Positions 1 to 64,000 of a stretch of 64,000 nt of DNA are shown in pieces (the first letter of the stretch is position 1; every line of letters begins with the position of its first letter). The stretch spans positions 1 through 64,000 of the forward strand of contig WNLJ01000031.1 of assembly GCA_017114885.1 (NCBI GenBank), read 5' to 3'. The notes beneath the pieces are model-generated. The model searched no databases, was not told the DNA's origin, and saw only the letters and a list, made by a program, of their open reading frames with translations. Position numbers and translations under genes: made by a program. Source of the DNA: Neisseriaceae bacterium PsAf (lineage in GTDB: Bacteria > Pseudomonadota > Gammaproteobacteria > Burkholderiales > Neisseriaceae).

Positions 1-77
1 AAATCTTGTTGATCCAATAAAGATTGTGCATATTCAAAGTCTATCGGTTTAACTTTTGCGGGTGCTAATGTCGCCAT
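1..77 (-). CDS. Partial unknown protein (N-terminus only)
   Basis: Reading leftward from an ATG at 77-75, an open frame runs off the window edge after about 25 codons, beginning MATLAPAKVKPIDFEYAQSL. Its start codon shares one base with the TAA of the upstream lipoprotein gene (TAATG), which suggests translational coupling and a common transcript. GGAG lies a few bases upstream of the ATG. Too little is visible to name a family. Because the upstream gene resembles type VI secretion immunity lipoproteins, this could be the matching effector, but that is a guess from position only. Confidence 0.5.
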   Translation of the reverse strand, partial: MATLAPAKVKPIDFEYAQSLLDQQD

Positions 78-889
78 TATTGATCTCCATCAATAATATA
101 AGACTGATAAATCTTCTCAGAGGCTTGAATAATCTTTTGCCAATCAGGTAATAATTCTATCGTATGAACAATATTTACAGACAAACTATCATCTTCCTGT
201 GAGTGATAATTTCCCTTACAATAAGAACCTCCGTCTTTATAAATTTTACAAGATACTATATAATCAGTCTTTTGTTGAGCATTTCGATGCCAAAAAGCGT
301 ACATCTCTTGTATATTATTTTTGAGTTTTAATTCTTCTGGAATATTAGCGGTGGCTTGATAGAGTTGTAAATCTTCTTGCCATGTAATCACGGGTTGATA
401 ATCATTAGGTAAGGGTTTTAAAGTTTGAGTACGCCATAATGATTCTAAATAAATATTTTTACCCATTTCTAATCCATCGGAGGGACGTTGATGCGTATCT
501 TCAGCATTTTGTTGTAGATTACGATAATTAAACCTAACTTGTCCCGGACGATAAAGATCCATTACATCGGATTGTCCTTTTTCTAAACTAGGCCATTCGC
601 GAGCAATAGTAAAAGTGGATAAATAATCATCACACCACTTATCATCATTTTTAAATATGCCCGGACCGTAATAATCCACCCCATGGTATTCAACCAATTG
701 AGCATCTTCTACAGGTAGTTTTAAAACACTTTTGCCCATGCGACCACAATAGTAGCTATTTCTTTCTTTTTGTTGCTCTGGGGTTAATTCAGACATTTTT
801 TCACCTTTCTTATCTAGCATATTGTTATTAGGATGACAGGCAGAAAATAATAGGCTCACCGCCAATAACCAATACCATCGTTTCATCAT
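77..889 (-). CDS. Lipoprotein, possibly T6SS immunity (Tli4-like)
   Basis: The protein of about 270 residues opens with a lipoprotein signal peptide (KRWYWLLAVSLLFSAC, lipobox LFSAC), so it should be anchored to a membrane from the periplasmic side. The frame is open back to a TTG at 901, but the ATG at 889 is preferred because GGAG sits six bases upstream of it. The mature part contains YYCGRMGKSVLKLP and several cysteines that could form disulfides. Its layout recalls Tli4-type immunity lipoproteins, which protect against T6SS phospholipases, but I recognise this only by general pattern. It is coupled by a one-base overlap to the partial gene at the window start. The alternative is an unrelated lipoprotein of unknown role. 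Confidence 0.6.
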   Translation of the reverse strand: MMKRWYWLLAVSLLFSACHPNNNMLDKKGEKMSELTPEQQKERNSYYCGRMGKSVLKLPVEDAQLVEYHGVDYYGPGIFKNDDKWCDDYLSTFTIAREWPSLEKGQSDVMDLYRPGQVRFNYRNLQQNAEDTHQRPSDGLEMGKNIYLESLWRTQTLKPLPNDYQPVITWQEDLQLYQATANIPEELKLKNNIQEMYAFWHRNAQQKTDYIVSCKIYKDGGSYCKGNYHSQEDDSLSVNIVHTIELLPDWQKIIQASEKIYQSYIIDGDQ

Positions 890-948
890 GTTCATCTCCA
901 AATATCATTTTTAGCATTATAACTCAAGAGGTTAATCCACAAAATATT

Positions 949-1089
949 TTAGTTCACATTCAACATAATTTGCTGTTTTTCTTCTGTGGTGGTCACTCTA
1001 CCACGTACCTCTTGAGAAACACTGTCTAAATGTGCTAAGGCTATTTTACCTTCAATCGAATACGGTTCTTGTAAATAACCATAAAGTCA
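949..1089 (-). pseudogene. C-terminal remnant of a lost gene
   Basis: Reading leftward, about 45 sense codons (LYGYLQEPYSIEGKIALAHL and on, ending in MLNVN) lead to TAA at 951-949. There is an in-frame TGA just upstream and no start codon. The piece looks protein-like and may be the tail of a second copy of a protein similar to the neighbouring lipoprotein, whose families often occur in tandem; that link is inferred. The rest of the gap up to 1302 is very AT-rich and I see no gene, repeat or RNA in it. Confidence 0.4.
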
Positions 1090-1302
1090 TGTTTAATCGA
1101 TTAGTTTTAAATAATTGGATATGTTTAGAACTAATTAATTTAACTATTTTTGATAATAAATAGAATTTATAATTTGAAGAGAAAATCAAGTTAAAATATA
1201 TAACAATCGAAATCAAACTAATTTTATCTTTTGCTTTAGCTTTTCATATTTAGTGAATAGGAATATATAAAATTAATTTTAGGAATTTATTAAATAAATT
1301 TA

Positions 1303-2094
1303 CTATGGATAATTTTCTAGACGAAAATTAACATTAAATTCTATATACGATTTTTGAGGGATGTTATTTTCAATACGAGGTATAAATTTTTCTTTTTTAT
1401 AGGTATTCAGAGCAGAACTATCAAGGGCAGAAGAGCCGCTACTTTTAATTATCTTTATATTTTCAACTTTCCCCGTTTCTGAGATATTTGCCCCTAATAC
1501 TACGGTTCCTTCTATTCCCATCTTTCTAGCTTGCAATGGGTAAGGTGGTTTAATTTTTTTATTATATCCAGGTTTTTGGTCGACTATTTTAGAATTTGAG
1601 TTCTGATTAGATTCCTTATTATTCTTGCTATTATCTGTCTTAGCTTCCGTTACAGTATTATTACTTGCAATGTTATTTGGGATAGGATCAGTCACTATAT
1701 CGTTGTTATTATTTTTTTTACTTGTCTCTTTCTCTATTGATTTTGCTTTATGCTTTTTTTCCACCGTTTTAAATTGAGATTTTTTCTTTTCTGTTGATAA
1801 TATTTTTTTAGGAGGCGTTCTCTTCGTTTTTTTTTCTGTTTTTTTAGGTAATGATTTATTTTCTTTAATAACTGGTTGAGATACATATTTATTATCGTTT
1901 TTTATAGACTCAGTATTTAAATTCTCTGCATTGTCATCTTTTTCATACATACCATTTACATCTACCAATTCAAACTTTAATTCGTGCTTAGGTTTGGGGG
2001 TGTTAACAATTAACGTCAATGAGAATAAAAAAGTCAAATGTATGATAGTAACAAGTATCCATGCAAAGACATGTTTATAATGTAAGTTTTGCAA
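1303..2094 (-). CDS. tonB: TonB-like energy transducer
   Basis: The 263-residue protein has the TonB layout: a short cytoplasmic start, one membrane helix at about residues 9-30, a long linker rich in Lys, Glu, Asn and Pro, and a C-terminal TonB domain at about 175-263 (PPYPLQARKMGIEGTVVL, then SSGSSALDSSAL). Such proteins pass proton-motive force from ExbB-ExbD to outer-membrane receptors for iron or cobalamin. No exbB, exbD or receptor gene lies nearby, so partners must be elsewhere. The start appears to be TTG at 2094, with AGGA seven bases upstream; the next in-frame ATG would remove the membrane helix. The linker is encoded partly by runs of up to nine A. Confidence 0.85.
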   Translation of the reverse strand: MQNLHYKHVFAWILVTIIHLTFLFSLTLIVNTPKPKHELKFELVDVNGMYEKDDNAENLNTESIKNDNKYVSQPVIKENKSLPKKTEKKTKRTPPKKILSTEKKKSQFKTVEKKHKAKSIEKETSKKNNNNDIVTDPIPNNIASNNTVTEAKTDNSKNNKESNQNSNSKIVDQKPGYNKKIKPPYPLQARKMGIEGTVVLGANISETGKVENIKIIKSSGSSALDSSALNTYKKEKFIPRIENNIPQKSYIEFNVNFRLENYP

Positions 2095-2374
2095 ACTATT
2101 TTCCTAATTAAGTAATTCAGAATAAAAAATTAATATTATAATATATATAAATAATAATAGTTATTATTATCTTTATTTTTTGCTATGTTTTCAAGTGAAT
2201 TTACTAAATATCAATCTACTGCCATCCCATGATTTCTTTACAAAAGTACTGTAATTTTTTAGGCTTTAAAATTTATACTTTTTGATAAAACTATAATAAA
2301 TGTCGAAAATAAATATAAATATTAAACAATTATTGTATAATGACCTTATAACGTTACTAATGAGGAGAAATAAT

Positions 2375-2788
2375 ATGACTGATGTAATTGCAAGTAATGA
2401 TGCAGGAATTGGCTCTATAGTGAAAAATGCTTACACGAAAGATATTTTTAATTATTCTGGAGTAGCCACTAGAAAACAATATTGGACAATTACTGTTTTG
2501 TATGTCATCTATGCTTTCTTAGTTAATTTGTGGGCATTTTGGATAATTTCTAATGTTTCGGATCCTTCTACTGTTTCTACAGGAATAAAAATTGCTTTCG
2601 TCATATTAGCGATTTTGGGAATATATTTATTTTTAGTTCAGCTTTCTATTTCTGTCAGGCGGTTACATGATATGGGATTTTCTGGATGGTTTGCAATTTT
2701 GCTTTTGGTTCCATACATAAATATTGCTTTTGCTATCGTATTAGGCGTTGTCCCAACTAAATCAGAGAATAATGCATATCGTTCTTAA
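2375..2788 (+). CDS. DUF805 inner-membrane protein (YhaH-like)
   Basis: The frame is open from 2300, but the ATG at 2375 is chosen because GAGGAG lies just upstream and the first 25 codons look non-coding. The resulting protein of about 137 residues has the DUF805 signature: an aromatic start (NYSGVATRKQYW), several hydrophobic helices, then SVRRLHDMGFSGW and a final membrane segment. DUF805 proteins such as YhaH are small inner-membrane proteins of unknown function. It stands alone between a minus-strand tonB-like gene and a strong terminator. Confidence 0.85.
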   Translation: MTDVIASNDAGIGSIVKNAYTKDIFNYSGVATRKQYWTITVLYVIYAFLVNLWAFWIISNVSDPSTVSTGIKIAFVILAILGIYLFLVQLSISVRRLHDMGFSGWFAILLLVPYINIAFAIVLGVVPTKSENNAYRS

Positions 2789-2812
2789 AATCATTACTAT
2801 TATTATTAAATG

Positions 2813-2844
2813 AAAAAGCCTTTACTGTTGAGTAAAGGCTTTTT
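2813..2844. terminator. Bidirectional terminator after DUF805 gene
   Basis: A perfect 14-bp stem (AAAAAGCCTTTACT and its complement) closes a GTTG loop, with A-rich and T-rich flanks. It can end the DUF805 transcript rightward and the 2866-3177 gene leftward. Confidence 0.9.
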
Positions 2845-2865
2845 CATTTTCATTTTTATTTTTAT

Positions 2866-3177
2866 TTATATGATACGATTTTCTAACATTTTTAGAACCC
2901 CTCCTAGACAGCTTTCAGTGCCATAAAACTTCGTATTCTCCAAATCAGGCAACGTTGTTGTATCGTGAATATAAACTTTTTCGGATACTTCACCATTCGA
3001 AGAATGAGTAGTACAACTTTCCAGACGATAAAGTCTAGCAAAATAATGACCCTCACCTTGTTTCCATAATATTTCAATTTTAAAACAAACAACTTCTCGT
3101 GATGAAAGCTCAATAGGATCTAAAATAACGGTTTCTCTTATTCGTCCAAACTTAATCATATAAACATTTCTATTCAC
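2866..3177 (-). CDS. Small protein of unknown function
   Basis: A frame of up to 103 residues with no signal peptide or membrane helix. It has mixed polar composition, five cysteines and a tail ending MLENRII. The open frame begins at GTG (3177); an ATG at 3159 is an alternative, and neither has a convincing ribosome-binding site. It lies 29 bp downstream of grxB on the same strand and upstream of a strong terminator, so it is probably the last gene of that transcript. I do not recognise the family. Coding status rests on its length, position and amino-acid make-up. Confidence 0.55.
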   Translation of the reverse strand: MNRNVYMIKFGRIRETVILDPIELSSREVVCFKIEILWKQGEGHYFARLYRLESCTTHSSNGEVSEKVYIHDTTTLPDLENTKFYGTESCLGGVLKMLENRII

Positions 3178-3206
3178 AAAATTTAAAAACTACTAATTGT
3201 GCTATC

Positions 3207-3857
3207 TTATAAACTATAATCATACAACAATGGAACTTGGCTTAAAGTTGCTACATTTTTCACATAATCTAGAACTTTAGGTGGAAATTGAATATCTTTA
3301 AATAAAGTCATGTTTCTCAAATCTGGAAATAAATGAAAATCATCTAGAGATAAAACGCCATTAACCGCATAATCCGTTTCTATCAAAGGTTCTAAATTGA
3401 CTAAGCATTCATTCACGTGATCGACATATTCAGCTCTGTGTTTTCTTAGCTCTTCAAAGGAGGCCCCTAAACCCGCTTCTTTCTTTTTTGTAAAGTAATC
3501 GATTGCTTCTTGAGTTTCAAATTCTGGAAATGGCACTAATACATAATGAGGACGTGCTAATTTATGCCAATCTGCACCTAAAGTTAATAACCAGTCCTCT
3601 ATTCTCGAATCTTGTTTTCCTAAAACAATAGGTTTATCTAAATGATCAACATAATCAATAATATCTAGACTTTCAGTCATGTCCGTACCATCATCTTTTT
3701 CTAGTACAGGCACCATTTTAACGCCTACTAAATCCAATAAGAATTTCTCTTCATCACTTAGTAAATACATTAAATCAAAATCGATTTTTTTAAACCCAAA
3801 TATCATTCTAGCCTTAATACAATAAGGGCAATGGTCATAAACATATAACTTCATCAT
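3207..3857 (-). CDS. grxB: Glutaredoxin 2
   Basis: The 216-residue protein begins KLYVYDHCPYCIKARMIFG, with the CPYC dithiol motif of glutaredoxin 2 in an N-terminal thioredoxin-fold domain. A C-terminal all-helical, GST-like domain follows from about residue 80. It would reduce disulfides and glutathione mixed disulfides in the cytoplasm using glutathione. The ATG overlaps the recR stop codon as ATGA, so translation is coupled to recR. Confidence 0.92.
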   Translation of the reverse strand: MMKLYVYDHCPYCIKARMIFGFKKIDFDLMYLLSDEEKFLLDLVGVKMVPVLEKDDGTDMTESLDIIDYVDHLDKPIVLGKQDSRIEDWLLTLGADWHKLARPHYVLVPFPEFETQEAIDYFTKKKEAGLGASFEELRKHRAEYVDHVNECLVNLEPLIETDYAVNGVLSLDDFHLFPDLRNMTLFKDIQFPPKVLDYVKNVATLSQVPLLYDYSL

Positions 3858-4453
3858 TTTTCCTTTCCGATTGGCGTTCTTTCATAAAAAGACTGTGCTA
3901 AAGTACCCAAATCAGTATACTCCAGTTCACTCCCCAATGGCATACCTCTTGCTAAGCGTGTGACTTTAAAAGGTAATTTTTTTAGTATTTCTTGTAAAAT
4001 AAAAGCAGTAGCTTCCCCTTCTGCATTAAAGTTAGTTGCAATAATGATTTCTTTAACATCACCTTCATGCAGTCGATTCAATAATTTTTTTATTGCAATA
4101 GAATTTAAGTCCATATTTTGTAAGGGTTGAATGCTGCCCATCAATACAAAATACAAACCTTGATGACAATTCGCAGATTCTAAAATAGAAATATCCAAAG
4201 GCATTTGCACAATCATTAATTGAGATTGATCTCGTGTTTGATCTGCACACAAGTCACAAATATCATGCTCACAAAACGTATTACAAAGCCGACAATGCTT
4301 TACTTGTTTTAAAGCATTTTCCAAACATTGAATTAAATGCTCAGTACCCTCTCTATTATGTTGTAATAGATAGTAAGCAATTCTTTGCGCTGATTTTGTT
4401 CCAATATTGGGCAAAATTTCAAGGGCTTGGGCCAACTCATCAAATGCATTCAT
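3854..4453 (-). CDS. recR: Recombination protein RecR
   Basis: The 199-residue protein has the RecR order: a helix-hairpin-helix (LPNIGTKSAQRIAYYLL, about 13-30), a four-cysteine zinc site (CRLCNTFCEHDICDLC, about 55-70) and a Toprim domain with IIATNFNAEGEATA. RecR forms a ring on DNA and with RecO loads RecA at gapped DNA. It sits downstream of dnaX and ybaB, a widely conserved order, and overlaps grxB by four bases. Confidence 0.95.
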   Translation of the reverse strand: MNAFDELAQALEILPNIGTKSAQRIAYYLLQHNREGTEHLIQCLENALKQVKHCRLCNTFCEHDICDLCADQTRDQSQLMIVQMPLDISILESANCHQGLYFVLMGSIQPLQNMDLNSIAIKKLLNRLHEGDVKEIIIATNFNAEGEATAFILQEILKKLPFKVTRLARGMPLGSELEYTDLGTLAQSFYERTPIGKEK

Positions 4454-4587
4454 TCTATATAAAACCTACTTACATCAACAAAATTTAATTGATAGATGCC
4501 AATACAATTGATATCTAACCTACTCATTATCAAATATAACACTCTAAATATAGCCTTAAATAACTTTTTTATAAGCTTTATTTTTGA

Positions 4588-4920
4588 TTATTTAAATATA
4601 TCACCCATGCCTGGTGGTAAGTTTAAACCATTGGTAAATGCACCCATTGTTTCTTGAGTGGTTGTTTCAATTTTTTTATTAGTATCATTCATCGCTGCTG
4701 CGATTAAATCTTCTAACATTTCTTTGTCTTCCAAAAGACTATCATCTTCGATAATGACACGTTTTACGGCATGGTTACAAGTAGCAATAATCTTGACTGC
4801 TCCTGCACCAGATTCTCCTTGTACTTCAACGCTTGCCAGCTCTTCTTGTGCTTTTTTCATTTTATCTTGCATTTGCTGAGCTTGTTTCATTAAATTTCCT
4901 AAACCTGCTTTTCCAAACAT
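4588..4920 (-). CDS. ybaB: YbaB/EbfC nucleoid-associated protein
   Basis: The 110-residue protein matches the YbaB/EbfC family: [20 protein letters not shown] at the start, a [12 protein letters not shown] central strand, and a tail ending LPPGMGDIF. The family forms small dimers that bind DNA and affect nucleoid organisation. The gene begins two bases after the dnaX stop and precedes recR, as in many bacteria. An AT-rich gap of about 130 bp separates it from recR. Confidence 0.95.
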
Positions 4921-4922
4921 AA

Positions 4923-6599
4923 TTACTCCTTAGTTGATTCAATGTCTTTGAATCGAATGCTAGTCGCATCCCATTCACCTTTAAATAATTCTTTCAATTT
5001 ACTTGCTATCTTATCAGAGTTTAGATACTCTAAACCTTTTCTTTGCATCTCTAAATCATATACCTGTTTTAATTCAGCGTATGTCTTTAAATTTTCTGTC
5101 CATTTTTCCCACGTTACTTGCAAATTAAATAAGCTCATAAAAGCCTTCGCAATATTTTTTTTGCCTTCGCTCAGTATATCTTTACTAAAGTCATGCTCAT
5201 TTTGTATGGCACAAACAATTTCATGATTATTAGCACTCACCAATGCCATTTGACGCGTTAAAATAACATTTGTTCCAATTTTTCGATTGACTTCTTGTAT
5301 GTATTTAAGCCATTCATCAGTACTAATAATAACATTACTGACTAATTCTAATTTACTTTCGTCATATTTATTTTCTAAATGATTTAATTCTTGAAAAGCC
5401 TTATCATGCGAAACTGTTTTGCTAGGAATAATCTTGTCATTTGGTTCATTAGTTTGAGGAACTATTTTTTTTTTTGAACTTTCAGCTAAAGTTTGAATAT
5501 TATCACTATTGTTATCTTTTAAAAAATAAGGTTGGAAAGATAACATTCTCATAATAGTCATTAAAAAACCAGTATATTCATCAGGAGCAATAATCTGATC
5601 CTTTTTACCATTGATAATCGTTTGATAATAAAGTTGAATCTCTTCATCTGATAAAATATCAACCAATACATTAAACTTTTTACTTTCTGGATGCAGATTT
5701 AAGGAAAACAACTTAGCAGTTGCTAGATCTTTCAAAACCAATGCCATCTCATCCAATAAAGCGTTAAATCCTACTAATTGATATGATAGTTGCTGAACTT
5801 TTGCGTACAGTTCATTTTTATTCTCTGCATGTAATTCTAGAAAAATATCATATAAAAAATCTCTATTAACAACACCTAACATTTTTTGCACTACATCCGT
5901 AGTCAATTGGCCATTCCCTAATGCTATTGATTGGTCTAATAAACTTAAAGCATCTCTCATGGACCCATTAGCTGCTCTTGCAATTAAATACAAACTTGAT
6001 TCTTCATAGCTAATATTTTCTTCACCTAAAACATGTTTTAAATAGTCTGAAATTTGTTCTGATGTCAAATTCTTTAATACAAATTGTAAACAACGACTTA
6101 AAACAGTAATTGGAACCTTATGTGGATCTGTTGTTGCTAAGATAAACTTAACATGGGGTGGTGGTTCTTCCAATGTCTTTAACATCGCGTTAAAAGCACT
6201 TTTTGAAAGCATGTGCACCTCATCTATGATGTAAACTTTAAATTTACCTGCTGTTGGCATATACTGAGCATTTTCTAAAACCTCTCGGATATTATCAATC
6301 CCTGTATTAGAAGCCGCATCTATTTCTAATAAATCAACGAATCTACCTTCATCAATACCAATACAAGCATCACAATGCCCACATGGCTCACCATTAACTG
6401 GGTTTTCACAATTTAGGCTTTTGGCTAAAATACGCGCAATAGTTGTTTTCCCAACCCCTCTCGTTCCTGTGAGCAAGTAAGCATGATGCAAACGAGATTG
6501 TTGGATAGAATTCAACAATGCTTGTGTCACATGCTCCTGACCAACTAAATCTGCAAACTTTTTAGGCCGCAGCTTCCTAGCTAATACTTGGTAAGCCAT
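4923..6599 (-). CDS. dnaX: DNA polymerase III subunit gamma/tau
   Basis: The 558-residue protein carries the clamp-loader AAA+ core: Walker [10 protein letters not shown] near residue 45, a zinc module with [16 protein letters not shown] near 64-79, Walker B IDEVHMLS, and the SRC sensor in VLSRCLQF. Domain III ends near residue 370. A charged linker and a C-terminal region that would bind the polymerase alpha subunit and helicase follow. It is shorter than E. coli tau (643 residues). At codons 375-379 there is an unbroken run of 11 A, where a one-base slip would yield a gamma-length product. The start overlaps the mltB stop by one base and ybaB follows after two bases. Confidence 0.96.
5465..5475 (-). 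other. A11 tract in dnaX, candidate slippage site
   Basis: On the coding strand the codons read TCA AAA AAA AAA ATA, an uninterrupted run of 11 A. Losing one A puts TAG directly after the third lysine codon, giving a protein of 378 residues. Gaining one A gives five further codons (Asn-Ser-Ser-Ser-Asn) and then TAA. Either product would contain domains I-III and lack the tau-specific part. Thermus thermophilus dnaX makes gamma by transcriptional slippage on an A9 run, and E. coli by ribosomal frameshifting. That this site works the same way is inferred. Confidence 0.5.
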
Positions 6600-7618
6600 T
6601 AATAGATACCTTTACGAATTCCTTTTGCAATTTCCTCAACTGCCATCACATACAGACGACTATTATTGTACTTCCATATGGTATAAAAATTATTCAAACC
6701 TACAAAATAAGCATATACCCCTGGTGACGTTTCCAATCTAAATAAAACAACTTTTAAGTCATCTGGTAATGGATTAAAGAACTGTACCCCTTTAGACTTT
6801 AAATCCCTAACACTGTAATTAAAATTAGTTTTTTCATCAATAATGGCTTGCAGTTCAGGATTAATATTCAAAGAGACTGGATAATAAACATTTTGTCCTC
6901 TCTGCCAACCATGCTGTTGAAGGTAATTACCAATAGAGGCAACTGCATCTTCTTCTTTATACCATATATCAGCAAAGCCAATTCCTGAATAACTTACCGC
7001 CCATTTACGGTAACTAGAAGGCATAAATTGTGGATAACCCATGGCGCCAGCAAAACTTCCCTCATAAGTAAAAGGATCCCGATTTGCTTCTTGGCTCATT
7101 AAGAAAAATTCTTCCAACTCTTTTTGAAACAGCTGAGCTCTTCTTGGATAGTAAAAAGCCAAAGTATATAGCGCATCTGCTACGCTATCATGCCCCATAA
7201 TAGCGCCATAACGGGTTTCTATCCCTAAAATCGCCACTATATATTCCGGAAGCACACCTGTTCTTTGTGAGACTGTATCAATCGCTAATCTGTTCTTATT
7301 ATAAAAATTAATACCTTGCTGAATAGTTGTATTCGAAACATTATTTTTTTTAAAGACATACCATGGGCTTGATGTCCCGGGTTTATTCATAATTCGTATT
7401 ATATTATCTTTATAATTAACTCGATTAAAAAAATAATCTAATTGAGCTTGTGTCGCAATGCCTTTATTAATCATCTTCCCTTTAAAACAATTAACATCAG
7501 GACAAACCGTATCTTCGACAGGAATCACTTTGATCTGTTTTTTTTCCGTTTCCGTTTTTTGTTCAGATGCACATGCAGCCAATACAAAAAATACTACATA
7601 AAATAAATATTTTTCCAT
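6599..7618 (-). CDS. mltB: Membrane-bound lytic murein transglycosylase B
   Basis: The 339-residue lipoprotein has a signal peptide with lipobox LAAC near residue 16. Its MltB-type domain includes the catalytic glutamate in AILGIETRYGAIMG (near 133), then GSFAGAMGYPQFMPSSYRKW and IGNYLQQHGW. MltB cleaves peptidoglycan glycan strands with formation of 1,6-anhydromuramyl ends and is anchored in the outer membrane facing the periplasm. The gene is first in the run mltB-dnaX-ybaB-recR-grxB; its TAA shares a base with the dnaX ATG. Confidence 0.94.
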   Translation of the reverse strand: MEKYLFYVVFFVLAACASEQKTETEKKQIKVIPVEDTVCPDVNCFKGKMINKGIATQAQLDYFFNRVNYKDNIIRIMNKPGTSSPWYVFKKNNVSNTTIQQGINFYNKNRLAIDTVSQRTGVLPEYIVAILGIETRYGAIMGHDSVADALYTLAFYYPRRAQLFQKELEEFFLMSQEANRDPFTYEGSFAGAMGYPQFMPSSYRKWAVSYSGIGFADIWYKEEDAVASIGNYLQQHGWQRGQNVYYPVSLNINPELQAIIDEKTNFNYSVRDLKSKGVQFFNPLPDDLKVVLFRLETSPGVYAYFVGLNNFYTIWKYNNSRLYVMAVEEIAKGIRKGIY

Positions 7619-7678
7619 TTTCCCATTCGCCTAATTAAACAAATATATTATACACAATCCAATTAAAATTAGCATAAA

Positions 7679-7700
7679 AAAGCCGTCCGAAGACAGCTTT
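7679..7700 (-). terminator. Terminator of rpsF-rplI operon, UUCG loop
   Basis: On the minus strand a nine-pair stem (AAAGCTGTC with GACGGCTTT, one G-U pair) closes a C(UUCG)G tetraloop and is followed by a T run. It lies about 40 bp past the rplI stop. The plus-strand arm contains GCCGTCCGAA, one base different from the core of the neisserial DNA uptake sequence. Confidence 0.9.
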
Positions 7701-7737
7701 CTTATTGTTATACAAGTATTAATTTATAAAGTATAAA

Positions 7738-8190
7738 TTAATCCACTTGAGGCTCTACAATTAATTTAATCACTGCTACTGCATCATGATGATAAGCGAT
7801 TTCAATATCATACTCACCTACTGTTTTAAGTGGACCATGTGGCAAACGAATACTAGAACGCTCAGTTGGTACACCAAGCTCGTTTAATACTTTTGCAATA
7901 TCAATAGTAGTAACAGAACCAAATAAACGTCCATCAATACCCGATTTTTGCTGAATTTTATACGTTTGTCCGTCTACTTTGTTTTGTTTTTCTTGAGCTT
8001 CTTTAATAACTGCCTCTTGTTTTGCAATTAATTCTGCTTTTCTTTGCTCAAAATCAGCAATATTTTCTTGACTTGCTCTTTTTGCTTTGCCTGTAGGAAT
8101 TAGATAATTGCGTGCATATCCATTCTTTACTTCTAAAATATCACCTAAATTACCCAAATCACCCACTTTTTCCAAAAGAATAACTTGCAT
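7738..8190 (-). CDS. rplI: 50S ribosomal protein L9
   Basis: At 150 residues it matches L9 in length and layout. The N-terminal rRNA-binding domain is MQVILLEKVGDLGNLGDILE, followed by VKNGYARNYLIPTGKA, a long connecting helix rich in Glu, Gln and Lys, and a C-terminal domain with GIDGRLFGSVT. L9 binds 23S rRNA near the L1 stalk. It is the last gene of rpsF-priB-rpsR-rplI and is followed by a strong terminator. Confidence 0.98.
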   Translation of the reverse strand: MQVILLEKVGDLGNLGDILEVKNGYARNYLIPTGKAKRASQENIADFEQRKAELIAKQEAVIKEAQEKQNKVDGQTYKIQQKSGIDGRLFGSVTTIDIAKVLNELGVPTERSSIRLPHGPLKTVGEYDIEIAYHHDAVAVIKLIVEPQVD

Positions 8191-8203
8191 GATTAACTCC
8201 TTC

Positions 8204-8437
8204 TTATTTATGTTGATCAGTATAAGGTAACAACGCTAAAAATCTAGCGCGCTTTACTGCTACTGATAATTGACGTTGATATCTTGCTTTAGTCCCAATG
8301 ATTCTTGAAGGAATAATCTTGCCGTTTTCAGCAATAAAGTCTTTCAACAAATCTACATCTTTATAATCAACATGTTTAATACCTTCTGCAGTAAATCTGC
8401 AGTATTTTTTTCTTTTGAACATATTATTTTGTGCCAT
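8204..8437 (-). CDS. rpsR: 30S ribosomal protein S18
   Basis: The 77-residue protein has the S18 core: [18 protein letters not shown], then [20 protein letters not shown] and [14 protein letters not shown]18 pairs with S6 on the 30S platform. The gene starts one base after priB ends and is 13 bp from rplI, so the four genes form one transcript. Confidence 0.98.
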
Positions 8438-8438
8438 T

Positions 8439-8753
8439 TTAAATACCTTTATGGTTAAATTCTGTTATTTCGTTGATATGAAAAACCACATTTTTAAAGC
8501 CTAACTTAGGTGTTTTTAAAAATCCCTTGGCTAAAATTTTTTGGTTTATTTTATCTTTATATATCAACGCATCATTACCTATTATTTTCGCTACAATATT
8601 CAAAGTGACTTGTCTTAACTGCCCATCTTCCACTTGTTCAGATGTATGACTTAAAAGCAAAGTTAAAATAGGCTTTCCCGCCAATGACATCTTAAAATCT
8701 ATCACTTTTACAATTTCTGCAAGCAATTCAAATTGATTAATAATTATTTCCAA
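8439..8753 (-). CDS. priB: Primosomal replication protein N (PriB)
   Basis: The 104-residue OB-fold protein lies between rpsF and rpsR, the usual place of priB in gamma- and betaproteobacteria. It shows the single-stranded-DNA-binding-like pattern: an N-terminal ILI-type strand, a central basic loop, and a C-terminal [18 protein letters not shown] strand. PriB binds single-stranded DNA and assists PriA in restarting collapsed forks. Sequence conservation in this family is weak, so position supports the call strongly. Confidence 0.9.
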
Positions 8754-8767
8754 TCGGAATCACTTTT

Positions 8768-9115
8768 TTAGTTTGTAGCCAATAAATTCTTAGATTTTTC
8801 TTCTTTCATCATAGGAGAAGGATCAGATACCGCATGATCTAGTTTAGACGTTAGATGTCTTAAAACTGCATCATTAAATTTGAATGCGGTTTCAATCTCT
8901 TCAATAACTGAAGGCTCACATTCTATATTCATTAAAACATAATGAGCTTTATGTAGTTTATTAACAGGATAAGCTAATTGACGACGACCCCAATCTTCAA
9001 GTCGATGGAAAACTCCATTTGATTCTGTAACCAAAGCTTTGTATTTTTCAATCATAGCAGGAACCTGCTCACTTTGATCTGGGTGTACTATAAAAACGAT
9101 TTCATAATGACGCAT
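8768..9115 (-). CDS. rpsF: 30S ribosomal protein S6
   Basis: The 115-residue protein starts [20 protein letters not shown] and has [20 protein letters not shown], both typical of S6. An acidic-lysine tail follows. S6 binds S18 and 16S rRNA in the small subunit. AAGGAG precedes the ATG. It is the first gene of rpsF-priB-rpsR-rplI; the promoter should lie in the 138-bp gap to the OPT gene, where I cannot assign boxes with confidence. Confidence 0.98.
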
Positions 9116-9253
9116 GTAATCTCCTTATGGCTATCAATCCTTCTGTTCATGCGATAAACAAAAGGCAAGGTTTTAATAAATTATCAATAAACAAAAAATG
9201 TTTAAGCTAGTGATTGTATTATATTTTAAATACAGCATCAATAGCTTAACATA

Positions 9254-11218
9254 CTAATCTTTGGTAATTTTACGGTAAAAATGAATTAAAACTGAAAAAA
9301 ATACAATAAAAGTTAGGATACTACTCATGTTGCCGCTCCACCAATTTAAAGCAAAAGGTGTCGCACTACCTCCATTATAAACAGAAATTAAAATAGCTAA
9401 AGCCAGCAAAATTCCCATCAAGCTTTCACCAACAATCAAACCAGAAGCAAATAATGTTCCTTTTTTATTGGCTATTTCATATTGTTTTTCATCAGTAATT
9501 TTACGACGAACTAGCCAAGCTAAAAAAGCACCCAAAAAGATAGGAATGTTCACACTCGGTGGTAAATAAATACCCATACCAAAAGCCAAGGGAGGAAAAG
9601 AGTATTTTCCGTGACTAATAGTTCTCAATAACTTATCAAAAAGAATGACACCTAGACCGATAACTATGCCTATATTCAAATCTTTCCAATTCATGTTATG
9701 TGAAAATACACCTTGAGCTAAAATAGCCATTAAAGTTGCTTGTGGTGCATTTAAGGCTGCATTAGGATCCATTCCTTCTCTTGGCATTAATCCATGAAAG
9801 CCATAGGCTAAAAACAACATATTTAATACAGGTGCTAGCACTAAAGCGCCAGCAATACAACCAATAATTAAAACCCACTGTTGCTTAGCTGGTGTTGCAC
9901 CTACTAAATAACCTGTTTTTAAGTCTTGTAAATTGTCATTAGCAATTCCCGCCACACTAACAACAACAGAAGCAGATAATAAAGATAAAGCAATAAAAAA
10001 AGATTTTAAGTTAGGATCCGATAATTCAATACTAAGTTTTGTCGTCACCAACAAAGTCAATGAAATAATTAATACTGTCAAAATAGCAATACTAGAAATT
10101 GGACTAGAAGAAGTTCCTAAAATTCCTGCCATATAACCACAGGTAGCAGAAACTAAAAAACCGATGATGACTGATAACAACACCACGATTAAGATTAAAC
10201 TAATCGTCCAAAAAAATGATAAATTTAATGGTGCAATAATGTGATAAAAACCCAACAAAAGCACAGATGTCAACAAAATAAATAAAAGCAATATATATAT
10301 GGGCGCAATGTCTCTATCCGTATCACCTTTTGTTTGAATATGAGAGGACGGACTATTAAAAGAAACTTTAATACTCTTCAACATAGGGACAAGTAACACA
10401 CACAAAGTCCAAACCGCGCCAATCCCAATGGCACCAACACCCATCATTCGTACTCGAGTACTCCAAATTTCTGTTGCGTACGCTTCTATCGTGGAATATT
10501 GACTAACGTCCATAGGGTTAAAATAAGTCAATATTGGCACAATGACATTCCAATTAATTAAAGTCCCTAAGACCATGACAGTAGCAACACCTATGCCAAT
10601 CAGATAACCTGCTCCAACCAATGCTAACGAAAATCCAAAGGGTAATTGAAAAATTGAGTTCTCAATTCTAAACCAATGAGAAGCAGAATCATTGAGTAAT
10701 TTCAATCCCCCCGTTACAAAAGAGACCATCGCTGCTAAAATTCCTGCAATGGTAATATAACGTACATTTTTACCCTCTTCTCCACCTTCTCCTGCTTTTA
10801 ACATTTCAGCAGCGGCAATACCTTCTGGGTAAGGTAATTCGCTTTGTACAACCAGTACCTTTCTTAATGGAATAGTAAATAAAACACCCAAAATACCACC
10901 ACTAGAACAAATGAGAAAAGTTTGCCAATAATTAAAATCATTCCAATATCCCACCAAAAGCAAGGCGGGCAAAACAAAAATAATAGAAGATAATGTTCCT
11001 GCTGCTGAAGCTTGCGTTTGAACCAAGTTATTTTCTAAAATATTGCTGTCCTTAAAACGCCTCAAAACACTCATAGAAATTACAGCAGCAGGAATAGAAG
11101 AAGCAACCGTTAACCCAACTTTTAGACCTAAATATACATTTGCAGCCATAAAAACCAGAGTAATTAAAAATCCTAATAGAAGTCCTCTTAATGTTAATTC
11201 TTTCATCTGATTATGCAT
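9254..11218 (-). CDS. OPT-family oligopeptide transporter
   Basis: The 654-residue protein has about 15-16 hydrophobic segments. OPT-family signatures include FITLVFMAANVYLGLKVGLT near the start, LPYPEGIAAAEMLKAGEGG near residue 130, and GIANDNLQDLKTGYLVGATP near 430. Prokaryotic OPT proteins are proton-coupled importers of small peptides or metal chelates; the substrate here is not known. GGGGA precedes the ATG. It lies nine bases after scpB on the same strand and so may be co-transcribed with scpB and rbgA. Confidence 0.9.
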   Translation of the reverse strand: MHNQMKELTLRGLLLGFLITLVFMAANVYLGLKVGLTVASSIPAAVISMSVLRRFKDSNILENNLVQTQASAAGTLSSIIFVLPALLLVGYWNDFNYWQTFLICSSGGILGVLFTIPLRKVLVVQSELPYPEGIAAAEMLKAGEGGEEGKNVRYITIAGILAAMVSFVTGGLKLLNDSASHWFRIENSIFQLPFGFSLALVGAGYLIGIGVATVMVLGTLINWNVIVPILTYFNPMDVSQYSTIEAYATEIWSTRVRMMGVGAIGIGAVWTLCVLLVPMLKSIKVSFNSPSSHIQTKGDTDRDIAPIYILLLFILLTSVLLLGFYHIIAPLNLSFFWTISLILIVVLLSVIIGFLVSATCGYMAGILGTSSSPISSIAILTVLIISLTLLVTTKLSIELSDPNLKSFFIALSLLSASVVVSVAGIANDNLQDLKTGYLVGATPAKQQWVLIIGCIAGALVLAPVLNMLFLAYGFHGLMPREGMDPNAALNAPQATLMAILAQGVFSHNMNWKDLNIGIVIGLGVILFDKLLRTISHGKYSFPPLAFGMGIYLPPSVNIPIFLGAFLAWLVRRKITDEKQYEIANKKGTLFASGLIVGESLMGILLALAILISVYNGGSATPFALNWWSGNMSSILTFIVFFSVLIHFYRKITKD

Positions 11219-11226
11219 AAATTCCC

Positions 11227-11775
11227 CTAAGATTCTGCTTGATGGTCAATTAATTTTTCTAATTCTTCTAACGGTGGTAAATCTTGTAATGAATTTAACT
11301 GAAAATCAAGTAAAAATTGCTCAGTTGTTCCCCACAACGCTGGTTTGCCAATAGAATCTTTATAACCTTGGATATCAATCCAGACCCTTTCCGTTAAAAT
11401 TTGCATGATAGAAGTAGAAACACTAACACCCCGAATATTTTCAATTTCAGAGCGTGTTACTGGTTGTTTGTACGCGATAATTGCTAAAGTTTCTAATACC
11501 GCTTTCGAATATTTAGGGTTTTTTTCTTCTTGCAGATGTGGAATTTTCTCAAAAAAATCAGCTGTAACAATAAATCTCCACTGATTTTGTTGGTTGATTA
11601 GGCTAAGCCCTCTATTTTTCCACCTATTTTGTAAATTATTTAATAACTGATTTAATTCCATCTCAGTTAACAGAGGATCAAATAAATTTTGAAGCTCTCG
11701 TTCCGTTAAATATTCATCTGCAGTCAATAAAGCAGCTTCGATGAGTGCCTCTTGCCTAGAAAATACGTCATCCAT
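11227..11775 (-). CDS. scpB: Segregation and condensation protein B
   Basis: The 182-residue protein carries two winged-helix modules. Its ScpB motifs are SKAVLETLAIIAYKQPVTRS and EIENIRGVSVST, then DSIGKPALWGTTEQFLLDF. ScpB is the kleisin-associated subunit of the SMC-ScpA-ScpB complex that compacts and separates chromosomes. No scpA or smc gene is in the window. The gene sits between rbgA and the OPT transporter with small gaps. Confidence 0.93.
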   Translation of the reverse strand: MDDVFSRQEALIEAALLTADEYLTERELQNLFDPLLTEMELNQLLNNLQNRWKNRGLSLINQQNQWRFIVTADFFEKIPHLQEEKNPKYSKAVLETLAIIAYKQPVTRSEIENIRGVSVSTSIMQILTERVWIDIQGYKDSIGKPALWGTTEQFLLDFQLNSLQDLPPLEELEKLIDHQAES

Positions 11776-11803
11776 GTTAATTAATATAATACCCTTATTA
11801 TTT

Positions 11804-12718
11804 TTATTTTGAACTTCTTTTTTCTTCTTTAATACGCTGTTTTTCTTCTTCTCGTTGCAAGGCTAAATTTTTCCATATCAACCACTCTTCTGGTTTTTCT
11901 AAAGAAATTTTACCCATTCGCCCTGTTCTAAAATCTTGAATAACAGTCTCAGAAATTTTTTGATAATCAATATAACCTTTAGATAAAATAGCCCCTCTTT
12001 TTTGTGCCAATAAAGTTAGTAATTCATCACTAGAAATATCTTTATTTAGCTCATCTAACCGGTATCTTGTTGATAACTCTTCCAAGTAATAAAGTTTTAA
12101 ATAATCTAATAAATGTAAAGCAACTTCCTCATCATTATAGGCATTCCTACCTACTGAACCAGCTGCTGCCAACCGATATCCGCTTTCAGGCACAATGATT
12201 TTTTCCCACAACATGCCTGGTGTGTCATATAACCATATATCATCCGCTAAAACAAGTCTCTGCTCATCTTTAGTGACGCCTGCTTCATTGCCTGTTTTTG
12301 TCACTTTACGTCCCAATAAGTTATTAATTAAAGAAGATTTACCCACATTAGGCACACCACAAATCATTATGCGTAAAGGCTTATCCATGCCTTTACGATT
12401 AGGTACTAAATATCTACTTTTTTCAATAATTTTTTTATTTTTATTGGAATGATTAGAAGTAATGGCCAATGCCTGTGTATTTTCTTGAGTGTTAAAATAA
12501 CTTAACCATTCTTCTGTAACCCTAGAATCAGCTAAATCTGCTTTATTAAGCAATTTAAGTTTGGCTTTCCCTTGAGAAAGATTATCTAACAGAGGACTAA
12601 CTGAAGATGCTGGTAATCTAGCATCTAAAACTTCAATGACGACATCTATGCTCTTTAATCGATTTTGTATCGCTTTTTTGGCCTTGTACATATGACCAGG
12701 AAACCATTGTATATGCAT
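11804..12718 (-). CDS. rbgA: Ribosome biogenesis GTPase RbgA/YlqF
   Basis: The 304-residue protein begins IQWFPGHMYKAKKAI, the YlqF/RbgA hallmark. It shows a circularly permuted GTPase order: G4 LLNKADLAD near residue 57 comes before G1 GVPNVGKSSLI near 120 and the DTPGMLW motif. RbgA-type GTPases act in late assembly of the large ribosomal subunit. The C-terminal part is helical and lysine-rich. It starts right after rapZ and is followed by scpB. Confidence 0.92.
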   Translation of the reverse strand: MHIQWFPGHMYKAKKAIQNRLKSIDVVIEVLDARLPASSVSPLLDNLSQGKAKLKLLNKADLADSRVTEEWLSYFNTQENTQALAITSNHSNKNKKIIEKSRYLVPNRKGMDKPLRIMICGVPNVGKSSLINNLLGRKVTKTGNEAGVTKDEQRLVLADDIWLYDTPGMLWEKIIVPESGYRLAAAGSVGRNAYNDEEVALHLLDYLKLYYLEELSTRYRLDELNKDISSDELLTLLAQKRGAILSKGYIDYQKISETVIQDFRTGRMGKISLEKPEEWLIWKNLALQREEEKQRIKEEKRSSK

Positions 12719-12721
12719 AAA

Positions 12722-13567
12722 TTATTTATAATCCAATTGTCTATGTCGAACCAAAACCGAGTACTGCTGAGAAAAATATCTGGCTAATTGTTCTACTACA
12801 TATACAGAACGATGAACGCCTCCTGTACATCCAATAGCAACTGTAAGCGTAGTTCGACTATTATTTTTAAAAGAAGGTATCCAAATATCAAGAAAATTAG
12901 AAATACTTTTAATCATCTGATCAACTTCTGGGAACTGCTCAAAAAAACTCTTAATTTTATCATCATAGCCAACCAAATCTCTTAAATTAATAGAGTAATA
13001 AGGATTGGGTAAACAGCGTATATCGAAGATATAATCAGCATCAAGAGGCACCCCGAACTTAAAACCAAACGATTCAAAAATTAAGCGAAAAGGTTTGCCT
13101 GTCAAGCCGACCCAATCTTGTATCCATTTTCTTAAATTTTGTACATGCATGTAGGAAGTATCTAAAACCAATGCTTCCTCTCGAATTGGCCCTAGTAATA
13201 TTCTCTCTTCTTGAATGGCATCTTTTAATGAGTGGCTATCGTCTTGCAAGGGATGAGCTCTACGTGTTTCTGAATATCGTCTAATTAAAATATCATCACG
13301 TGCATCAAAAAACAAAATATTTAAAATATCTTCTTTATGTTGTACCCGAGCTAAAATGTTTTTTAATTCATGAAATTTGGTTTTAGAACGAGAGTCAATG
13401 CTAACGGCTAATTTATCTACCATCCCTTGTTGACGGTGCCAATCAACTAAATTTTCTAATAACTCGGGTGGTAAGTTATCCACACAGTAAAAACCCAAGT
13501 CTTCCAATGACTTTAGTGCAATGGATTTGCCTGAACCTGAAACACCACTGACTAAAATCAAATTCAT
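12722..13567 (-). CDS. rapZ: RNase adapter protein RapZ
   Basis: The 281-residue protein has a P-loop (LVSGVSGSGKSIAL), then GFYCVDNLPPELL, and a C-terminal domain with SFGFKFGVPLDADYIFD and GCTGGVHRSV, all diagnostic of RapZ (formerly YvcJ family). In E. coli it controls amino-sugar synthesis by guiding RNase E to the small RNA GlmZ and binds glucosamine-6-phosphate. Whether the small RNA partner exists here is unknown. It lies between hisA and rbgA, with gaps of 11 and 3 bp. Confidence 0.95.
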   Translation of the reverse strand: MNLILVSGVSGSGKSIALKSLEDLGFYCVDNLPPELLENLVDWHRQQGMVDKLAVSIDSRSKTKFHELKNILARVQHKEDILNILFFDARDDILIRRYSETRRAHPLQDDSHSLKDAIQEERILLGPIREEALVLDTSYMHVQNLRKWIQDWVGLTGKPFRLIFESFGFKFGVPLDADYIFDIRCLPNPYYSINLRDLVGYDDKIKSFFEQFPEVDQMIKSISNFLDIWIPSFKNNSRTTLTVAIGCTGGVHRSVYVVEQLARYFSQQYSVLVRHRQLDYK

Positions 13568-13578
13568 ATTATTAACCT

Positions 13579-14319
13579 TTATTCAAAAAAAGAATCAGCT
13601 AACTCTTGGGCCTTCTTAAAATCTAACGTCCCTTCATAGATCGCTCTACCTGTAATCACTCCTAATATACCCTCTTTTGCCACTTGGCATAATGTTTCAA
13701 CATCCTGCATATCTTTCAAACCACCTGAGGCAATTACTGGTATCTCAATATTTCTTGCTAAATCAAGCGTGGCATCAACATTAACACCTGACAACATTCC
13801 GTCACATCCTATATCAGTATAAATAATACTTGAAACGCCATAATCTTCAAATTCTAAAGCTAAATCAATGGCTTTTTTATTACTTGTTTTCGCCCAGCCT
13901 TCAGTTGCTACCCAACCATCTTTTGCATCAATGCCAACAATTATTTGACCTGGAAATTTAGTACAAGCCTCTTTGACTAAATTTGGATTAGTAACGGCTG
14001 CTGTCCCAATAATAACGTAATCTAATCCCAGAGTTAATAAATGTTCAATTGTATCTAAATTTCGAATGCCACCACCTAATTGTACTGGAATTTTTTTATC
14101 TATTGCTGTGATAATTTCTGTAATAGCATCTAAATTAACTAGTTTTCCAGCAAAAGCACCGTTCAGATCAACTAGATGTAATCGTTTTGCTCCCTGATTT
14201 AGCCAATGCAATGCTGTTTGAGCCGGCTTGTCTGAAAAAACAGTAGCTTCATCCATTAGGCCTTGTTTTAATCGCACACACTGACCATCTTTTAAATCAA
14301 TTGCTGGAATAACAATCAT
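13579..14319 (-). CDS. hisA: HisA isomerase of histidine biosynthesis
   Basis: The 246-residue beta/alpha-barrel protein begins [18 protein letters not shown] with the catalytic aspartate near residue 8. The second catalytic aspartate is in VGIDAKDGW near 130, followed by [12 protein letters not shown]. It converts ProFAR to PRFAR, the fourth step of histidine synthesis. No other his gene is in the window, so the pathway is split across the chromosome. It follows pqiC by 13 bp. Confidence 0.96.
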
Positions 14320-14332
14320 ATGAATTTACACC

Positions 14333-14890
14333 TTAAAAAAATATATAGATTTTATTAGCCACTTGCATCAGTGCATCGTCTAAGGCTTCTAGCATTCCTT
14401 GATAGCCATGAGTTTTTTGCAAGGCTGTTTCTTTAAATGCAAGTGCATTTTTAATTTTATCTTGAGCATCTAATAACTTAGCATGCCCTGCCACTTCAAC
14501 AGTACCATCTAAATTTACTTGAAATCTATCAATAACAATTTCTAATCTTTCTGAAGCATTCGGATTTGGATAAATGGAAAAAGCATAACTATTACTCATA
14601 CCCAACTGATTAAGTTTATTAGAAATATTACTTTGGATAGCTTTTGATAAGCTTTCTGCCCATAAATGATTGGTTGTCAAATGAATTGAATTAGTATTTT
14701 TTTCTCCAATGGCAATAGACGAAGAAGACAAATAATCAGCAGTGTTAACGGTTACTTCAACCGCATTATTAATTTGCAACGGTGGTATAAAATCACTATT
14801 GGGTAAATAATAATATTGTGTATTAATTGCATTAGAAGCACAGGCATTCAAAAACAATATTAAACAAAATGCAATAATATAACGTCTCAT
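14333..14890 (-). CDS. pqiC: PqiC outer-membrane lipoprotein
   Basis: The 185-residue protein has a short signal peptide with lipobox LNAC near residue 16, and then a PqiC (DUF330) domain with YYYLPNSD near the start. PqiC is the outer-membrane lipoprotein of the PqiABC complex, which is thought to carry lipids across the periplasm. Its ATG overlaps the end of pqiB by four bases, so the three genes are translated as a unit. Confidence 0.88.
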   Translation of the reverse strand: MRRYIIAFCLILFLNACASNAINTQYYYLPNSDFIPPLQINNAVEVTVNTADYLSSSSIAIGEKNTNSIHLTTNHLWAESLSKAIQSNISNKLNQLGMSNSYAFSIYPNPNASERLEIVIDRFQVNLDGTVEVAGHAKLLDAQDKIKNALAFKETALQKTHGYQGMLEALDDALMQVANKIYIFF

Positions 14891-16467
14891 TGTACTCTCG
14901 CTTTAGGAATAGGATCTTTCTTGTTATAGTTAAATATTAAAGAACTCGGTTGTTCATTTATTTTACGAGATAATTGATCCAAATTTTGTATTAAATTATT
15001 TAAATCTTTATAAATTTTAGAATCTGGTGAAATACTCTTTAAAGTATTATCAAGTTCTTTCATGGTATTATTTAGATTATTGATAAATTTACCATTATCC
15101 AAATCAGCAGCAATATTTTTGACTGAACCTAATGTTGACTTTAATTCATCTAAATTTTGATTTAATTTAGTAATCGTCTTATCTAGAGGTAGATTTTGAA
15201 TTTTCACCAATACCTCATTCACATTCTCTAGTAAGCTATCTATGCCAGAAAGTGTTGTAGGAATGACAGGATAATTCTGGTACTGTTTTCGCGGAAAAAT
15301 AGGATGATCCGTAGCCGTTTTCTCATATAGATAAATATACTTTCCTCCAGTAATTAAACTATCCGAAGTAATCGTGGCTACTAAGCCATTTTGAATGGCT
15401 TTTTGTAACTCTGCTTTAAAACCCGCATATTCTGAGTCTAGCGATTCAGGATTAATATAGAATAAAATTGGAATTGCTTTTGTTTTGAATATATTTTTCT
15501 TATCACCCTCTGCATAGTAAGGCGCTTGTGCTACTTTTCCAACTTTAATACCTTTATATTCAACCACAGAACCTAGAACTAAATTCCTAATATCTTGATC
15601 AAAAAAACCAACTAAATAAATAGCATTATCTGGAATATTCATAGGAATATCGGCTTCATCACTGTATAAAGTAAATTCATAATCTTCATCAATCGCTTCT
15701 CCTTTATCCATTCCTTCTGGTTCACTAAAAGAAATGGAACCAACCAAATTATCAAAACTCAATCCTTTAATTTTTAGTTCACCTCCTCTACTGTCTAAGG
15801 ACACACCAAAAGTAACCCAAAAATTAACATTTTTACCCAATAATTCATCATTAGGAGAAGAAATAAAAATTTGATAATTGGTTGTTTTAGTTACAGGATC
15901 AAAATAAGAGTATTCAACCGTTCCTACTTGAATTCCTTTATAAAGAATAGCACTCCCTGCTCCTAACAAAGCATCATTCCCTTTTCCTACTAATTTAACA
16001 ATAGTGCCTTGGCTTTGGTAAGACATTAAAGGAGGTCTATCGTAAACAACAAATTCATTTTTCTTATTTTTACTTGTACCCGGCATGATTTCAATATATG
16101 AACCTGAAATTAAGGTAGATAAGCCCGATACACCACTCTTTGCAATAACTGGCTTCACAACCCAATATTGAGCATCCTCTGCAAGTAGTTGTTTATTATC
16201 ACTATTAATATAGGCCTTCATAACAACACTTTTGCTATCAGGTGTTAATTTAATGCTTTTAATCTTACCCACTTCTACATTTAAAACTTTTAAGACTGTA
16301 TTATCAACTTTTAATCCATCCGCATTAGAAATATATAAAGTAACCGACTCTCCCAAAGATTTATAATAATCATATGAGAGCCAAAGCCCAGTAATAATTG
16401 CTACAATGGGTATAAACCATACTACTGAAATCATTGAAATTTTAGAATTTTTAACAGCCATGTTCAT
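14887..16467 (-). CDS. pqiB: PqiB, MCE-domain lipid transport protein
   Basis: The 526-residue protein has one N-terminal membrane helix (about 9-30) and three MCE domains, starting near residues 38, 153 and 270 and marked by VLNVEVGKIKSIKL, YKGIQVGTVEYSYF and YKGIKVGKVAQAPY. A long coiled-coil C-terminus (about 415-510) follows. In E. coli PqiB forms a hexameric needle that spans the periplasm. It lies between pqiA and pqiC with four-base overlaps at both ends. Confidence 0.95.
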   Translation of the reverse strand: MNMAVKNSKISMISVVWFIPIVAIITGLWLSYDYYKSLGESVTLYISNADGLKVDNTVLKVLNVEVGKIKSIKLTPDSKSVVMKAYINSDNKQLLAEDAQYWVVKPVIAKSGVSGLSTLISGSYIEIMPGTSKNKKNEFVVYDRPPLMSYQSQGTIVKLVGKGNDALLGAGSAILYKGIQVGTVEYSYFDPVTKTTNYQIFISSPNDELLGKNVNFWVTFGVSLDSRGGELKIKGLSFDNLVGSISFSEPEGMDKGEAIDEDYEFTLYSDEADIPMNIPDNAIYLVGFFDQDIRNLVLGSVVEYKGIKVGKVAQAPYYAEGDKKNIFKTKAIPILFYINPESLDSEYAGFKAELQKAIQNGLVATITSDSLITGGKYIYLYEKTATDHPIFPRKQYQNYPVIPTTLSGIDSLLENVNEVLVKIQNLPLDKTITKLNQNLDELKSTLGSVKNIAADLDNGKFINNLNNTMKELDNTLKSISPDSKIYKDLNNLIQNLDQLSRKINEQPSSLIFNYNKKDPIPKARVQ

Positions 16468-17699
16468 TCCATTTTGTATTCGTTATCATATTCATCATCC
16501 ATCCACAACAAACGGGTATCAATAATACTTGTGGCTAACATCGTTATCACCACCACAAGACAAAAGTATATAATTGCTAGACCTGGTAGAATAGACACTA
16601 CTCGAGAAGTAAAAAGTGATGTTATTAACATGATAACAAAAACGTCAATCATTGACCATCTACCTATTCTTTCAATTGCCACATAGCACCTAGTCAGATT
16701 TTTAGGAGACAGCACTTTTTTATAACTAATCGCTAATAAAATAATAAATAAAATAAAAATCTTAGCGATTGGAATTAAAAAACTGGCAATGAATATCACA
16801 CTAGAAATTAAATAGTCTCCTGAATTCCAAATTTCTGTAATCCCCTCCAATATGGTACTGGCATAATGAAACCCTATTCCATCAGTTATCATCATCGGAT
16901 AAACATTAGCGGGGACATAAAATATAACCGCAGTCATCAATAATGCCCAAGAAAAATGAATCTTTAATCTTGCTTCTTGCTTAATTTCCATATTCGATTG
17001 CTTTTTGAATGGCGTGGTTTTGCCTTCTAAATTTAAAATCTTTTCTCGTAACCAATAATCAGAAATTGACAATACAATTCTCACTAAAAATATAGAATAA
17101 CCAAACAACGTCACCATGGTGTAACCAAAATGAACACTAGCTAATGCTCTAATTTTTACTAAAGCGACAATAACGGATATGAAAAAAATATCAACCATTA
17201 TCCATGGTCTTAGTCTACCTAAAACATAGGCTACCTCTTTTATTTTAAACCATCTTCTTTGTAAAAGTAGTCCTGAATAAACATATAATGTAGCCGTGAT
17301 AAAAATCAAGGGAGTAATTAATACGAATAATATAAAAACAAAAGACAAAAAAACAAAACCTTGGGAACTTAAGTACTCAAAAATGCCTAATATAGAAATA
17401 CTTGTCGTATCTTCTATCATAGGAATAACCACACTTAACAAAGGGAAAGTTAGAGAAAGCAAAAAAGCAAATAATGCTAAAAGGCCATAAATAATAGGAG
17501 TTGTTACTGGATTTTCTTCAATGCGGATAAGTACTTGTTGACATTGTGGACAATTTACTTGTTCCCCTGGGTGCACATCTTCTATATCAAATTCAGCATT
17601 ACAAAAATGACACACCATTTCCCTAGCTGAGATACTATTATCTCTAGCTTCGTCAATATTTTCTATATAAATATCTGTTTCGGTGTTTGTATTATTCAC
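16464..17699 (-). CDS. pqiA: PqiA inner-membrane protein
   Basis: The 411-residue protein has an N-terminal zinc-ribbon-like region (CHFCNAEF near 30 and CPQC near 51) and two PqiA domains with four hydrophobic helices each. PqiA is the inner-membrane partner of the PqiB lipid-transfer needle. The start is GTG at 17699, overlapping the last eight bases of the RNB nuclease gene; this unusual overlap implies coupled translation. The second PqiA domain has no visible CxxC pair. Confidence 0.93.
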   Translation of the reverse strand: MNNTNTETDIYIENIDEARDNSISAREMVCHFCNAEFDIEDVHPGEQVNCPQCQQVLIRIEENPVTTPIIYGLLALFAFLLSLTFPLLSVVIPMIEDTTSISILGIFEYLSSQGFVFLSFVFILFVLITPLIFITATLYVYSGLLLQRRWFKIKEVAYVLGRLRPWIMVDIFFISVIVALVKIRALASVHFGYTMVTLFGYSIFLVRIVLSISDYWLREKILNLEGKTTPFKKQSNMEIKQEARLKIHFSWALLMTAVIFYVPANVYPMMITDGIGFHYASTILEGITEIWNSGDYLISSVIFIASFLIPIAKIFILFIILLAISYKKVLSPKNLTRCYVAIERIGRWSMIDVFVIMLITSLFTSRVVSILPGLAIIYFCLVVVITMLATSIIDTRLLWMDDEYDNEYKME

Positions 17700-19551
17700 A
17701 GAATTGTAAATCCATATATAAATTATCTACATCTAGCTTTTTGACTTCTAATGTTACAACATCATTTTGCATTGTATCATTAGGAATATTCATATTCCTA
17801 AATTTTAATGGATATGATAAGGCTTTTAAGACCCCTTTTTTATGTACTTTAGCTTTTAAATACTTGAGTTGTTCCTTTTGAATCGCTTTTAAACACCAGT
17901 AATATTCAATTCTTTTTTGAAATTGTTGAATATAGGAATATTTACTTTGAAAGGCTAAAATCCATTTTCTAACTTCTTCTTGTGAAAAAGACAACTGTTG
18001 ACAAGTTTCAGGCATTAAAATCGATAGCAATTGCATTTGATTAATATAATCAACAGAACGGCGTAATGGAGAGGTAAACCAAGCATAACACTCTAAATCC
18101 ATGGGAGCATGAGATTTTGGTTGATCAGTAAAGTAAGCAGTATTTTCTTTGGCTTCATGTGCTCTATAAATGGCTGGAATTTGGTGCTTCTTTAGTTCAT
18201 TCGCCCAAAAACCATTGGCTAAAATCATTAATTCACTTACCATAATATTTATTGGGTGATCACGTTGGTGTTCTTTAATAATAATCTGATTTTCTTTCAC
18301 TTTCACTAAAAAATCTTGATTAGAACGAGTATCTGGTTTATTGATTAATCTTTTCTCTTGATTATTTTTACACCATTCAAATAACCAAAGAAATTTGTCA
18401 GATCCAAAATGGCTATATCTTTTGTTATTCTCCTGATTATCTAAATCGTTATTCTTATCTAGGGATTCAAGAGTCTCTAAATGAATATTTTGACTAATAT
18501 GAATTTTTTCCACTCGTGAATATTTTTCTAAAATATCTCCTGATTTTTTATCTATCTTAAAGTACGCACTAATCACTGGTTTATATTGTTTTTCTGTTAA
18601 TGAAAAAAATTCAATCCAATTCTCTGGTAGTAAAGTTAATTTCATGTGAGGTAAATAAACAGAGCTCATATTATTAAAAACTTGCTTTTCTAATTCTGGA
18701 TTAGAGCGAATAGCAAAACTAGGCAATGCGATGTGAACACCAATGGTTATAGTATTTTGATTATGCTCAAAAATACTAATAGCATCATCTATCTCTGAAG
18801 TATCTTCTGAATCAATAGAAAAAGCCGTAATGGTATCATTTTTGGGAATGATTGAATTATTTGTTAATAAAAGATTTTTATGTTCTGCTGTTAAATAGTC
18901 ATTTCTATGGATAAACTCATGCATCAAATAAGATAAAGAATCTTCAAACAAACCCAACCTAACCGCAAGTTCTTTTAAGCATAAATTCAATTCCTTAGCG
19001 GCTAAATTAAATGCTTGGTAAGTATCTAAATATTTGGTTTGTTCAAATACGATTTGAAAGATATCTTGTTGAACTTCTTGAGGAACATTTCCTTTTAATA
19101 AATCATGTTTCCAACCATCAATTTTTTTTTGTTTCTCTAACTTTTTTTGTTGGGCTTTTAAAGCTTTTTCTAGAATGTCTTTTTTCGCAGCTTGAAATGA
19201 TTTTCCACCTTTTCGGTAAAAATACAAAGGTTGTTGACTTAATAACAAGATAAATCCTGCAAGTTGATAAACGTTTGCCGAATAACCTAAATATTCATTT
19301 AAAAATTCTTTGGCATTAAAAATCTGTCCTTGTAATTTTTTCCAAATATCTACATAGTTATATTCATCGGTATGTATGTGAGCTTTTTCCCAAAATTGAG
19401 ACAAAGGCTCCTCAAATTTTGTGATCACTTTACTTGCTTTTATTTTATTAATTTGACAATTTTCATGCGGTCTCACAACAAATGAATCAACATTTTCTTT
19501 AAGTACCTCCGCAACAACATACTGACCCGAATTTTCAAATAAGATATTCAT
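17692..19551 (-). CDS. RNB-domain 3'-5' exoribonuclease (RNase II family)
   Basis: The 619-residue protein has an RNB catalytic domain from about residue 240. The metal-binding aspartates lie in FSIDSEDTSEIDDAIS, and the late motif is CYAWFTSPLRRSVDYINQ near 490. The first 200 residues resemble the winged-helix and SH3-like N-terminus of a betaproteobacterial RNase II subgroup rather than two cold-shock domains, and the C-terminal S1 part is short. It probably degrades single-stranded RNA in the cytoplasm. It is the first gene of the RNB-pqiA-pqiB-pqiC-hisA run. It is neither clearly rnb nor rnr, so no symbol is given. Confidence 0.88.
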   Translation of the reverse strand: MNILFENSGQYVVAEVLKENVDSFVVRPHENCQINKIKASKVITKFEEPLSQFWEKAHIHTDEYNYVDIWKKLQGQIFNAKEFLNEYLGYSANVYQLAGFILLLSQQPLYFYRKGGKSFQAAKKDILEKALKAQQKKLEKQKKIDGWKHDLLKGNVPQEVQQDIFQIVFEQTKYLDTYQAFNLAAKELNLCLKELAVRLGLFEDSLSYLMHEFIHRNDYLTAEHKNLLLTNNSIIPKNDTITAFSIDSEDTSEIDDAISIFEHNQNTITIGVHIALPSFAIRSNPELEKQVFNNMSSVYLPHMKLTLLPENWIEFFSLTEKQYKPVISAYFKIDKKSGDILEKYSRVEKIHISQNIHLETLESLDKNNDLDNQENNKRYSHFGSDKFLWLFEWCKNNQEKRLINKPDTRSNQDFLVKVKENQIIIKEHQRDHPINIMVSELMILANGFWANELKKHQIPAIYRAHEAKENTAYFTDQPKSHAPMDLECYAWFTSPLRRSVDYINQMQLLSILMPETCQQLSFSQEEVRKWILAFQSKYSYIQQFQKRIEYYWCLKAIQKEQLKYLKAKVHKKGVLKALSYPLKFRNMNIPNDTMQNDVVTLEVKKLDVDNLYMDLQFCE

Positions 19552-19779
19552 TTAAGTCCTAAAATATTCGCTAAACTGCAACAAAAAATGTTAAGGTAAA
19601 ACATATTGCTAAGCCCGTTATCATACTGAAAAGTTCGCAGTCAGACAAATTTTTCTGGTCTAATTTTTATTTTTAGTCATGACAGCGTTTTTTTTTATGT
19701 TGCTAGGCAGTATACTTAGCCCTTTGTGCCCAAAATTTTATTTGGCTCACGATTATTATTTATTACGAGGTGAATTAAC

Positions 19780-20916
19780 ATGGCAAATAATAACGTCGAC
19801 AAAATTCTGGAAAAAGACATCCCTTTTTTAAGAATACAGAATGTGACCAAAATTTTCGGTGATTATTATGCCGTAGATGATGTTAGCCAAGATATTTACC
19901 AAGGAGAAATATTTGCCCTTTTAGGCAGCTCGGGGGGAGGAAAATCAACCCTACTTAGAATGCTTGCTGGAATGGAAAAACCGACTTCTGGGAAAATCAT
20001 CTTAGATGGCAAAGATATTACACAAGATGAACCTTATGACAGACCCATCAATATGATGTTTCAAAGCTACGCATTATTCCCTCATATGACAGTAGAACAA
20101 AATGTGGCCTTTGGATTAAAGCAAGACAAAGTACCTAAAGATGAAATTCAAGAAAAAACAGCAGAAATGTTAAAGCTGGTACAAATGAGTAAATTTGCTA
20201 ATCGCAAACCTAGCCAATTATCTGGTGGTCAACAACAACGAGTCGCTTTAGCTCGTTCTTTAGTTAAAAAACCGAAAGTTTTATTGTTAGATGAACCCTT
20301 AGGTGCTTTAGATAAAAACTTAAGAAAACAAACTCAATTAGAATTAGTGAATACCATTGAGATGGTAGGTGTTACATGCGTTATGGTAACCCACGATCAA
20401 GAAGAAGCGATGACGATGGCCACACGTATTGCTGTTATGTCAGATGGTAAGTTTCAACAAGTAGGCAAACCCTTCGATATTTATAAGTACCCTAATAGCC
20501 GCTTCACCGCTCAATTTTTAGGCGATACGAATATAGTACATGGCGTAGTCATTAGTGACGAATCAGACTCGATGGAAATTATTTCTGAGCACCTTAATAA
20601 TCATTTTTACTTATCTTATAGTCTAGGTGGTCCTGATAATATGGAAGTCTGGGTTAGTATCAGACCTGAAGATGTCAATATGTATAAAAGTAAACCTAAA
20701 CATTTTACAGAATTTAATTGGGCTTCAGGAACCGTTGAGGAAATCGCCTTTTTAGGAAGTGTGGCAGTGTACTATGTAAAATTAGACAGTGGATTTATTA
20801 TGAAAAGTACGATTCCTTCTTCGCGATGGTATTTAGCAGATGAAGAACCGCCTACTTGGGGCGATACTGTTTATATAGCATGGCATAGTGATCAACCCAT
20901 TGCATTAACTAGATAA
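19780..20916 (+). CDS. potG: Polyamine ABC transporter ATPase (PotG-like)
   Basis: The 378-residue ATPase has Walker A LLGSSGGGKSTLL near residue 50, the polyamine-importer stretch PINMMFQSYALFPHMTVEQN, signature LSGGQQQRVALARSL, Walker B VLLLDEPLGALDK, and a C-terminal TOBE-like regulatory domain containing PPTWGD. The match is closer to PotG (putrescine) than PotA (spermidine), but substrate cannot be fixed from sequence. A ribosome-binding site (GAGGTG) precedes the ATG. It starts the plus-strand unit potG-potH-potI-speE-like. No substrate-binding gene is in the window. Confidence 0.9.
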   Translation: MANNNVDKILEKDIPFLRIQNVTKIFGDYYAVDDVSQDIYQGEIFALLGSSGGGKSTLLRMLAGMEKPTSGKIILDGKDITQDEPYDRPINMMFQSYALFPHMTVEQNVAFGLKQDKVPKDEIQEKTAEMLKLVQMSKFANRKPSQLSGGQQQRVALARSLVKKPKVLLLDEPLGALDKNLRKQTQLELVNTIEMVGVTCVMVTHDQEEAMTMATRIAVMSDGKFQQVGKPFDIYKYPNSRFTAQFLGDTNIVHGVVISDESDSMEIISEHLNNHFYLSYSLGGPDNMEVWVSIRPEDVNMYKSKPKHFTEFNWASGTVEEIAFLGSVAVYYVKLDSGFIMKSTIPSSRWYLADEEPPTWGDTVYIAWHSDQPIALTR

Positions 20917-20935
20917 TCAAAGAAGGGAGTATGGG

Positions 20936-22015
20936 ATGAAATGGCTATTACCTTCTTATCATAAGTCCAATGGCAATACGAGAAGATTAGGACAGCATTT
21001 AATTGTATTGATTCCTTATCTATGGCTAATTTTACTATTTTTAATACCATTTATTATTGTATTTAAAATTAGTTTTTCTGTACAAGAAGTCGCAATCCCT
21101 CCTTATGCCTCACTTCTAGCATACAATACTGACTTAAATCAATTAAGTATTTTTATTAATTTTACCAATTATCAAGAAATGTTTGAGCAATTTGGTAGCA
21201 GCTTGTTATCCGAATTAAATCCCTTTAATTTTGTTGCAAAAATCGCTCATTCCGATCATTTATATGAATTTTTAAACCAACAAAATTTGATAACCAGTGG
21301 CCAAAATATTTACATTAAAGCTTACATATCGTCAATTTATTATGCCCTGCTTGCCACATTTTTTTGCTTATTAATGGGCTATCCTATTGCTTATGCAATT
21401 ACCAAAGCAAAAGCCAAATATCGTAACATTCTACTTTTATTGGTTATGCTGCCTTTTTGGACTTCTTTTCTACTTAGAGTATATGCATGGATGTCTTTAT
21501 TAAGCATGAATGGTATCACCAATCAATTATTACGAGATATATCTCTATTTCTTTCTAATTTACTAGGTACAACGATTAGTATTGGACCTTGGGACATGTT
21601 TTATAACGAATTTTCCCTAATTTTGGTACTGGTTTATACTTATTTACCATTTATGATATTGCCTTTATATACACAGCTAATCAAAATAGACCCTAAATTA
21701 ATTGAAGCCGCCGCCGATTTAGGTGCAAAACACTTTAAAACTTTTACACAAATCACTTGGCCTCTATCTAAACCAGGGGTGATTGCCGGATCTATGTTGG
21801 TTTTTATTCCAGCAGTGGGAGAATACGTTGTTCCTGAATTGGTAGGTGGTTCTGAAAACTTAATGATTGGTAAAGTATTATGGCAAGCGTTCTTTGATCA
21901 AAATAATTGGCCACTTGCTTCTGCCATCGCAGTGATTATGATTGCTATATTAATTATTCCTTTAATTCTTCACCACCGTTCTGAAAACAAACGTCGTTTA
22001 GGAGAAGCAAAATGA
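20936..22015 (+). CDS. potH: Polyamine ABC transporter permease (PotH-like)
   Basis: The 359-residue protein has six main membrane segments and an EAA loop (IEAAADLGAKHFKTFTQITW, near 257) that contacts the ATPase. Between the first two helices is a long periplasmic insertion of about 80 residues, as in PotH/PotB. It starts 19 bp after potG with a good Shine-Dalgarno (GAAGGGAG), and its end overlaps potI by four bases. Confidence 0.9.
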   Translation: MKWLLPSYHKSNGNTRRLGQHLIVLIPYLWLILLFLIPFIIVFKISFSVQEVAIPPYASLLAYNTDLNQLSIFINFTNYQEMFEQFGSSLLSELNPFNFVAKIAHSDHLYEFLNQQNLITSGQNIYIKAYISSIYYALLATFFCLLMGYPIAYAITKAKAKYRNILLLLVMLPFWTSFLLRVYAWMSLLSMNGITNQLLRDISLFLSNLLGTTISIGPWDMFYNEFSLILVLVYTYLPFMILPLYTQLIKIDPKLIEAAADLGAKHFKTFTQITWPLSKPGVIAGSMLVFIPAVGEYVVPELVGGSENLMIGKVLWQAFFDQNNWPLASAIAVIMIAILIIPLILHHRSENKRRLGEAK

Positions 22016-22863
22016 AAGATAAACAAAGTCGTTATGCCTCTTCTTCTTGGTTCTTGAAAACCTGCTTGGTACTGGGATTATTGTTTTTATATCTTCCCTT
22101 AATTATTTTAATAGTTTATTCTTTTAATGACTCAAAACTAGTGACTGTCTGGGGTGGATTTACAACCAAATGGTACTCAGAATTATTACATAATGAAGTG
22201 ATACTCAATGCTGCCTGGTTATCTTTAAAAATTGCTATTGTGTCCTCTGCTAGTGCTGTTATTTTGGGCGTATTGGCAGGCTATGCTTTAGAACGTATTA
22301 AATTTTTTAAAGGCAGCACCTTATTTGCAGGTATGGTGAATGCTCCCATGATGATGCCTGAAGTGATTTCAGGATTATCTATGTTGATGTTAATTTTTCA
22401 AACACAAATATTAATTCAAACCATTGGCTTTGAAAGTTTTAGATTTGAAAGAGGCTTTTTCACCATTTGGTTAGCCCATACTACTATGATTATGGCTTAT
22501 GTTACTGTTATTATTCGAGCTAGATTAAGTGAATTAGACGATTCCTTAGAAGAGGCGGCTATGGATTTGGGCGCAAGACCATTAAAAATATTTTTTGTCA
22601 TCACTTTACCTATGATTTTACCTGCTATTGTTTCAGGCTTTGTTTTAGGATTTACGCTTTCTTTTGATGATCTAGTAATTGCTACTTTTGTATCTGGTCC
22701 AGATTCTGTTACCCTACCACAAATTATTTTTTCTAAAATTCGAAGAGGTTTAGACCCTCAAATGAATGTTTTGGCCACCATTATGCTGGTTGTTGTCGGA
22801 ACATTGGTTATTGGTGGAAATTATTTACTCATGAAAAAACAAGTAAAAAATTCTGGTTACTAA
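22012..22863 (+). CDS. potI: Polyamine ABC transporter permease (PotI-like)
   Basis: The 283-residue protein has six membrane helices and the EAA loop LEEAAMDLGARPLKIFFVIT near 180, plus FGSFDD-type context FTLSFDDLVIATFVSGP, as in PotI/PotC. It should pair with the potH product to form the channel. It overlaps potH (ATGA) and is followed at once by the spermidine-synthase-like gene. Confidence 0.9.
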   Translation: MKDKQSRYASSSWFLKTCLVLGLLFLYLPLIILIVYSFNDSKLVTVWGGFTTKWYSELLHNEVILNAAWLSLKIAIVSSASAVILGVLAGYALERIKFFKGSTLFAGMVNAPMMMPEVISGLSMLMLIFQTQILIQTIGFESFRFERGFFTIWLAHTTMIMAYVTVIIRARLSELDDSLEEAAMDLGARPLKIFFVITLPMILPAIVSGFVLGFTLSFDDLVIATFVSGPDSVTLPQIIFSKIRRGLDPQMNVLATIMLVVVGTLVIGGNYLLMKKQVKNSGY

Positions 22864-23607
22864 TTGAATTACCGAAATAAAATTATTATGTCCGATGAAG
22901 TTATTTTATCAGAGGAAGATGGGGTTTTATCCTTACATTTAGGCAATAATGTCATTCAAAGTTCTATGGCTTTAAAAGAACCTAGCCGATTGGTATTGTC
23001 CTATTCTCAAGCAATGCTTGCTTCTCTTTTATTTTCAGAAAAATTCACTTCTGTTGTACATCTCGGTCTGGGTGGCGGTTCTCTGATCCGTTGGTTTGAT
23101 AAATTTTTCCCTGATTCTGAGCAAATAGCGGTAGAAATTAATCCTCAAATTATTGGCATCGCTCAATCCATGTTTGGTCTTAATGAGTTACAACAACCGA
23201 TTGATATTGTCCTCGAGGATGCTTTCTTGTGGCTGCCACAACAAGAAGATAATCAATTTGATCTTATCTTTGTTGATATTTTTGATGCCAATGGGATGTT
23301 GCCTCAATTTGTTTCAGTTGAGTTTTTTAATTATTGCCTTGAAAAATTATCACAACAAGGAATTGTTATTTTTAACTGGTGGCAAGGTTATCCTCACTAC
23401 TCTAAAAATCTACAAGATCTAAAACTAGTCTTTAGGAATCAAGTGATAACATGTCCCGCTACAACGCACGGAAATATCGCAGTGATGGCATTTAAAAATA
23501 AAATACCTACAATTTCTATTAAAATATTAAAACAAAAAGCACACACTTTAACTCAGAATACCAATATAGATTTTATTGAATTGACATTTTTATTGCAAAG
23601 TAAATAA
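22864..23607 (+). CDS. Spermidine-synthase-like methyltransferase-fold protein
   Basis: The 247-residue frame has the SpeE-type nucleotide fold: VVHLGLGGGSLIRWFDKFFP near residue 67, then VEINPQII and a VLEDAFLWLPQQ-type acidic site, and FDLIFVDIFDANG. It lacks the standard N-terminal beta-hairpin of full SpeE and may be an aminopropyltransferase relative rather than a true spermidine synthase. The frame opens with TTG directly after the potI stop; an ATG at 22888 is the other choice, and neither has a clear ribosome-binding site. Its place behind potGHI suggests a polyamine link, which is inferred. Confidence 0.78.
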   Translation: MNYRNKIIMSDEVILSEEDGVLSLHLGNNVIQSSMALKEPSRLVLSYSQAMLASLLFSEKFTSVVHLGLGGGSLIRWFDKFFPDSEQIAVEINPQIIGIAQSMFGLNELQQPIDIVLEDAFLWLPQQEDNQFDLIFVDIFDANGMLPQFVSVEFFNYCLEKLSQQGIVIFNWWQGYPHYSKNLQDLKLVFRNQVITCPATTHGNIAVMAFKNKIPTISIKILKQKAHTLTQNTNIDFIELTFLLQSK

Positions 23608-23698
23608 TAATAATTTAGATTAATTTACTTATCAATTTACTGATAATCAAAAACAAGGCTACATAAAATATACTCAATTTAAAATATATCCTTGAAAA

Positions 23699-26122
<2,424 letters not shown>

Positions 26123-27229
26123 TTAAATTCTCATTGGCATGACAACATATTTAAAACGATCATTATTCGGAATTGTAAATAAACCCGAACTTTTTTCCGT
26201 TCCAAATGCTAATTCCATATCTTCACTATTGACGCTTCTTAATACATCTAATATGTATAGAATATTAAAAGCCATATCTAGTGAATCTCCTTGATAGGCT
26301 ATTTCTAATTCTTCTTGAGCCTCTTCTTGCTCATTATTAGAACAAGCAACCGTTAGTTTTCCTGGACGCAAAAACAAATTCACCCCTCTTAATTTTTCAT
26401 TTGCCAAAATGTTAACACGTTCTAAAGCACCTAGGAGTTGTGTCCTGTTAATAGAGAATATATTACGATTATCGAGAGGAATCACTGCCTTATAATTAGG
26501 AAATTTACTATCAATTATCTTACTTAGAATTTCTGTACCTTTACTTAAAAAACGAATTTTATCTGACAAAATTTGTACGGTAACTAAATCATCAGGAAAG
26601 GTAAGTAGCTTATATAGTTCTAAAACTGTTTTTCTAGGAATAATAATGTCATTCACATCAGGCAGCTCAACTTCCATAGGATGTGAAGCGTAAGCCAACC
26701 TGTGCCCATCCGTAGCGACAATTTTTAGTTCGTTATTTTCTATTTGTAATAAAACACCCATCAAATAATAACGAATATCTTGTGCTGCCATCGCATATTG
26801 AATTAATGAAAACATTTCATACAAAACCTTTTGCGTTAAGCTAAAAGCTATCTTAACTTCACTTTCCGCCTTCATGGAAGGAAAATCATTAACTGGCAGG
26901 ACTTGTAAATTATAACAACCTTTACCTGAGCGAATAGTTAACAAATTATCATGCAAATCAAGACGAACAAGTGCAGATTCTGGCAACGCTCTTAATATAT
27001 CTAAAAACTTTTTGACATTTGTAGTAAAAGCAAAGTCAGGAGAATCTACTTTAGGACCTAAAGTATGCATTTGAATTTCCAAATCAGTACCAAGAAAGCT
27101 AACTTGACCAGATTTATTTTCAATGAGCACATTGGACAAAATAGGCATTGTATGCCTTCTTTCTATAATACCTGATATCGTCTGTAACGGCTTTAACAGT
27201 TCCGAACGTGTTGTTTCTAATATCAACAT
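26123..27229 (-). CDS. dnaN: DNA polymerase III beta sliding clamp
   Basis: The 368-residue protein has the three-domain clamp pattern: RRHTMPILSNVLIE near residue 25, VATDGHRLAYAS near 173, and the C-terminal YVVMPMRI that ends nearly all clamps. The dimer encircles DNA and tethers polymerase III. It lies between dnaA (23 bp gap) and gyrB. Confidence 0.98.
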   Translation of the reverse strand: MLILETTRSELLKPLQTISGIIERRHTMPILSNVLIENKSGQVSFLGTDLEIQMHTLGPKVDSPDFAFTTNVKKFLDILRALPESALVRLDLHDNLLTIRSGKGCYNLQVLPVNDFPSMKAESEVKIAFSLTQKVLYEMFSLIQYAMAAQDIRYYLMGVLLQIENNELKIVATDGHRLAYASHPMEVELPDVNDIIIPRKTVLELYKLLTFPDDLVTVQILSDKIRFLSKGTEILSKIIDSKFPNYKAVIPLDNRNIFSINRTQLLGALERVNILANEKLRGVNLFLRPGKLTVACSNNEQEEAQEELEIAYQGDSLDMAFNILYILDVLRSVNSEDMELAFGTEKSSGLFTIPNNDRFKYVVMPMRI

Positions 27230-27252
27230 AGCATATTTCCTATTCTCTAATT

Positions 27253-28734
27253 TTAGCTATTCAGTATATTAATCAAAATATTGTATTCTTGGTCTAACTC
27301 TAAATCTTCTTTACGAAGATTTGAAATGGTTTTATGGGCGTGAATGACAGTAGTATGATCTTTACCCCCAAATTCATCACCAATAAACGGCAAGCTATGC
27401 TCTGTTAATTCTTTAGCAAGAGACATAGCCACCTGTCTTGGTCGAACAATTTTTCTAGTGCGTTTTGTTCCCTTAATATCAGAAACTTTAATATTATAAT
27501 AGTCAGCGACAACTTTTTGTATTTCCGCAATGGTAATTTGCTTACTACCAATTGCAAGTATATCTTTTAGCGCTGATTTTACCAAATCTATTGTCAGTGG
27601 CTCATTGGTAAATTTTGAGTGGGCTTTTACTCTATTTAAAGCACCTTCTAAATCTCGTACGTTGGATTTGATACTTTGTGCAATAAAAAATGCAATATCA
27701 TCAGGCAATCTAAAATTCGCTGATTCAGCTTTTTTATGTAAAATAGCAACTCTCATCTCCAATTCTGGTGGTTCAATTTCCACAGTCAAACCACAAGAGA
27801 ATCGAGAAATCAAACGTTTATCTAATTTTTCTATTTCTGATGGTAGTCTGTCTGAAGTTAATATAATTTGCTTGTCTTCATCCAAGATATTATTAAAAAG
27901 ATAGAAAAACTCTTCCATGGTTTTTTCTTTACCAGCAATAAATTGAACATCATCTAATATTAATAAATCTAACCCTTTATAGGATTTTTTAAAGCCATCA
28001 ATATCTGATCTTCTAACATATTTGATAAAATCATTAATGAATTTTTCTGCATGAATATATCGGATACGAGTATGAATACCTTGGAAAAATACACGATTAG
28101 CAATGGCCTGAGCCAAGTGGGTTTTTCCTAAACCCGTTGAACCATAAACAAAAAAAGGATTATAGTCTTTTTTTCCAATAGCATCAGCAATAGCAGCGCC
28201 TACATTGGCTGCAATTCTATTACTTTTACCTACTACCAGACTTTCAAACGTTAAGTCAGATTTCAGTCTCGTGTGTTCATAACCTGTATTAATATTTTTT
28301 TTAGTAGGTAATTGGCCTGTGGATTTAGATTCACTTTTTAACGGAGTGCTAATAGAAGGTATTCTTTTAGATGATTTATTAGCAGTCGTTTTTAAGGGTG
28401 TTTCTTCTTCAGAAGCGTGATTAACTGCAACAGCTACACTAGCGTCACTTGAATCGATTTTTCTTTTTAAATCAATAAATCTTATATTTCCCTTGCCTAC
28501 TTTTAAAATAATAGGTGGTAAATTAGGATGGATGTCATTTTTTATGTTATTAATCTTGGTTAAGCAATTTTCTCTAACTAAATTTAAAATAAACTGAGTA
28601 GGTGCATATAATAACCAGTTTTCAGACTGTTCACTGATTGTTAATAGAGGAATCCAGGTATTAAATTGATAATCACTCATCTCTTTTTCAAGTTGAGTAA
28701 TACATACAGTCCAAAAATTAGTGAATTCTTCCAT
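27253..28734 (-). CDS. dnaA: Chromosomal replication initiator DnaA
   Basis: The 493-residue protein has an N-terminal helicase-contact domain, a variable linker (about 90-155), an AAA+ domain with Walker A VYGSTGLGKTHLAQA near 198 and Walker B LLILDDVQFIAGKE, and a C-terminal DNA-binding domain with the signature GGKDHTTVIHAHKTI near 460. It opens the replication origin. The gene heads leftward into dnaN and gyrB. The usual betaproteobacterial neighbours rpmH and rnpA are not upstream. Confidence 0.98.
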   Translation of the reverse strand: MEEFTNFWTVCITQLEKEMSDYQFNTWIPLLTISEQSENWLLYAPTQFILNLVRENCLTKINNIKNDIHPNLPPIILKVGKGNIRFIDLKRKIDSSDASVAVAVNHASEEETPLKTTANKSSKRIPSISTPLKSESKSTGQLPTKKNINTGYEHTRLKSDLTFESLVVGKSNRIAANVGAAIADAIGKKDYNPFFVYGSTGLGKTHLAQAIANRVFFQGIHTRIRYIHAEKFINDFIKYVRRSDIDGFKKSYKGLDLLILDDVQFIAGKEKTMEEFFYLFNNILDEDKQIILTSDRLPSEIEKLDKRLISRFSCGLTVEIEPPELEMRVAILHKKAESANFRLPDDIAFFIAQSIKSNVRDLEGALNRVKAHSKFTNEPLTIDLVKSALKDILAIGSKQITIAEIQKVVADYYNIKVSDIKGTKRTRKIVRPRQVAMSLAKELTEHSLPFIGDEFGGKDHTTVIHAHKTISNLRKEDLELDQEYNILINILNS

Positions 28735-29099
28735 CTTTAGTTAATATTCTTTAAAAACTTTATTTGATATATGGTATCTAAATTACACAGTTTCAAAGAG
28801 TCAATTATTCCCTTTTTCGAAAGGACTATTATACCTGAAAGCTCTGAGTTAGGCTACATTGACAAAAGCATATTTATAGTATCAAACAATATATTATCGA
28901 AGATATAAGCCATTAATTATATTTAATTTTTGAAATCAATTTTTCTAGTAAATTATTCTGTATTTAAATGATTTATTAAACTTCTGTCCTAAAGATAAAT
29001 AAAAAATACATATTTTATTTTTTGTTATAGATTTGTCATATAAAAATCATAATTGGGTAATATAATTTTGAAAGTTAATAATATGAAAATAATATACCT
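28735..29099. other. AT-rich gap upstream of dnaA, possible origin region
   Basis: This 365-bp gap separates divergent dnaA and a plus-strand membrane protein gene. It is very AT-rich, with stretches like those of DNA-unwinding elements, and must hold the dnaA promoter. I searched for TTATNCACA on both strands and found only poor matches (about seven of nine bases). Gene direction changes near here, which fits an origin, but direct support is weak. Confidence 0.3.
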
Positions 29100-29873
29100 A
29101 TGGACACAGAGCCTCTGATACAAAATATTTTGTTTATTTCCATTAATTGGATATGTATATTTTTCTTTCCATTATTAATGCGATATTTGATGTCTCGTTC
29201 GATTCATCAGAATAACGTCAATGCCATTTCCAAAAATAGTGAAAGTTTTTGGAGTGGTTATGATCCTTTCTCTGCCATCACAACATCCAACAGAAGTAGT
29301 ACTGATCTTTCTTTGATTTTATTTAGAAAGTCGATTAGTTTACTGGCATTGTCATTTGTGGCCTTGTTTATGGCATATTGGGCTTCAACAGAAAACGAAA
29401 TGGGAACTTTTTATATTATTTCCAGTTTTCTTATTTTTATGTTTTATGTCAAATCGCTGTCTATGTTTAATCAATTGACATTTACTAAATTCGCCATTTT
29501 GACTGGGATTTTAGTGGTTTCATTTCTTGTTTTGTTTTATGTTAATCCAGTTGCTTATTTTATCTTTTGCCTAGGATTTAACTTATTTATCAGTCCGCTT
29601 TATATGTTTTATCTTAATAAGCGTTCGCTTAAATTAGATTTTTGGTTGTTTTCTTGCGCTTACTTTCTGAATCTATTAACTTTCGTTTCTATTACTTTAT
29701 TTTTAGGAAGTGCTACGGCATTGGTTTCAGAATATTCTAATGAAATTGGTGTCTTGATGATAATTGTATTATTCTTAGCAATGTTTGTCCCTTATGTCAC
29801 CTTATTGCTTGGGGGTGGCAAAAACAAAATTAAGTCACTATTTAATAATTGGGCTCAGTCTGCTAATAGTTAA
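29100..29873 (+). CDS. Multi-pass membrane protein of unknown function
   Basis: The 257-residue protein has about seven hydrophobic segments (near 9-28, 79-98, 104-122, 128-147, 151-171, 179-203 and 218-240). After the first helix comes a polar loop of about 50 residues (YDPFSAITTSNRSSTDL), and the tail is lysine-rich. I recognise no family and no catalytic motif. It stands alone, divergent from dnaA and convergent with xthA. The ATG at 29100 has no strong ribosome-binding site. Confidence 0.8.
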   Translation: MDTEPLIQNILFISINWICIFFFPLLMRYLMSRSIHQNNVNAISKNSESFWSGYDPFSAITTSNRSSTDLSLILFRKSISLLALSFVALFMAYWASTENEMGTFYIISSFLIFMFYVKSLSMFNQLTFTKFAILTGILVVSFLVLFYVNPVAYFIFCLGFNLFISPLYMFYLNKRSLKLDFWLFSCAYFLNLLTFVSITLFLGSATALVSEYSNEIGVLMIIVLFLAMFVPYVTLLLGGGKNKIKSLFNNWAQSANS

Positions 29874-29896
29874 TTTGTTAGTTAATTGAGTGTTAT

Positions 29897-30664
29897 TTAA
29901 GACTTAATTTTAAGCCATACAGGTGCATGATCGCTTGGACGTTCTAGACCTCTCATATTGACATCAATACCAAAATCAATAGTATTTTCTAGCAACTCTT
30001 TGGTGATTAGTATATGGTCAATTCTCATTCCTAAGTTCCTTTTAAAGCCATTTAAACGATAGTCCCACCAAGTATACAGTGCCGACTCACTATCTAACGT
30101 CCTTAAGCTGTCATAAAGTCCTAGATCTAATAAATTTTTAAACCATGATCTTTCCTCGCTTGAACAAAGAACTTTCTCATGCCACGCTTTAGGATCATAA
30201 ACATCTAGATCTGTAGGAGCTATGTTAAAATCACCAAGTAATATTAAATTATGTGTTGTTTTTAACTCATTTTCAACCAGTTGCGATAACGCCTGAAACC
30301 ATTCTTTTTTGTAGTCAAACTTAGGACTTCCTATTTTTTCACCATTAACACAATATACATTGATAATACGTATATCATTAATGGTGGTAGTGATAATTCT
30401 TTTTTGTTCATCTTCATAAAAAGGGTTATCCAGTAAGCTGTTATGCATATCTAACCGACTAATAATGGCTACTCCATTATAAGTTTTTTGTCCGTTCCAA
30501 ACGGCCTCATAACCAATATTTTCAAATTCTTCAATAGGAAAAAATTCTGAGGCCAACTTTAATTCTTGTAGAACAAGGACATCCACATCATTATTTTGTA
30601 ACCAAGACAAAACTTGAGGTAATCTTACTTTTAAAGAATTAACATTCCAAGTAGCAATTTTCAC
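29897..30664 (-). CDS. xthA: Exodeoxyribonuclease III
   Basis: The 255-residue protein begins KIATWNVNSLKVRLPQVLSW and has the catalytic LQELKL, LGDFNIAP, MRIDHIL and SDHAPVW motifs of the exonuclease III / AP endonuclease family. It incises abasic sites and trims 3' ends in base-excision repair. The start is GTG at 30664 with AGGAG seven bases upstream. It follows aroC by 15 bp. Confidence 0.95.
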   Translation of the reverse strand: MKIATWNVNSLKVRLPQVLSWLQNNDVDVLVLQELKLASEFFPIEEFENIGYEAVWNGQKTYNGVAIISRLDMHNSLLDNPFYEDEQKRIITTTINDIRIINVYCVNGEKIGSPKFDYKKEWFQALSQLVENELKTTHNLILLGDFNIAPTDLDVYDPKAWHEKVLCSSEERSWFKNLLDLGLYDSLRTLDSESALYTWWDYRLNGFKRNLGMRIDHILITKELLENTIDFGIDVNMRGLERPSDHAPVWLKIKS

Positions 30665-30679
30665 TGCATCACTCCTAGA

Positions 30680-31765
30680 TTAATTGATTGGATTAATAAC
30701 ATCAACATCAGAGCATTGTGCTCTATTAAGAAGGACTTGGTCTATCAGCACTAAAGCCAACATTGCTTCTGCAATTGGTACAGCCCTTAGCCCAACGCAT
30801 GGATCATGACGCCCATGAGTAACTAATTCTACTTCTTCTCCTTCGGTATTTATGGATTCTTTGGGTAAGGCAATACTTGATGTGGGTTTAATAGAAAGAT
30901 GTACTAATATATCTTGTCCTGTACTGATACCACCTAAAATGCCTCCCGAATGATTGCTAAGAAAGCCACTTTTCCTAATTTCATCACCATGGTAACTGCC
31001 TTTTTGTGTTACAACATGAACACCATCTCCAATTTCAACTGCTTTAACAGCATTAATACTCATCATTGCATGGGCAATAACCGCATCTAATTTATCAAAG
31101 ACAGGTTCACCTAAACCAACAGGAACATTTTTAGCAATAACGCTTAATTTTGCACCTATGGAATCAGTAGATTTTCTGATTGAATCGACATATTCTTCAA
31201 TTTCAGATAGTCGTGTTTGATTAGGGACAAAAAATGGATTTTGTGAAATATATTTTGGGTCCTCAAATTTAATTATTTTTTCACCTATTTGAGTTATATA
31301 ACCAATAATGCTCAAATTGTATTTTTGCTTTAACCAAGCTTTGGCAATAGCACCCGCAGCTACACGAGCAACTGTTTCTCTAGCAGAGCTTCTTCCCCCT
31401 CCCCTATAATCTCGAATGCCATATTTCATCCAATAGGTATAATCTGCATGTCCAGGACGGAATTGTGATTTAATCGTACTGTAATCTTTACTTCTCTGAT
31501 CTTGATTAAAGATTATTAGGGCAATCGGTGTTCCAGTAGTTCTACCTTCAAAGGTGCCAGATAAAATTTCCACTTGATCAGGTTCCCTACGCTGAGTAAC
31601 AAATTTAGAAGTTCCTGGTTTCCTTTTATCAAGTTCTTTTTGGATCATGTCTTCATCAATGACTAAACCAGGAGGACAACCATCAATAATACAACCTAAA
31701 GCTTGTCCGTGACTTTCCCCAAAAGTAGTTACTTTAAACAATTGTCCGAAGCTATTACCCGCCAT
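30680..31765 (-). CDS. aroC: Chorismate synthase
   Basis: The 361-residue protein shows the chorismate synthase signatures [18 protein letters not shown] near 16, [20 protein letters not shown] near 105, [18 protein letters not shown], and a late [19 protein letters not shown]. It makes chorismate from EPSP with reduced FMN, the last common step to aromatic amino acids and folate. It is convergent with nothing and divergent from aceE; the 134-bp gap carries both promoters. Confidence 0.97.
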
Positions 31766-31899
31766 AGTTTACTTTCTCTTAACAAAAGATAAGCGTATAG
31801 TTTATCACAATAGATTAATTAAAAAATCAATTAGGAATTAAACTATAAAATATATTGTAGTATCATGACAAGGTAGACTTAAACTTAAGGAGCAAAATA

Positions 31900-34590
31900 A
31901 TGGATAGCAAGGTAGTGGATAATTTAAATCCAAATGATGTTGATCCGATTGAAACCAAAGAATGGCTTGATGCGATAGATTCTATACTTGAAAACGAAGG
32001 TCCTGAAAGGGCCCATTTTATATTAAAACAACTGGTCAAGCATACACGAGAAGCAGGAATTTATTTACCTTTCTCTGCAACAACATCTTATATCAACACC
32101 ATTCCAGCAGGTAAAGGCAAGCGTATCCCAGGAAATCAAGAAATAGAACATAAGATTCGCTCCATTATCCGTTGGAATGCAGCCATGATTGTTTTAAGAG
32201 CGAGTAAAAAAGACCTCGAATTAGGTGGGCATATCGCTTCATTCCAATCAGCTGCAACTCTTTATGAAGTGGGATTTAATCATTTTTGGAAAGCTCAAAA
32301 TGAAAAACAATTAGGTGATTTATTATTTTTACAAGGTCACTCTTCTCCTGGTTTTTATGCGAGAGCTTTTTTAGAAGGCCGTCTAACAGAAGAACAATTG
32401 GATAATTTTAGACAAGAAGTCCATGGGAATGGATTATCTTCTTATCCCCATCCTTGGTTAATGTCTGATTTTTGGCAGTTGCCAACCGTATCTATGGGCT
32501 TAGGACCAATTATGGGAATTTATCAAGCACGACTTTTAAAATATCTAGAATCACGTGGCTTAGTTGAAAACCAAGATCGTAAAGTTTGGGTATTTTGTGG
32601 TGATGGCGAAATGGATGAGCCTGAAAGTCAAGGTGCTATTTCTTTGGCCTCTCGCTATGGTTTAGATAATTTAATCTTTGTAGTCAATTGTAATTTACAA
32701 AGACTTGATGGACCCGTAAGAGGAAATGGGAAAATAATACAAGAATTAGAAGGTAATTTTAGAGGTGCGGGTTGGAATGTCATCAAAGTCATTTGGGGAA
32801 GTCGTTGGGATGGTTTGTTAGCACAAGATACCAACAATCTTTTAAAAAAACGTATGGAAGAATGTGTGGATGGAGATTATCAAACATATAAATCTAAAGA
32901 CGGTGCTTATGTTAGAAAACATTTCTTTGGTGCCTACCCAGAACTGTTGGATTTAGTGGCGGACATGTCCGATGAGGAAATTTGGCGTTTAAATCGTGGA
33001 GGACATGATCCTCATAAGGTTTATGCAGCTTATTATGAAGCTTATAATAATCCAAATGGCAGACCTACTGTTATTTTAGCCAAAACAATTAAGGGTTATG
33101 GTATGGGACTGGCTGGGGAGGGACAAAATACTGCCCACCAAGCTAAAAAAATGGATTTAGAATCCTTAAAACAATTTAGAGATCGTTTTAATATTCCTAT
33201 TACAGACCAGGATATTGAAGAAAATTTACCTTACTACAAACCTGAAAATGATAGTCCAGAAATCCAATACTTGATGGAACGACGAGCTGCTTTAGGAGGT
33301 TTCTTACCTAAAAGAGAACCAAGTCAAGAAAAATTACCTATTCCTGAATTAAAAGCTTTTGATGCCTTATTAAAAGATAGTGGTAAACGTCAATTTTCAA
33401 CAACAATGGCTTTCGTGAGAATACTCAGTATGTTATTGAAAGATAAGAAAATAGGTCAGCGTGTAGTACCTATTGTACCAGATGAGAGCAGAACATTTGG
33501 CATGGAAGGTATGTTTAGGCAATATGGAATTTGGAATTCTAAAGGCCAGACGTATACACCTCCTGATGCTGATGAATTAATGTTTTATAAAGAGTCAAAA
33601 GATGGTCAAATTTTTGAAGAAGGAATTACAGAATCAGGTGCTATGAGTTCTTGGATAGCCGCGGCGACTAGTTATGCGAATAATCAATATCCTTTGATAC
33701 CATTTTATATCTACTATTCTATTTTTGGGTTTCAAAGAATGGGTGATTTAGCATGGGCTGCGGGAGATTTAAGAGCAAGAGGCTTCTTACTAGGTGGTAC
33801 AGCAGGTAGAACCACACTTAACGGCGAAGGACTGCAACACGAAGATGGCCATAGCCAAATACAAGCTGATTTAATTCCTAATTGTATTTCCTATGACCCT
33901 ACTTTTGCTTATGAATTGGCAGTTATTATTCATGACGGCTTAAAACGTATGTATGTTAATCATGAGGATGTATATTATTATATTACTGTGATGAATGAAA
34001 ATTATTCACACCCTGCTCTTCCTGATAAAACTGGCATTGAACAAGAAATATTAAGAGGAATATATTGCTTGATTGATAATAAAGCAGTAGATGATAATAG
34101 CGTTCAATTACTGGGTTCCGGAACAATATTAAATGAAGTAATTGCGGCATCTAAACTTCTTAAAGAAGACTTTGATATTAATTCTAATGTATGGAGTGTC
34201 ACTTCTTTTAATCAGCTATACCGAGATGCTATTGAAATTGAACGAGACAATAGACTACATCCGAAGGAAACACCAAAAACACCTTATGTCTTTGAACAAT
34301 TAAGTGGTTATAAAGGCCCAATCATTGCCGCTACTGATTATGTGCGGGAATATGCTAATAAAATAAAAGGCTTTTTACCAAATTCATACACCGCTTTAGG
34401 GACAGATGGTTTTGGTAGAAGTGATTCTAGAAAAAATCTAAGAGAATTTTTTGAAGTTTCTAGAGAATATATTGCTTTTACTGCTCTTTATGAACTGGCT
34501 AAACAAAATAAAATTGACTACAAACTAGTTGAAAAAGCAATTATTAAATACGATATCAATACCAAAGCAATTCCGAGCTGGAAAGCATAG
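31900..34590 (+). CDS. aceE: Pyruvate dehydrogenase E1 component
   Basis: The 896-residue protein is the long homodimeric-type E1: QGHSSPGFYARAFLEGRL near 147, the thiamine diphosphate motif VFCGDGEMDEPESQGA (GDGE...NCN) near 230, and a late GRSDSRKNLREFFEVS. It decarboxylates pyruvate and passes the acetyl group to lipoyl groups on AceF. AGGAG precedes the ATG. A TATAAAAT-like box lies about 45 bp upstream. aceF follows after 28 bp; the E3 gene lpd is not in the window. Confidence 0.98.
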   Translation: MDSKVVDNLNPNDVDPIETKEWLDAIDSILENEGPERAHFILKQLVKHTREAGIYLPFSATTSYINTIPAGKGKRIPGNQEIEHKIRSIIRWNAAMIVLRASKKDLELGGHIASFQSAATLYEVGFNHFWKAQNEKQLGDLLFLQGHSSPGFYARAFLEGRLTEEQLDNFRQEVHGNGLSSYPHPWLMSDFWQLPTVSMGLGPIMGIYQARLLKYLESRGLVENQDRKVWVFCGDGEMDEPESQGAISLASRYGLDNLIFVVNCNLQRLDGPVRGNGKIIQELEGNFRGAGWNVIKVIWGSRWDGLLAQDTNNLLKKRMEECVDGDYQTYKSKDGAYVRKHFFGAYPELLDLVADMSDEEIWRLNRGGHDPHKVYAAYYEAYNNPNGRPTVILAKTIKGYGMGLAGEGQNTAHQAKKMDLESLKQFRDRFNIPITDQDIEENLPYYKPENDSPEIQYLMERRAALGGFLPKREPSQEKLPIPELKAFDALLKDSGKRQFSTTMAFVRILSMLLKDKKIGQRVVPIVPDESRTFGMEGMFRQYGIWNSKGQTYTPPDADELMFYKESKDGQIFEEGITESGAMSSWIAAATSYANNQYPLIPFYIYYSIFGFQRMGDLAWAAGDLRARGFLLGGTAGRTTLNGEGLQHEDGHSQIQADLIPNCISYDPTFAYELAVIIHDGLKRMYVNHEDVYYYITVMNENYSHPALPDKTGIEQEILRGIYCLIDNKAVDDNSVQLLGSGTILNEVIAASKLLKEDFDINSNVWSVTSFNQLYRDAIEIERDNRLHPKETPKTPYVFEQLSGYKGPIIAATDYVREYANKIKGFLPNSYTALGTDGFGRSDSRKNLREFFEVSREYIAFTALYELAKQNKIDYKLVEKAIIKYDINTKAIPSWKA

Positions 34591-34618
34591 ATATCTATAT
34601 TAAAATAAGGATGTAAAC

Positions 34619-36298
34619 ATGAGTCAAATCGTTACGATATTAGTTCCTGATATAGGAAATTATAAAGATGTAGATGTCATTGATGTCGCTGTTAGTGAAG
34701 GTGATAATATTGAAATTGATGACACGCTGATTACTTTAGAAACTGAAAAAGCAACCATGGATGTCCCTGCTGATAAGGCGGGGAAAATTACTGCAGTAAA
34801 AGTAAAAGTTGGTGATAAAGTTTCAGAAGGTAGTGTGATTGTAGAATTAGAAGCAAAAGAAGAAACGCAAACAAAAGATAGTTCCAAACAAAAAAATGAT
34901 GAAGAAGCAATTAAAGACAAGGCTTCTACTTCTAATTCAACCAATGCAGAACAACAAAGTTCTCAGGCAAAAGAAATAGCCGAAATCCTAGTTCCTGATA
35001 TTGGTAACTTTAAAGACGTGGATGTCATTGATGTTCCAATTTCAGTAGGAGATAAGGTTGAAGTAGATGATACTCTGATGACTTTAGAAACAGAAAAAGC
35101 AACCATGGATGTTCCTGCGGACAAAGCAGGAGTGATAACAGAAATCAAAGTCAAAGTTGGTGATAAAGTATCTGAGGGTGATTTAATTTTAAAACTAGAA
35201 GTTGATTCCTCAAACTCTAGAAATAAGGAAGGTAAAGAAGATGAGGAAAATAATAACACCGAACAAAAGACTGGTTCTGAAGTTCAAACTTTAGTGGCTG
35301 AATATGATACCCCTAGTCCTGCACCTACACCTACTACATCCACTTCATCAACACCAGGCATATTAAATCAAAATACTGATGAAGAACATCTAAGAAGAGC
35401 ACACGCTGGCCCTGCTGTAAGAAAGTTGGCAAGAGAACTCGGTGTAGATTTATTGCAAGTACAAGGAACAGCACCTCATAATCGTGTTGTTAAAGAAGAT
35501 GTACAAAACTATGTCAAACAGCAATTAAAGTCAAACCAAAATTCTGGTTCTCAGCTTGGAAATAATCTTGATTTATTGCCATGGCCTGATATTGATTTTA
35601 GCCAGTTTGGACCAGTAGAAACTCAAGCATTAAGTCGTATTAAAAAAATATCAGGTAAGAATTTAAGTCGAAATTGGGTTATGATTCCTCATGTAACCCA
35701 ACACGATGATGCTGATATGACTGAGTTAGAAGAATTTCGTCAAATTTTAAATAAAGAATGGAAAAAAGAAGAACTAAAGGTATCTCCTTTAGCATTTATT
35801 ATTCAAGCTTCAGTAAAAGCACTGCAAGAGTTTCCTGAGTTTAATTCATCTTTAAAAGGTGAAGAGCTGATTATTAAAAAATATTATCACATTGGTTTTG
35901 CGGCGGACACTCCCAATGGACTAGTAGTCCCCGTGATTAAAGATGTTGATAAAAAAGGATTGAAAGAAATTACTAAAGAATTAAAAGAACTTTCTGAGAA
36001 AGCAAGAGCTGGTAAATTGAGCCCGTTAGAAATGCAAGGTGCCTCATTCACTATTTCAAGTTTAGGAGGCATTGGTGGTACTTATTTTACTCCTATTATC
36101 AATGCACCAGAGGTGGCCATTTTAGGTGTATGCCGTTCTCAAACAAGACCTGTTTGGGATGGAGAAACATTTCAACCACGCTTGATGTGCCCTCTTTCCT
36201 TATCTTATGACCATCGGGTCATTGATGGCGCTCTTGCTTGTCGCTTTATTACTTACTTAGGTAAGGTATTATCAGATTATAAGAGATTGGTATTATAA
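34619..36298 (+). CDS. aceF: Pyruvate dehydrogenase E2 (dihydrolipoyl acetyltransferase)
   Basis: The 559-residue protein has two lipoyl domains, each with ETEKATMDVPADKAG carrying the lipoylated lysine near residues 44 and 160. They are separated by acidic Ser/Thr/Pro-rich linkers. A peripheral subunit-binding domain (AGPAVRKLARELGVDL) near 262 follows, then a catalytic domain ending SYDHRVIDGALACRF with the HxxxDG site. It accepts acetyl from E1 and transfers it to CoA. The two lipoyl domains are nearly identical over long stretches, a recent-looking duplication or gene conversion. A strong terminator follows. Confidence 0.98.
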   Translation: MSQIVTILVPDIGNYKDVDVIDVAVSEGDNIEIDDTLITLETEKATMDVPADKAGKITAVKVKVGDKVSEGSVIVELEAKEETQTKDSSKQKNDEEAIKDKASTSNSTNAEQQSSQAKEIAEILVPDIGNFKDVDVIDVPISVGDKVEVDDTLMTLETEKATMDVPADKAGVITEIKVKVGDKVSEGDLILKLEVDSSNSRNKEGKEDEENNNTEQKTGSEVQTLVAEYDTPSPAPTPTTSTSSTPGILNQNTDEEHLRRAHAGPAVRKLARELGVDLLQVQGTAPHNRVVKEDVQNYVKQQLKSNQNSGSQLGNNLDLLPWPDIDFSQFGPVETQALSRIKKISGKNLSRNWVMIPHVTQHDDADMTELEEFRQILNKEWKKEELKVSPLAFIIQASVKALQEFPEFNSSLKGEELIIKKYYHIGFAADTPNGLVVPVIKDVDKKGLKEITKELKELSEKARAGKLSPLEMQGASFTISSLGGIGGTYFTPIINAPEVAILGVCRSQTRPVWDGETFQPRLMCPLSLSYDHRVIDGALACRFITYLGKVLSDYKRLVL

Positions 36299-36313
36299 CT
36301 AATGCCATAGATA

Positions 36314-36342
36314 AAAAAGACTGAGCTTTGCTCAGTCTTTTT
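36314..36342. terminator. Bidirectional terminator aceF / hsp20
   Basis: A 13-bp perfect stem (AAAAAGACTGAGC with its complement) closes a TTT loop. T-rich sequence follows on the right and an A-rich flank on the left, so it can stop aceF rightward and the minus-strand hsp20 gene leftward. Confidence 0.92.
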
Positions 36343-36369
36343 CTTTTTTACACTTACATTGATTTAATT

Positions 36370-36762
36370 TTATTGAATTTCAATTTTTTTACTTTCTTTG
36401 GCCTTTGAATATTTAGGCAACTCAATTGTTAAAATACCGTCTGCATATTTAGCAGAAACATTCTCTTCGTCAACGTCACGAATTGCAAATTGACGTGATG
36501 CTTTACCATAAGAACGTTCACTGATAATAACATTAGAATTTTCAGATTGTTGTTCTCTTTTTGATTCACGTGACACACTGATGGTTAAAACATCATTATG
36601 AAAATCAACATCAATATCTGATTTTTCAACCCCAGGAATTTCAGCTTCAACTAAATAGCTATTTTCGTTTTCAACAATATCTACTTTAAAATTACTTGCT
36701 GGACTATTGGTTAATCCTAAAAAATCAAATAATTCATTTTTTAATACCAAATCTTTTGCCAT
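36370..36762 (-). CDS. Small heat-shock protein (Hsp20 family)
   Basis: The protein of about 130 residues has an alpha-crystallin domain: FKVDIVENENSYLVEAEIPG, VEKSDIDVDFHNDVLTISVS, then the closing strand ADGILTIELPK. It lacks the IxI tail in typical spacing but ends KKIEIQ. Small heat-shock proteins hold unfolded proteins for refolding. The frame extends four codons upstream to 36774, but the ATG at 36762 is preferred because GGAGG lies within those codons, about seven bases before it. Confidence 0.93.
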   Translation of the reverse strand: MAKDLVLKNELFDFLGLTNSPASNFKVDIVENENSYLVEAEIPGVEKSDIDVDFHNDVLTISVSRESKREQQSENSNVIISERSYGKASRQFAIRDVDEENVSAKYADGILTIELPKYSKAKESKKIEIQ

Positions 36763-36863
36763 AATTTCCTCCAATTTAACATAATATTTAATTAGTAATT
36801 AAATGGGGATAATGAATTTTTTTTCAAGTATTTATTTTAATTTTTAAAATATTTAGATAAAAA

Positions 36864-36889
36864 ATAAGGACTTGTTAACAAGTCCTTAT
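36864..36889 (-). terminator. Terminator of the spy-like gene
   Basis: A perfect 26-bp palindrome (ATAAGGACTTGTT and its complement) ends on the minus strand in TTTTTTAT. It lies about 30 bp past the stop of the Spy-like gene and forms a simple intrinsic terminator. Confidence 0.85.
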
Positions 36890-36919
36890 CTCGTATGAAA
36901 TTAATTGGTTGTTTAACAC

Positions 36920-37324
36920 TTATCTTTCATTCTTATTTTTGTAATAGTTGTGTTTCCCATTTTTATTTTGTGTCCATATTTTTTGTTGTTCTGGGGTAAG
37001 GACATTATAAATCTCATTTTTCATTTTTAGACGATTCAATTGTCTATCAATATTTTGATTCTTTTCTATACACTTTTTTGCCCCTTTTTCATCAAATGTT
37101 TTTGCAGTTACAAATTGGAAACAATTTCCCTTAGTTTGGGCCGCATTCGCATTCATTTGTGCAAAAATATTTTTATACTTTTGTTTAATATTTGATATTT
37201 GTTGCTTTTGTTGTGTTGTTAAATTTAGTTGAGAATGTTGTCCTTTATACTGAGGTCCAGCATAAACAGAATTACCAAACATTAAACTTCCTATTGCCAA
37301 AAAGCTAACTAAATATTTTTTCAT
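36920..37324 (-). CDS. Spy/CpxP-like periplasmic protein
   Basis: The protein of about 134 residues has a signal peptide (KKYLVSFLAIGSLMFGNSVYA) and two LTxxQ motifs, LTTQQ near 36 and LTPEQ near 112, which define the Spy/CpxP family. The rest is helical and Lys/Gln/Asn-rich. Spy is an ATP-independent chaperone of the envelope and CpxP a stress modulator; which role applies is open. Two cysteines in the middle (NCFQF and KKCIEKN) could form a disulfide. The ATG at 37324 has GGAG nine bases upstream. No cpx genes are nearby. Confidence 0.82.
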   Translation of the reverse strand: MKKYLVSFLAIGSLMFGNSVYAGPQYKGQHSQLNLTTQQKQQISNIKQKYKNIFAQMNANAAQTKGNCFQFVTAKTFDEKGAKKCIEKNQNIDRQLNRLKMKNEIYNVLTPEQQKIWTQNKNGKHNYYKNKNER

Positions 37325-37577
37325 AAGCAATTTCTCCTTTATTAATTATATTCATTGATTATCATTCAATGGATTAGATTGACTTTATCAATGAAAAAAA
37401 GTTCCTTTATGCTATCTAACTATATAAATTTATTCACGTTGTTAATTTTAGTGTCTAATTATAAAAAATTTATTTTTATATTTAATAGTTATATAGTTTT
37501 AATTCATAAATCTTTTATTCTTCTGTAAAACATGTTTAATATCACATGAAATACTACATAATATAAGAGGATAAATC

Positions 37578-38132
37578 ATGCAAGTAGTGTCCATTATTGG
37601 CAGTCCTAACGAAATATCAAGATCTGCTAAAATTATCGAATACTCTAATAAGATTCTTAGTAAAAATTCTATTGTTAACCACACTTATTCTATTCGAGAT
37701 TTTCCTGCTGATGATATTTTCTATGCTAATTACAATAATGAAAATATTAATCAATTTTTTACAGATGTTAGTCAATCCCAAGGCGTTGTTATTGCCACAC
37801 CCATTTATAAATCGAGCTTATCTGGTGTATTGAAATCTCTATTAGACTTACTTCCTCAAGATGCTTTCAAAAATAAAACGATACTGCCCTTTGCTAATGC
37901 GGGAAGTGTTGCTCATTTACTTGCTTTAGATTACTCCTTAAAACCCATTTTAAGTTCAATGAAAGCCAGTGAAATTATTAGTGGAGTAATCGCACAAGAT
38001 AAAGAAATTCAATACGATAATCCTAACTATTTTGATGACTCACTAAAAAAAAGAATTGATGAATCATTAAGACAATTTTTACAAACACTACATCGCTCTC
38101 AAGTTTGTGAATTACCCGATTTTGTTATTTAA
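37578..38132 (+). CDS. ssuE: NAD(P)H-dependent FMN reductase
   Basis: The 184-residue flavodoxin-fold protein begins VVSIIGSPNEISRSAKII and has GVVIATPIYKSSLSGVLKSL near 75, as in SsuE and MsuE. It makes reduced FMN, which SsuD-type and SfnG-type monooxygenases use. It is the first gene of the plus-strand ssuE-ssuA-ssuC-ssuB unit, with AGAGGA before the ATG. The facing minus-strand unit holds the matching monooxygenases. Confidence 0.9.
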   Translation: MQVVSIIGSPNEISRSAKIIEYSNKILSKNSIVNHTYSIRDFPADDIFYANYNNENINQFFTDVSQSQGVVIATPIYKSSLSGVLKSLLDLLPQDAFKNKTILPFANAGSVAHLLALDYSLKPILSSMKASEIISGVIAQDKEIQYDNPNYFDDSLKKRIDESLRQFLQTLHRSQVCELPDFVI

Positions 38133-38141
38133 CTAAAAGGA

Positions 38142-39098
38142 ATGACTATGTTTCGTCGATTAGTATTTATTGGTTTACTCGGTGTGTTGTCAATAATAGG
38201 GTTATCTAGTTGTAATAAAAATGATGATAACAATACTAAAACTGTACGTATTGGCTACCAAAAATTTGGACCATTGGTTTATTTAAAAGAAAATCAGATC
38301 TTAGAAAAGGAATTAGCGTCTAAAAATATTCAAGTAAAGTGGAAAGAATTTACTTCTGGACCACCAATGTTAGAAGCATTAAATACAGGTAGCATTGATT
38401 TTGCCAATACAGGTGAGACACCTCCGGTATTCGCTCAGTCTGGAGGGAGTCAGATTGTTTATGTTGCCTATGAACCTGCTTCTCCTCAAGCCGAAGCTAT
38501 ATTGATTCCTTAAAATAGTGATATTAAAACCCTAGCTGATTTAAAAGGTAAAAAAATAGCTGTGACAAAAGGCTCAAGTGCTCATTACACCCTACTAATA
38601 GCACTTAAAAAAGTTAATCTAATATTTAATGATATTACACCTTATTACTTACAACCATCGGAAGCAAGAACAGCATTTGAACGAAAGAAAGTAGATGCAT
38701 GGCCAATTTGGGAACCATTTCGTGCTGGTGCGGAGCTTCAATTAAATGCACATAATCTAATTGATACTACTGGTTTAAAGCCTAACAATCAATTCTATTT
38801 ATCTTCTAAAGATTTTACTGAAAATAAAACTGATATTCTACAAGCTATATTGACCACAATTAAAAAAGCAGATGCAGATATTCAAGATAATCCAGAATTA
38901 TTAGTAAAACCTGTGGCTAAATTAACTCGGCTGCCTGAAGATGTCGTTGCTAAATCAGTTAGTCGTTATCGTTATGGTTTGAGTTATATGAATGAAGAAG
39001 TTTTAAAAGAACAACAAAAAGTAGCTGATATGTTTTTCGCAGAGAAATTAATTCCTAAGCCAATTGATGTTAAAGAAAATGTTTGGTTTCCAAAATGA
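38142..39098 (+). pseudogene. ssuA: ssuA, sulfonate-binding protein cut by in-frame stop
   Basis: The frame of 318 codons is intact except for TAA at 38511-38513, between ...EAILIP and NSDIKTLADLKGKKI. Reading continues in the same frame on both sides, so this is a single nonsense change (AAA, CAA or GAA to TAA fits). The protein would be an SsuA-like binding protein for alkanesulfonates: signal peptide with lipobox SSC, RIGYQKFGPLVYLKE, TGSIDFANTGETPPVFAQ, and DAWPIWEPF. A lipid-anchored form is unusual for a Gram-negative binding protein. The flanking ssuE, ssuC and ssuB frames are intact. A sequencing error is possible but not needed to explain it. Confidence 0.85.
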
Positions 39099-39127
39099 TT
39101 ATGAAAATCTGATGTAAGGATGAAATA

Positions 39128-39916
39128 ATGCTTCAAAAGAAACAATTACTAAACTTACGAGAAAGAGTATTACCATGGATAATCCCAATAGGTTTTCTCA
39201 TAATATGGCAATGTTTGTATTCTTTTCAATTAATCCCTGAAAGCTATTTAAGAAACATTTCTTCTCCTGTTAATGTAGTCAGAAGTGGTATAGAACTCGC
39301 TTCATCAGGAGAATTGTTAAAGCATTTATTGATTAGTGGCAAAAGAGCCATCTTAGGCTTATTGATTGGTGGTGGGATTGGTTTAATGTTTGGCATTATC
39401 ACAGGCATTTCTTCTTTATGCAAACAATTATTTAATTCAAGCTTACAAATGCTACAAACCATTCCGCACCTAGCTTTAATCCCTTTAGTTATTCTTTGGT
39501 TTGGTGTGGACGAAACTTCTAAAATATTTTTAGTCGCATTAGGTACTTTTTTTCCAATCTATCTGAATACTTTTCATGGTATTCGCAATACTGATCCTGA
39601 TTTAATTGAAATGGCTAATAATTATGAACTATCTCAATGGCAAATTTTTAAAGATGTTATTTTGCCCAGTGCGATGCCAAATATTTTAGTAGGATTACGT
39701 TTTGCGCTTGGATTAATGTGGCTAATTTTAATTGTGGCAGAGACCATCGCAGCTAATGAAGGTATTGGTTATCTAGCCATGAATGCTAGAGAATTCTTTC
39801 AAGTGGATATTATTTTATTAACTATTTTAATATATGCATTCTTGGGTGTTAGTGCAGATTATATCACCAAGAGATTAGAGCATCATTTTCTAAGTTGGAA
39901 TGAAGTTTACCAATAA
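39128..39916 (+). CDS. ssuC: Sulfonate ABC transporter permease
   Basis: The 262-residue protein has six hydrophobic helices and the binding-protein-dependent permease loop DLIEMANNYELSQWQIFKDV near 158. A preceding LIPLVILWFGVDETSKIFLV segment is typical of SsuC/TauC permeases. AAGGATGA precedes the ATG. It sits between ssuA and ssuB in an intact frame. Confidence 0.92.
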   Translation: MLQKKQLLNLRERVLPWIIPIGFLIIWQCLYSFQLIPESYLRNISSPVNVVRSGIELASSGELLKHLLISGKRAILGLLIGGGIGLMFGIITGISSLCKQLFNSSLQMLQTIPHLALIPLVILWFGVDETSKIFLVALGTFFPIYLNTFHGIRNTDPDLIEMANNYELSQWQIFKDVILPSAMPNILVGLRFALGLMWLILIVAETIAANEGIGYLAMNAREFFQVDIILLTILIYAFLGVSADYITKRLEHHFLSWNEVYQ

Positions 39917-39945
39917 TAAAAACTAAAATATAGGTAAGTAAGAAC

Positions 39946-40710
39946 ATGGAATACAATCAGCAAGATTTAGGTTTGGGTGTGTATTTAATTGATATTAAAA
40001 AAATTTACACCGATCAGGTTGTTTTGAATGATATTAATTTAACCATTTATCCACATGATTTTATTTCTATTGTTGGGAAAAGTGGTTGTGGAAAGAGCAC
40101 CTTATTAAGATTATTGGCAAGTTTAGATCAACCTACTTCTGGTACTATTCATTTTAAAAATAACAATATTATTGATAAACAAAATTCGGATGTGCGTTTA
40201 ATGTTTCAAGATTCTCGTTTATTGCCTTGGAAAAATGTCATTGAGAATGTTCGTCTTGGTTTAAAATCAAAAGACAGTGTTGCTAAAGCAGAGAAAGTAT
40301 TAAATGATGTGGGACTTTTGGAAAAAGCCTACGTTTACCCTAATGAGCTATCGGGTGGTCAAAAACAAAGAGTGGCTCTAGCTCGTGCTTTAATTCATCA
40401 ACCCAAATTATTATTGCTTGATGAGCCACTAGGTGCTCTTGACGCATTAACTCGTCTAGATATGCAACATCTTATTGAGAAATTATGGCTAGAATATCAA
40501 TTTACAACTATTTTAGTCACACATGATATTAATGAAGCAGTCATAACCGCTAATCGTGTCATCGTTTTAGAACATGGCAATATTGGCCTAGACTTGCCTA
40601 TTCCCATGGCTAGACCACGAAAAGATCTTGCTGAAATAGCTCATTATGAACAAATTATATTGGATAAAATCATGCAAAATCCCCTACCAACTCAAGATTT
40701 TATAATATAG
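39946..40710 (+). CDS. ssuB: Sulfonate ABC transporter ATPase
   Basis: The 254-residue ATPase has Walker A IVGKSGCGKSTLLRLLASL near 43, DVRLMFQDSRLLPWKNVIEN, signature NELSGGQKQRVALARAL and Walker B LLLLDEPLGALDALTR. The MFQDSRLLPW Q-loop is the usual form in SsuB. It energises uptake through SsuC. It ends 13 bp from the facing pirin gene. Confidence 0.93.
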   Translation: MEYNQQDLGLGVYLIDIKKIYTDQVVLNDINLTIYPHDFISIVGKSGCGKSTLLRLLASLDQPTSGTIHFKNNNIIDKQNSDVRLMFQDSRLLPWKNVIENVRLGLKSKDSVAKAEKVLNDVGLLEKAYVYPNELSGGQKQRVALARALIHQPKLLLLDEPLGALDALTRLDMQHLIEKLWLEYQFTTILVTHDINEAVITANRVIVLEHGNIGLDLPIPMARPRKDLAEIAHYEQIILDKIMQNPLPTQDFII

Positions 40711-40731
40711 CTAATCCTTATAGCTAATCCT
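40706..40731. repeat. 13-bp tandem duplication between ssuB and pirin
   Basis: TATAGCTAATCCT occurs twice with no gap. The first copy holds the ssuB stop codon and the second holds the pirin stop codon (reverse strand). It looks like a recent slip duplication in the convergent junction and carries no visible signal. Confidence 0.8.
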
Positions 40732-41617
40732 TAGTTTTTTTCCAAGGAACTTGAGGTGCATTTAGCCGACCCAATTCTGTCTCAATATCACCGAATCGAG
40801 TACCATGATTCCATTCATCAGTAGCTTTTTCAATATATTTTTTATCAGGTCCCACGAAATTCCACCACATAGTCGGCTGATAGTTTAGAGGCGTGCCACC
40901 AATTAAAAATAATTCCGTTCCTTGCTCTATATTAATTTCAAGACTGGATTTACCCAAAGGAATATATCCTAACTCGTCGGAAGTAAGAGTTTCTTTCTCA
41001 GATATAAAAATATTTCCCTTAATAACCATAATTCCGTATTCAAATTCAGGATTTAAATCTAATGCTAATGTTTTTACATCTTGGGTAATAATATGTACAG
41101 CCACTATAGGTGAATATTGTAAAGTTGGTGCTTGATATCCAGCATAAGTACCCATGGGCAATCTATATTCACTTTTATCTTTATCGTCTATCCAGCATGG
41201 AATATCAGGGTAATTATAAAATGAAGGAGGGATACTATCACCTGTCTCTTTAGGTAAAGCTATCCAAAGTTGAAGCGCATGAAATTTATTCTCTCCAAGT
41301 AACATTTGCTCAGTATGTGAAATGCCATGGCCCGCAGTCATTAAGTTAACTTGATTTTTTTTAATAACCATTTCATTGCCAAGGCTATCTTTATGTAAAA
41401 TTTCTCCTTCTAACATCCAAGTAAACGTTTGCAAAAAAGAATGCGGATGATGAGCAACTTGCATGGTCTTTTCATTGGGTTTAAATTCTCTTGGTCCTGC
41501 ATGATCCAAAAAACACCACGCACCTATAGTTTTTTTGCCAATATTAGGAAGTAATCTTTTAATGGGTATGCCACCCACATCTCTTATTTTTGCTTGAAAT
41601 TTTGAAAATTCACCCAT
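40724..41617 (-). CDS. Pirin-family protein
   Basis: The 297-residue bicupin protein has the Pirin motifs: IGAWCFLDHAGP near 31, then the iron site HHPHSFLQTFTWMLEGEILHKDS and MTAGHGISHTEQ, and a Pirin C-terminal cupin. Pirins are cupin-fold iron proteins; some have quercetinase activity, others affect transcription or pyruvate metabolism. It is the last-but-first neighbour of ssuB and convergent with it. The role here is not clear; proximity to sulfonate genes may be chance. Confidence 0.9.
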   Translation of the reverse strand: MGEFSKFQAKIRDVGGIPIKRLLPNIGKKTIGAWCFLDHAGPREFKPNEKTMQVAHHPHSFLQTFTWMLEGEILHKDSLGNEMVIKKNQVNLMTAGHGISHTEQMLLGENKFHALQLWIALPKETGDSIPPSFYNYPDIPCWIDDKDKSEYRLPMGTYAGYQAPTLQYSPIVAVHIITQDVKTLALDLNPEFEYGIMVIKGNIFISEKETLTSDELGYIPLGKSSLEINIEQGTELFLIGGTPLNYQPTMWWNFVGPDKKYIEKATDEWNHGTRFGDIETELGRLNAPQVPWKKTKD

Positions 41618-41650
41618 TCCAACTCTCTTAGTTTAAATATTTTTAACCAT

Positions 41651-41944
41651 TTATTTTGTTTTATGCTGAATAGAGTTCGCTTGATATTCTGGGTGTTTAT
41701 CAATATAACTTTTAATAAAGGGACAAACAGGATCCACCTTTAAACCTTTTTTTTGTGCATCATCAAGTACATATTTAACCAAATAACTTGCAATACCTTT
41801 TCCACCTATTTCTGAAGGCACTACGGTATGGATGTAAGCAATACCACCATCAAAAAATTCATACGTTACAAAGGCAATATGCCCATCAACTTCAATTTCA
41901 AAACGGCTTTTGTCTTTGTTATTAATTACTTCATAGTCTTGCAT
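41651..41944 (-). CDS. GCN5-like N-acetyltransferase (YjdJ/COG2388 type)
   Basis: The 97-residue protein is a short GNAT fold: KSRFEIEVDGHIAFVTYEF, HTVVPSEIGGKGIASYLVKY (acetyl-CoA site), and CPFIKSYIDKHPEY at the end. These features match the small COG2388 acetyltransferases. The substrate is unknown. It lies 33 bp upstream of the pirin gene on the same strand and may be co-transcribed with it. Confidence 0.88.
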   Translation of the reverse strand: MQDYEVINNKDKSRFEIEVDGHIAFVTYEFFDGGIAYIHTVVPSEIGGKGIASYLVKYVLDDAQKKGLKVDPVCPFIKSYIDKHPEYQANSIQHKTK

Positions 41945-42153
41945 TATATACTCCTAATATTTTTTCTATAAAAACTCTGCATCCAATACATCATTAACAT
42001 TTTAAAGATAACATATTCTATATTTTTTATCTAAAGAATCATTTATTCCCTGTTTAAGCAGATATCAACTATATAATCATGACACTGAAAATAATTAGAA
42101 ATATTTTTAATAAACTATGATTTCTTTTTAAGAATAAATTACTTACTAAAAAT

Positions 42154-42178
42154 CCTACTCTTATTCAATAGGAGCAGG
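42154..42178 (-). terminator. Terminator of sfnG-msuC-ssuD unit
   Basis: On the minus strand CCTGCTC and GAGTAGG pair (one G-U) around a ten-base loop. An AAAAAG flank lies before the stem and ATTTTT after it. The hairpin is about 20 bp past the ssuD stop. Confidence 0.65.
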
Positions 42179-42198
42179 CTTTTTATGCAACATAATAT

Positions 42199-43320
42199 TT
42201 AAGCTGTTTTCTTTAAATCAAAAGCACCACCTGTAACACTTTGTTGGTCAGTTACTTTCTTTTTACCTTCTAATAATGGGAAAACCAATTCAGCAAAACG
42301 ATAAACTTCTTCTAAGTGTGGGTAGGCAGATAACACAAAAGTATCAATCCCTAAGTCAGCATATTCTTTAAGTCGAGCATAGACGTTTTCTGGGTTACCA
42401 ACTAACGCAGTCCCCGCACCTCCTCTCACTAAACCAACTCCAGCCCAAAGATTAGGTCCTATGACCAAATTATTTTTATCACCATAATGATGTAAGGAAC
42501 TAATTCTTTTTTGTCCTACAGAGTCAAAGCGAGATAAATGTTCTTGAGCTTGACGAATATCTTCATCGGTTAATTTACTAATTAAACATTCGGCATCTTG
42601 CCATGCTTCTTCTTCTGTCTCTCTTACAATTACTTGTGCACGCAATCCAAATCTTACTGTTCTACCATATTTTTTCGCTTTTTCTCGAACATCATTAATT
42701 TTTTCAGCTACAGCATCTAATGGTTCTGCCCATGTGAGATAAGCATCTACATGTTTGCCTGCTAACTCATGCGCAGCAGGAGAAGATCCCCCAAAATAAA
42801 GTGGCGGATAAGGTTTTTGAATGGGCTCAAAACGATTTTTAGCACCTTTTAATTTGACATATTGACCATCATAATCCACCGTCTCACCAGCAAATAGTTT
42901 TTTCCAAACTTGTAAAAACTCATCAGCAGAGGCATAACGCTCATCATGAGCCAAAAATATACCATCTTGTGCCAATTCAACAGGATCTCCTCCTGGTACC
43001 ACATTTAATAAAAGACGACCATTAGAAGCTTCATCTAAAGTAATCGCTTGTCTTGCTAAATAAGTTGGACTTGTTAGAGCAGTACGAATCGCCACTAATA
43101 ATTTTATCTTATGCGTTACAGTAACCAGACTAGAGGCCGTTACCCAAGGATCTAAACAAGCGCTTCCAGTTGGTATCAACAGACCATCATAACCTAAATT
43201 TTCTGCAAAAACGGCGATTTGTTGTATATACTTATTAGTCGCTTGACGCCCAAAATCGGACTGACCAAGATAACGACTGTCTCCTGAGGTAGGCAAAAAC
43301 CAAAAAATTTCAGATTTCAT
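42199..43320 (-). CDS. ssuD: FMNH2-dependent alkanesulfonate monooxygenase
   Basis: The 373-residue bacterial-luciferase-like protein begins [15 protein letters not shown] and has [14 protein letters not shown]-type context, [20 protein letters not shown] near 172 and [15 protein letters not shown] near 298, as in SsuD and MsuD. It cleaves the C-S bond of alkanesulfonates to an aldehyde and sulfite. Sequence alone does not separate SsuD from the methanesulfonate enzyme MsuD. It is third in sfnG-msuC-ssuD, which matches the order of a dimethyl sulfone pathway. Reduced FMN would come from SsuE across the region. Confidence 0.9.
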
Positions 43321-43340
43321 ATTAATCCTTTCTATGTATA

Positions 43341-44507
43341 TTATGAATAGGCTGTTGGCGTTGGGAAAATATCTTCCAAGAAATATTGACCTAAATCTTT
43401 TAATTTATAATCAATAGGATCATGTAAAGTATGTACCCTTGCATTTCGCCATAATCTATCCAATCCAAGCTTGTTACTCGTTGCACTTGCCCCCATAACA
43501 TCAAAAATTTGTGATGTGGTTTTTAATACAGCTTCATGAGCAGCAATACGAGCTGTCATTTGTTGAATAGCAAGACTTCCTCTGTCTTCGAATGTAAAAT
43601 CATCATCTCTTGACAATAATTGATCAATTGTTACTCGAGTCTGCCTATCCAAAGCAATTGCTGCTTGTGTTGCCACATATAATTTTGCAATGTGATGTTG
43701 ATGAAATTCATCTCTGATAGCTAAATCTGCTTGCGAGGCAAACCAAGCTTTTTTTCCTTGCTGTAAAAAATTTTTAGCTTCATTTAAAGAACCTCTACTT
43801 AACCCTATAAATAAATTAGTTAAAATAGATTGAGCCAATAAAGTGCGTAAACTTTGTTTGGGGGTTAGTTCTGATTCTGCTGTGAGTAATGTCCATTCTG
43901 TTTTTAACAATACGTTTTCAAATAAAACCGTACCACTATCTGTTTGTTTTTGACCAAATGCATCCCAATCTTGCCGAATCTGTACACCATTATCATCACT
44001 ATAAACTACTCCTATAACAAAACCAGAACTATTTTCATCCCAAGCAGAAATTAACAAAATATCAGAACCAACGGAACCAGAACAATAACTTTTGATGCCA
44101 TCAATTAAAAACCCATCACTATTTTTCACCGCTTTAGCTCTCTTATCATTAGGATTTAAGGCATTACCCCAAAATAAATTGTTCTCTTTTGTTAATCGGC
44201 TAAAATAGGAATATTGTTGGCTATCACCATACAGTTTTATACTTATCACCTGCAAATAATGAAATGCCAGAATATGTGCTATGGCGCTATCAACGGTCGC
44301 GACATCTTGCACAATCTGTAAAATTTCACTCCATAAAAGACCCTGTCCTCCCCAACGTTTTTCGATGATTAAATCCAACAGACCTAATTTTTTAATCAAA
44401 AATCTGACTTCTTGTGGATGCCCCCCTTTGCGATCACGTTCTACCGCCGTTTTTTTTAGTTCTGCTATTAATTTATCTACATTATGTTGCCAAGTTGCTT
44501 CTGTCAT
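43341..44507 (-). CDS. MsuC/SfnC-like flavin monooxygenase (acyl-CoA dehydrogenase fold)
   Basis: The protein of about 388 residues has the acyl-CoA dehydrogenase fold of the DszC/SfnC/MsuC group: [18 protein letters not shown] near 57, [20 protein letters not shown], and [20 protein letters not shown] near 350. In Pseudomonas, MsuC oxidises methanesulfinate to methanesulfonate with reduced FMN. That role is inferred from its place between sfnG and ssuD. The frame opens at 44537, overlapping sfnG, but the ATG at 44507 has GTGGAG at good spacing and is preferred. Confidence 0.82.
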
Positions 44508-44529
44508 TTTATTCTCCACAAAAATTACA

Positions 44530-45615
44530 TTAAGCAACTTCTTGATTTTCTAATTCTCTAACCAAAGGAACGACTTTTTTTCCAAAGTAATCCACTTCTT
44601 CAATAAAATGTAGAAAACCTGTTAAAACCAAATCAACCCCAACTTTTTCTAAGGCAACAATTCTAGAAGCTATTTGTTGTGGTGTCCCAATTAAGTTTGT
44701 CTTAAACCCATCGTTATACTGCACTAAATCCTCAAAAGTTGAATGACTCCACATTCCCTCTTCATCTTTGGTTGCTTGACCTGCATTTTTTACTTCTTGA
44801 GAAAATGCTTTTACTGCACTGTAGTCAGCTTTTGCAATAATTTCTGCCAATACTTGTTTGGCTTCCTCTTCAGTATCTCTTGCTATCACAAAAGCATTAA
44901 CACCGATTTTGATATCTCGATTATTTTCCTTGGCTAATGTTCTTACTTCTTTTACTTCTTTAGCGATTTCTTCTAAAGAATTTCCATTAGTAAAATACCA
45001 ATCTGATACCCTTGAAGCCATAGCCTTAGCTGCTTTTGAACTGCCTCCCTGAAATATTTCAGGATGTGGTTTATTGATCGGTTTCGGACTCAAATTATAA
45101 TCATGAAAACGGTAAAAATCTCCCGAAAAATTAAAACTATCTTCTGTCCAAACTCCTTTTAAAACTTTAATGAATTCTTCTGAGCGACGGTAGCATTCAT
45201 CATGTTCTAACCAGTGCTCTCCGATGGCATGAAATTCACTTTTAAACCAGCCACTTACAATATTAACAGCCAATCTTCCTTTGTAAATATTAGAAATAGT
45301 AGCTACTTGTTTGGCCAGAACAGCTGGGTGCCATGGGCCAGGCAATATAGCCGCAATAACGTTCAATGTAGAAGTTTCTCCCAATAAAGCTTGAGAAAAA
45401 GTAACCGACTCATGTTGACTTTCAGCACCATAACCAGAAGTAAATCGAATTTGTGTTAAAGCATATTCAAATCCAGATTTTTCAGCAGTTTTCGCTAGCT
45501 CTTTATTGCATTCAAAATCCCAGCTTGTACGTTGTTTAATTTTACTAACCACCAAACCACCACTCACATTAGGAACCCAATAAGCAAATTTAATACCAGA
45601 TTGTACTTGTGACAT
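44530..45615 (-). CDS. sfnG: Dimethyl sulfone monooxygenase SfnG
   Basis: The 361-residue luciferase-like protein begins KFAYWVPNVSGGLVVSKIKQ, characteristic of SfnG. It has LTQIRFTSGYGAESQHES near 54 and NIVSGWFKSEFHAIGEHWLE near 119. SfnG oxidises dimethyl sulfone with reduced FMN to methanesulfinate and formaldehyde. It is the first gene of the minus-strand set that continues to the MsuC-like gene and ssuD. The 131-bp upstream gap holds an imperfect inverted repeat (ATGCTT ... AAGCAT near 45650-45676) of unknown role; no sigma-54 box was seen. Confidence 0.9.
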   Translation of the reverse strand: MSQVQSGIKFAYWVPNVSGGLVVSKIKQRTSWDFECNKELAKTAEKSGFEYALTQIRFTSGYGAESQHESVTFSQALLGETSTLNVIAAILPGPWHPAVLAKQVATISNIYKGRLAVNIVSGWFKSEFHAIGEHWLEHDECYRRSEEFIKVLKGVWTEDSFNFSGDFYRFHDYNLSPKPINKPHPEIFQGGSSKAAKAMASRVSDWYFTNGNSLEEIAKEVKEVRTLAKENNRDIKIGVNAFVIARDTEEEAKQVLAEIIAKADYSAVKAFSQEVKNAGQATKDEEGMWSHSTFEDLVQYNDGFKTNLIGTPQQIASRIVALEKVGVDLVLTGFLHFIEEVDYFGKKVVPLVRELENQEVA

Positions 45616-45746
45616 AACTTAACCCTTATACTTGTTGTTGAGAAAATATGCTTCAAACATGGTTTATTTAAGCATGGGCTTTGTGATATCAAAAATAATT
45701 AAAAACGATTTGAATATAACCGAGAACGATAATCTATTTTGGCGAA

Positions 45747-47249
45747 CTACTCTAAATTTAATTTCTTAGCAATATTGATCTGATCTTGTAAGACTTCATC
45801 AATATGTTGTGTTTGCGTAAGGGGATTAAAAAGAACACTACGCAATAAGACGAGGCTCTGTTGTGGATAAAGATGTGTTTGTCTGGTAGTCCGAGATACA
45901 AAAGTTCTCCCTTTTTCCTTTTGTGTTTTTTGCAATAAAACATTCGCTTGATTAATAGCTTTGTTATCATCTTCATTTAAATGTTTATTTCGGTATTGTA
46001 AAGGAATATAACGATACAATAGAATATTCATCGAGGGCTGAAAAATCAATTCAAATTCTTCTGATGCTATGATTTTATTCGCCATGTACTGTGCATTTGC
46101 GAGGCTATGTTTAAGAATATCCTCATAACCCTCTTGACCCAAAAGTGTTAGGGCCGTATCTAAGTATAGACCATTAGCAACACGAGAGCCCTCAATAGTA
46201 AAACGTCCAATATCAATAGAACTTTCTCGTACAGCATAGGGTGCATGGTGCATATTTTGACGAGCTAATTCTGGTTGCTTAAAGAAAATCATTCCTGAAC
46301 CTAGTGGTAACATTAGCTGTTTATGCCCATCCAAAGTAACGGTATCGGCTTTTTCTATCCCTTTTAATAGTTGATTCTTATAGGTAGAACTCAAAATAAA
46401 AGCACCACCCCAAGCACCATCCACATGAAAATGAAGATTTTCTTGTTTGGCAATATTTGCTAAAGCTGATAAATCATCAACTGAACCAAAATCAGTAGTG
46501 CCTGCAACCCCAATCAAGGCAATAATTTTTTTATTCTCTAGATGACATCGTTCGATTAATTTATTCAATTCATTTAAATCGATTTGGTATTGTGCATTAA
46601 CAGAACACTTGATAAAGCTTAACCCCAGTAAATCAGCCGCTTTTTCAAAAGAGTAATGCAATAATTCCGAACCAATAATAACTACATCAGCAAAACCTTT
46701 TTGTAACCAATATTTTAGTCGACTACCCTCACAGTCAGCCGAAGCATTTAAAGCCGTGTACATTGCAGTAACATTGGAAATAGTCCCACCGCTAGTAAAA
46801 AAACCTAAACTATTAGAATGATCTTGAATATATTTTTGGTAAAATTCATCACTAAAGTCATAGATTAAGTGATGCATTTTCGCCATTACTTCTTTCTCTT
46901 GAAAAGTCAATCCTTTACTGGTTTCTGTCTTGATTAAATTTTGATTCAGTGCAACAACTAAGGGTGCAATCTGTATTATGAAATTGGGCAGTCGAGACGT
47001 CATATGCCCAATAAAAGTTGGTGAAGCAAGGTGTGTGCTGTGTATTAAAACATTTTGATTTAAATGTCGAATATACTTTTCTAGGTCTATAGAATGATAG
47101 TCTGTTGTAAAAGAACGAAATAATTTTTGTATTTCATTGAAACTAACAGAATCATCGGCATCTCTGTGTTGGTAAAATTGCTGGATCGCTGCCATAATGA
47201 AATCTGTGCTTAAGAAATCATTACTAAATAATGAGTCGTTTTTGGTCAT
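45747..47249 (-). CDS. PLP-dependent group II decarboxylase (PanP-like)
   Basis: The 500-residue protein is a group II pyridoxal-phosphate decarboxylase: GFFTSGGTISNVTAMYTALN near 151, FHVDGAWGGAFILSS near 276, and the cofactor lysine in TLDGHKQLMLPLGSGM near 308. The layout recalls PanP, the aspartate 1-decarboxylase that makes beta-alanine in Vibrio. 2,4-Diaminobutyrate, glutamate and aromatic amino acids are other possible substrates. It stands alone, so context does not decide. Confidence 0.82.
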   Translation of the reverse strand: MTKNDSLFSNDFLSTDFIMAAIQQFYQHRDADDSVSFNEIQKLFRSFTTDYHSIDLEKYIRHLNQNVLIHSTHLASPTFIGHMTSRLPNFIIQIAPLVVALNQNLIKTETSKGLTFQEKEVMAKMHHLIYDFSDEFYQKYIQDHSNSLGFFTSGGTISNVTAMYTALNASADCEGSRLKYWLQKGFADVVIIGSELLHYSFEKAADLLGLSFIKCSVNAQYQIDLNELNKLIERCHLENKKIIALIGVAGTTDFGSVDDLSALANIAKQENLHFHVDGAWGGAFILSSTYKNQLLKGIEKADTVTLDGHKQLMLPLGSGMIFFKQPELARQNMHHAPYAVRESSIDIGRFTIEGSRVANGLYLDTALTLLGQEGYEDILKHSLANAQYMANKIIASEEFELIFQPSMNILLYRYIPLQYRNKHLNEDDNKAINQANVLLQKTQKEKGRTFVSRTTRQTHLYPQQSLVLLRSVLFNPLTQTQHIDEVLQDQINIAKKLNLE

Positions 47250-47453
47250 AAATTTTGATTTACGTTTACGTTATAGTTATTGAGAATTTTACAATGTGTA
47301 AGTTTTGTATCATTATAAAAGCTGTATATTAAATGAAATTATAGATAATAACAAAAAATTTAATTAATAAAGATCATAGAAAATACATATTGGTCATTAG
47401 TAATCATCTTCTAATTGAAGTTTTATTTTTAAATAAATAATGGGATAAGTAAA

Positions 47454-48392
47454 ATGGATGTTAATAATCAAGTTCATTCAAAAATATTACTTTTAGCGAG
47501 TATTGCTTCCATTATTGTGGCGTTAACACTTATTATTCTAAAAACTTGGGCAGGATTAAAAACTGGCTCTGTAAGTGTATTGGCAAGTTTGATGGATTCA
47601 CTTACTGATTTACTGGCCAGTATTATTAATCTAATTGGGATTAGTATCGGTCTCAAACCTGCTGATGAAAACCATAATTTCGGGCATGCTAAAGCAGAGG
47701 GTATTAGTTCTTTCATTCAGGCGACATTTATATTAGGTTCAGCAGTGTTTCTAATTTTTAGTGCTGCTGATCGTTTAGCACATCCTCAACCCATTGAGCA
47801 AACCCAAATTGCCATTTTTGTCATGATTATTACCATCCTAATGACCGGTGCTTTGAGTCTTTTCCAACATTATGTCATGAAAAAAACAAACTCTTTGTCA
47901 TTGGAAGCAGATGCTTTACATTATGCTAGTGATTTTTTATTAAATGGTAGTGTGATTTTAGCTTTAATATTAATACAATTTGGTTACACCAGTGTAGACT
48001 CTATTTTTGCTATGATTATTGGGCTTTGGATGATTTATCTTGCCAGTAAAATTATGAGGGATTCTTTTGCTGTATTAATGGATGAAACTTTACCAGGAAA
48101 AGAAGTAATGAAAATTCAAGAGATTATTCTAGCAACTCCTGGAGTCAAAGGTTTTCATAATTTGATGACTCGTTCAGACGGTAAAACACACTATGTTAAT
48201 GTGCATATTGAAATTGATGAACATCAAACATTTAAAGCATCACATGACATAGCGACTAATGTAGTGGATAATTTAAAAGAATTATCAAATAATACTATTG
48301 AGGTTTTTATTCATACCGATCCTTGTCAAAGTAATTATTTCAATGGGATTGAAAATAATCAAACTCAACCTAATATAAGCAGTATTAAGTGA
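47454..48392 (+). CDS. Cation diffusion facilitator (FieF-like)
   Basis: The 312-residue protein has six membrane helices with the metal-site motifs of the CDF family: SLMDSLTDLLAS near 45, NFGHAKAEGISSF near 74, and DALHYASDFLLNG near 154. A cytoplasmic C-terminal ferredoxin-like domain with HxH (YVNVHIEID) follows. It exports Zn2+, Fe2+ or related ions in exchange for protons. FieF-type is the closest pattern, but the metal cannot be assigned. msrB follows after 22 bp. Confidence 0.9.
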   Translation: MDVNNQVHSKILLLASIASIIVALTLIILKTWAGLKTGSVSVLASLMDSLTDLLASIINLIGISIGLKPADENHNFGHAKAEGISSFIQATFILGSAVFLIFSAADRLAHPQPIEQTQIAIFVMIITILMTGALSLFQHYVMKKTNSLSLEADALHYASDFLLNGSVILALILIQFGYTSVDSIFAMIIGLWMIYLASKIMRDSFAVLMDETLPGKEVMKIQEIILATPGVKGFHNLMTRSDGKTHYVNVHIEIDEHQTFKASHDIATNVVDNLKELSNNTIEVFIHTDPCQSNYFNGIENNQTQPNISSIK

Positions 48393-48414
48393 GTAATTAG
48401 AAAGGAATTTTAAA

Positions 48415-48822
48415 ATGAGTTCTAATAAAAAAACCAAAGAAGAATGGAAAGAAATATTGCCTGATGATGTCTATCACATAACGAGAGAAGCAGGTACAGA
48501 AGCACCCTACTCAGGTAAATATAACGAACACTTTGAGGAGGGAAATTATTATTGTTCTAACTGCCATACCTTACTATTTACTCATCAAACCAAGTTTGAC
48601 AGTCATTGTGGTTGGCCTGCTTTTTTTGAAGAAGCAGAGCCAGATGCTACTTATAGAGTAGTTGATACCAGCCATGGTAGAGTACGCGATGAAGTAAGGT
48701 GTTCAAATTGTGATGCTCATTTAGGACATGTTTTCCCTGATGGTCCCCCACCTACTTATGAGCGTTATTGTATTAACTCTTTAGCTATGACTTTTGAACC
48801 TAATGATGAAAAAGGTAAATAA
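48415..48822 (+). CDS. msrB: Peptide-methionine (R)-S-oxide reductase MsrB
   Basis: The 135-residue protein has two zinc CxxC pairs (YYCSNCH and VRCSNCDAHLGHVFPDG), SHCGWPAFF, and the catalytic cysteine in RYCINSLAM near 123. It repairs R-methionine sulfoxide in oxidised proteins. An AAGGAAT box precedes the ATG. It is followed after three bases by arsC. Confidence 0.96.
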   Translation: MSSNKKTKEEWKEILPDDVYHITREAGTEAPYSGKYNEHFEEGNYYCSNCHTLLFTHQTKFDSHCGWPAFFEEAEPDATYRVVDTSHGRVRDEVRCSNCDAHLGHVFPDGPPPTYERYCINSLAMTFEPNDEKGK

Positions 48823-48825
48823 TAA

Positions 48826-49179
48826 ATGAATTATCTATACCATAACCCAAGATGCAGTAAATCTAGAGCTGCTTTGCAATTTTTGACTGAGGAAAATATT
48901 GAGTTTGAAACAATTTTATACTTAGAAACAGGACTTTCTGAAGCTGAAATAAAAGATTTATTAAAATATTTAAATTTAGAGCCAATAGATATTATCCGGA
49001 CCAAAGAAGAAATTTGGAAAACAGAATATAAAGGAAAATCATTAACTGATGAAGACATCATTCAAGCACTAATCAAGTATCCTAAATTACTAGAGCGCCC
49101 TATATATGTGGAGAATGAGCAAGCTGTTATTGCCAGACCACTAGAAAAATTACAAGAGTTTATTAAAAATAATCATTAA
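48826..49179 (+). CDS. arsC: ArsC-family arsenate reductase
   Basis: The 117-residue thioredoxin-like protein begins YHNPRCSKSRAALQFL with the catalytic cysteine near 9, and ends RPIYVENEQAVIARPLEKL, as in glutaredoxin-linked ArsC. It would reduce arsenate to arsenite. There is no arsR or arsB nearby, so it may belong to the wider ArsC/YffB group with another role. It begins three bases after the msrB stop. Confidence 0.88.
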   Translation: MNYLYHNPRCSKSRAALQFLTEENIEFETILYLETGLSEAEIKDLLKYLNLEPIDIIRTKEEIWKTEYKGKSLTDEDIIQALIKYPKLLERPIYVENEQAVIARPLEKLQEFIKNNH

Positions 49180-49218
49180 TATAATTAGTTATTATTATTT
49201 AAAATTAAAAGGAAGAAT

Positions 49219-49443
49219 ATGAAACCTGACGATATTATTGCTAAGCAGATAAAAACTCAGGCTTTGCAAGCAATTCAAGATTTAGCAAGAATATTTGATA
49301 TTCAAGATGTTGCTTATTTTAAGGAATACGAAATTATTCGAGAAGGCATTTGTAGAGCTATTGGAGAAATTGATACATCCTTATTGCTAACCATTTATCA
49401 AAAATACCCTGAATTAGATGATTTAAAAGAAAAAAGTAAATAA
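49219..49443 (+). CDS. Small helical protein of unknown function
   Basis: A 74-residue protein, predicted to be mostly helical and acidic at both ends (KPDDIIAKQIKTQALQAIQD, then YQKYPELDDLKEKSK). AAAGGAAG precedes the ATG by a good distance. It follows arsC by 39 bp and precedes a DinB pseudogene on the same strand. I recognise no family. Confidence 0.7.
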   Translation: MKPDDIIAKQIKTQALQAIQDLARIFDIQDVAYFKEYEIIREGICRAIGEIDTSLLLTIYQKYPELDDLKEKSK

Positions 49444-49462
49444 GAGTAATCGAAAAAAGCCT

Positions 49463-49978
49463 ATGCAAAAAATTGACTGCCTACAACTAGCAAAATACAA
49501 TTTATGGGCACAGCATGAGCTACTGCAAGCGATAGGATTATTACCAGAAGTTTATTATTACCAGGATACAGGTGTTTTTTCAAAAATACACATTTAACTT
49601 TAAATCATATAGCTGTTGCTGATTGTATTTGGCAAGGTCGCATTGTAAGAAAGAAAACACCCTCTCAAATTAAGTCATACAAGTCAAGAGCTTTACACTA
49701 CTTCCCTTCCTTTAAAAGAAAGTTTACTTAATTCAGCTCAATATTGGTTAGAAATTATTTCTCATTTAGAAGAAGACATACTAAACTCTTATTTTGAATA
49801 TCAATCTTTTTCAGGAAAAAAACAAAGCATCACTTATCAAAATGCGCTAATTCATGTATTCAATCATTTAACACATCATAGAAGCCAAGCTACAGTTATT
49901 TTCTCAAAATATGAGCTTGATTTTCCTGAATTAGATTATATATTTTATTGTGGGGCACAAGATAATCAGGAAAACTAA
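49463..49978 (+). pseudogene. DinB-family protein, broken by two frameshifts
   Basis: A DinB-like four-helix protein can be rebuilt over three frames: QKIDCLQLAKYNLWAQHELL, then LTLNHIAVADCIWQGR, and finally YQNALIHVFNHLTHHRSQAT with the metal-binding histidines. The frame shifts near the T6 run at 49575-49580 and again near 49664-49672. No single frame covers more than about a third. DinB-family proteins are metal-dependent enzymes of the thiol-transferase/hydrolase type with varied roles. The pieces are still easy to recognise, so the loss looks recent. Confidence 0.85.
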
Positions 49979-50033
49979 ACCATAGCCCTCTTCTAGAACT
50001 ACTAAATAGATATAATATTTTTATTAAAATAGA

Positions 50034-50522
50034 TTATTCTATTTCAGTTTTTTTACTGGCTTTTTGTTGGGATTGCTGTGATAACTTTGCTTGTTTTTTA
50101 TTCACCACCCATTCTCTAATATGATCATAGCACCAGCTGTATATGATGGTATAAGGAAAGAAGAAAATAAGCAGCCCTACTTCTGCTAAAAATCCCTCTT
50201 TTAAATCACCTAAATATAAAGCTGCAATTGGTACGGTTAAAATCAGTAAGCCAACTTCAAATCCTATCCCATGCCAGACACGCATTTTGGTATCTTTTTC
50301 AAGGTTTCTCTTTTGCAAAAATTTATCAAAAAAGTAATTAAAGACCACATTCCAAAGCATGGCATAGGTAGAAACAATAATACTTAAGCCACCCATTTCT
50401 AAAACACTTCGGTTAAATGCTAAAGCCATCACGGGAGCAGTTAATACAATTGCTAAAACTTCATAGAGTACTGAATAAAATATTCGTTCTGTCGCGCTTT
50501 TATCGTATGCTGAATTATCCAT
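50034..50522 (-). CDS. PACE-family efflux transporter (AceI-like)
   Basis: The 162-residue protein has two tandem bacterial transmembrane pair domains, four helices in all. Each repeat has an acidic residue in its first helix (SVLYEVLAIVLTAPVMAL near 18 and GIGFEVGLLILTVPIAAL near 90), matching the essential glutamate of AceI. PACE proteins export chlorhexidine, other biocides and perhaps short diamines by proton exchange. It stands alone on the minus strand, downstream of tRNA-Ala. Confidence 0.9.
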   Translation of the reverse strand: MDNSAYDKSATERIFYSVLYEVLAIVLTAPVMALAFNRSVLEMGGLSIIVSTYAMLWNVVFNYFFDKFLQKRNLEKDTKMRVWHGIGFEVGLLILTVPIAALYLGDLKEGFLAEVGLLIFFFPYTIIYSWCYDHIREWVVNKKQAKLSQQSQQKASKKTEIE

Positions 50523-50556
50523 AGTTTATTTCCAATTAAAAAATAATAATAATCAA

Positions 50557-50576
50557 CCATCTTTACTAATAGATGG
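50557..50576 (-). terminator. Possible terminator after tRNA-Ala
   Basis: CCATCT and AGATGG pair around an eight-base loop, followed on the minus strand by TTGATTATTATTATTTTTT. It lies between the tRNA gene and the PACE gene and could end the tRNA transcript. Confidence 0.4.
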
Positions 50577-50669
50577 CCACAATTAGATTCTAAAAATTAT
50601 GCATCGCTAGTAACTAGTCAAGAATTAAGTTTATTTTTTAGTTGTTGCGGAAATAATTTTTATGACAAA

Positions 50670-50745
<76 letters not shown>

Positions 50746-50930
50746 TAACCACAAAGTGATTAATATAAAACAAATTATCCAATTTAGCAAATAATCAACT
50801 TTGAGTGCTAAAATACAAAATGAAAAATGAATTTTTAGTGTATTATTTTTTGGATAGTATCCAACTGGATATCTATTCAGCAGTCAATATTTTTCAGCAG
50901 TCAATATTTTGTTAACTTTACTAAATTTAT

Positions 50931-51530
50931 ATGAGCATATATCCCAAAAATAAAAATTCTGATAAACATCTAATCTCTAGCATTGATGAAATTAATTTAC
51001 ATCATTCCTTTTCGCCGATGAATACTATTAAATTAAAAATTATTCCTACCCCAATCGGAAGTTATATATCGGGTGTATTTAACACAAAAGTTTGTTTATT
51101 AGATTTGATTGAAGATGGCAGAACTCACTTAATATTAGATAAAATCGCTATTTCTTATCAAGCCAATTTATGTTTAAAGAGTACTAGCCCAGTCTTAGAT
51201 GAATTAGAAAAGCAATTAAATGCTTATTTTTGTAAAAAACTGACTCAATTTAACATTGCCACCATTCTTCGTGGGACAGAATTTCAAATCAATGTTTGGA
51301 ATTCTTTAAAAACTATCCCTTATGGAAAAACGATTTCTTATAAAGAAAAAGCGCTGTCTTTAAATAAACCAACAGCCATAAGAGCGGTTGCTAATGCCAA
51401 TAGTAAAAATCCTATTAGTATTTTAATTCCTTGTCATCGAGTTATCGGTAGTAATGGTAGTCTAACTGGTTATGCAGGCGGCGTATTAACCAAGAAAAGA
51501 TTATTAGATTTAGAACAATCTGCTTTTTGA
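50931..51530 (+). CDS. ogt: Methylated-DNA--protein-cysteine methyltransferase
   Basis: The 199-residue protein ends in a DNA-binding methyltransferase domain: RGTEFQINVWNSLKTIPYGK near 119, RAVANANSKNPISILIPCHR with the acceptor cysteine near 168, and GSNGSLTGYAGG. It removes alkyl groups from O6-alkylguanine in a suicidal reaction. The first 28 residues look unlike the family, so the ATG at 51015 (MNTIKLKIIPTPIG) could be the true start; no ribosome-binding site decides. Both Ogt and the C-terminal half of Ada match; length favours Ogt. Confidence 0.93.
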   Translation: MSIYPKNKNSDKHLISSIDEINLHHSFSPMNTIKLKIIPTPIGSYISGVFNTKVCLLDLIEDGRTHLILDKIAISYQANLCLKSTSPVLDELEKQLNAYFCKKLTQFNIATILRGTEFQINVWNSLKTIPYGKTISYKEKALSLNKPTAIRAVANANSKNPISILIPCHRVIGSNGSLTGYAGGVLTKKRLLDLEQSAF

Positions 51531-51611
51531 CTGATAAAAAATTTTATTTATAGTAAACTATGCGATGTTTCTTATCATCAAATGATAATAATTTTAATTT
51601 AAAGGTTAGTT

Positions 51612-52628
51612 ATGCTTAGAAAATATATTAATTTTTTATTTTTATCATTGTTAGGTTTATTAATAATGAGCTGCGGTTTTCAAAACACGAATGATAACCA
51701 AGAATCATTAGGCAATAGTGCGAAAATTACCAGTACACTATGGGAAATATCTAAACCAGGAGAACCAACTTCCTACTTAGTAGGATCTTTACATTTTGGT
51801 AAGCCTGATGATGTATTACCAGAAAAAATCGAAGAAAGACTAAAAGATTCTGATTATGTTTATGCAGAAGTTAAATTTCCTGATGATCCTAAAAATCCTA
51901 CTGATCCAGATTTTATTGAATTTATGCAAAAAATATACGATACAGAAAGTGGTCAAACTTTAGCAGATAAAATAGGAACACAAAGATTTGAAAAAATAAA
52001 AAAAATGTTTGTAGAGTTGGCAGAACAAAAGAAAGCCAAAGGTGGTAATAGTAGTTTAGACCTTGAAAAATTAAATTACATACAACCGTGGATTTTACCT
52101 ATTTATTTACCTCAAGTTATAGTGGAAAGAAATTTTTCAACAGAAAAAGGTATTGATTATTTAATCATTGCCGAAGCAAAACGTTTAAACATCCCTCTAG
52201 GTGGTCTGGAAGATCATATGTACAGGTATTATATTCTTAAAGATAAGCCTATGAATCTAGTATTGAATGATATTGATCAAATTTTATCACAAGAAAAAAT
52301 GGCTGAAATGGGCATGCAATCTATGTATCTTTTATATCACAGTGGAGACAGTACTAGTTTTGAAGCAATTGGTATGCAACTTACGCCTGAAAAATCTATT
52401 CTTTCAATTTTACAGAGTAAAGAAACCTTAGAATCTCAAAAATGGTTAAAAACAGAAATGTTAGATAAACGCAATCTACACTGGGTTCCAACTATATTAT
52501 CCTTACTCCCAAAACAAAAGAATTTTTTTGTGGTCGGTCTATTGCATTTATATGGTGCAACTGGTTTAGTTCAACAACTAAGAGAACATGGCTACACAGT
52601 AACACCTATCCCATTAAGTGATGAATAA
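51612..52628 (+). CDS. TraB/GumN-family lipoprotein
   Basis: The 338-residue protein has a lipoprotein signal peptide (LFLSLLGLLIMSC) and a TraB/GumN domain with PTSYLVGSLHFGKPDD near 54 and FFVVGLLHLYGATGLVQQL near 301. The family shares the fold of Tiki/TraB metal-dependent proteases. Bacterial members have unknown substrates. It is likely exposed in the periplasm. An AAAGGTTAG box precedes the ATG. It stands alone. Confidence 0.88.
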   Translation: MLRKYINFLFLSLLGLLIMSCGFQNTNDNQESLGNSAKITSTLWEISKPGEPTSYLVGSLHFGKPDDVLPEKIEERLKDSDYVYAEVKFPDDPKNPTDPDFIEFMQKIYDTESGQTLADKIGTQRFEKIKKMFVELAEQKKAKGGNSSLDLEKLNYIQPWILPIYLPQVIVERNFSTEKGIDYLIIAEAKRLNIPLGGLEDHMYRYYILKDKPMNLVLNDIDQILSQEKMAEMGMQSMYLLYHSGDSTSFEAIGMQLTPEKSILSILQSKETLESQKWLKTEMLDKRNLHWVPTILSLLPKQKNFFVVGLLHLYGATGLVQQLREHGYTVTPIPLSDE

Positions 52629-52725
52629 ATATATTTAGTTTTTATGTACCTATGTACATTGATTTATAAATATCTTATCGGTATAATGCGTACAATTAAA
52701 TTCTTTCGTATTAAAGGGAAAAGCT

Positions 52726-53133
52726 ATGAGTCATAAAAAAATTGTTGAGGATTACTTTAAAGCTAGTCAAGAAATGAATGCTGATGCTATGGCAAAAGAT
52801 TTCGCAGAAGATATTGAAATTCAAAATATTGCGCCTAATTTTACACGTTACATATATGGCATTAATCAATTCAAACGTTCAACTAGTGACGAAGCATCTA
52901 AAGTTGCAAAAGATATGTTGGCTATTTTTGATGACCCCAAACAAGAAATTTCAAAAATTTCAGAAAAAGGCAATACTGTAGAGATAAAGATTTCTTTTGA
53001 AGGAACTATTAATAAAGACTTAGGTCCTCAAGCACCTTATAAAAAAGGTGAAGTTGTTAAAAATGAATCTCGCTCAGTTTTTAAATTTAATGATGATGAC
53101 AAAATTATTCTTATCCAGAACTATGTTGGGTAA
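52726..53133 (+). CDS. NTF2-like (SnoaL-type) protein
   Basis: The 135-residue protein resembles the SnoaL/NTF2-like superfamily: VEDYFKASQEMNADAMAKDF at the start, a central YIYGINQFK region, and a C-terminal beta-sheet (VEIKISFEGTI, ESRSVFKFNDDDKIILIQNY). Such cone-shaped folds serve as small isomerases, binding proteins or toxin partners; no catalytic set can be read here. AAAGGGAAAAG precedes the ATG. It ends at a strong bidirectional hairpin. Confidence 0.72.
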   Translation: MSHKKIVEDYFKASQEMNADAMAKDFAEDIEIQNIAPNFTRYIYGINQFKRSTSDEASKVAKDMLAIFDDPKQEISKISEKGNTVEIKISFEGTINKDLGPQAPYKKGEVVKNESRSVFKFNDDDKIILIQNYVG

Positions 53134-53142
53134 AATAGTTAA

Positions 53143-53179
53143 GCATAAAAAAAGAGCTCTTTGAGCTCTTTTTTTATGC
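53143..53179. terminator. Bidirectional terminator after NTF2-like gene
   Basis: A perfect 17-bp stem (GCATAAAAAAAGAGCTC with its complement) closes a TTT loop, with T7 in the descending arm. It separates the NTF2-like gene from the DyP peroxidase gene. Confidence 0.92.
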
Positions 53180-53290
53180 CCATTCAATATAGTTAATTAA
53201 TCACACAGATAATGAATAGTTATAAAGCGGACTTTGAAAAGTAGTATTATAAAAAGATAAATAAAAAAATAAACTTTAAAGGAGCACAAA

Positions 53291-54232
53291 ATGAATATTC
53301 AACGAACTCAATCTGTAACCAACACACCTGGTGTCAATGTGACTTTCATTGTGTTAGGTATTTCTCAAGAAAATTCCGATAACGAAAAAATAACTGATTT
53401 TGCTGCAAATTTTTCTGCCTTAATTCGAAGTATGAATAATCGTTTTCCGGATTCTGATTTTAGTGCAATTCTGGGATTTAGTTCTAATGCTTGGGATATC
53501 TTATTCACCAATGAAAAGAAACCAAAAGAACTCGCCCCTTTTAAGGAGATAAAGGGTAAAAAATACACAGCAGTTTCTACTCCTGGTGATTTGTTTTTTC
53601 ATATAAGGGCTAAAACTCAGGACATATGTTTTGAATTTGCCTCTATCATTAACTCTGAACTAAAAGATACTACTTATTATATTGATGAAACACATGGATT
53701 TCGTTATTTTGATGGCAGAGCCATTATAGGATTTGTTGATGGAACTGAAAATCCTGAATCTATTATATCTGAAGGATATGCACTAGTGGGTGATGAAGAT
53801 CCAGACTTCAAAGGCGGTAGCTATGCCTTTTTACAAAAATATACACATGATATGCATCAATGGAATGCTCTATCAGAAGAAGAACAAGAAAAAATAATCG
53901 GTAGAAGAAAATATAATGATTTAGAATTAGACGATGCACATAAACCAGGAACCGCACATAATGTTGTCAGTAAAGCCTATGATGAAGAAGGTAATGAATT
54001 AAAAATCGTACGTGCTAACGTGGCTTATTCTTACCCGAGCAAAAATGAATATGGAACTATGTTTATCGGCTATGCAAAATCATTTAGTGTTACTAATCAA
54101 ATGCTTGAGCATATGTTTTTAGGCGATGATGAAGGTAATTTAGATAGTTTATTAGATTATAGTACGGCTGTTACAGGTACTTTATTTTTTATTCCAAGTT
54201 TAGATTTTTTGGATGATTTGGGCGACGAATAA
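53291..54232 (+). CDS. DyP-type peroxidase
   Basis: The 313-residue protein has the DyP motif GFVDGTENP near 146 with its distal aspartate, and the proximal haem histidine region DAHKPGTAHNVVSKAYD near 217. It ends in a beta-strand block GTLFFIPSLDFLDDL. It fits class B (YfeX-like) cytoplasmic DyPs, which use haem and peroxide. No signal peptide or encapsulin partner is seen. AAAGGAGC precedes the ATG, and a hairpin follows the stop. Confidence 0.93.
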   Translation: MNIQRTQSVTNTPGVNVTFIVLGISQENSDNEKITDFAANFSALIRSMNNRFPDSDFSAILGFSSNAWDILFTNEKKPKELAPFKEIKGKKYTAVSTPGDLFFHIRAKTQDICFEFASIINSELKDTTYYIDETHGFRYFDGRAIIGFVDGTENPESIISEGYALVGDEDPDFKGGSYAFLQKYTHDMHQWNALSEEEQEKIIGRRKYNDLELDDAHKPGTAHNVVSKAYDEEGNELKIVRANVAYSYPSKNEYGTMFIGYAKSFSVTNQMLEHMFLGDDEGNLDSLLDYSTAVTGTLFFIPSLDFLDDLGDE

Positions 54233-54261
54233 TATTACCTGAGGCATTACCATTAGTAGTT

Positions 54262-54295
54262 AAGGCATAAAGATAATTAAAAGTCTTTATGCCTT
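54262..54295 (+). terminator. Terminator of the DyP gene
   Basis: AAGGCATAAAGA pairs perfectly with TCTTTATGCCTT around a ten-base loop, followed by TATTTTTAAAT. It lies about 30 bp after the DyP stop. Confidence 0.85.
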
Positions 54296-54375
54296 TATTT
54301 TTAAATGCTGTCATTAAAAATTCATATAAGGCAATTATAATTTTATCATTATTGTAAAATTAATGATTTGTATTT

Positions 54376-56468
54376 ATGCAAAAAACTTTATTATTTTCTA
54401 GTATATTATTCGGCTTACTAAACATCCCTTCTATAATTTTTTCTTATCCTTATGAATATAAGGATTTCTACGTACTAGGAGATAGTCTGAATGATTCTAC
54501 GGATAAAAGTAAGTTAGTCTCCGGCGGTGATACAAATCCCACACAAAGTGAGAGTCTGTCCCAGAAAATTTTTAAACGACCACTAATAGACTATAAAAAT
54601 GGGGGTACCAATTTCTCTCTTTTTGGAAATGAAATACATGAGTTAGTACAAGAAATGGATGAGGAAGGGTTTAATATTCACCAAATTGGTAATAATAATT
54701 TAATTTTTTTATCTATTGGAAATAACGATATAATTACCGAATTTTGGTATTATCCATTTAAATGGCTTGTACAAGATCAATTGCATTACAATGATAAAAT
54801 CACTAATCAGTTATCTACTTTAGCGAAAGTTGTAGGAAACAATCAAGACAACACGGTAATGGTCAATACCATTCCAGATATGACCTTAACGCCTCTATTT
54901 TCAAGTATTTTGGTATTTCCGCGCATAGATATCCCTCAATATATTGATTTTTAATATAATATTCCAATTATCCGAGAAGTTTCTCAATCTCTTTATACCT
55001 TAAGTTATGATTTATTTAATTTCCCTCTGATAAAGGAACCCATGAAATGGATTGGTATTTATACACCCCAAGCAATGAGGGAATACGCACTAAATTTTCA
55101 TCCTAATACAAATCTTTCCATACACGACAATGTAAGAAATTATACACTTGGTTTATATTAAGGCACACTCATTGGCACAATATTACCAATGCCTTTTATA
55201 TATGACACGTTAACTGGTATTTTTAGAGATTATACACAACAATTTAATGACACTTATATACAAAAAATTTTAAATATAGACGAAAATATTGTTATATTGG
55301 ACATTAATCAGGTTTTAACAGATATATTGCAAAACTATCAAGCATTTGGTTTTGATGATTATGTATCGACCGCCTGCTCTGCAGGAACACTCTCCCTGAT
55401 TAATCAAGTTTGTGATGAAAATTCTAAATTTATAGATGAATCAAGAGTACATGTTTTTGGTGACCTAATTCATCCTTCTGCTATGGCTCATCTTGGTTTA
55501 GGGGACTATATCTTATCTGTACTCAATGCACCAATTCAATACAGTTCTGTCCTTCTCCAACAAATATATATTTTGAATAATATTGAACAAAATATTCAAA
55601 GAGAGATACATGGTTTATTATCACAACCTCTCCTTGCACAAGATTCTAAAATGATTTTAAATTACTCTTTATCGCATAATCAATTAAGAAACTATCAAGG
55701 AATTCGTTCTCAAAAAATAATTTAAATTCAGTAAATATTGGTTATATCTATCAAAATAATTTACACAATACCATGGCCTTACTTTTAACTTTGACGTACA
55801 GTAAAGCTAAAGGTTATGAAAATTATCATTACCAAATAAAAGAACCCACTCTAAGCTTTTTTGACCTGTATCGTTTCAGTAATAATTTTTGGACCAGCAT
55901 CGCCTTCAGCTATGGGAAAATAAAAATAGATAATATTCGACGCACCATACCAATTTATAAAGGTAAGGTGACAGAACATTCTGATACCAAGGGAAATAAC
56001 GCCCATTTTAATCTTAAAATGGGTTATTTTTATCCAATAAATGAACAGTTAAATTTAAATACTTTCTTAGGTATTACCCATAACAATATTACTATCAAGG
56101 CATTCGAAGAAAAGAATAATTTAAGTACTAGCATGTCTTTTGAAAAAATTAAATTCAAGCAAACCTATGCTACTTTAGGCTTAAATTTATCATATCATGT
56201 TGATGACATACAATATTTTGGTGCTATAGCTTTGAGTCATCAATTAAAGGATAATAACTACAATATTAAATCGATCTTAAAGAAATTTCCTAAAAAATTT
56301 AAACGCCAAATAAAACTCTTTGACAATAATTGGATTGATGTCGATGTTGGTGCTCAAAAAGCCATGACAGATAAATCTTTAATTCGAGCATCTATTGGGC
56401 TCAATCATGGCCTATCTTCCAAAAATCAATACCGTTTAAATTTGGGTTGGCAATATAAATTTAAATGA
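54376..56468 (+). pseudogene. GDSL esterase autotransporter, broken
   Basis: Joined together, the pieces form a type Va autotransporter with a GDSL esterase passenger. Present are a signal peptide (LLFSSILFGLLNIPSIIFS), block I FYVLGDSLNDST, block III SIGNNDI, block V DLIHPSAMAHLGLGDYI, and a C-terminal beta-barrel ending RLNLGWQYKFK. Two in-frame TAA codons lie at 54952-54954 and 55159-55161. A frameshift lies near 55715, where a run of six A would restore the frame if it had seven. The shift sits between passenger and barrel. Three independent lesions mean the gene is dead. In family members the enzyme is a cell-surface lipase or esterase. Confidence 0.88.
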
Positions 56469-59400
56469 TTTTAGTTAATTTTTGCCACTCTTTTTCTAAA
56501 CGTTTGAATGAAACTGGATAAGGTGTTTTTAACTCTTGAGCAAATAAAGACACTCGAAGTTCTTCCAATTTCCATCTGTATTGAATTAAATCCTGAGAAA
56601 TAACATGTTTTTCCTGTTGAAGTTGCGTGAGTAATTGATAAAATTGTTCCTCTAACTGCTCTATTTGTGCTTGATTATCCTCATCTCGTGAAGGGTTATT
56701 CCCATACTTATCCAAACGTAATTGCATGGCTTTTAAATAAATAGGCACTCTTGGCCAAATATCCCAAGGTGTCTTGACAATAAATCCTGGATAAATCATG
56801 TGAGAAAGTTGTTCTTCAATTTTGTCAGTTAAAATATGCTGCCCTAGTTTTTGCTTGACTTCATTATAAGACCTAGCAACCTCTAATAAATATTCATTCA
56901 TCGTTATTTTAACTTCAGGTAATCGTTGCTTTGCAACTTTCAACTGTTGATTAAAACTTTCTTCATCTTTAGGAAGCTCATCATCGGCAATAAATGCACG
57001 TTCACAAATTGCATCGATAATTTCTTTTTTAAGTGCTTCACTTGAGTACAAACCAAGTAGTAATAATATAATTTGATTAAAGTCTAATATGCCTTTATTT
57101 AGATCTTTAATTTGCTCTTTTAATTGTAATTTCATCAAAGCGATGACACCTTGTTTGTGTGCCTCTTCTGCTGCTTCTTTCGTATCAAATACTGTTAAAG
57201 AAATATCTTGATTTGTTTGAAGATTAAGACCTAAATAACCGATTAACTCTTGTCTTCCTCTCTTGAATTTAATTTGAGGGGGGATACTGCCTATACTCCA
57301 ATGTGTTATATGATGTTTTTCTAAATCTTGGCTATTATTATAATCTCTAAAAGCAGTTTGCGCTTCATCTCCTAATTCATTTTGTAGGATAATCAAGTCA
57401 CGCCCCATGGCTAGTTCTTCACCTTCTTCATTAATAACTTGAATATTCATATAACAGTAGTCAGGTAAGACATAATGACTCCAATCTTGCAATACAGACT
57501 CAGAGATTAAATTAATATTGCCTGCTTTTTTTGCTATCGCTTTAGCTAATTGAGGAATAATTGGTTGCGATTCATCGGGATTACTCAGTAAAAATTCAGT
57601 TACAAAATTAGGAATTGGCACGCATACTCTACGAATATTTTTAGGTAATGCTTTAATAAGGAGTTGTAATTTCTCGCGTATCATCCCTGGTACTAACCAC
57701 TCTAGTCGGTTTGCATTAATCTTATTTAATAGTGCTAAAGGCAATTGCAATGTAACACCATCCATGGGATGATTTAGTTCAAAACGATAACTTAATGTCA
57801 AACGTGTATTTGCTAAAGTTAAATACTTTGGAAATTGCTCTTCTGTATCCAATTGTTTTCTATGACTAATGAGATCACTTAACTCAAAACTTAGTACTGA
57901 GTTATGCACTTTTTGATCTTGCTTTAACCAATTTTTCAAACTTGCTAAATCGATAATATCTTTCGGTAATCGTTGATCATAAAAATCAAATAAGACATCT
58001 TCTAACAAGAAGTCTTGCTTTCTTTCTTTGTTTTCTAATTCTTTAACTTCTTCAATTACTTTTTGATTGTTTTTATAAAAGCAATCTTTCAAATCTAAAT
58101 TACTTGATATCAAACCATCTTTAATTAATATTTCTCGAGCAAGCTCAGGATCTATTTTACCAAAGCTAACTGTTCGGCTAGGTATGATTGTTAATCCATA
58201 TAATGATACCTTCTCGTTCGCAACAACCTCACCTCTTTTATTGGACCACCTAGGGTCAAAATAGTGGTATTTAAGTAAGTGTTTTGCTTCTTTTTCTACC
58301 CACTCTGGTTCTATCATGGCAACATTTCGTGCATAAAGTTTTGATGTTTCCATTAATTCAGAAGCCATAAGCCATTTAGGTTTTTTTTTATATAAATAAG
58401 AGGTTGGGAAAATATAAAAATGGCTGCCTCTAACATTCATATAGTCATTACCATCAATTGATTTCATCCCTATGTTAATCACTAAGCCAGATAATAAAGC
58501 ACGATGTATTTGTTCATACGATACAAGATGAGATGGTATCTTTTGCTTTTTAGAAATACCATTCATTGTAATTTCCCTATTTTCTTTTACCCTAAATCCC
58601 ATTTCTTGAACAATTTCTTTTAACTGCTTGAAAAAATCTCTCCACTCTCGCATGCGCAAATAAGAAAGAAAGTTTTCCTTACTTAGTTGTAATAATTGTC
58701 TATTTGAATATTTTTGTTGTCGATATGCTTGGAAAAAATTCCATAAGTATATAAAACTTAAAAAATCTGAATTAGGATCTGAAAATTTCTCATGTGCTTG
58801 CTTCGCGGCTTCTTTAGCTTCAAAAGGTCTTTCTCTTGGATCTTGTATTGATAAAGCCGAAACAATAATTAAAATTTCATACACACAATCATGTTGTTTT
58901 GCTGCGAGTAATATCCTAGAAAATTGTGGATCCAATGGTATTTTAGCCATTTCTTTACCCAAAGAAGTTAGTTCCTCTTTTTGATTCATGGCCCCTAATT
59001 CATTTAATAGCTGCATGCCATTATTAATTAATCTAGAATCAGGTAAATCAATAAAAGGAAATGAGTAAATATTTCCCAAGCGCAGATAACTCATCATCAA
59101 AATAACATGAGCTAAATTAGAACGAAGAATTTCAGGATCTGTAAACTCATCTCGACTTAAGTAGTCCTCTTCTGAATATAATCTAATACAAATTCCTTCA
59201 CTGGTTCGACCACATCTTCCCATTCGCTGTTTTGCTGCAGCTTGAGAAGTTTTTTCTATATTCAATTGTTCTACTTTTACTCTAGGTGCATAACGTTTCA
59301 CTCTTGCTTGTCCACTATCAATAACGTATTTAATTCCTGGTACAGTTAAAGAAGTTTCTGCAATGTTGGTAGAGAGAATAATTCTTCTTCCGAATTGATT

Positions 59401-60357
59401 AGGATGAAATATTTTTTGTTGATCTTTATTTGATAAGCGAGAAAAAAGTGGTAAAATTTCTACGTTATTAAGATGAATTTTTCTTAAGAAATCAACACTT
59501 TCTCGAATCTCTCTTTCACCTGGTAGAAAAACTAAAATATCTCCTCTTTCTACGGCCCAAAGTTCATTCACTGCTTCTAATATTGCTTCAGATAATGAAA
59601 TATCAACTTCGTTTTCATCATCAGATTGCAAAGGCCTATAACGTACTTCTACTGGATAAGTTCTACCTGATACATTAATAATAGGTGCTTGGCTAAAGTG
59701 TTCACTAAACATACTGGCATCAATAGTAGCCGAAGTGATAATAATTTTTAAATCTTTTCTTTTTTGGGCAATTTTTTTGAGATAGCCTAATAGAAAATCG
59801 ATATTTAAACTTCTCTCATGTGCTTCATCTATGATGATGGTATCATAAGCATGCAAATAGCGATCATTTTGTATCTCTGAGAGTAACATTCCATCGGTCA
59901 TTACTTTGATATAAGTGTCTTGACTGGTTTTATCCTGAAATCTAACTTTATAGCCTACTTCTTTAGAAAGTTCAGAATTCAGTTCTTCTGCAATTCTGGT
60001 AGCTACTGCTCTAGCTGCAATTCTTCGTGGTTGAGTATGTCCTATCATTCCTGAAACACCTCGATTTAATTCTAGGCATATTTTAGGAATTTGTGTCGTT
60101 TTACCAGAACCTGTTTCGCCACAAATAATCACAACTTGGTTATTTTGTATTGCTTTTTTTATTTCATCATGTTTTTGAACAATAGGAAAATTGTCGTCAA
60201 AATGAACGCTTGGTTTTTTTTGTAATCTATTTAAATAAGCTTGATGTGATTTTTCATATTTTTGCGTGATCCGTTTCATGCCACCAAATTTATTCGGATT
60301 TTTCTGAGCCTGCTGAAGAAAAAAAACATCTTTAGATAATACTTGATTGAAATCCAT
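56461..60357 (-). CDS. hrpA: ATP-dependent RNA helicase HrpA
   Basis: The 1298-residue protein has the DEAH-helicase motifs: Walker A IICGETGSGKTTQIPK near 80, DEAH near 178, SAT near 208, TNIAETSLTVPG near 329, and QRMGRCGRTSEG near 378. OB-fold, HA2 and a long C-terminal DUF3418 region follow, as in full-length HrpA. HrpA unwinds RNA and in E. coli helps rescue collided ribosomes. It ends overlapping by eight bases the tail of the convergent autotransporter pseudogene. Confidence 0.96.
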   Translation of the reverse strand: MDFNQVLSKDVFFLQQAQKNPNKFGGMKRITQKYEKSHQAYLNRLQKKPSVHFDDNFPIVQKHDEIKKAIQNNQVVIICGETGSGKTTQIPKICLELNRGVSGMIGHTQPRRIAARAVATRIAEELNSELSKEVGYKVRFQDKTSQDTYIKVMTDGMLLSEIQNDRYLHAYDTIIIDEAHERSLNIDFLLGYLKKIAQKRKDLKIIITSATIDASMFSEHFSQAPIINVSGRTYPVEVRYRPLQSDDENEVDISLSEAILEAVNELWAVERGDILVFLPGEREIRESVDFLRKIHLNNVEILPLFSRLSNKDQQKIFHPNQFGRRIILSTNIAETSLTVPGIKYVIDSGQARVKRYAPRVKVEQLNIEKTSQAAAKQRMGRCGRTSEGICIRLYSEEDYLSRDEFTDPEILRSNLAHVILMMSYLRLGNIYSFPFIDLPDSRLINNGMQLLNELGAMNQKEELTSLGKEMAKIPLDPQFSRILLAAKQHDCVYEILIIVSALSIQDPRERPFEAKEAAKQAHEKFSDPNSDFLSFIYLWNFFQAYRQQKYSNRQLLQLSKENFLSYLRMREWRDFFKQLKEIVQEMGFRVKENREITMNGISKKQKIPSHLVSYEQIHRALLSGLVINIGMKSIDGNDYMNVRGSHFYIFPTSYLYKKKPKWLMASELMETSKLYARNVAMIEPEWVEKEAKHLLKYHYFDPRWSNKRGEVVANEKVSLYGLTIIPSRTVSFGKIDPELAREILIKDGLISSNLDLKDCFYKNNQKVIEEVKELENKERKQDFLLEDVLFDFYDQRLPKDIIDLASLKNWLKQDQKVHNSVLSFELSDLISHRKQLDTEEQFPKYLTLANTRLTLSYRFELNHPMDGVTLQLPLALLNKINANRLEWLVPGMIREKLQLLIKALPKNIRRVCVPIPNFVTEFLLSNPDESQPIIPQLAKAIAKKAGNINLISESVLQDWSHYVLPDYCYMNIQVINEEGEELAMGRDLIILQNELGDEAQTAFRDYNNSQDLEKHHITHWSIGSIPPQIKFKRGRQELIGYLGLNLQTNQDISLTVFDTKEAAEEAHKQGVIALMKLQLKEQIKDLNKGILDFNQIILLLLGLYSSEALKKEIIDAICERAFIADDELPKDEESFNQQLKVAKQRLPEVKITMNEYLLEVARSYNEVKQKLGQHILTDKIEEQLSHMIYPGFIVKTPWDIWPRVPIYLKAMQLRLDKYGNNPSRDEDNQAQIEQLEEQFYQLLTQLQQEKHVISQDLIQYRWKLEELRVSLFAQELKTPYPVSFKRLEKEWQKLTKII

Positions 60358-60578
60358 TGATTTTATGACTTAAATTTAAATATCAATTTTATAACAAAAT
60401 GGACAAGTTGAGCAAAATAATCAATACTAGAAACTAGTTTATTAAAGTCATATAACGACATCAATTAACCCAATATTATATCTTTTATCAACAAATCATT
60501 TGACAAATGAGAAATTCAATCAATATAATGAGTTTACTGTTTATCAGTAATTTCTGTTTAAAATATATGGAGAAAGAC

Positions 60579-60797
60579 ATGAAATCAAAATATTTATCAT
60601 TAGCTTTATTGGGATTTTTGTTTGCTGCATGTAACAATACATCTAACGATGAAACTTTTACTCCAGTTGATGAAAACGAACAAATTACCGAACCAGCTAA
60701 TGATGCTACTACTGTTCAAGACGAGACAGTTGCACCTGCAGATGAAACTAATCCAGCAGATGAAACTGCACCTGTAGAGGAACCTCTTAATAACTAA
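60579..60797 (+). CDS. Small acidic lipoprotein
   Basis: The start at 60579 is chosen because GGAG lies about eight bases upstream and gives a clean lipoprotein signal peptide (KSKYLSLALLGFLFAAC, lipobox FAAC); the frame is open further up to 60507. The mature part of about 55 residues is strongly acidic and repeats the pattern ADET/PADET (TVAPADETNPADETAPVEEP). No fold can be predicted; it is likely disordered and membrane-anchored. It stands alone between hrpA and prfA and ends at a terminator. Confidence 0.82.
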   Translation: MKSKYLSLALLGFLFAACNNTSNDETFTPVDENEQITEPANDATTVQDETVAPADETNPADETAPVEEPLNN

Positions 60798-60816
60798 TTT
60801 TTAATGTATCCTAATT

Positions 60817-60854
60817 AAAAGGCAGAAAGAATATTTATCATCTTTCTGCCTTTT
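60817..60854 (+). terminator. Terminator of the small lipoprotein gene
   Basis: AAAAGGCAGAAAGA pairs with TCTTTCTGCCTTTTT around a ten-base loop. The arm ends in T5, about 20 bp past the stop. Confidence 0.9.
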
Positions 60855-60926
60855 TACGTTGTGTTCTAATTTTAATCAAATAATACTGATGTTATAATGC
60901 TCCTTTCAATTTCCAATTTTTGATAT

Positions 60927-62009
60927 ATGAAACCGTCTTTGATCCAAAAACTTGATAATTTAAGCAATCGCTTAGAAGAAGTCACACATCTACTCGCAAG
61001 TGAAGATGTTACTAATAATTTAGATGAATATAGAAAATTAACTAAAGAACATTCTGAATTAACACCTATTATCGAGTCTTACCAATCTTTTAAAGAAGCC
61101 CAAGATAATCTTGATACTGCAAAAGAAATGCTATCAGACCCTGAAATGAAAGAATTGGCTCAAGAAGAAATTGAATTAAATTCAAAAGCTATCGAGACTT
61201 TAGAGCACCAATTGCAATTATTGCTTCTACCCAAAGATGATGATGACCATAAAAATATTATTTTAGAAATTAGAGCAGGTACTGGAGGCGATGAAGCCGC
61301 TTTATTTGCCGGTGATTTATTTAGAATGTATTCTAAATATGCAGAAAATAATGGCTGGAAAGTTGAAATCATATCTGCTAATGAATCAGAGCTAGGTGGT
61401 TATAAAGAAGTCATTGCTCAAATTCAGGGCGATGGAATATATAGGCAACTTAAATTCGAATCAGGTGGACATCGAGTGCAAAGAATTCCTGAAACTGAAA
61501 GCCAAGGAAGAATTCATACTTCCTCTTGTACCGTTGCGGTGATGCCTGAAGCGGATGAGGTAGAAGAAGTTAATTTAAATCCTAGTGATTTGAAAATAGA
61601 TACTTTTAGAGCTAGCGGCGCTGGTGGTCAGCATATTAATAAAACGGATTCAGCAGTACGCATAACCCATCTACCAACTGGTTTGGTAGTAGAATGTCAA
61701 GATGGTAGATCGCAACATAGTAACAAAGCACAAGCCATGAAGGTATTGGCCACAAGATTGTATAATCAAAAAAAGAATGCCGCTCATGAGAAAGAAGCAG
61801 CTGAAAGAAAGAGTTTGATTGGAAGTGGTGATAGAAGTGAAAGAATTAGAACATATAATTATCCCCAAGGCAGAGTAACAGATCATCGAATCAATCTAAC
61901 CTTATATAAATTAGAAAACATTATGGAAGGAAATTTAGATGAAATTATTCAACCACTTATTATTGAGTATCAAGCAGAACAACTAGAAAAATTCTATCAA
62001 TCTGAATAA
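60927..62009 (+). CDS. prfA: Peptide chain release factor 1
   Basis: The 360-residue protein has the codon-recognition region and the catalytic GGQ in [20 protein letters not shown] near 233. It also has [20 protein letters not shown] near 188 and the late [20 protein letters not shown]. Release factor 1 reads UAA and UAG and releases the peptide. The usual partner prmC/hemK is not downstream; a decayed regulator gene follows instead. Confidence 0.97.
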
Positions 62010-62096
62010 AATAATTGTTCTAATATGAAATATGTTTTGTCTATAAGTGAACATTTAGGCATAATATAAGTGTTTTTAAAAATATAAGCAAATTAT

Positions 62097-62794
62097 GTAT
62101 TCTCAAAATCCTCGTCATGATGCAATAGAGATATCAACTTACTGTGCGAGAAAAGAATATTAAAGCGTTACCATGGTGGTGCGACGATTAATAATGAGGG
62201 TATAGGACAAGATTATCATGTTACTAATCGCCCAAAGAGTAGTTTTAAAAACAGTATTAACACCTTAGCCGAAATAGTCGTTGAGAATATCTCTGATAAT
62301 GCATCATTATTTTTAAGTGGCGGCTCAGACTTGGAAACAATTGCTCAGAAACTTACCGATAAAAAAATAACTTATGTATTATAACGAATAACATTCATGT
62401 TGCATCAATCGTTTCTAATCGCCCTGATTACACCACAATGATTACATCCGGAGTCTTTCGTTCTAGTGATGGCGCTATCACTGGTGTAGCAACCTTAGAT
62501 TTTATTAACCAATTTAAAGTAGATTACTCAATTATAGGTATTGCTTCTATAGAAACTGATGGTTCTTTGTTAGACTTTGATTATAAAGAAGTTTCTGTTT
62601 CACAAGCCATGATAGAGAATTCGAGAAAGCGTTATTTAATTGGTAATACCAGTTTGTTTGATAGAAATGCACTAATTCGCCTAGGACATATTAGCGATTT
62701 TGATATGTTTTTCACCAATAAAACACCCTCTAATCTTCTGAGAAGAAAATTAGATGATGCTAATATTAAGTATTTTATTGCGGATGAAACTTAA
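62097..62794 (+). pseudogene. glpR: GlpR-like DeoR-family regulator, decayed
   Basis: Pieces in at least three frames match a DeoR-family repressor closest to GlpR: a start fragment (NPRHDAI), then LKRYHGGATIN, LAEIVVENISDNASLFLSGG and ITYVL. After a shift near 62380 come TNNIHVASIVSNRPDYTTMI and a long intact tail with DGSLLDFDYKEVSVSQAMIE and RNALIRLGHISDFD. Most of the N-terminal DNA-binding helix-turn-helix is missing, so a deletion precedes the frameshifts. GlpR represses glycerol-3-phosphate genes in the absence of inducer; loss would leave any remaining targets unregulated. The open C-terminal stretch (62438-62794) is not a separate gene. Confidence 0.85.
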
Positions 62795-63300
62795 ATAATA
62801 ATAACTTGATTCGGATATTGATTGTAATAAGGAGTCTTATTTCTAGGGAATGTAGTAGTCAATACTTGGTCAATTTTTCTTAAACCTAAATTAATTCCTT
62901 CAATATAGGATTTCTGCTTGAACAATTTTGATATATCCGAGCAAATGTCTTCCCATACCTCATTTGGAACTAATTTTGCAATTCCCCTATCTGCAATAAT
63001 CTCAATTTGCTTATCTGCAAAAGAGATATAAATTAAAACGCCTATATTGAGTTCTGTATCCCATAATCGAGTCAAACCAAACCACTCTAGTGCTCTATCT
63101 TGAGTTGTTTTTCCTGCATATAAAGATTTTAAATCCCAGCCTGATTCAATAACACACAGAAGTTCAGCCATATGTTCTTTTTCAGAATGAGAAATCGTAT
63201 ATTCAATTTTATCTAAATCTTCCTTGGGAAAGCATTTAAGCATTTCATGTCCGGTACTTAATAAATGGTTAATAATTCTTTTAAATTTATTCTTTTGCAT
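62791..63300 (-). CDS. TPM-domain protein
   Basis: The protein of about 169 residues fits the TPM family (YgcG/COG3762 side): LCVIESGWDLKSLYAGKTTQ near 50, RALEWFGLTRLWDTELNIGV, and IIADRGIAKLVPNEVWEDIC near 110. It lacks a signal peptide and membrane helix, as is usual for the second TPM gene in such pairs. The ATG at 63300 is preferred over the overlapping one at 63312, which has GGAGG directly against it. It is the downstream partner of the Gly-rich TPM protein gene. Confidence 0.85.
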   Translation of the reverse strand: MQKNKFKRIINHLLSTGHEMLKCFPKEDLDKIEYTISHSEKEHMAELLCVIESGWDLKSLYAGKTTQDRALEWFGLTRLWDTELNIGVLIYISFADKQIEIIADRGIAKLVPNEVWEDICSDISKLFKQKSYIEGINLGLRKIDQVLTTTFPRNKTPYYNQYPNQVIII

Positions 63301-63305
63301 AATAG

Positions 63306-64000
63306 TTACCATCCTCCAGAAGCACCACCACCACTGAAGCCACCGCCACCACCACTAAAGCCGCCGCCCCCAAAACCGCCGCTTCCTCCGCCGAAGCCGC
63401 CACTACCAAAACCACCACCATTAAATCCTCCTGGGCCACGTCCAGATGAACCTCCTCCGTGGTTATTACCAATGCCAAAGGCACTAATTAGAATCGACAT
63501 CAAACCAAAATAGGTGATAATGACAGACATGACCACAATCCCAATAACAATCCATTGTGGAAAGCCAAAACTTTGTGCTAGGCCAAAGGCAAATCCTCCA
63601 GAAAGACAAGAAGCAAAAACTTTACCAAATCCATCTCTAAAAAAGAACAAAATATATTGCAAGAACAGAAAAAATAAAATAAAGGAAATGATTTCACTAC
63701 TATCAATTTCATCTGGTTGTGTATATTCGGGAAGTTCTTCTCCTAAAATAAGTTGTTCTAAAGCTTGTGATGCTGTAAATAATCCAGAAAAATAATCCCC
63801 TTGCTGAAAATGGGGTTTCATTGCCCGATTAATAATCCTTTTAGCCGTGATATCAGGTACTGCTCCCTCCAAACCACTTCCAGGATAGATTCCCATTTGA
63901 CGATCATTAAGTGCAACGATAATTAAAATACCATCGCTGTATTCTTTTCTACCTATTTGCCATTTAGCAAAAACTCTTGAACTATAATCAAAAATATTTT
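63306..64000 (-). CDS. TPM-domain membrane protein with Gly-rich tail (partial)
   Basis: The frame continues beyond the window edge; the visible 230 or so residues begin inside a TPM domain (SSRVFAKWQIGRKEYSDGIL, NDRQMGIYPGSGLEG). Two hydrophobic stretches follow (SEIISFILFFLFLQYILFFF and IVIGIVVMSVIITYFGLMSI), and then a tail of about 50 residues made almost wholly of Gly with Ser and Phe, ending SGGGASGGW. This matches YgcG-type proteins, often found after lemA. The Gly-rich part is GC-rich compared with the rest of the window. The ATG at 63896 is internal, not the start. Confidence 0.88.
   Translation of the reverse strand, partial: NIFDYSSRVFAKWQIGRKEYSDGILIIVALNDRQMGIYPGSGLEGAVPDITAKRIINRAMKPHFQQGDYFSGLFTASQALEQLILGEELPEYTQPDEIDSSEIISFILFFLFLQYILFFFRDGFGKVFASCLSGGFAFGLAQSFGFPQWIVIGIVVMSVIITYFGLMSILISAFGIGNNHGGGSSGRGPGGFNGGGFGSGGFGGGSGGFGGGGFSGGGGGFSGGGASGGW

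Follow-up and report, generated by a model that had tools for sequence, protein, structure and literature searches.

The dnaX gene of Neisseriaceae bacterium PsAf, a Neisseriaceae-related symbiont of the louse Polyplax serrata (PMC9376444), carries a run of 11 adenines (A11) on its coding strand, which is very likely a selected decoding-slip site giving a gamma-type clamp-loader subunit besides the full-length tau. In the proposed mechanism, transcripts or ribosomes would slip one or more bases on A11. In-frame reading would yield the 558-aa tau, and out-of-frame reading would meet a stop within 0–5 codons and release a gamma-type subunit of 378–383 aa, made of domains I–III and a linker stub, without the tau C-terminal domain. 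We infer the short protein, the existence of both forms and their ratio from sequence. Slippage toward a gamma-type subunit had been suggested in a preliminary description of this DNA, and it is supported by the conservation of A11, the genome-wide avoidance of A runs and the recurrence of poly-A in relatives. Decoding slippage in dnaX is already known, and the louse-symbiont gene is probably a new Thermus-type case in an unstudied lineage.

The window, i.e. the whole 64,000-base stretch analysed here, belongs to the PsAf genome (G000; 1,814,374 bases). One congener, a sister species (G001; 1,607,491 bases), was compared, and the genus-level comparison is based on these two genomes. Among named organisms, the best hit was Neisseria elongata. 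Within the window, the neisserial DNA-uptake sequence occurs at chance level, and an Rfam scan returned one tRNA and nothing else. The coordinates of all features are listed in Table 1.

Table 1. Features of the dnaX region in the window, inverted dnaX genes of genus g75, and lysine tRNA genes of the two louse symbionts
Feature	Position	Strand	Basis
dnaX, full-length product tau, 558 aa	4923..6599	-	ORF; TIGR02397 and PRK07994-type DnaX models; Pfam domains
A11 tract (coding strand), candidate slip site	5465..5475	-	read directly; exactly 11 A also in the sister species (L002)
TAG reached immediately on loss of one A (or gain of two)	5462..5464	-	simulated slips
TAA reached after NSSSN on gain of one A (or loss of two, or -1 ribosomal shift)	5449..5451	-	simulated slips; sequence
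Domains I-III (residues 1-357), common to tau and the putative gamma	5529..6599	-	Pfam PF13177, PF22608, PF12169 to residue 354; 87% identity with G001
Disordered linker (residues 358-426) holding the tract	5322..5528	-	pLDDT <50 at 357-426; 29-47% identity with G001 outside KKKI
Tau-only C-terminal domain (residues 427-558), missing from the putative short product	4923..5321	-	65% identity with G001; folded elements from residue 427
Inverted dnaX of g75	L119, L120, L122, L126, L128, L136		genomes G155, G156, G158-G161
Two lysine tRNA genes (CUU and UUU)	G001 L246:3867-3942, L282:11764-11839; G000 C4:218-246, C32:29258-29286		

The coding context of the tract is TCA AAA AAA AAA ATA GTT, in which A11 begins in codon 375 and extends over codons 375–379, exactly where it had been described. 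No other A/T run in the window has more than 9 bases, and its 11 A, past domain III, exceed the nine taken as the minimum for a Thermus-type run. The A9 runs that the preliminary description named as comparators, in tonB, hrpA and the RNB gene, are present on the coding strands. Tau is encoded in a single 558-codon ORF, with stops in the other two frames after 0 and 5 codons. In simulated slips, tracts of A10 and A13 lead to an immediate stop (378 and 379 aa), and tracts of A12 and A9 lead to a stop after KNSSSN (383 and 382 aa), in agreement with the predicted TAG on deletion of one A (378 aa) and stop five codons after addition of one (383 aa). These products had been said to end right after domain III. 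They do end past it, but 21–26 residues beyond, inside the disordered linker. The Pfam match to domain III ends at residue 354. An AlphaFold2 model (mean pLDDT 63, of low overall confidence and used for the linker only) has pLDDT below 50 at residues 357–426 and resumes a fold at residue 427, which places the slip site in a disordered segment that links the gamma part to the domain found in tau only. A second run, A8 at codon 480 in the tau-only domain, has equal length in the dnaX genes of the window and the sister species (L002).

Long A runs are rare in these genomes. G000 contains 13 A/T runs of at least 10 in 1.81 Mb, of which four reach 11 and none is longer. The three 11-base runs other than the dnaX tract comprise one in a 146-aa ORF without a match in G001 and two outside any ORF of at least 80 aa. 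In G001 (1.6 Mb), 58 sense runs in coding DNA have nine or more A, 6 have ten or more and 1 has eleven or more, compared with 116, 36 and 11 in synonymous shuffles, and the single sense A11 in ORFs of at least 100 aa is that of dnaX, where the shuffles expect 11. A/T runs of at least 10 are ten times denser outside ORFs than inside. Such depletion of A runs in coding DNA can also stem from replication slippage (PMC1088944). Three A/T homopolymers of 28–30 bases in G001 (C1:41578-41607, 216773-216802 and 788580-788607) far exceed the other runs and are either real or assembly artefacts.

The tract might have arisen by accident in an AT-rich genome with a lysine-rich linker and simply be tolerated, which we regard as improbable. 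When only the linker codons are shuffled, A11 is reached in 1.3% (G000) and 4.5% (G001) of cases, and close out-of-frame stops are common: an immediate stop on deletion together with a stop within 4 codons on insertion is found at about 2.5–3.5% of sites in the window's genome. The stop geometry alone was therefore rejected as proof of selection. The earlier impression was that the geometry looks selected; the near stops by themselves are weak evidence for this. An accident is however at odds with a genome-wide depletion to which dnaX is the sole exception, with the equal length of the tract in both species, with the decay of control runs and with the recurrence of poly-A in GC-rich relatives.

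DnaX of the two species is 75% identical. G001 reads TTA AAA AAA AAA ATA AAT TAT GAG, again exactly A11, in which loss of one A leads to an immediate TAA and gain of one to a TGA after NKL. The persistence of the tract and its out-of-frame stops despite the availability of AAG, which had been proposed as a check in relatives, is thus seen in the one congener, with stops in both shifted frames. The linker around the tract is diverged (47% and 29% identity on its two sides, compared with 87% in domains I–III and 65% in the tau domain), and the codon preceding the tract differs, TCA in G000 and TTA in G001, both ending in A. Among the other A8–A9 runs in window genes with a G001 ortholog, one of eight keeps its length (the A8 at dnaX codon 480), and two A10 runs on the sense strand of G000 genes have shrunk to A7 and A5 in their G001 counterparts. 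Because exactly 11 A and both stops are kept in the sister species inside a diverged linker, the sequence comparison excludes chance in an AT-rich genome as the source of the dnaX tract. The preliminary description had insisted that this possibility be dealt with, and the depletion of coding A runs and the reappearance of linker poly-A at 62–67% GC both speak to it.

It is also conceivable, with a probability about as low as that of an accident, that selection on the protein maintains the lysines as a basic linker patch, and that A11 follows from codon bias. KKK is present in both species and AAA makes up 78–83% of lysine codons. Given the peptide KKKI, the probability of keeping its four codons is 0.41; synonymous retention by itself thus lacks significance and was discarded as proof of selection. 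A basic patch leaves unexplained why a genome avoiding long A runs has its unique sense A11 among ORFs here, why the differing preceding codons TCA and TTA both end in A, and why poly-A occurs in relatives with a different peptide.

Another reading, which we consider most unlikely, is that the tract is a replication-slippage hotspot, for phase variation or gene erosion, and not a decoding site. dnaX is essential in well-studied bacteria, which counts against a hotspot, as do the intact frame of dnaX in both species, the intact tau domain and the equal tract length. On the other side, long A runs do mutate, and in Blochmannia vafer and B. floridanus the dnaX frame is shifted at a homopolymer within the tau-only region (PMC3017870). 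Blochmannia and Buchnera resemble the louse symbiont as AT-rich insect symbionts with long A/T runs read via slippage; in those genomes slippage restores a frame that is broken (for dnaX, within the tau-only region), whereas the frame in the window is intact and slippage would shorten the product (PMC3017870).

Poly-A past domain III recurs across Burkholderiales. In the 90 codons following domain III of dnaX from 66 other genomes of the order, 12 genes hold eight or more consecutive A (0.76 expected) and 9 hold nine or more (0.29 expected), both expectations being derived from shuffled linker codons. Domains I–III of the same 66 genes, four times the length of the linker, contain no run of at least 8 A. 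Several of the poly-A genes have 62–67% GC, with A10 in G013 and A9 in G048, G051 and G095, and a chance origin of A9–A10 in these relatives is very unlikely. Out-of-frame stops lie near the tract in some relatives and at a distance in others, so not every tract need be in use. In other families of the order, A9–A10 just past domain III of dnaX can be seen at L323, L321, L319, L026, L029, L038, L304, L332 and L329.

As for the machine that slips on A11, RNA polymerase is somewhat favoured over ribosome sliding by the features of the site, as in Thermus thermophilus. The tract is pure poly-A in genomes with a second lysine tRNA (CUU), and it lacks AAG, a Shine-Dalgarno sequence and a hairpin common to both species. 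There is no A_AAA_AAG heptamer, as no AAG lies in or beside the tract in G000 or G001. The 25 nt upstream of the tract in the two louse-symbiont dnaX genes, ATATTCAAACTTTAGCTGAAAGTTC and CTACAATATCAGATAACGATCGTTT, contain no Shine-Dalgarno-like stimulator. A downstream stem-loop is absent in G000 (MFE -0.7, z +2.2) and weak in G001 (-5.4, z -2.6), and is not shared. The T. thermophilus dnaX, with transcriptional slippage on A9, is alike in that a single ORF read in frame gives tau, an uninterrupted A run lies past domain III, stops are near in both other frames and two lysine tRNAs are present (PMC1088944, PMC5009743). The louse symbiont differs in being an AT-rich insect symbiont of the Neisseriaceae with A11, which is long enough for ribosome sliding too.

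Production of the short form on the ribosome, by a -1 frameshift at A_AAA_AAA or by sliding on the three AAA codons with mRNA that is uniformly A11, is a serious possibility to which we give clearly less than even weight. With three lysines (K3) encoded by A11, a cell-free E. coli system made the truncated product robustly, and with A9 or A10 it made little (PMC4363877), which puts the published threshold of ribosome sliding at three AAA codons on A11. Neisseria, in the same family, uses a ribosomal dnaX site (PMC3711429), and in-phase A_AAA_AAR or poly-A sites of dnaX in the order occur mostly in genomes with UUU as the only lysine tRNA detected. A ribosomal route has to do without an upstream Shine-Dalgarno stimulator and, apart from the weak one in G001, a downstream hairpin, and in E. 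coli the shiftiness of A_AAA_AAA falls far below that of A_AAA_AAG (PMC5009743). The -1 frameshift site of E. coli and Neisseria lies in the same gene region, and its short product also ends slightly past domain III; the louse genus differs from both in lacking AAG, the Shine-Dalgarno stimulator and a shared hairpin, and in carrying a tRNA-Lys(CUU) gene.

Other Neisseriaceae have different dnaX slip sites. In genus g2, which includes Neisseria, an in-phase A_AAA_AAG is located about 30–40 codons past domain III in 40 of 45 dnaX genes, with tails of 1–13 codons in the -1 frame; Neisseria has already been listed for this signal (PMC3711429). A9 is found in dnaX of G162 and G179. In the six species of genus g75, the in-frame dnaX ORF ends at codon 377–381, just past C_CCA_AAA, and the -1 frame encodes the C-terminal region of tau. 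A strong downstream hairpin is present in 6 of 6, with z from -2.6 to -4.9 in the five folded against shuffles, and its stems vary in sequence between species with pairing kept. C_CCA_AAA is among the shift-prone patterns in E. coli (PMC4066793), and the inverted architecture, in which gamma is made by a stop and tau by recoding, has been described for other bacteria (PMC3711429, PMC5009743). The two-ORF genes of this kind in GeneTack clusters (Chlorobium and others) often have poly-A, with A10 in nine species (PMC3711429), and those of g75 have C_CCA_AAA. The window's dnaX is not inverted, since its tau is in frame and gamma would require the slip. In one g77 genome only (L213, G173), the dnaX frame breaks right after RMLAFA, probably by sequencing error or as a pseudogene and not by recoding. 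In the DnaX tree, rooted by midpoint only, a branch of length 1.37 leads to the louse-symbiont genus, beside g75, so slip sites may have changed in either direction.

The site types can be compared with the lysine tRNAs. Both louse-symbiont genomes carry tRNA-Lys genes for UUU and CUU. Within the family, tRNA-Lys(CUU) is present in g1, in most g77 genomes, in 4 of 6 g75 genomes with dnaX and in G102; it was not found in any g2 genome, where UUU alone was detected. All family A_AAA_AAG sites (40 of 40) are in genomes without detected CUU and none in CUU genomes, a pattern confounded by phylogeny because all of these sites belong to one genus; family genomes without CUU outside g2 lack the site too. 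Across the order, 13 of 36 genomes in which UUU alone was detected have an in-phase A_AAA_AAR or poly-A site in dnaX, against 1 of 40 genomes that carry CUU (p 0.0002), and an earlier genome set collapsed to family states gave p 0.028 for site type against CUU. These counts do not support a general association of poly-A sites with tRNA-Lys(CUU); it is apparently the absence of A_AAA_AAG alone that fits the presence of CUU, and the link is correlative. The order-level counts suit ribosomal slippage in lineages with UUU as the sole lysine tRNA detected. Against that background the louse genus, which combines CUU with poly-A, is unusual and resembles Thermus. According to a review, E. coli has one lysine tRNA, for which AAG is shifty, and Thermus has two, which is perhaps why RNA-polymerase slippage is used there (PMC5009743).

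We tentatively propose, at somewhat less than even confidence, that the family keeps a short clamp-loader product while the decoding trick changes (A_AAA_AAG, A9, A11, inverted C_CCA_AAA with a hairpin). A CUU gene would push a lineage off A_AAA_AAG, and the louse genus might be an independent Thermus-like case that combines two lysine tRNAs with poly-A slippage. The family offers a natural comparison for the question why some bacteria use ribosomal frameshifting for gamma and Thermus uses RNA-polymerase slippage. If the proposal is true, tRNA gene content would be tied to how bacteria obtain different forms of an essential replication protein. It also indicates that even an insect symbiont whose genome is reduced apparently has reason to keep a short DnaX form.
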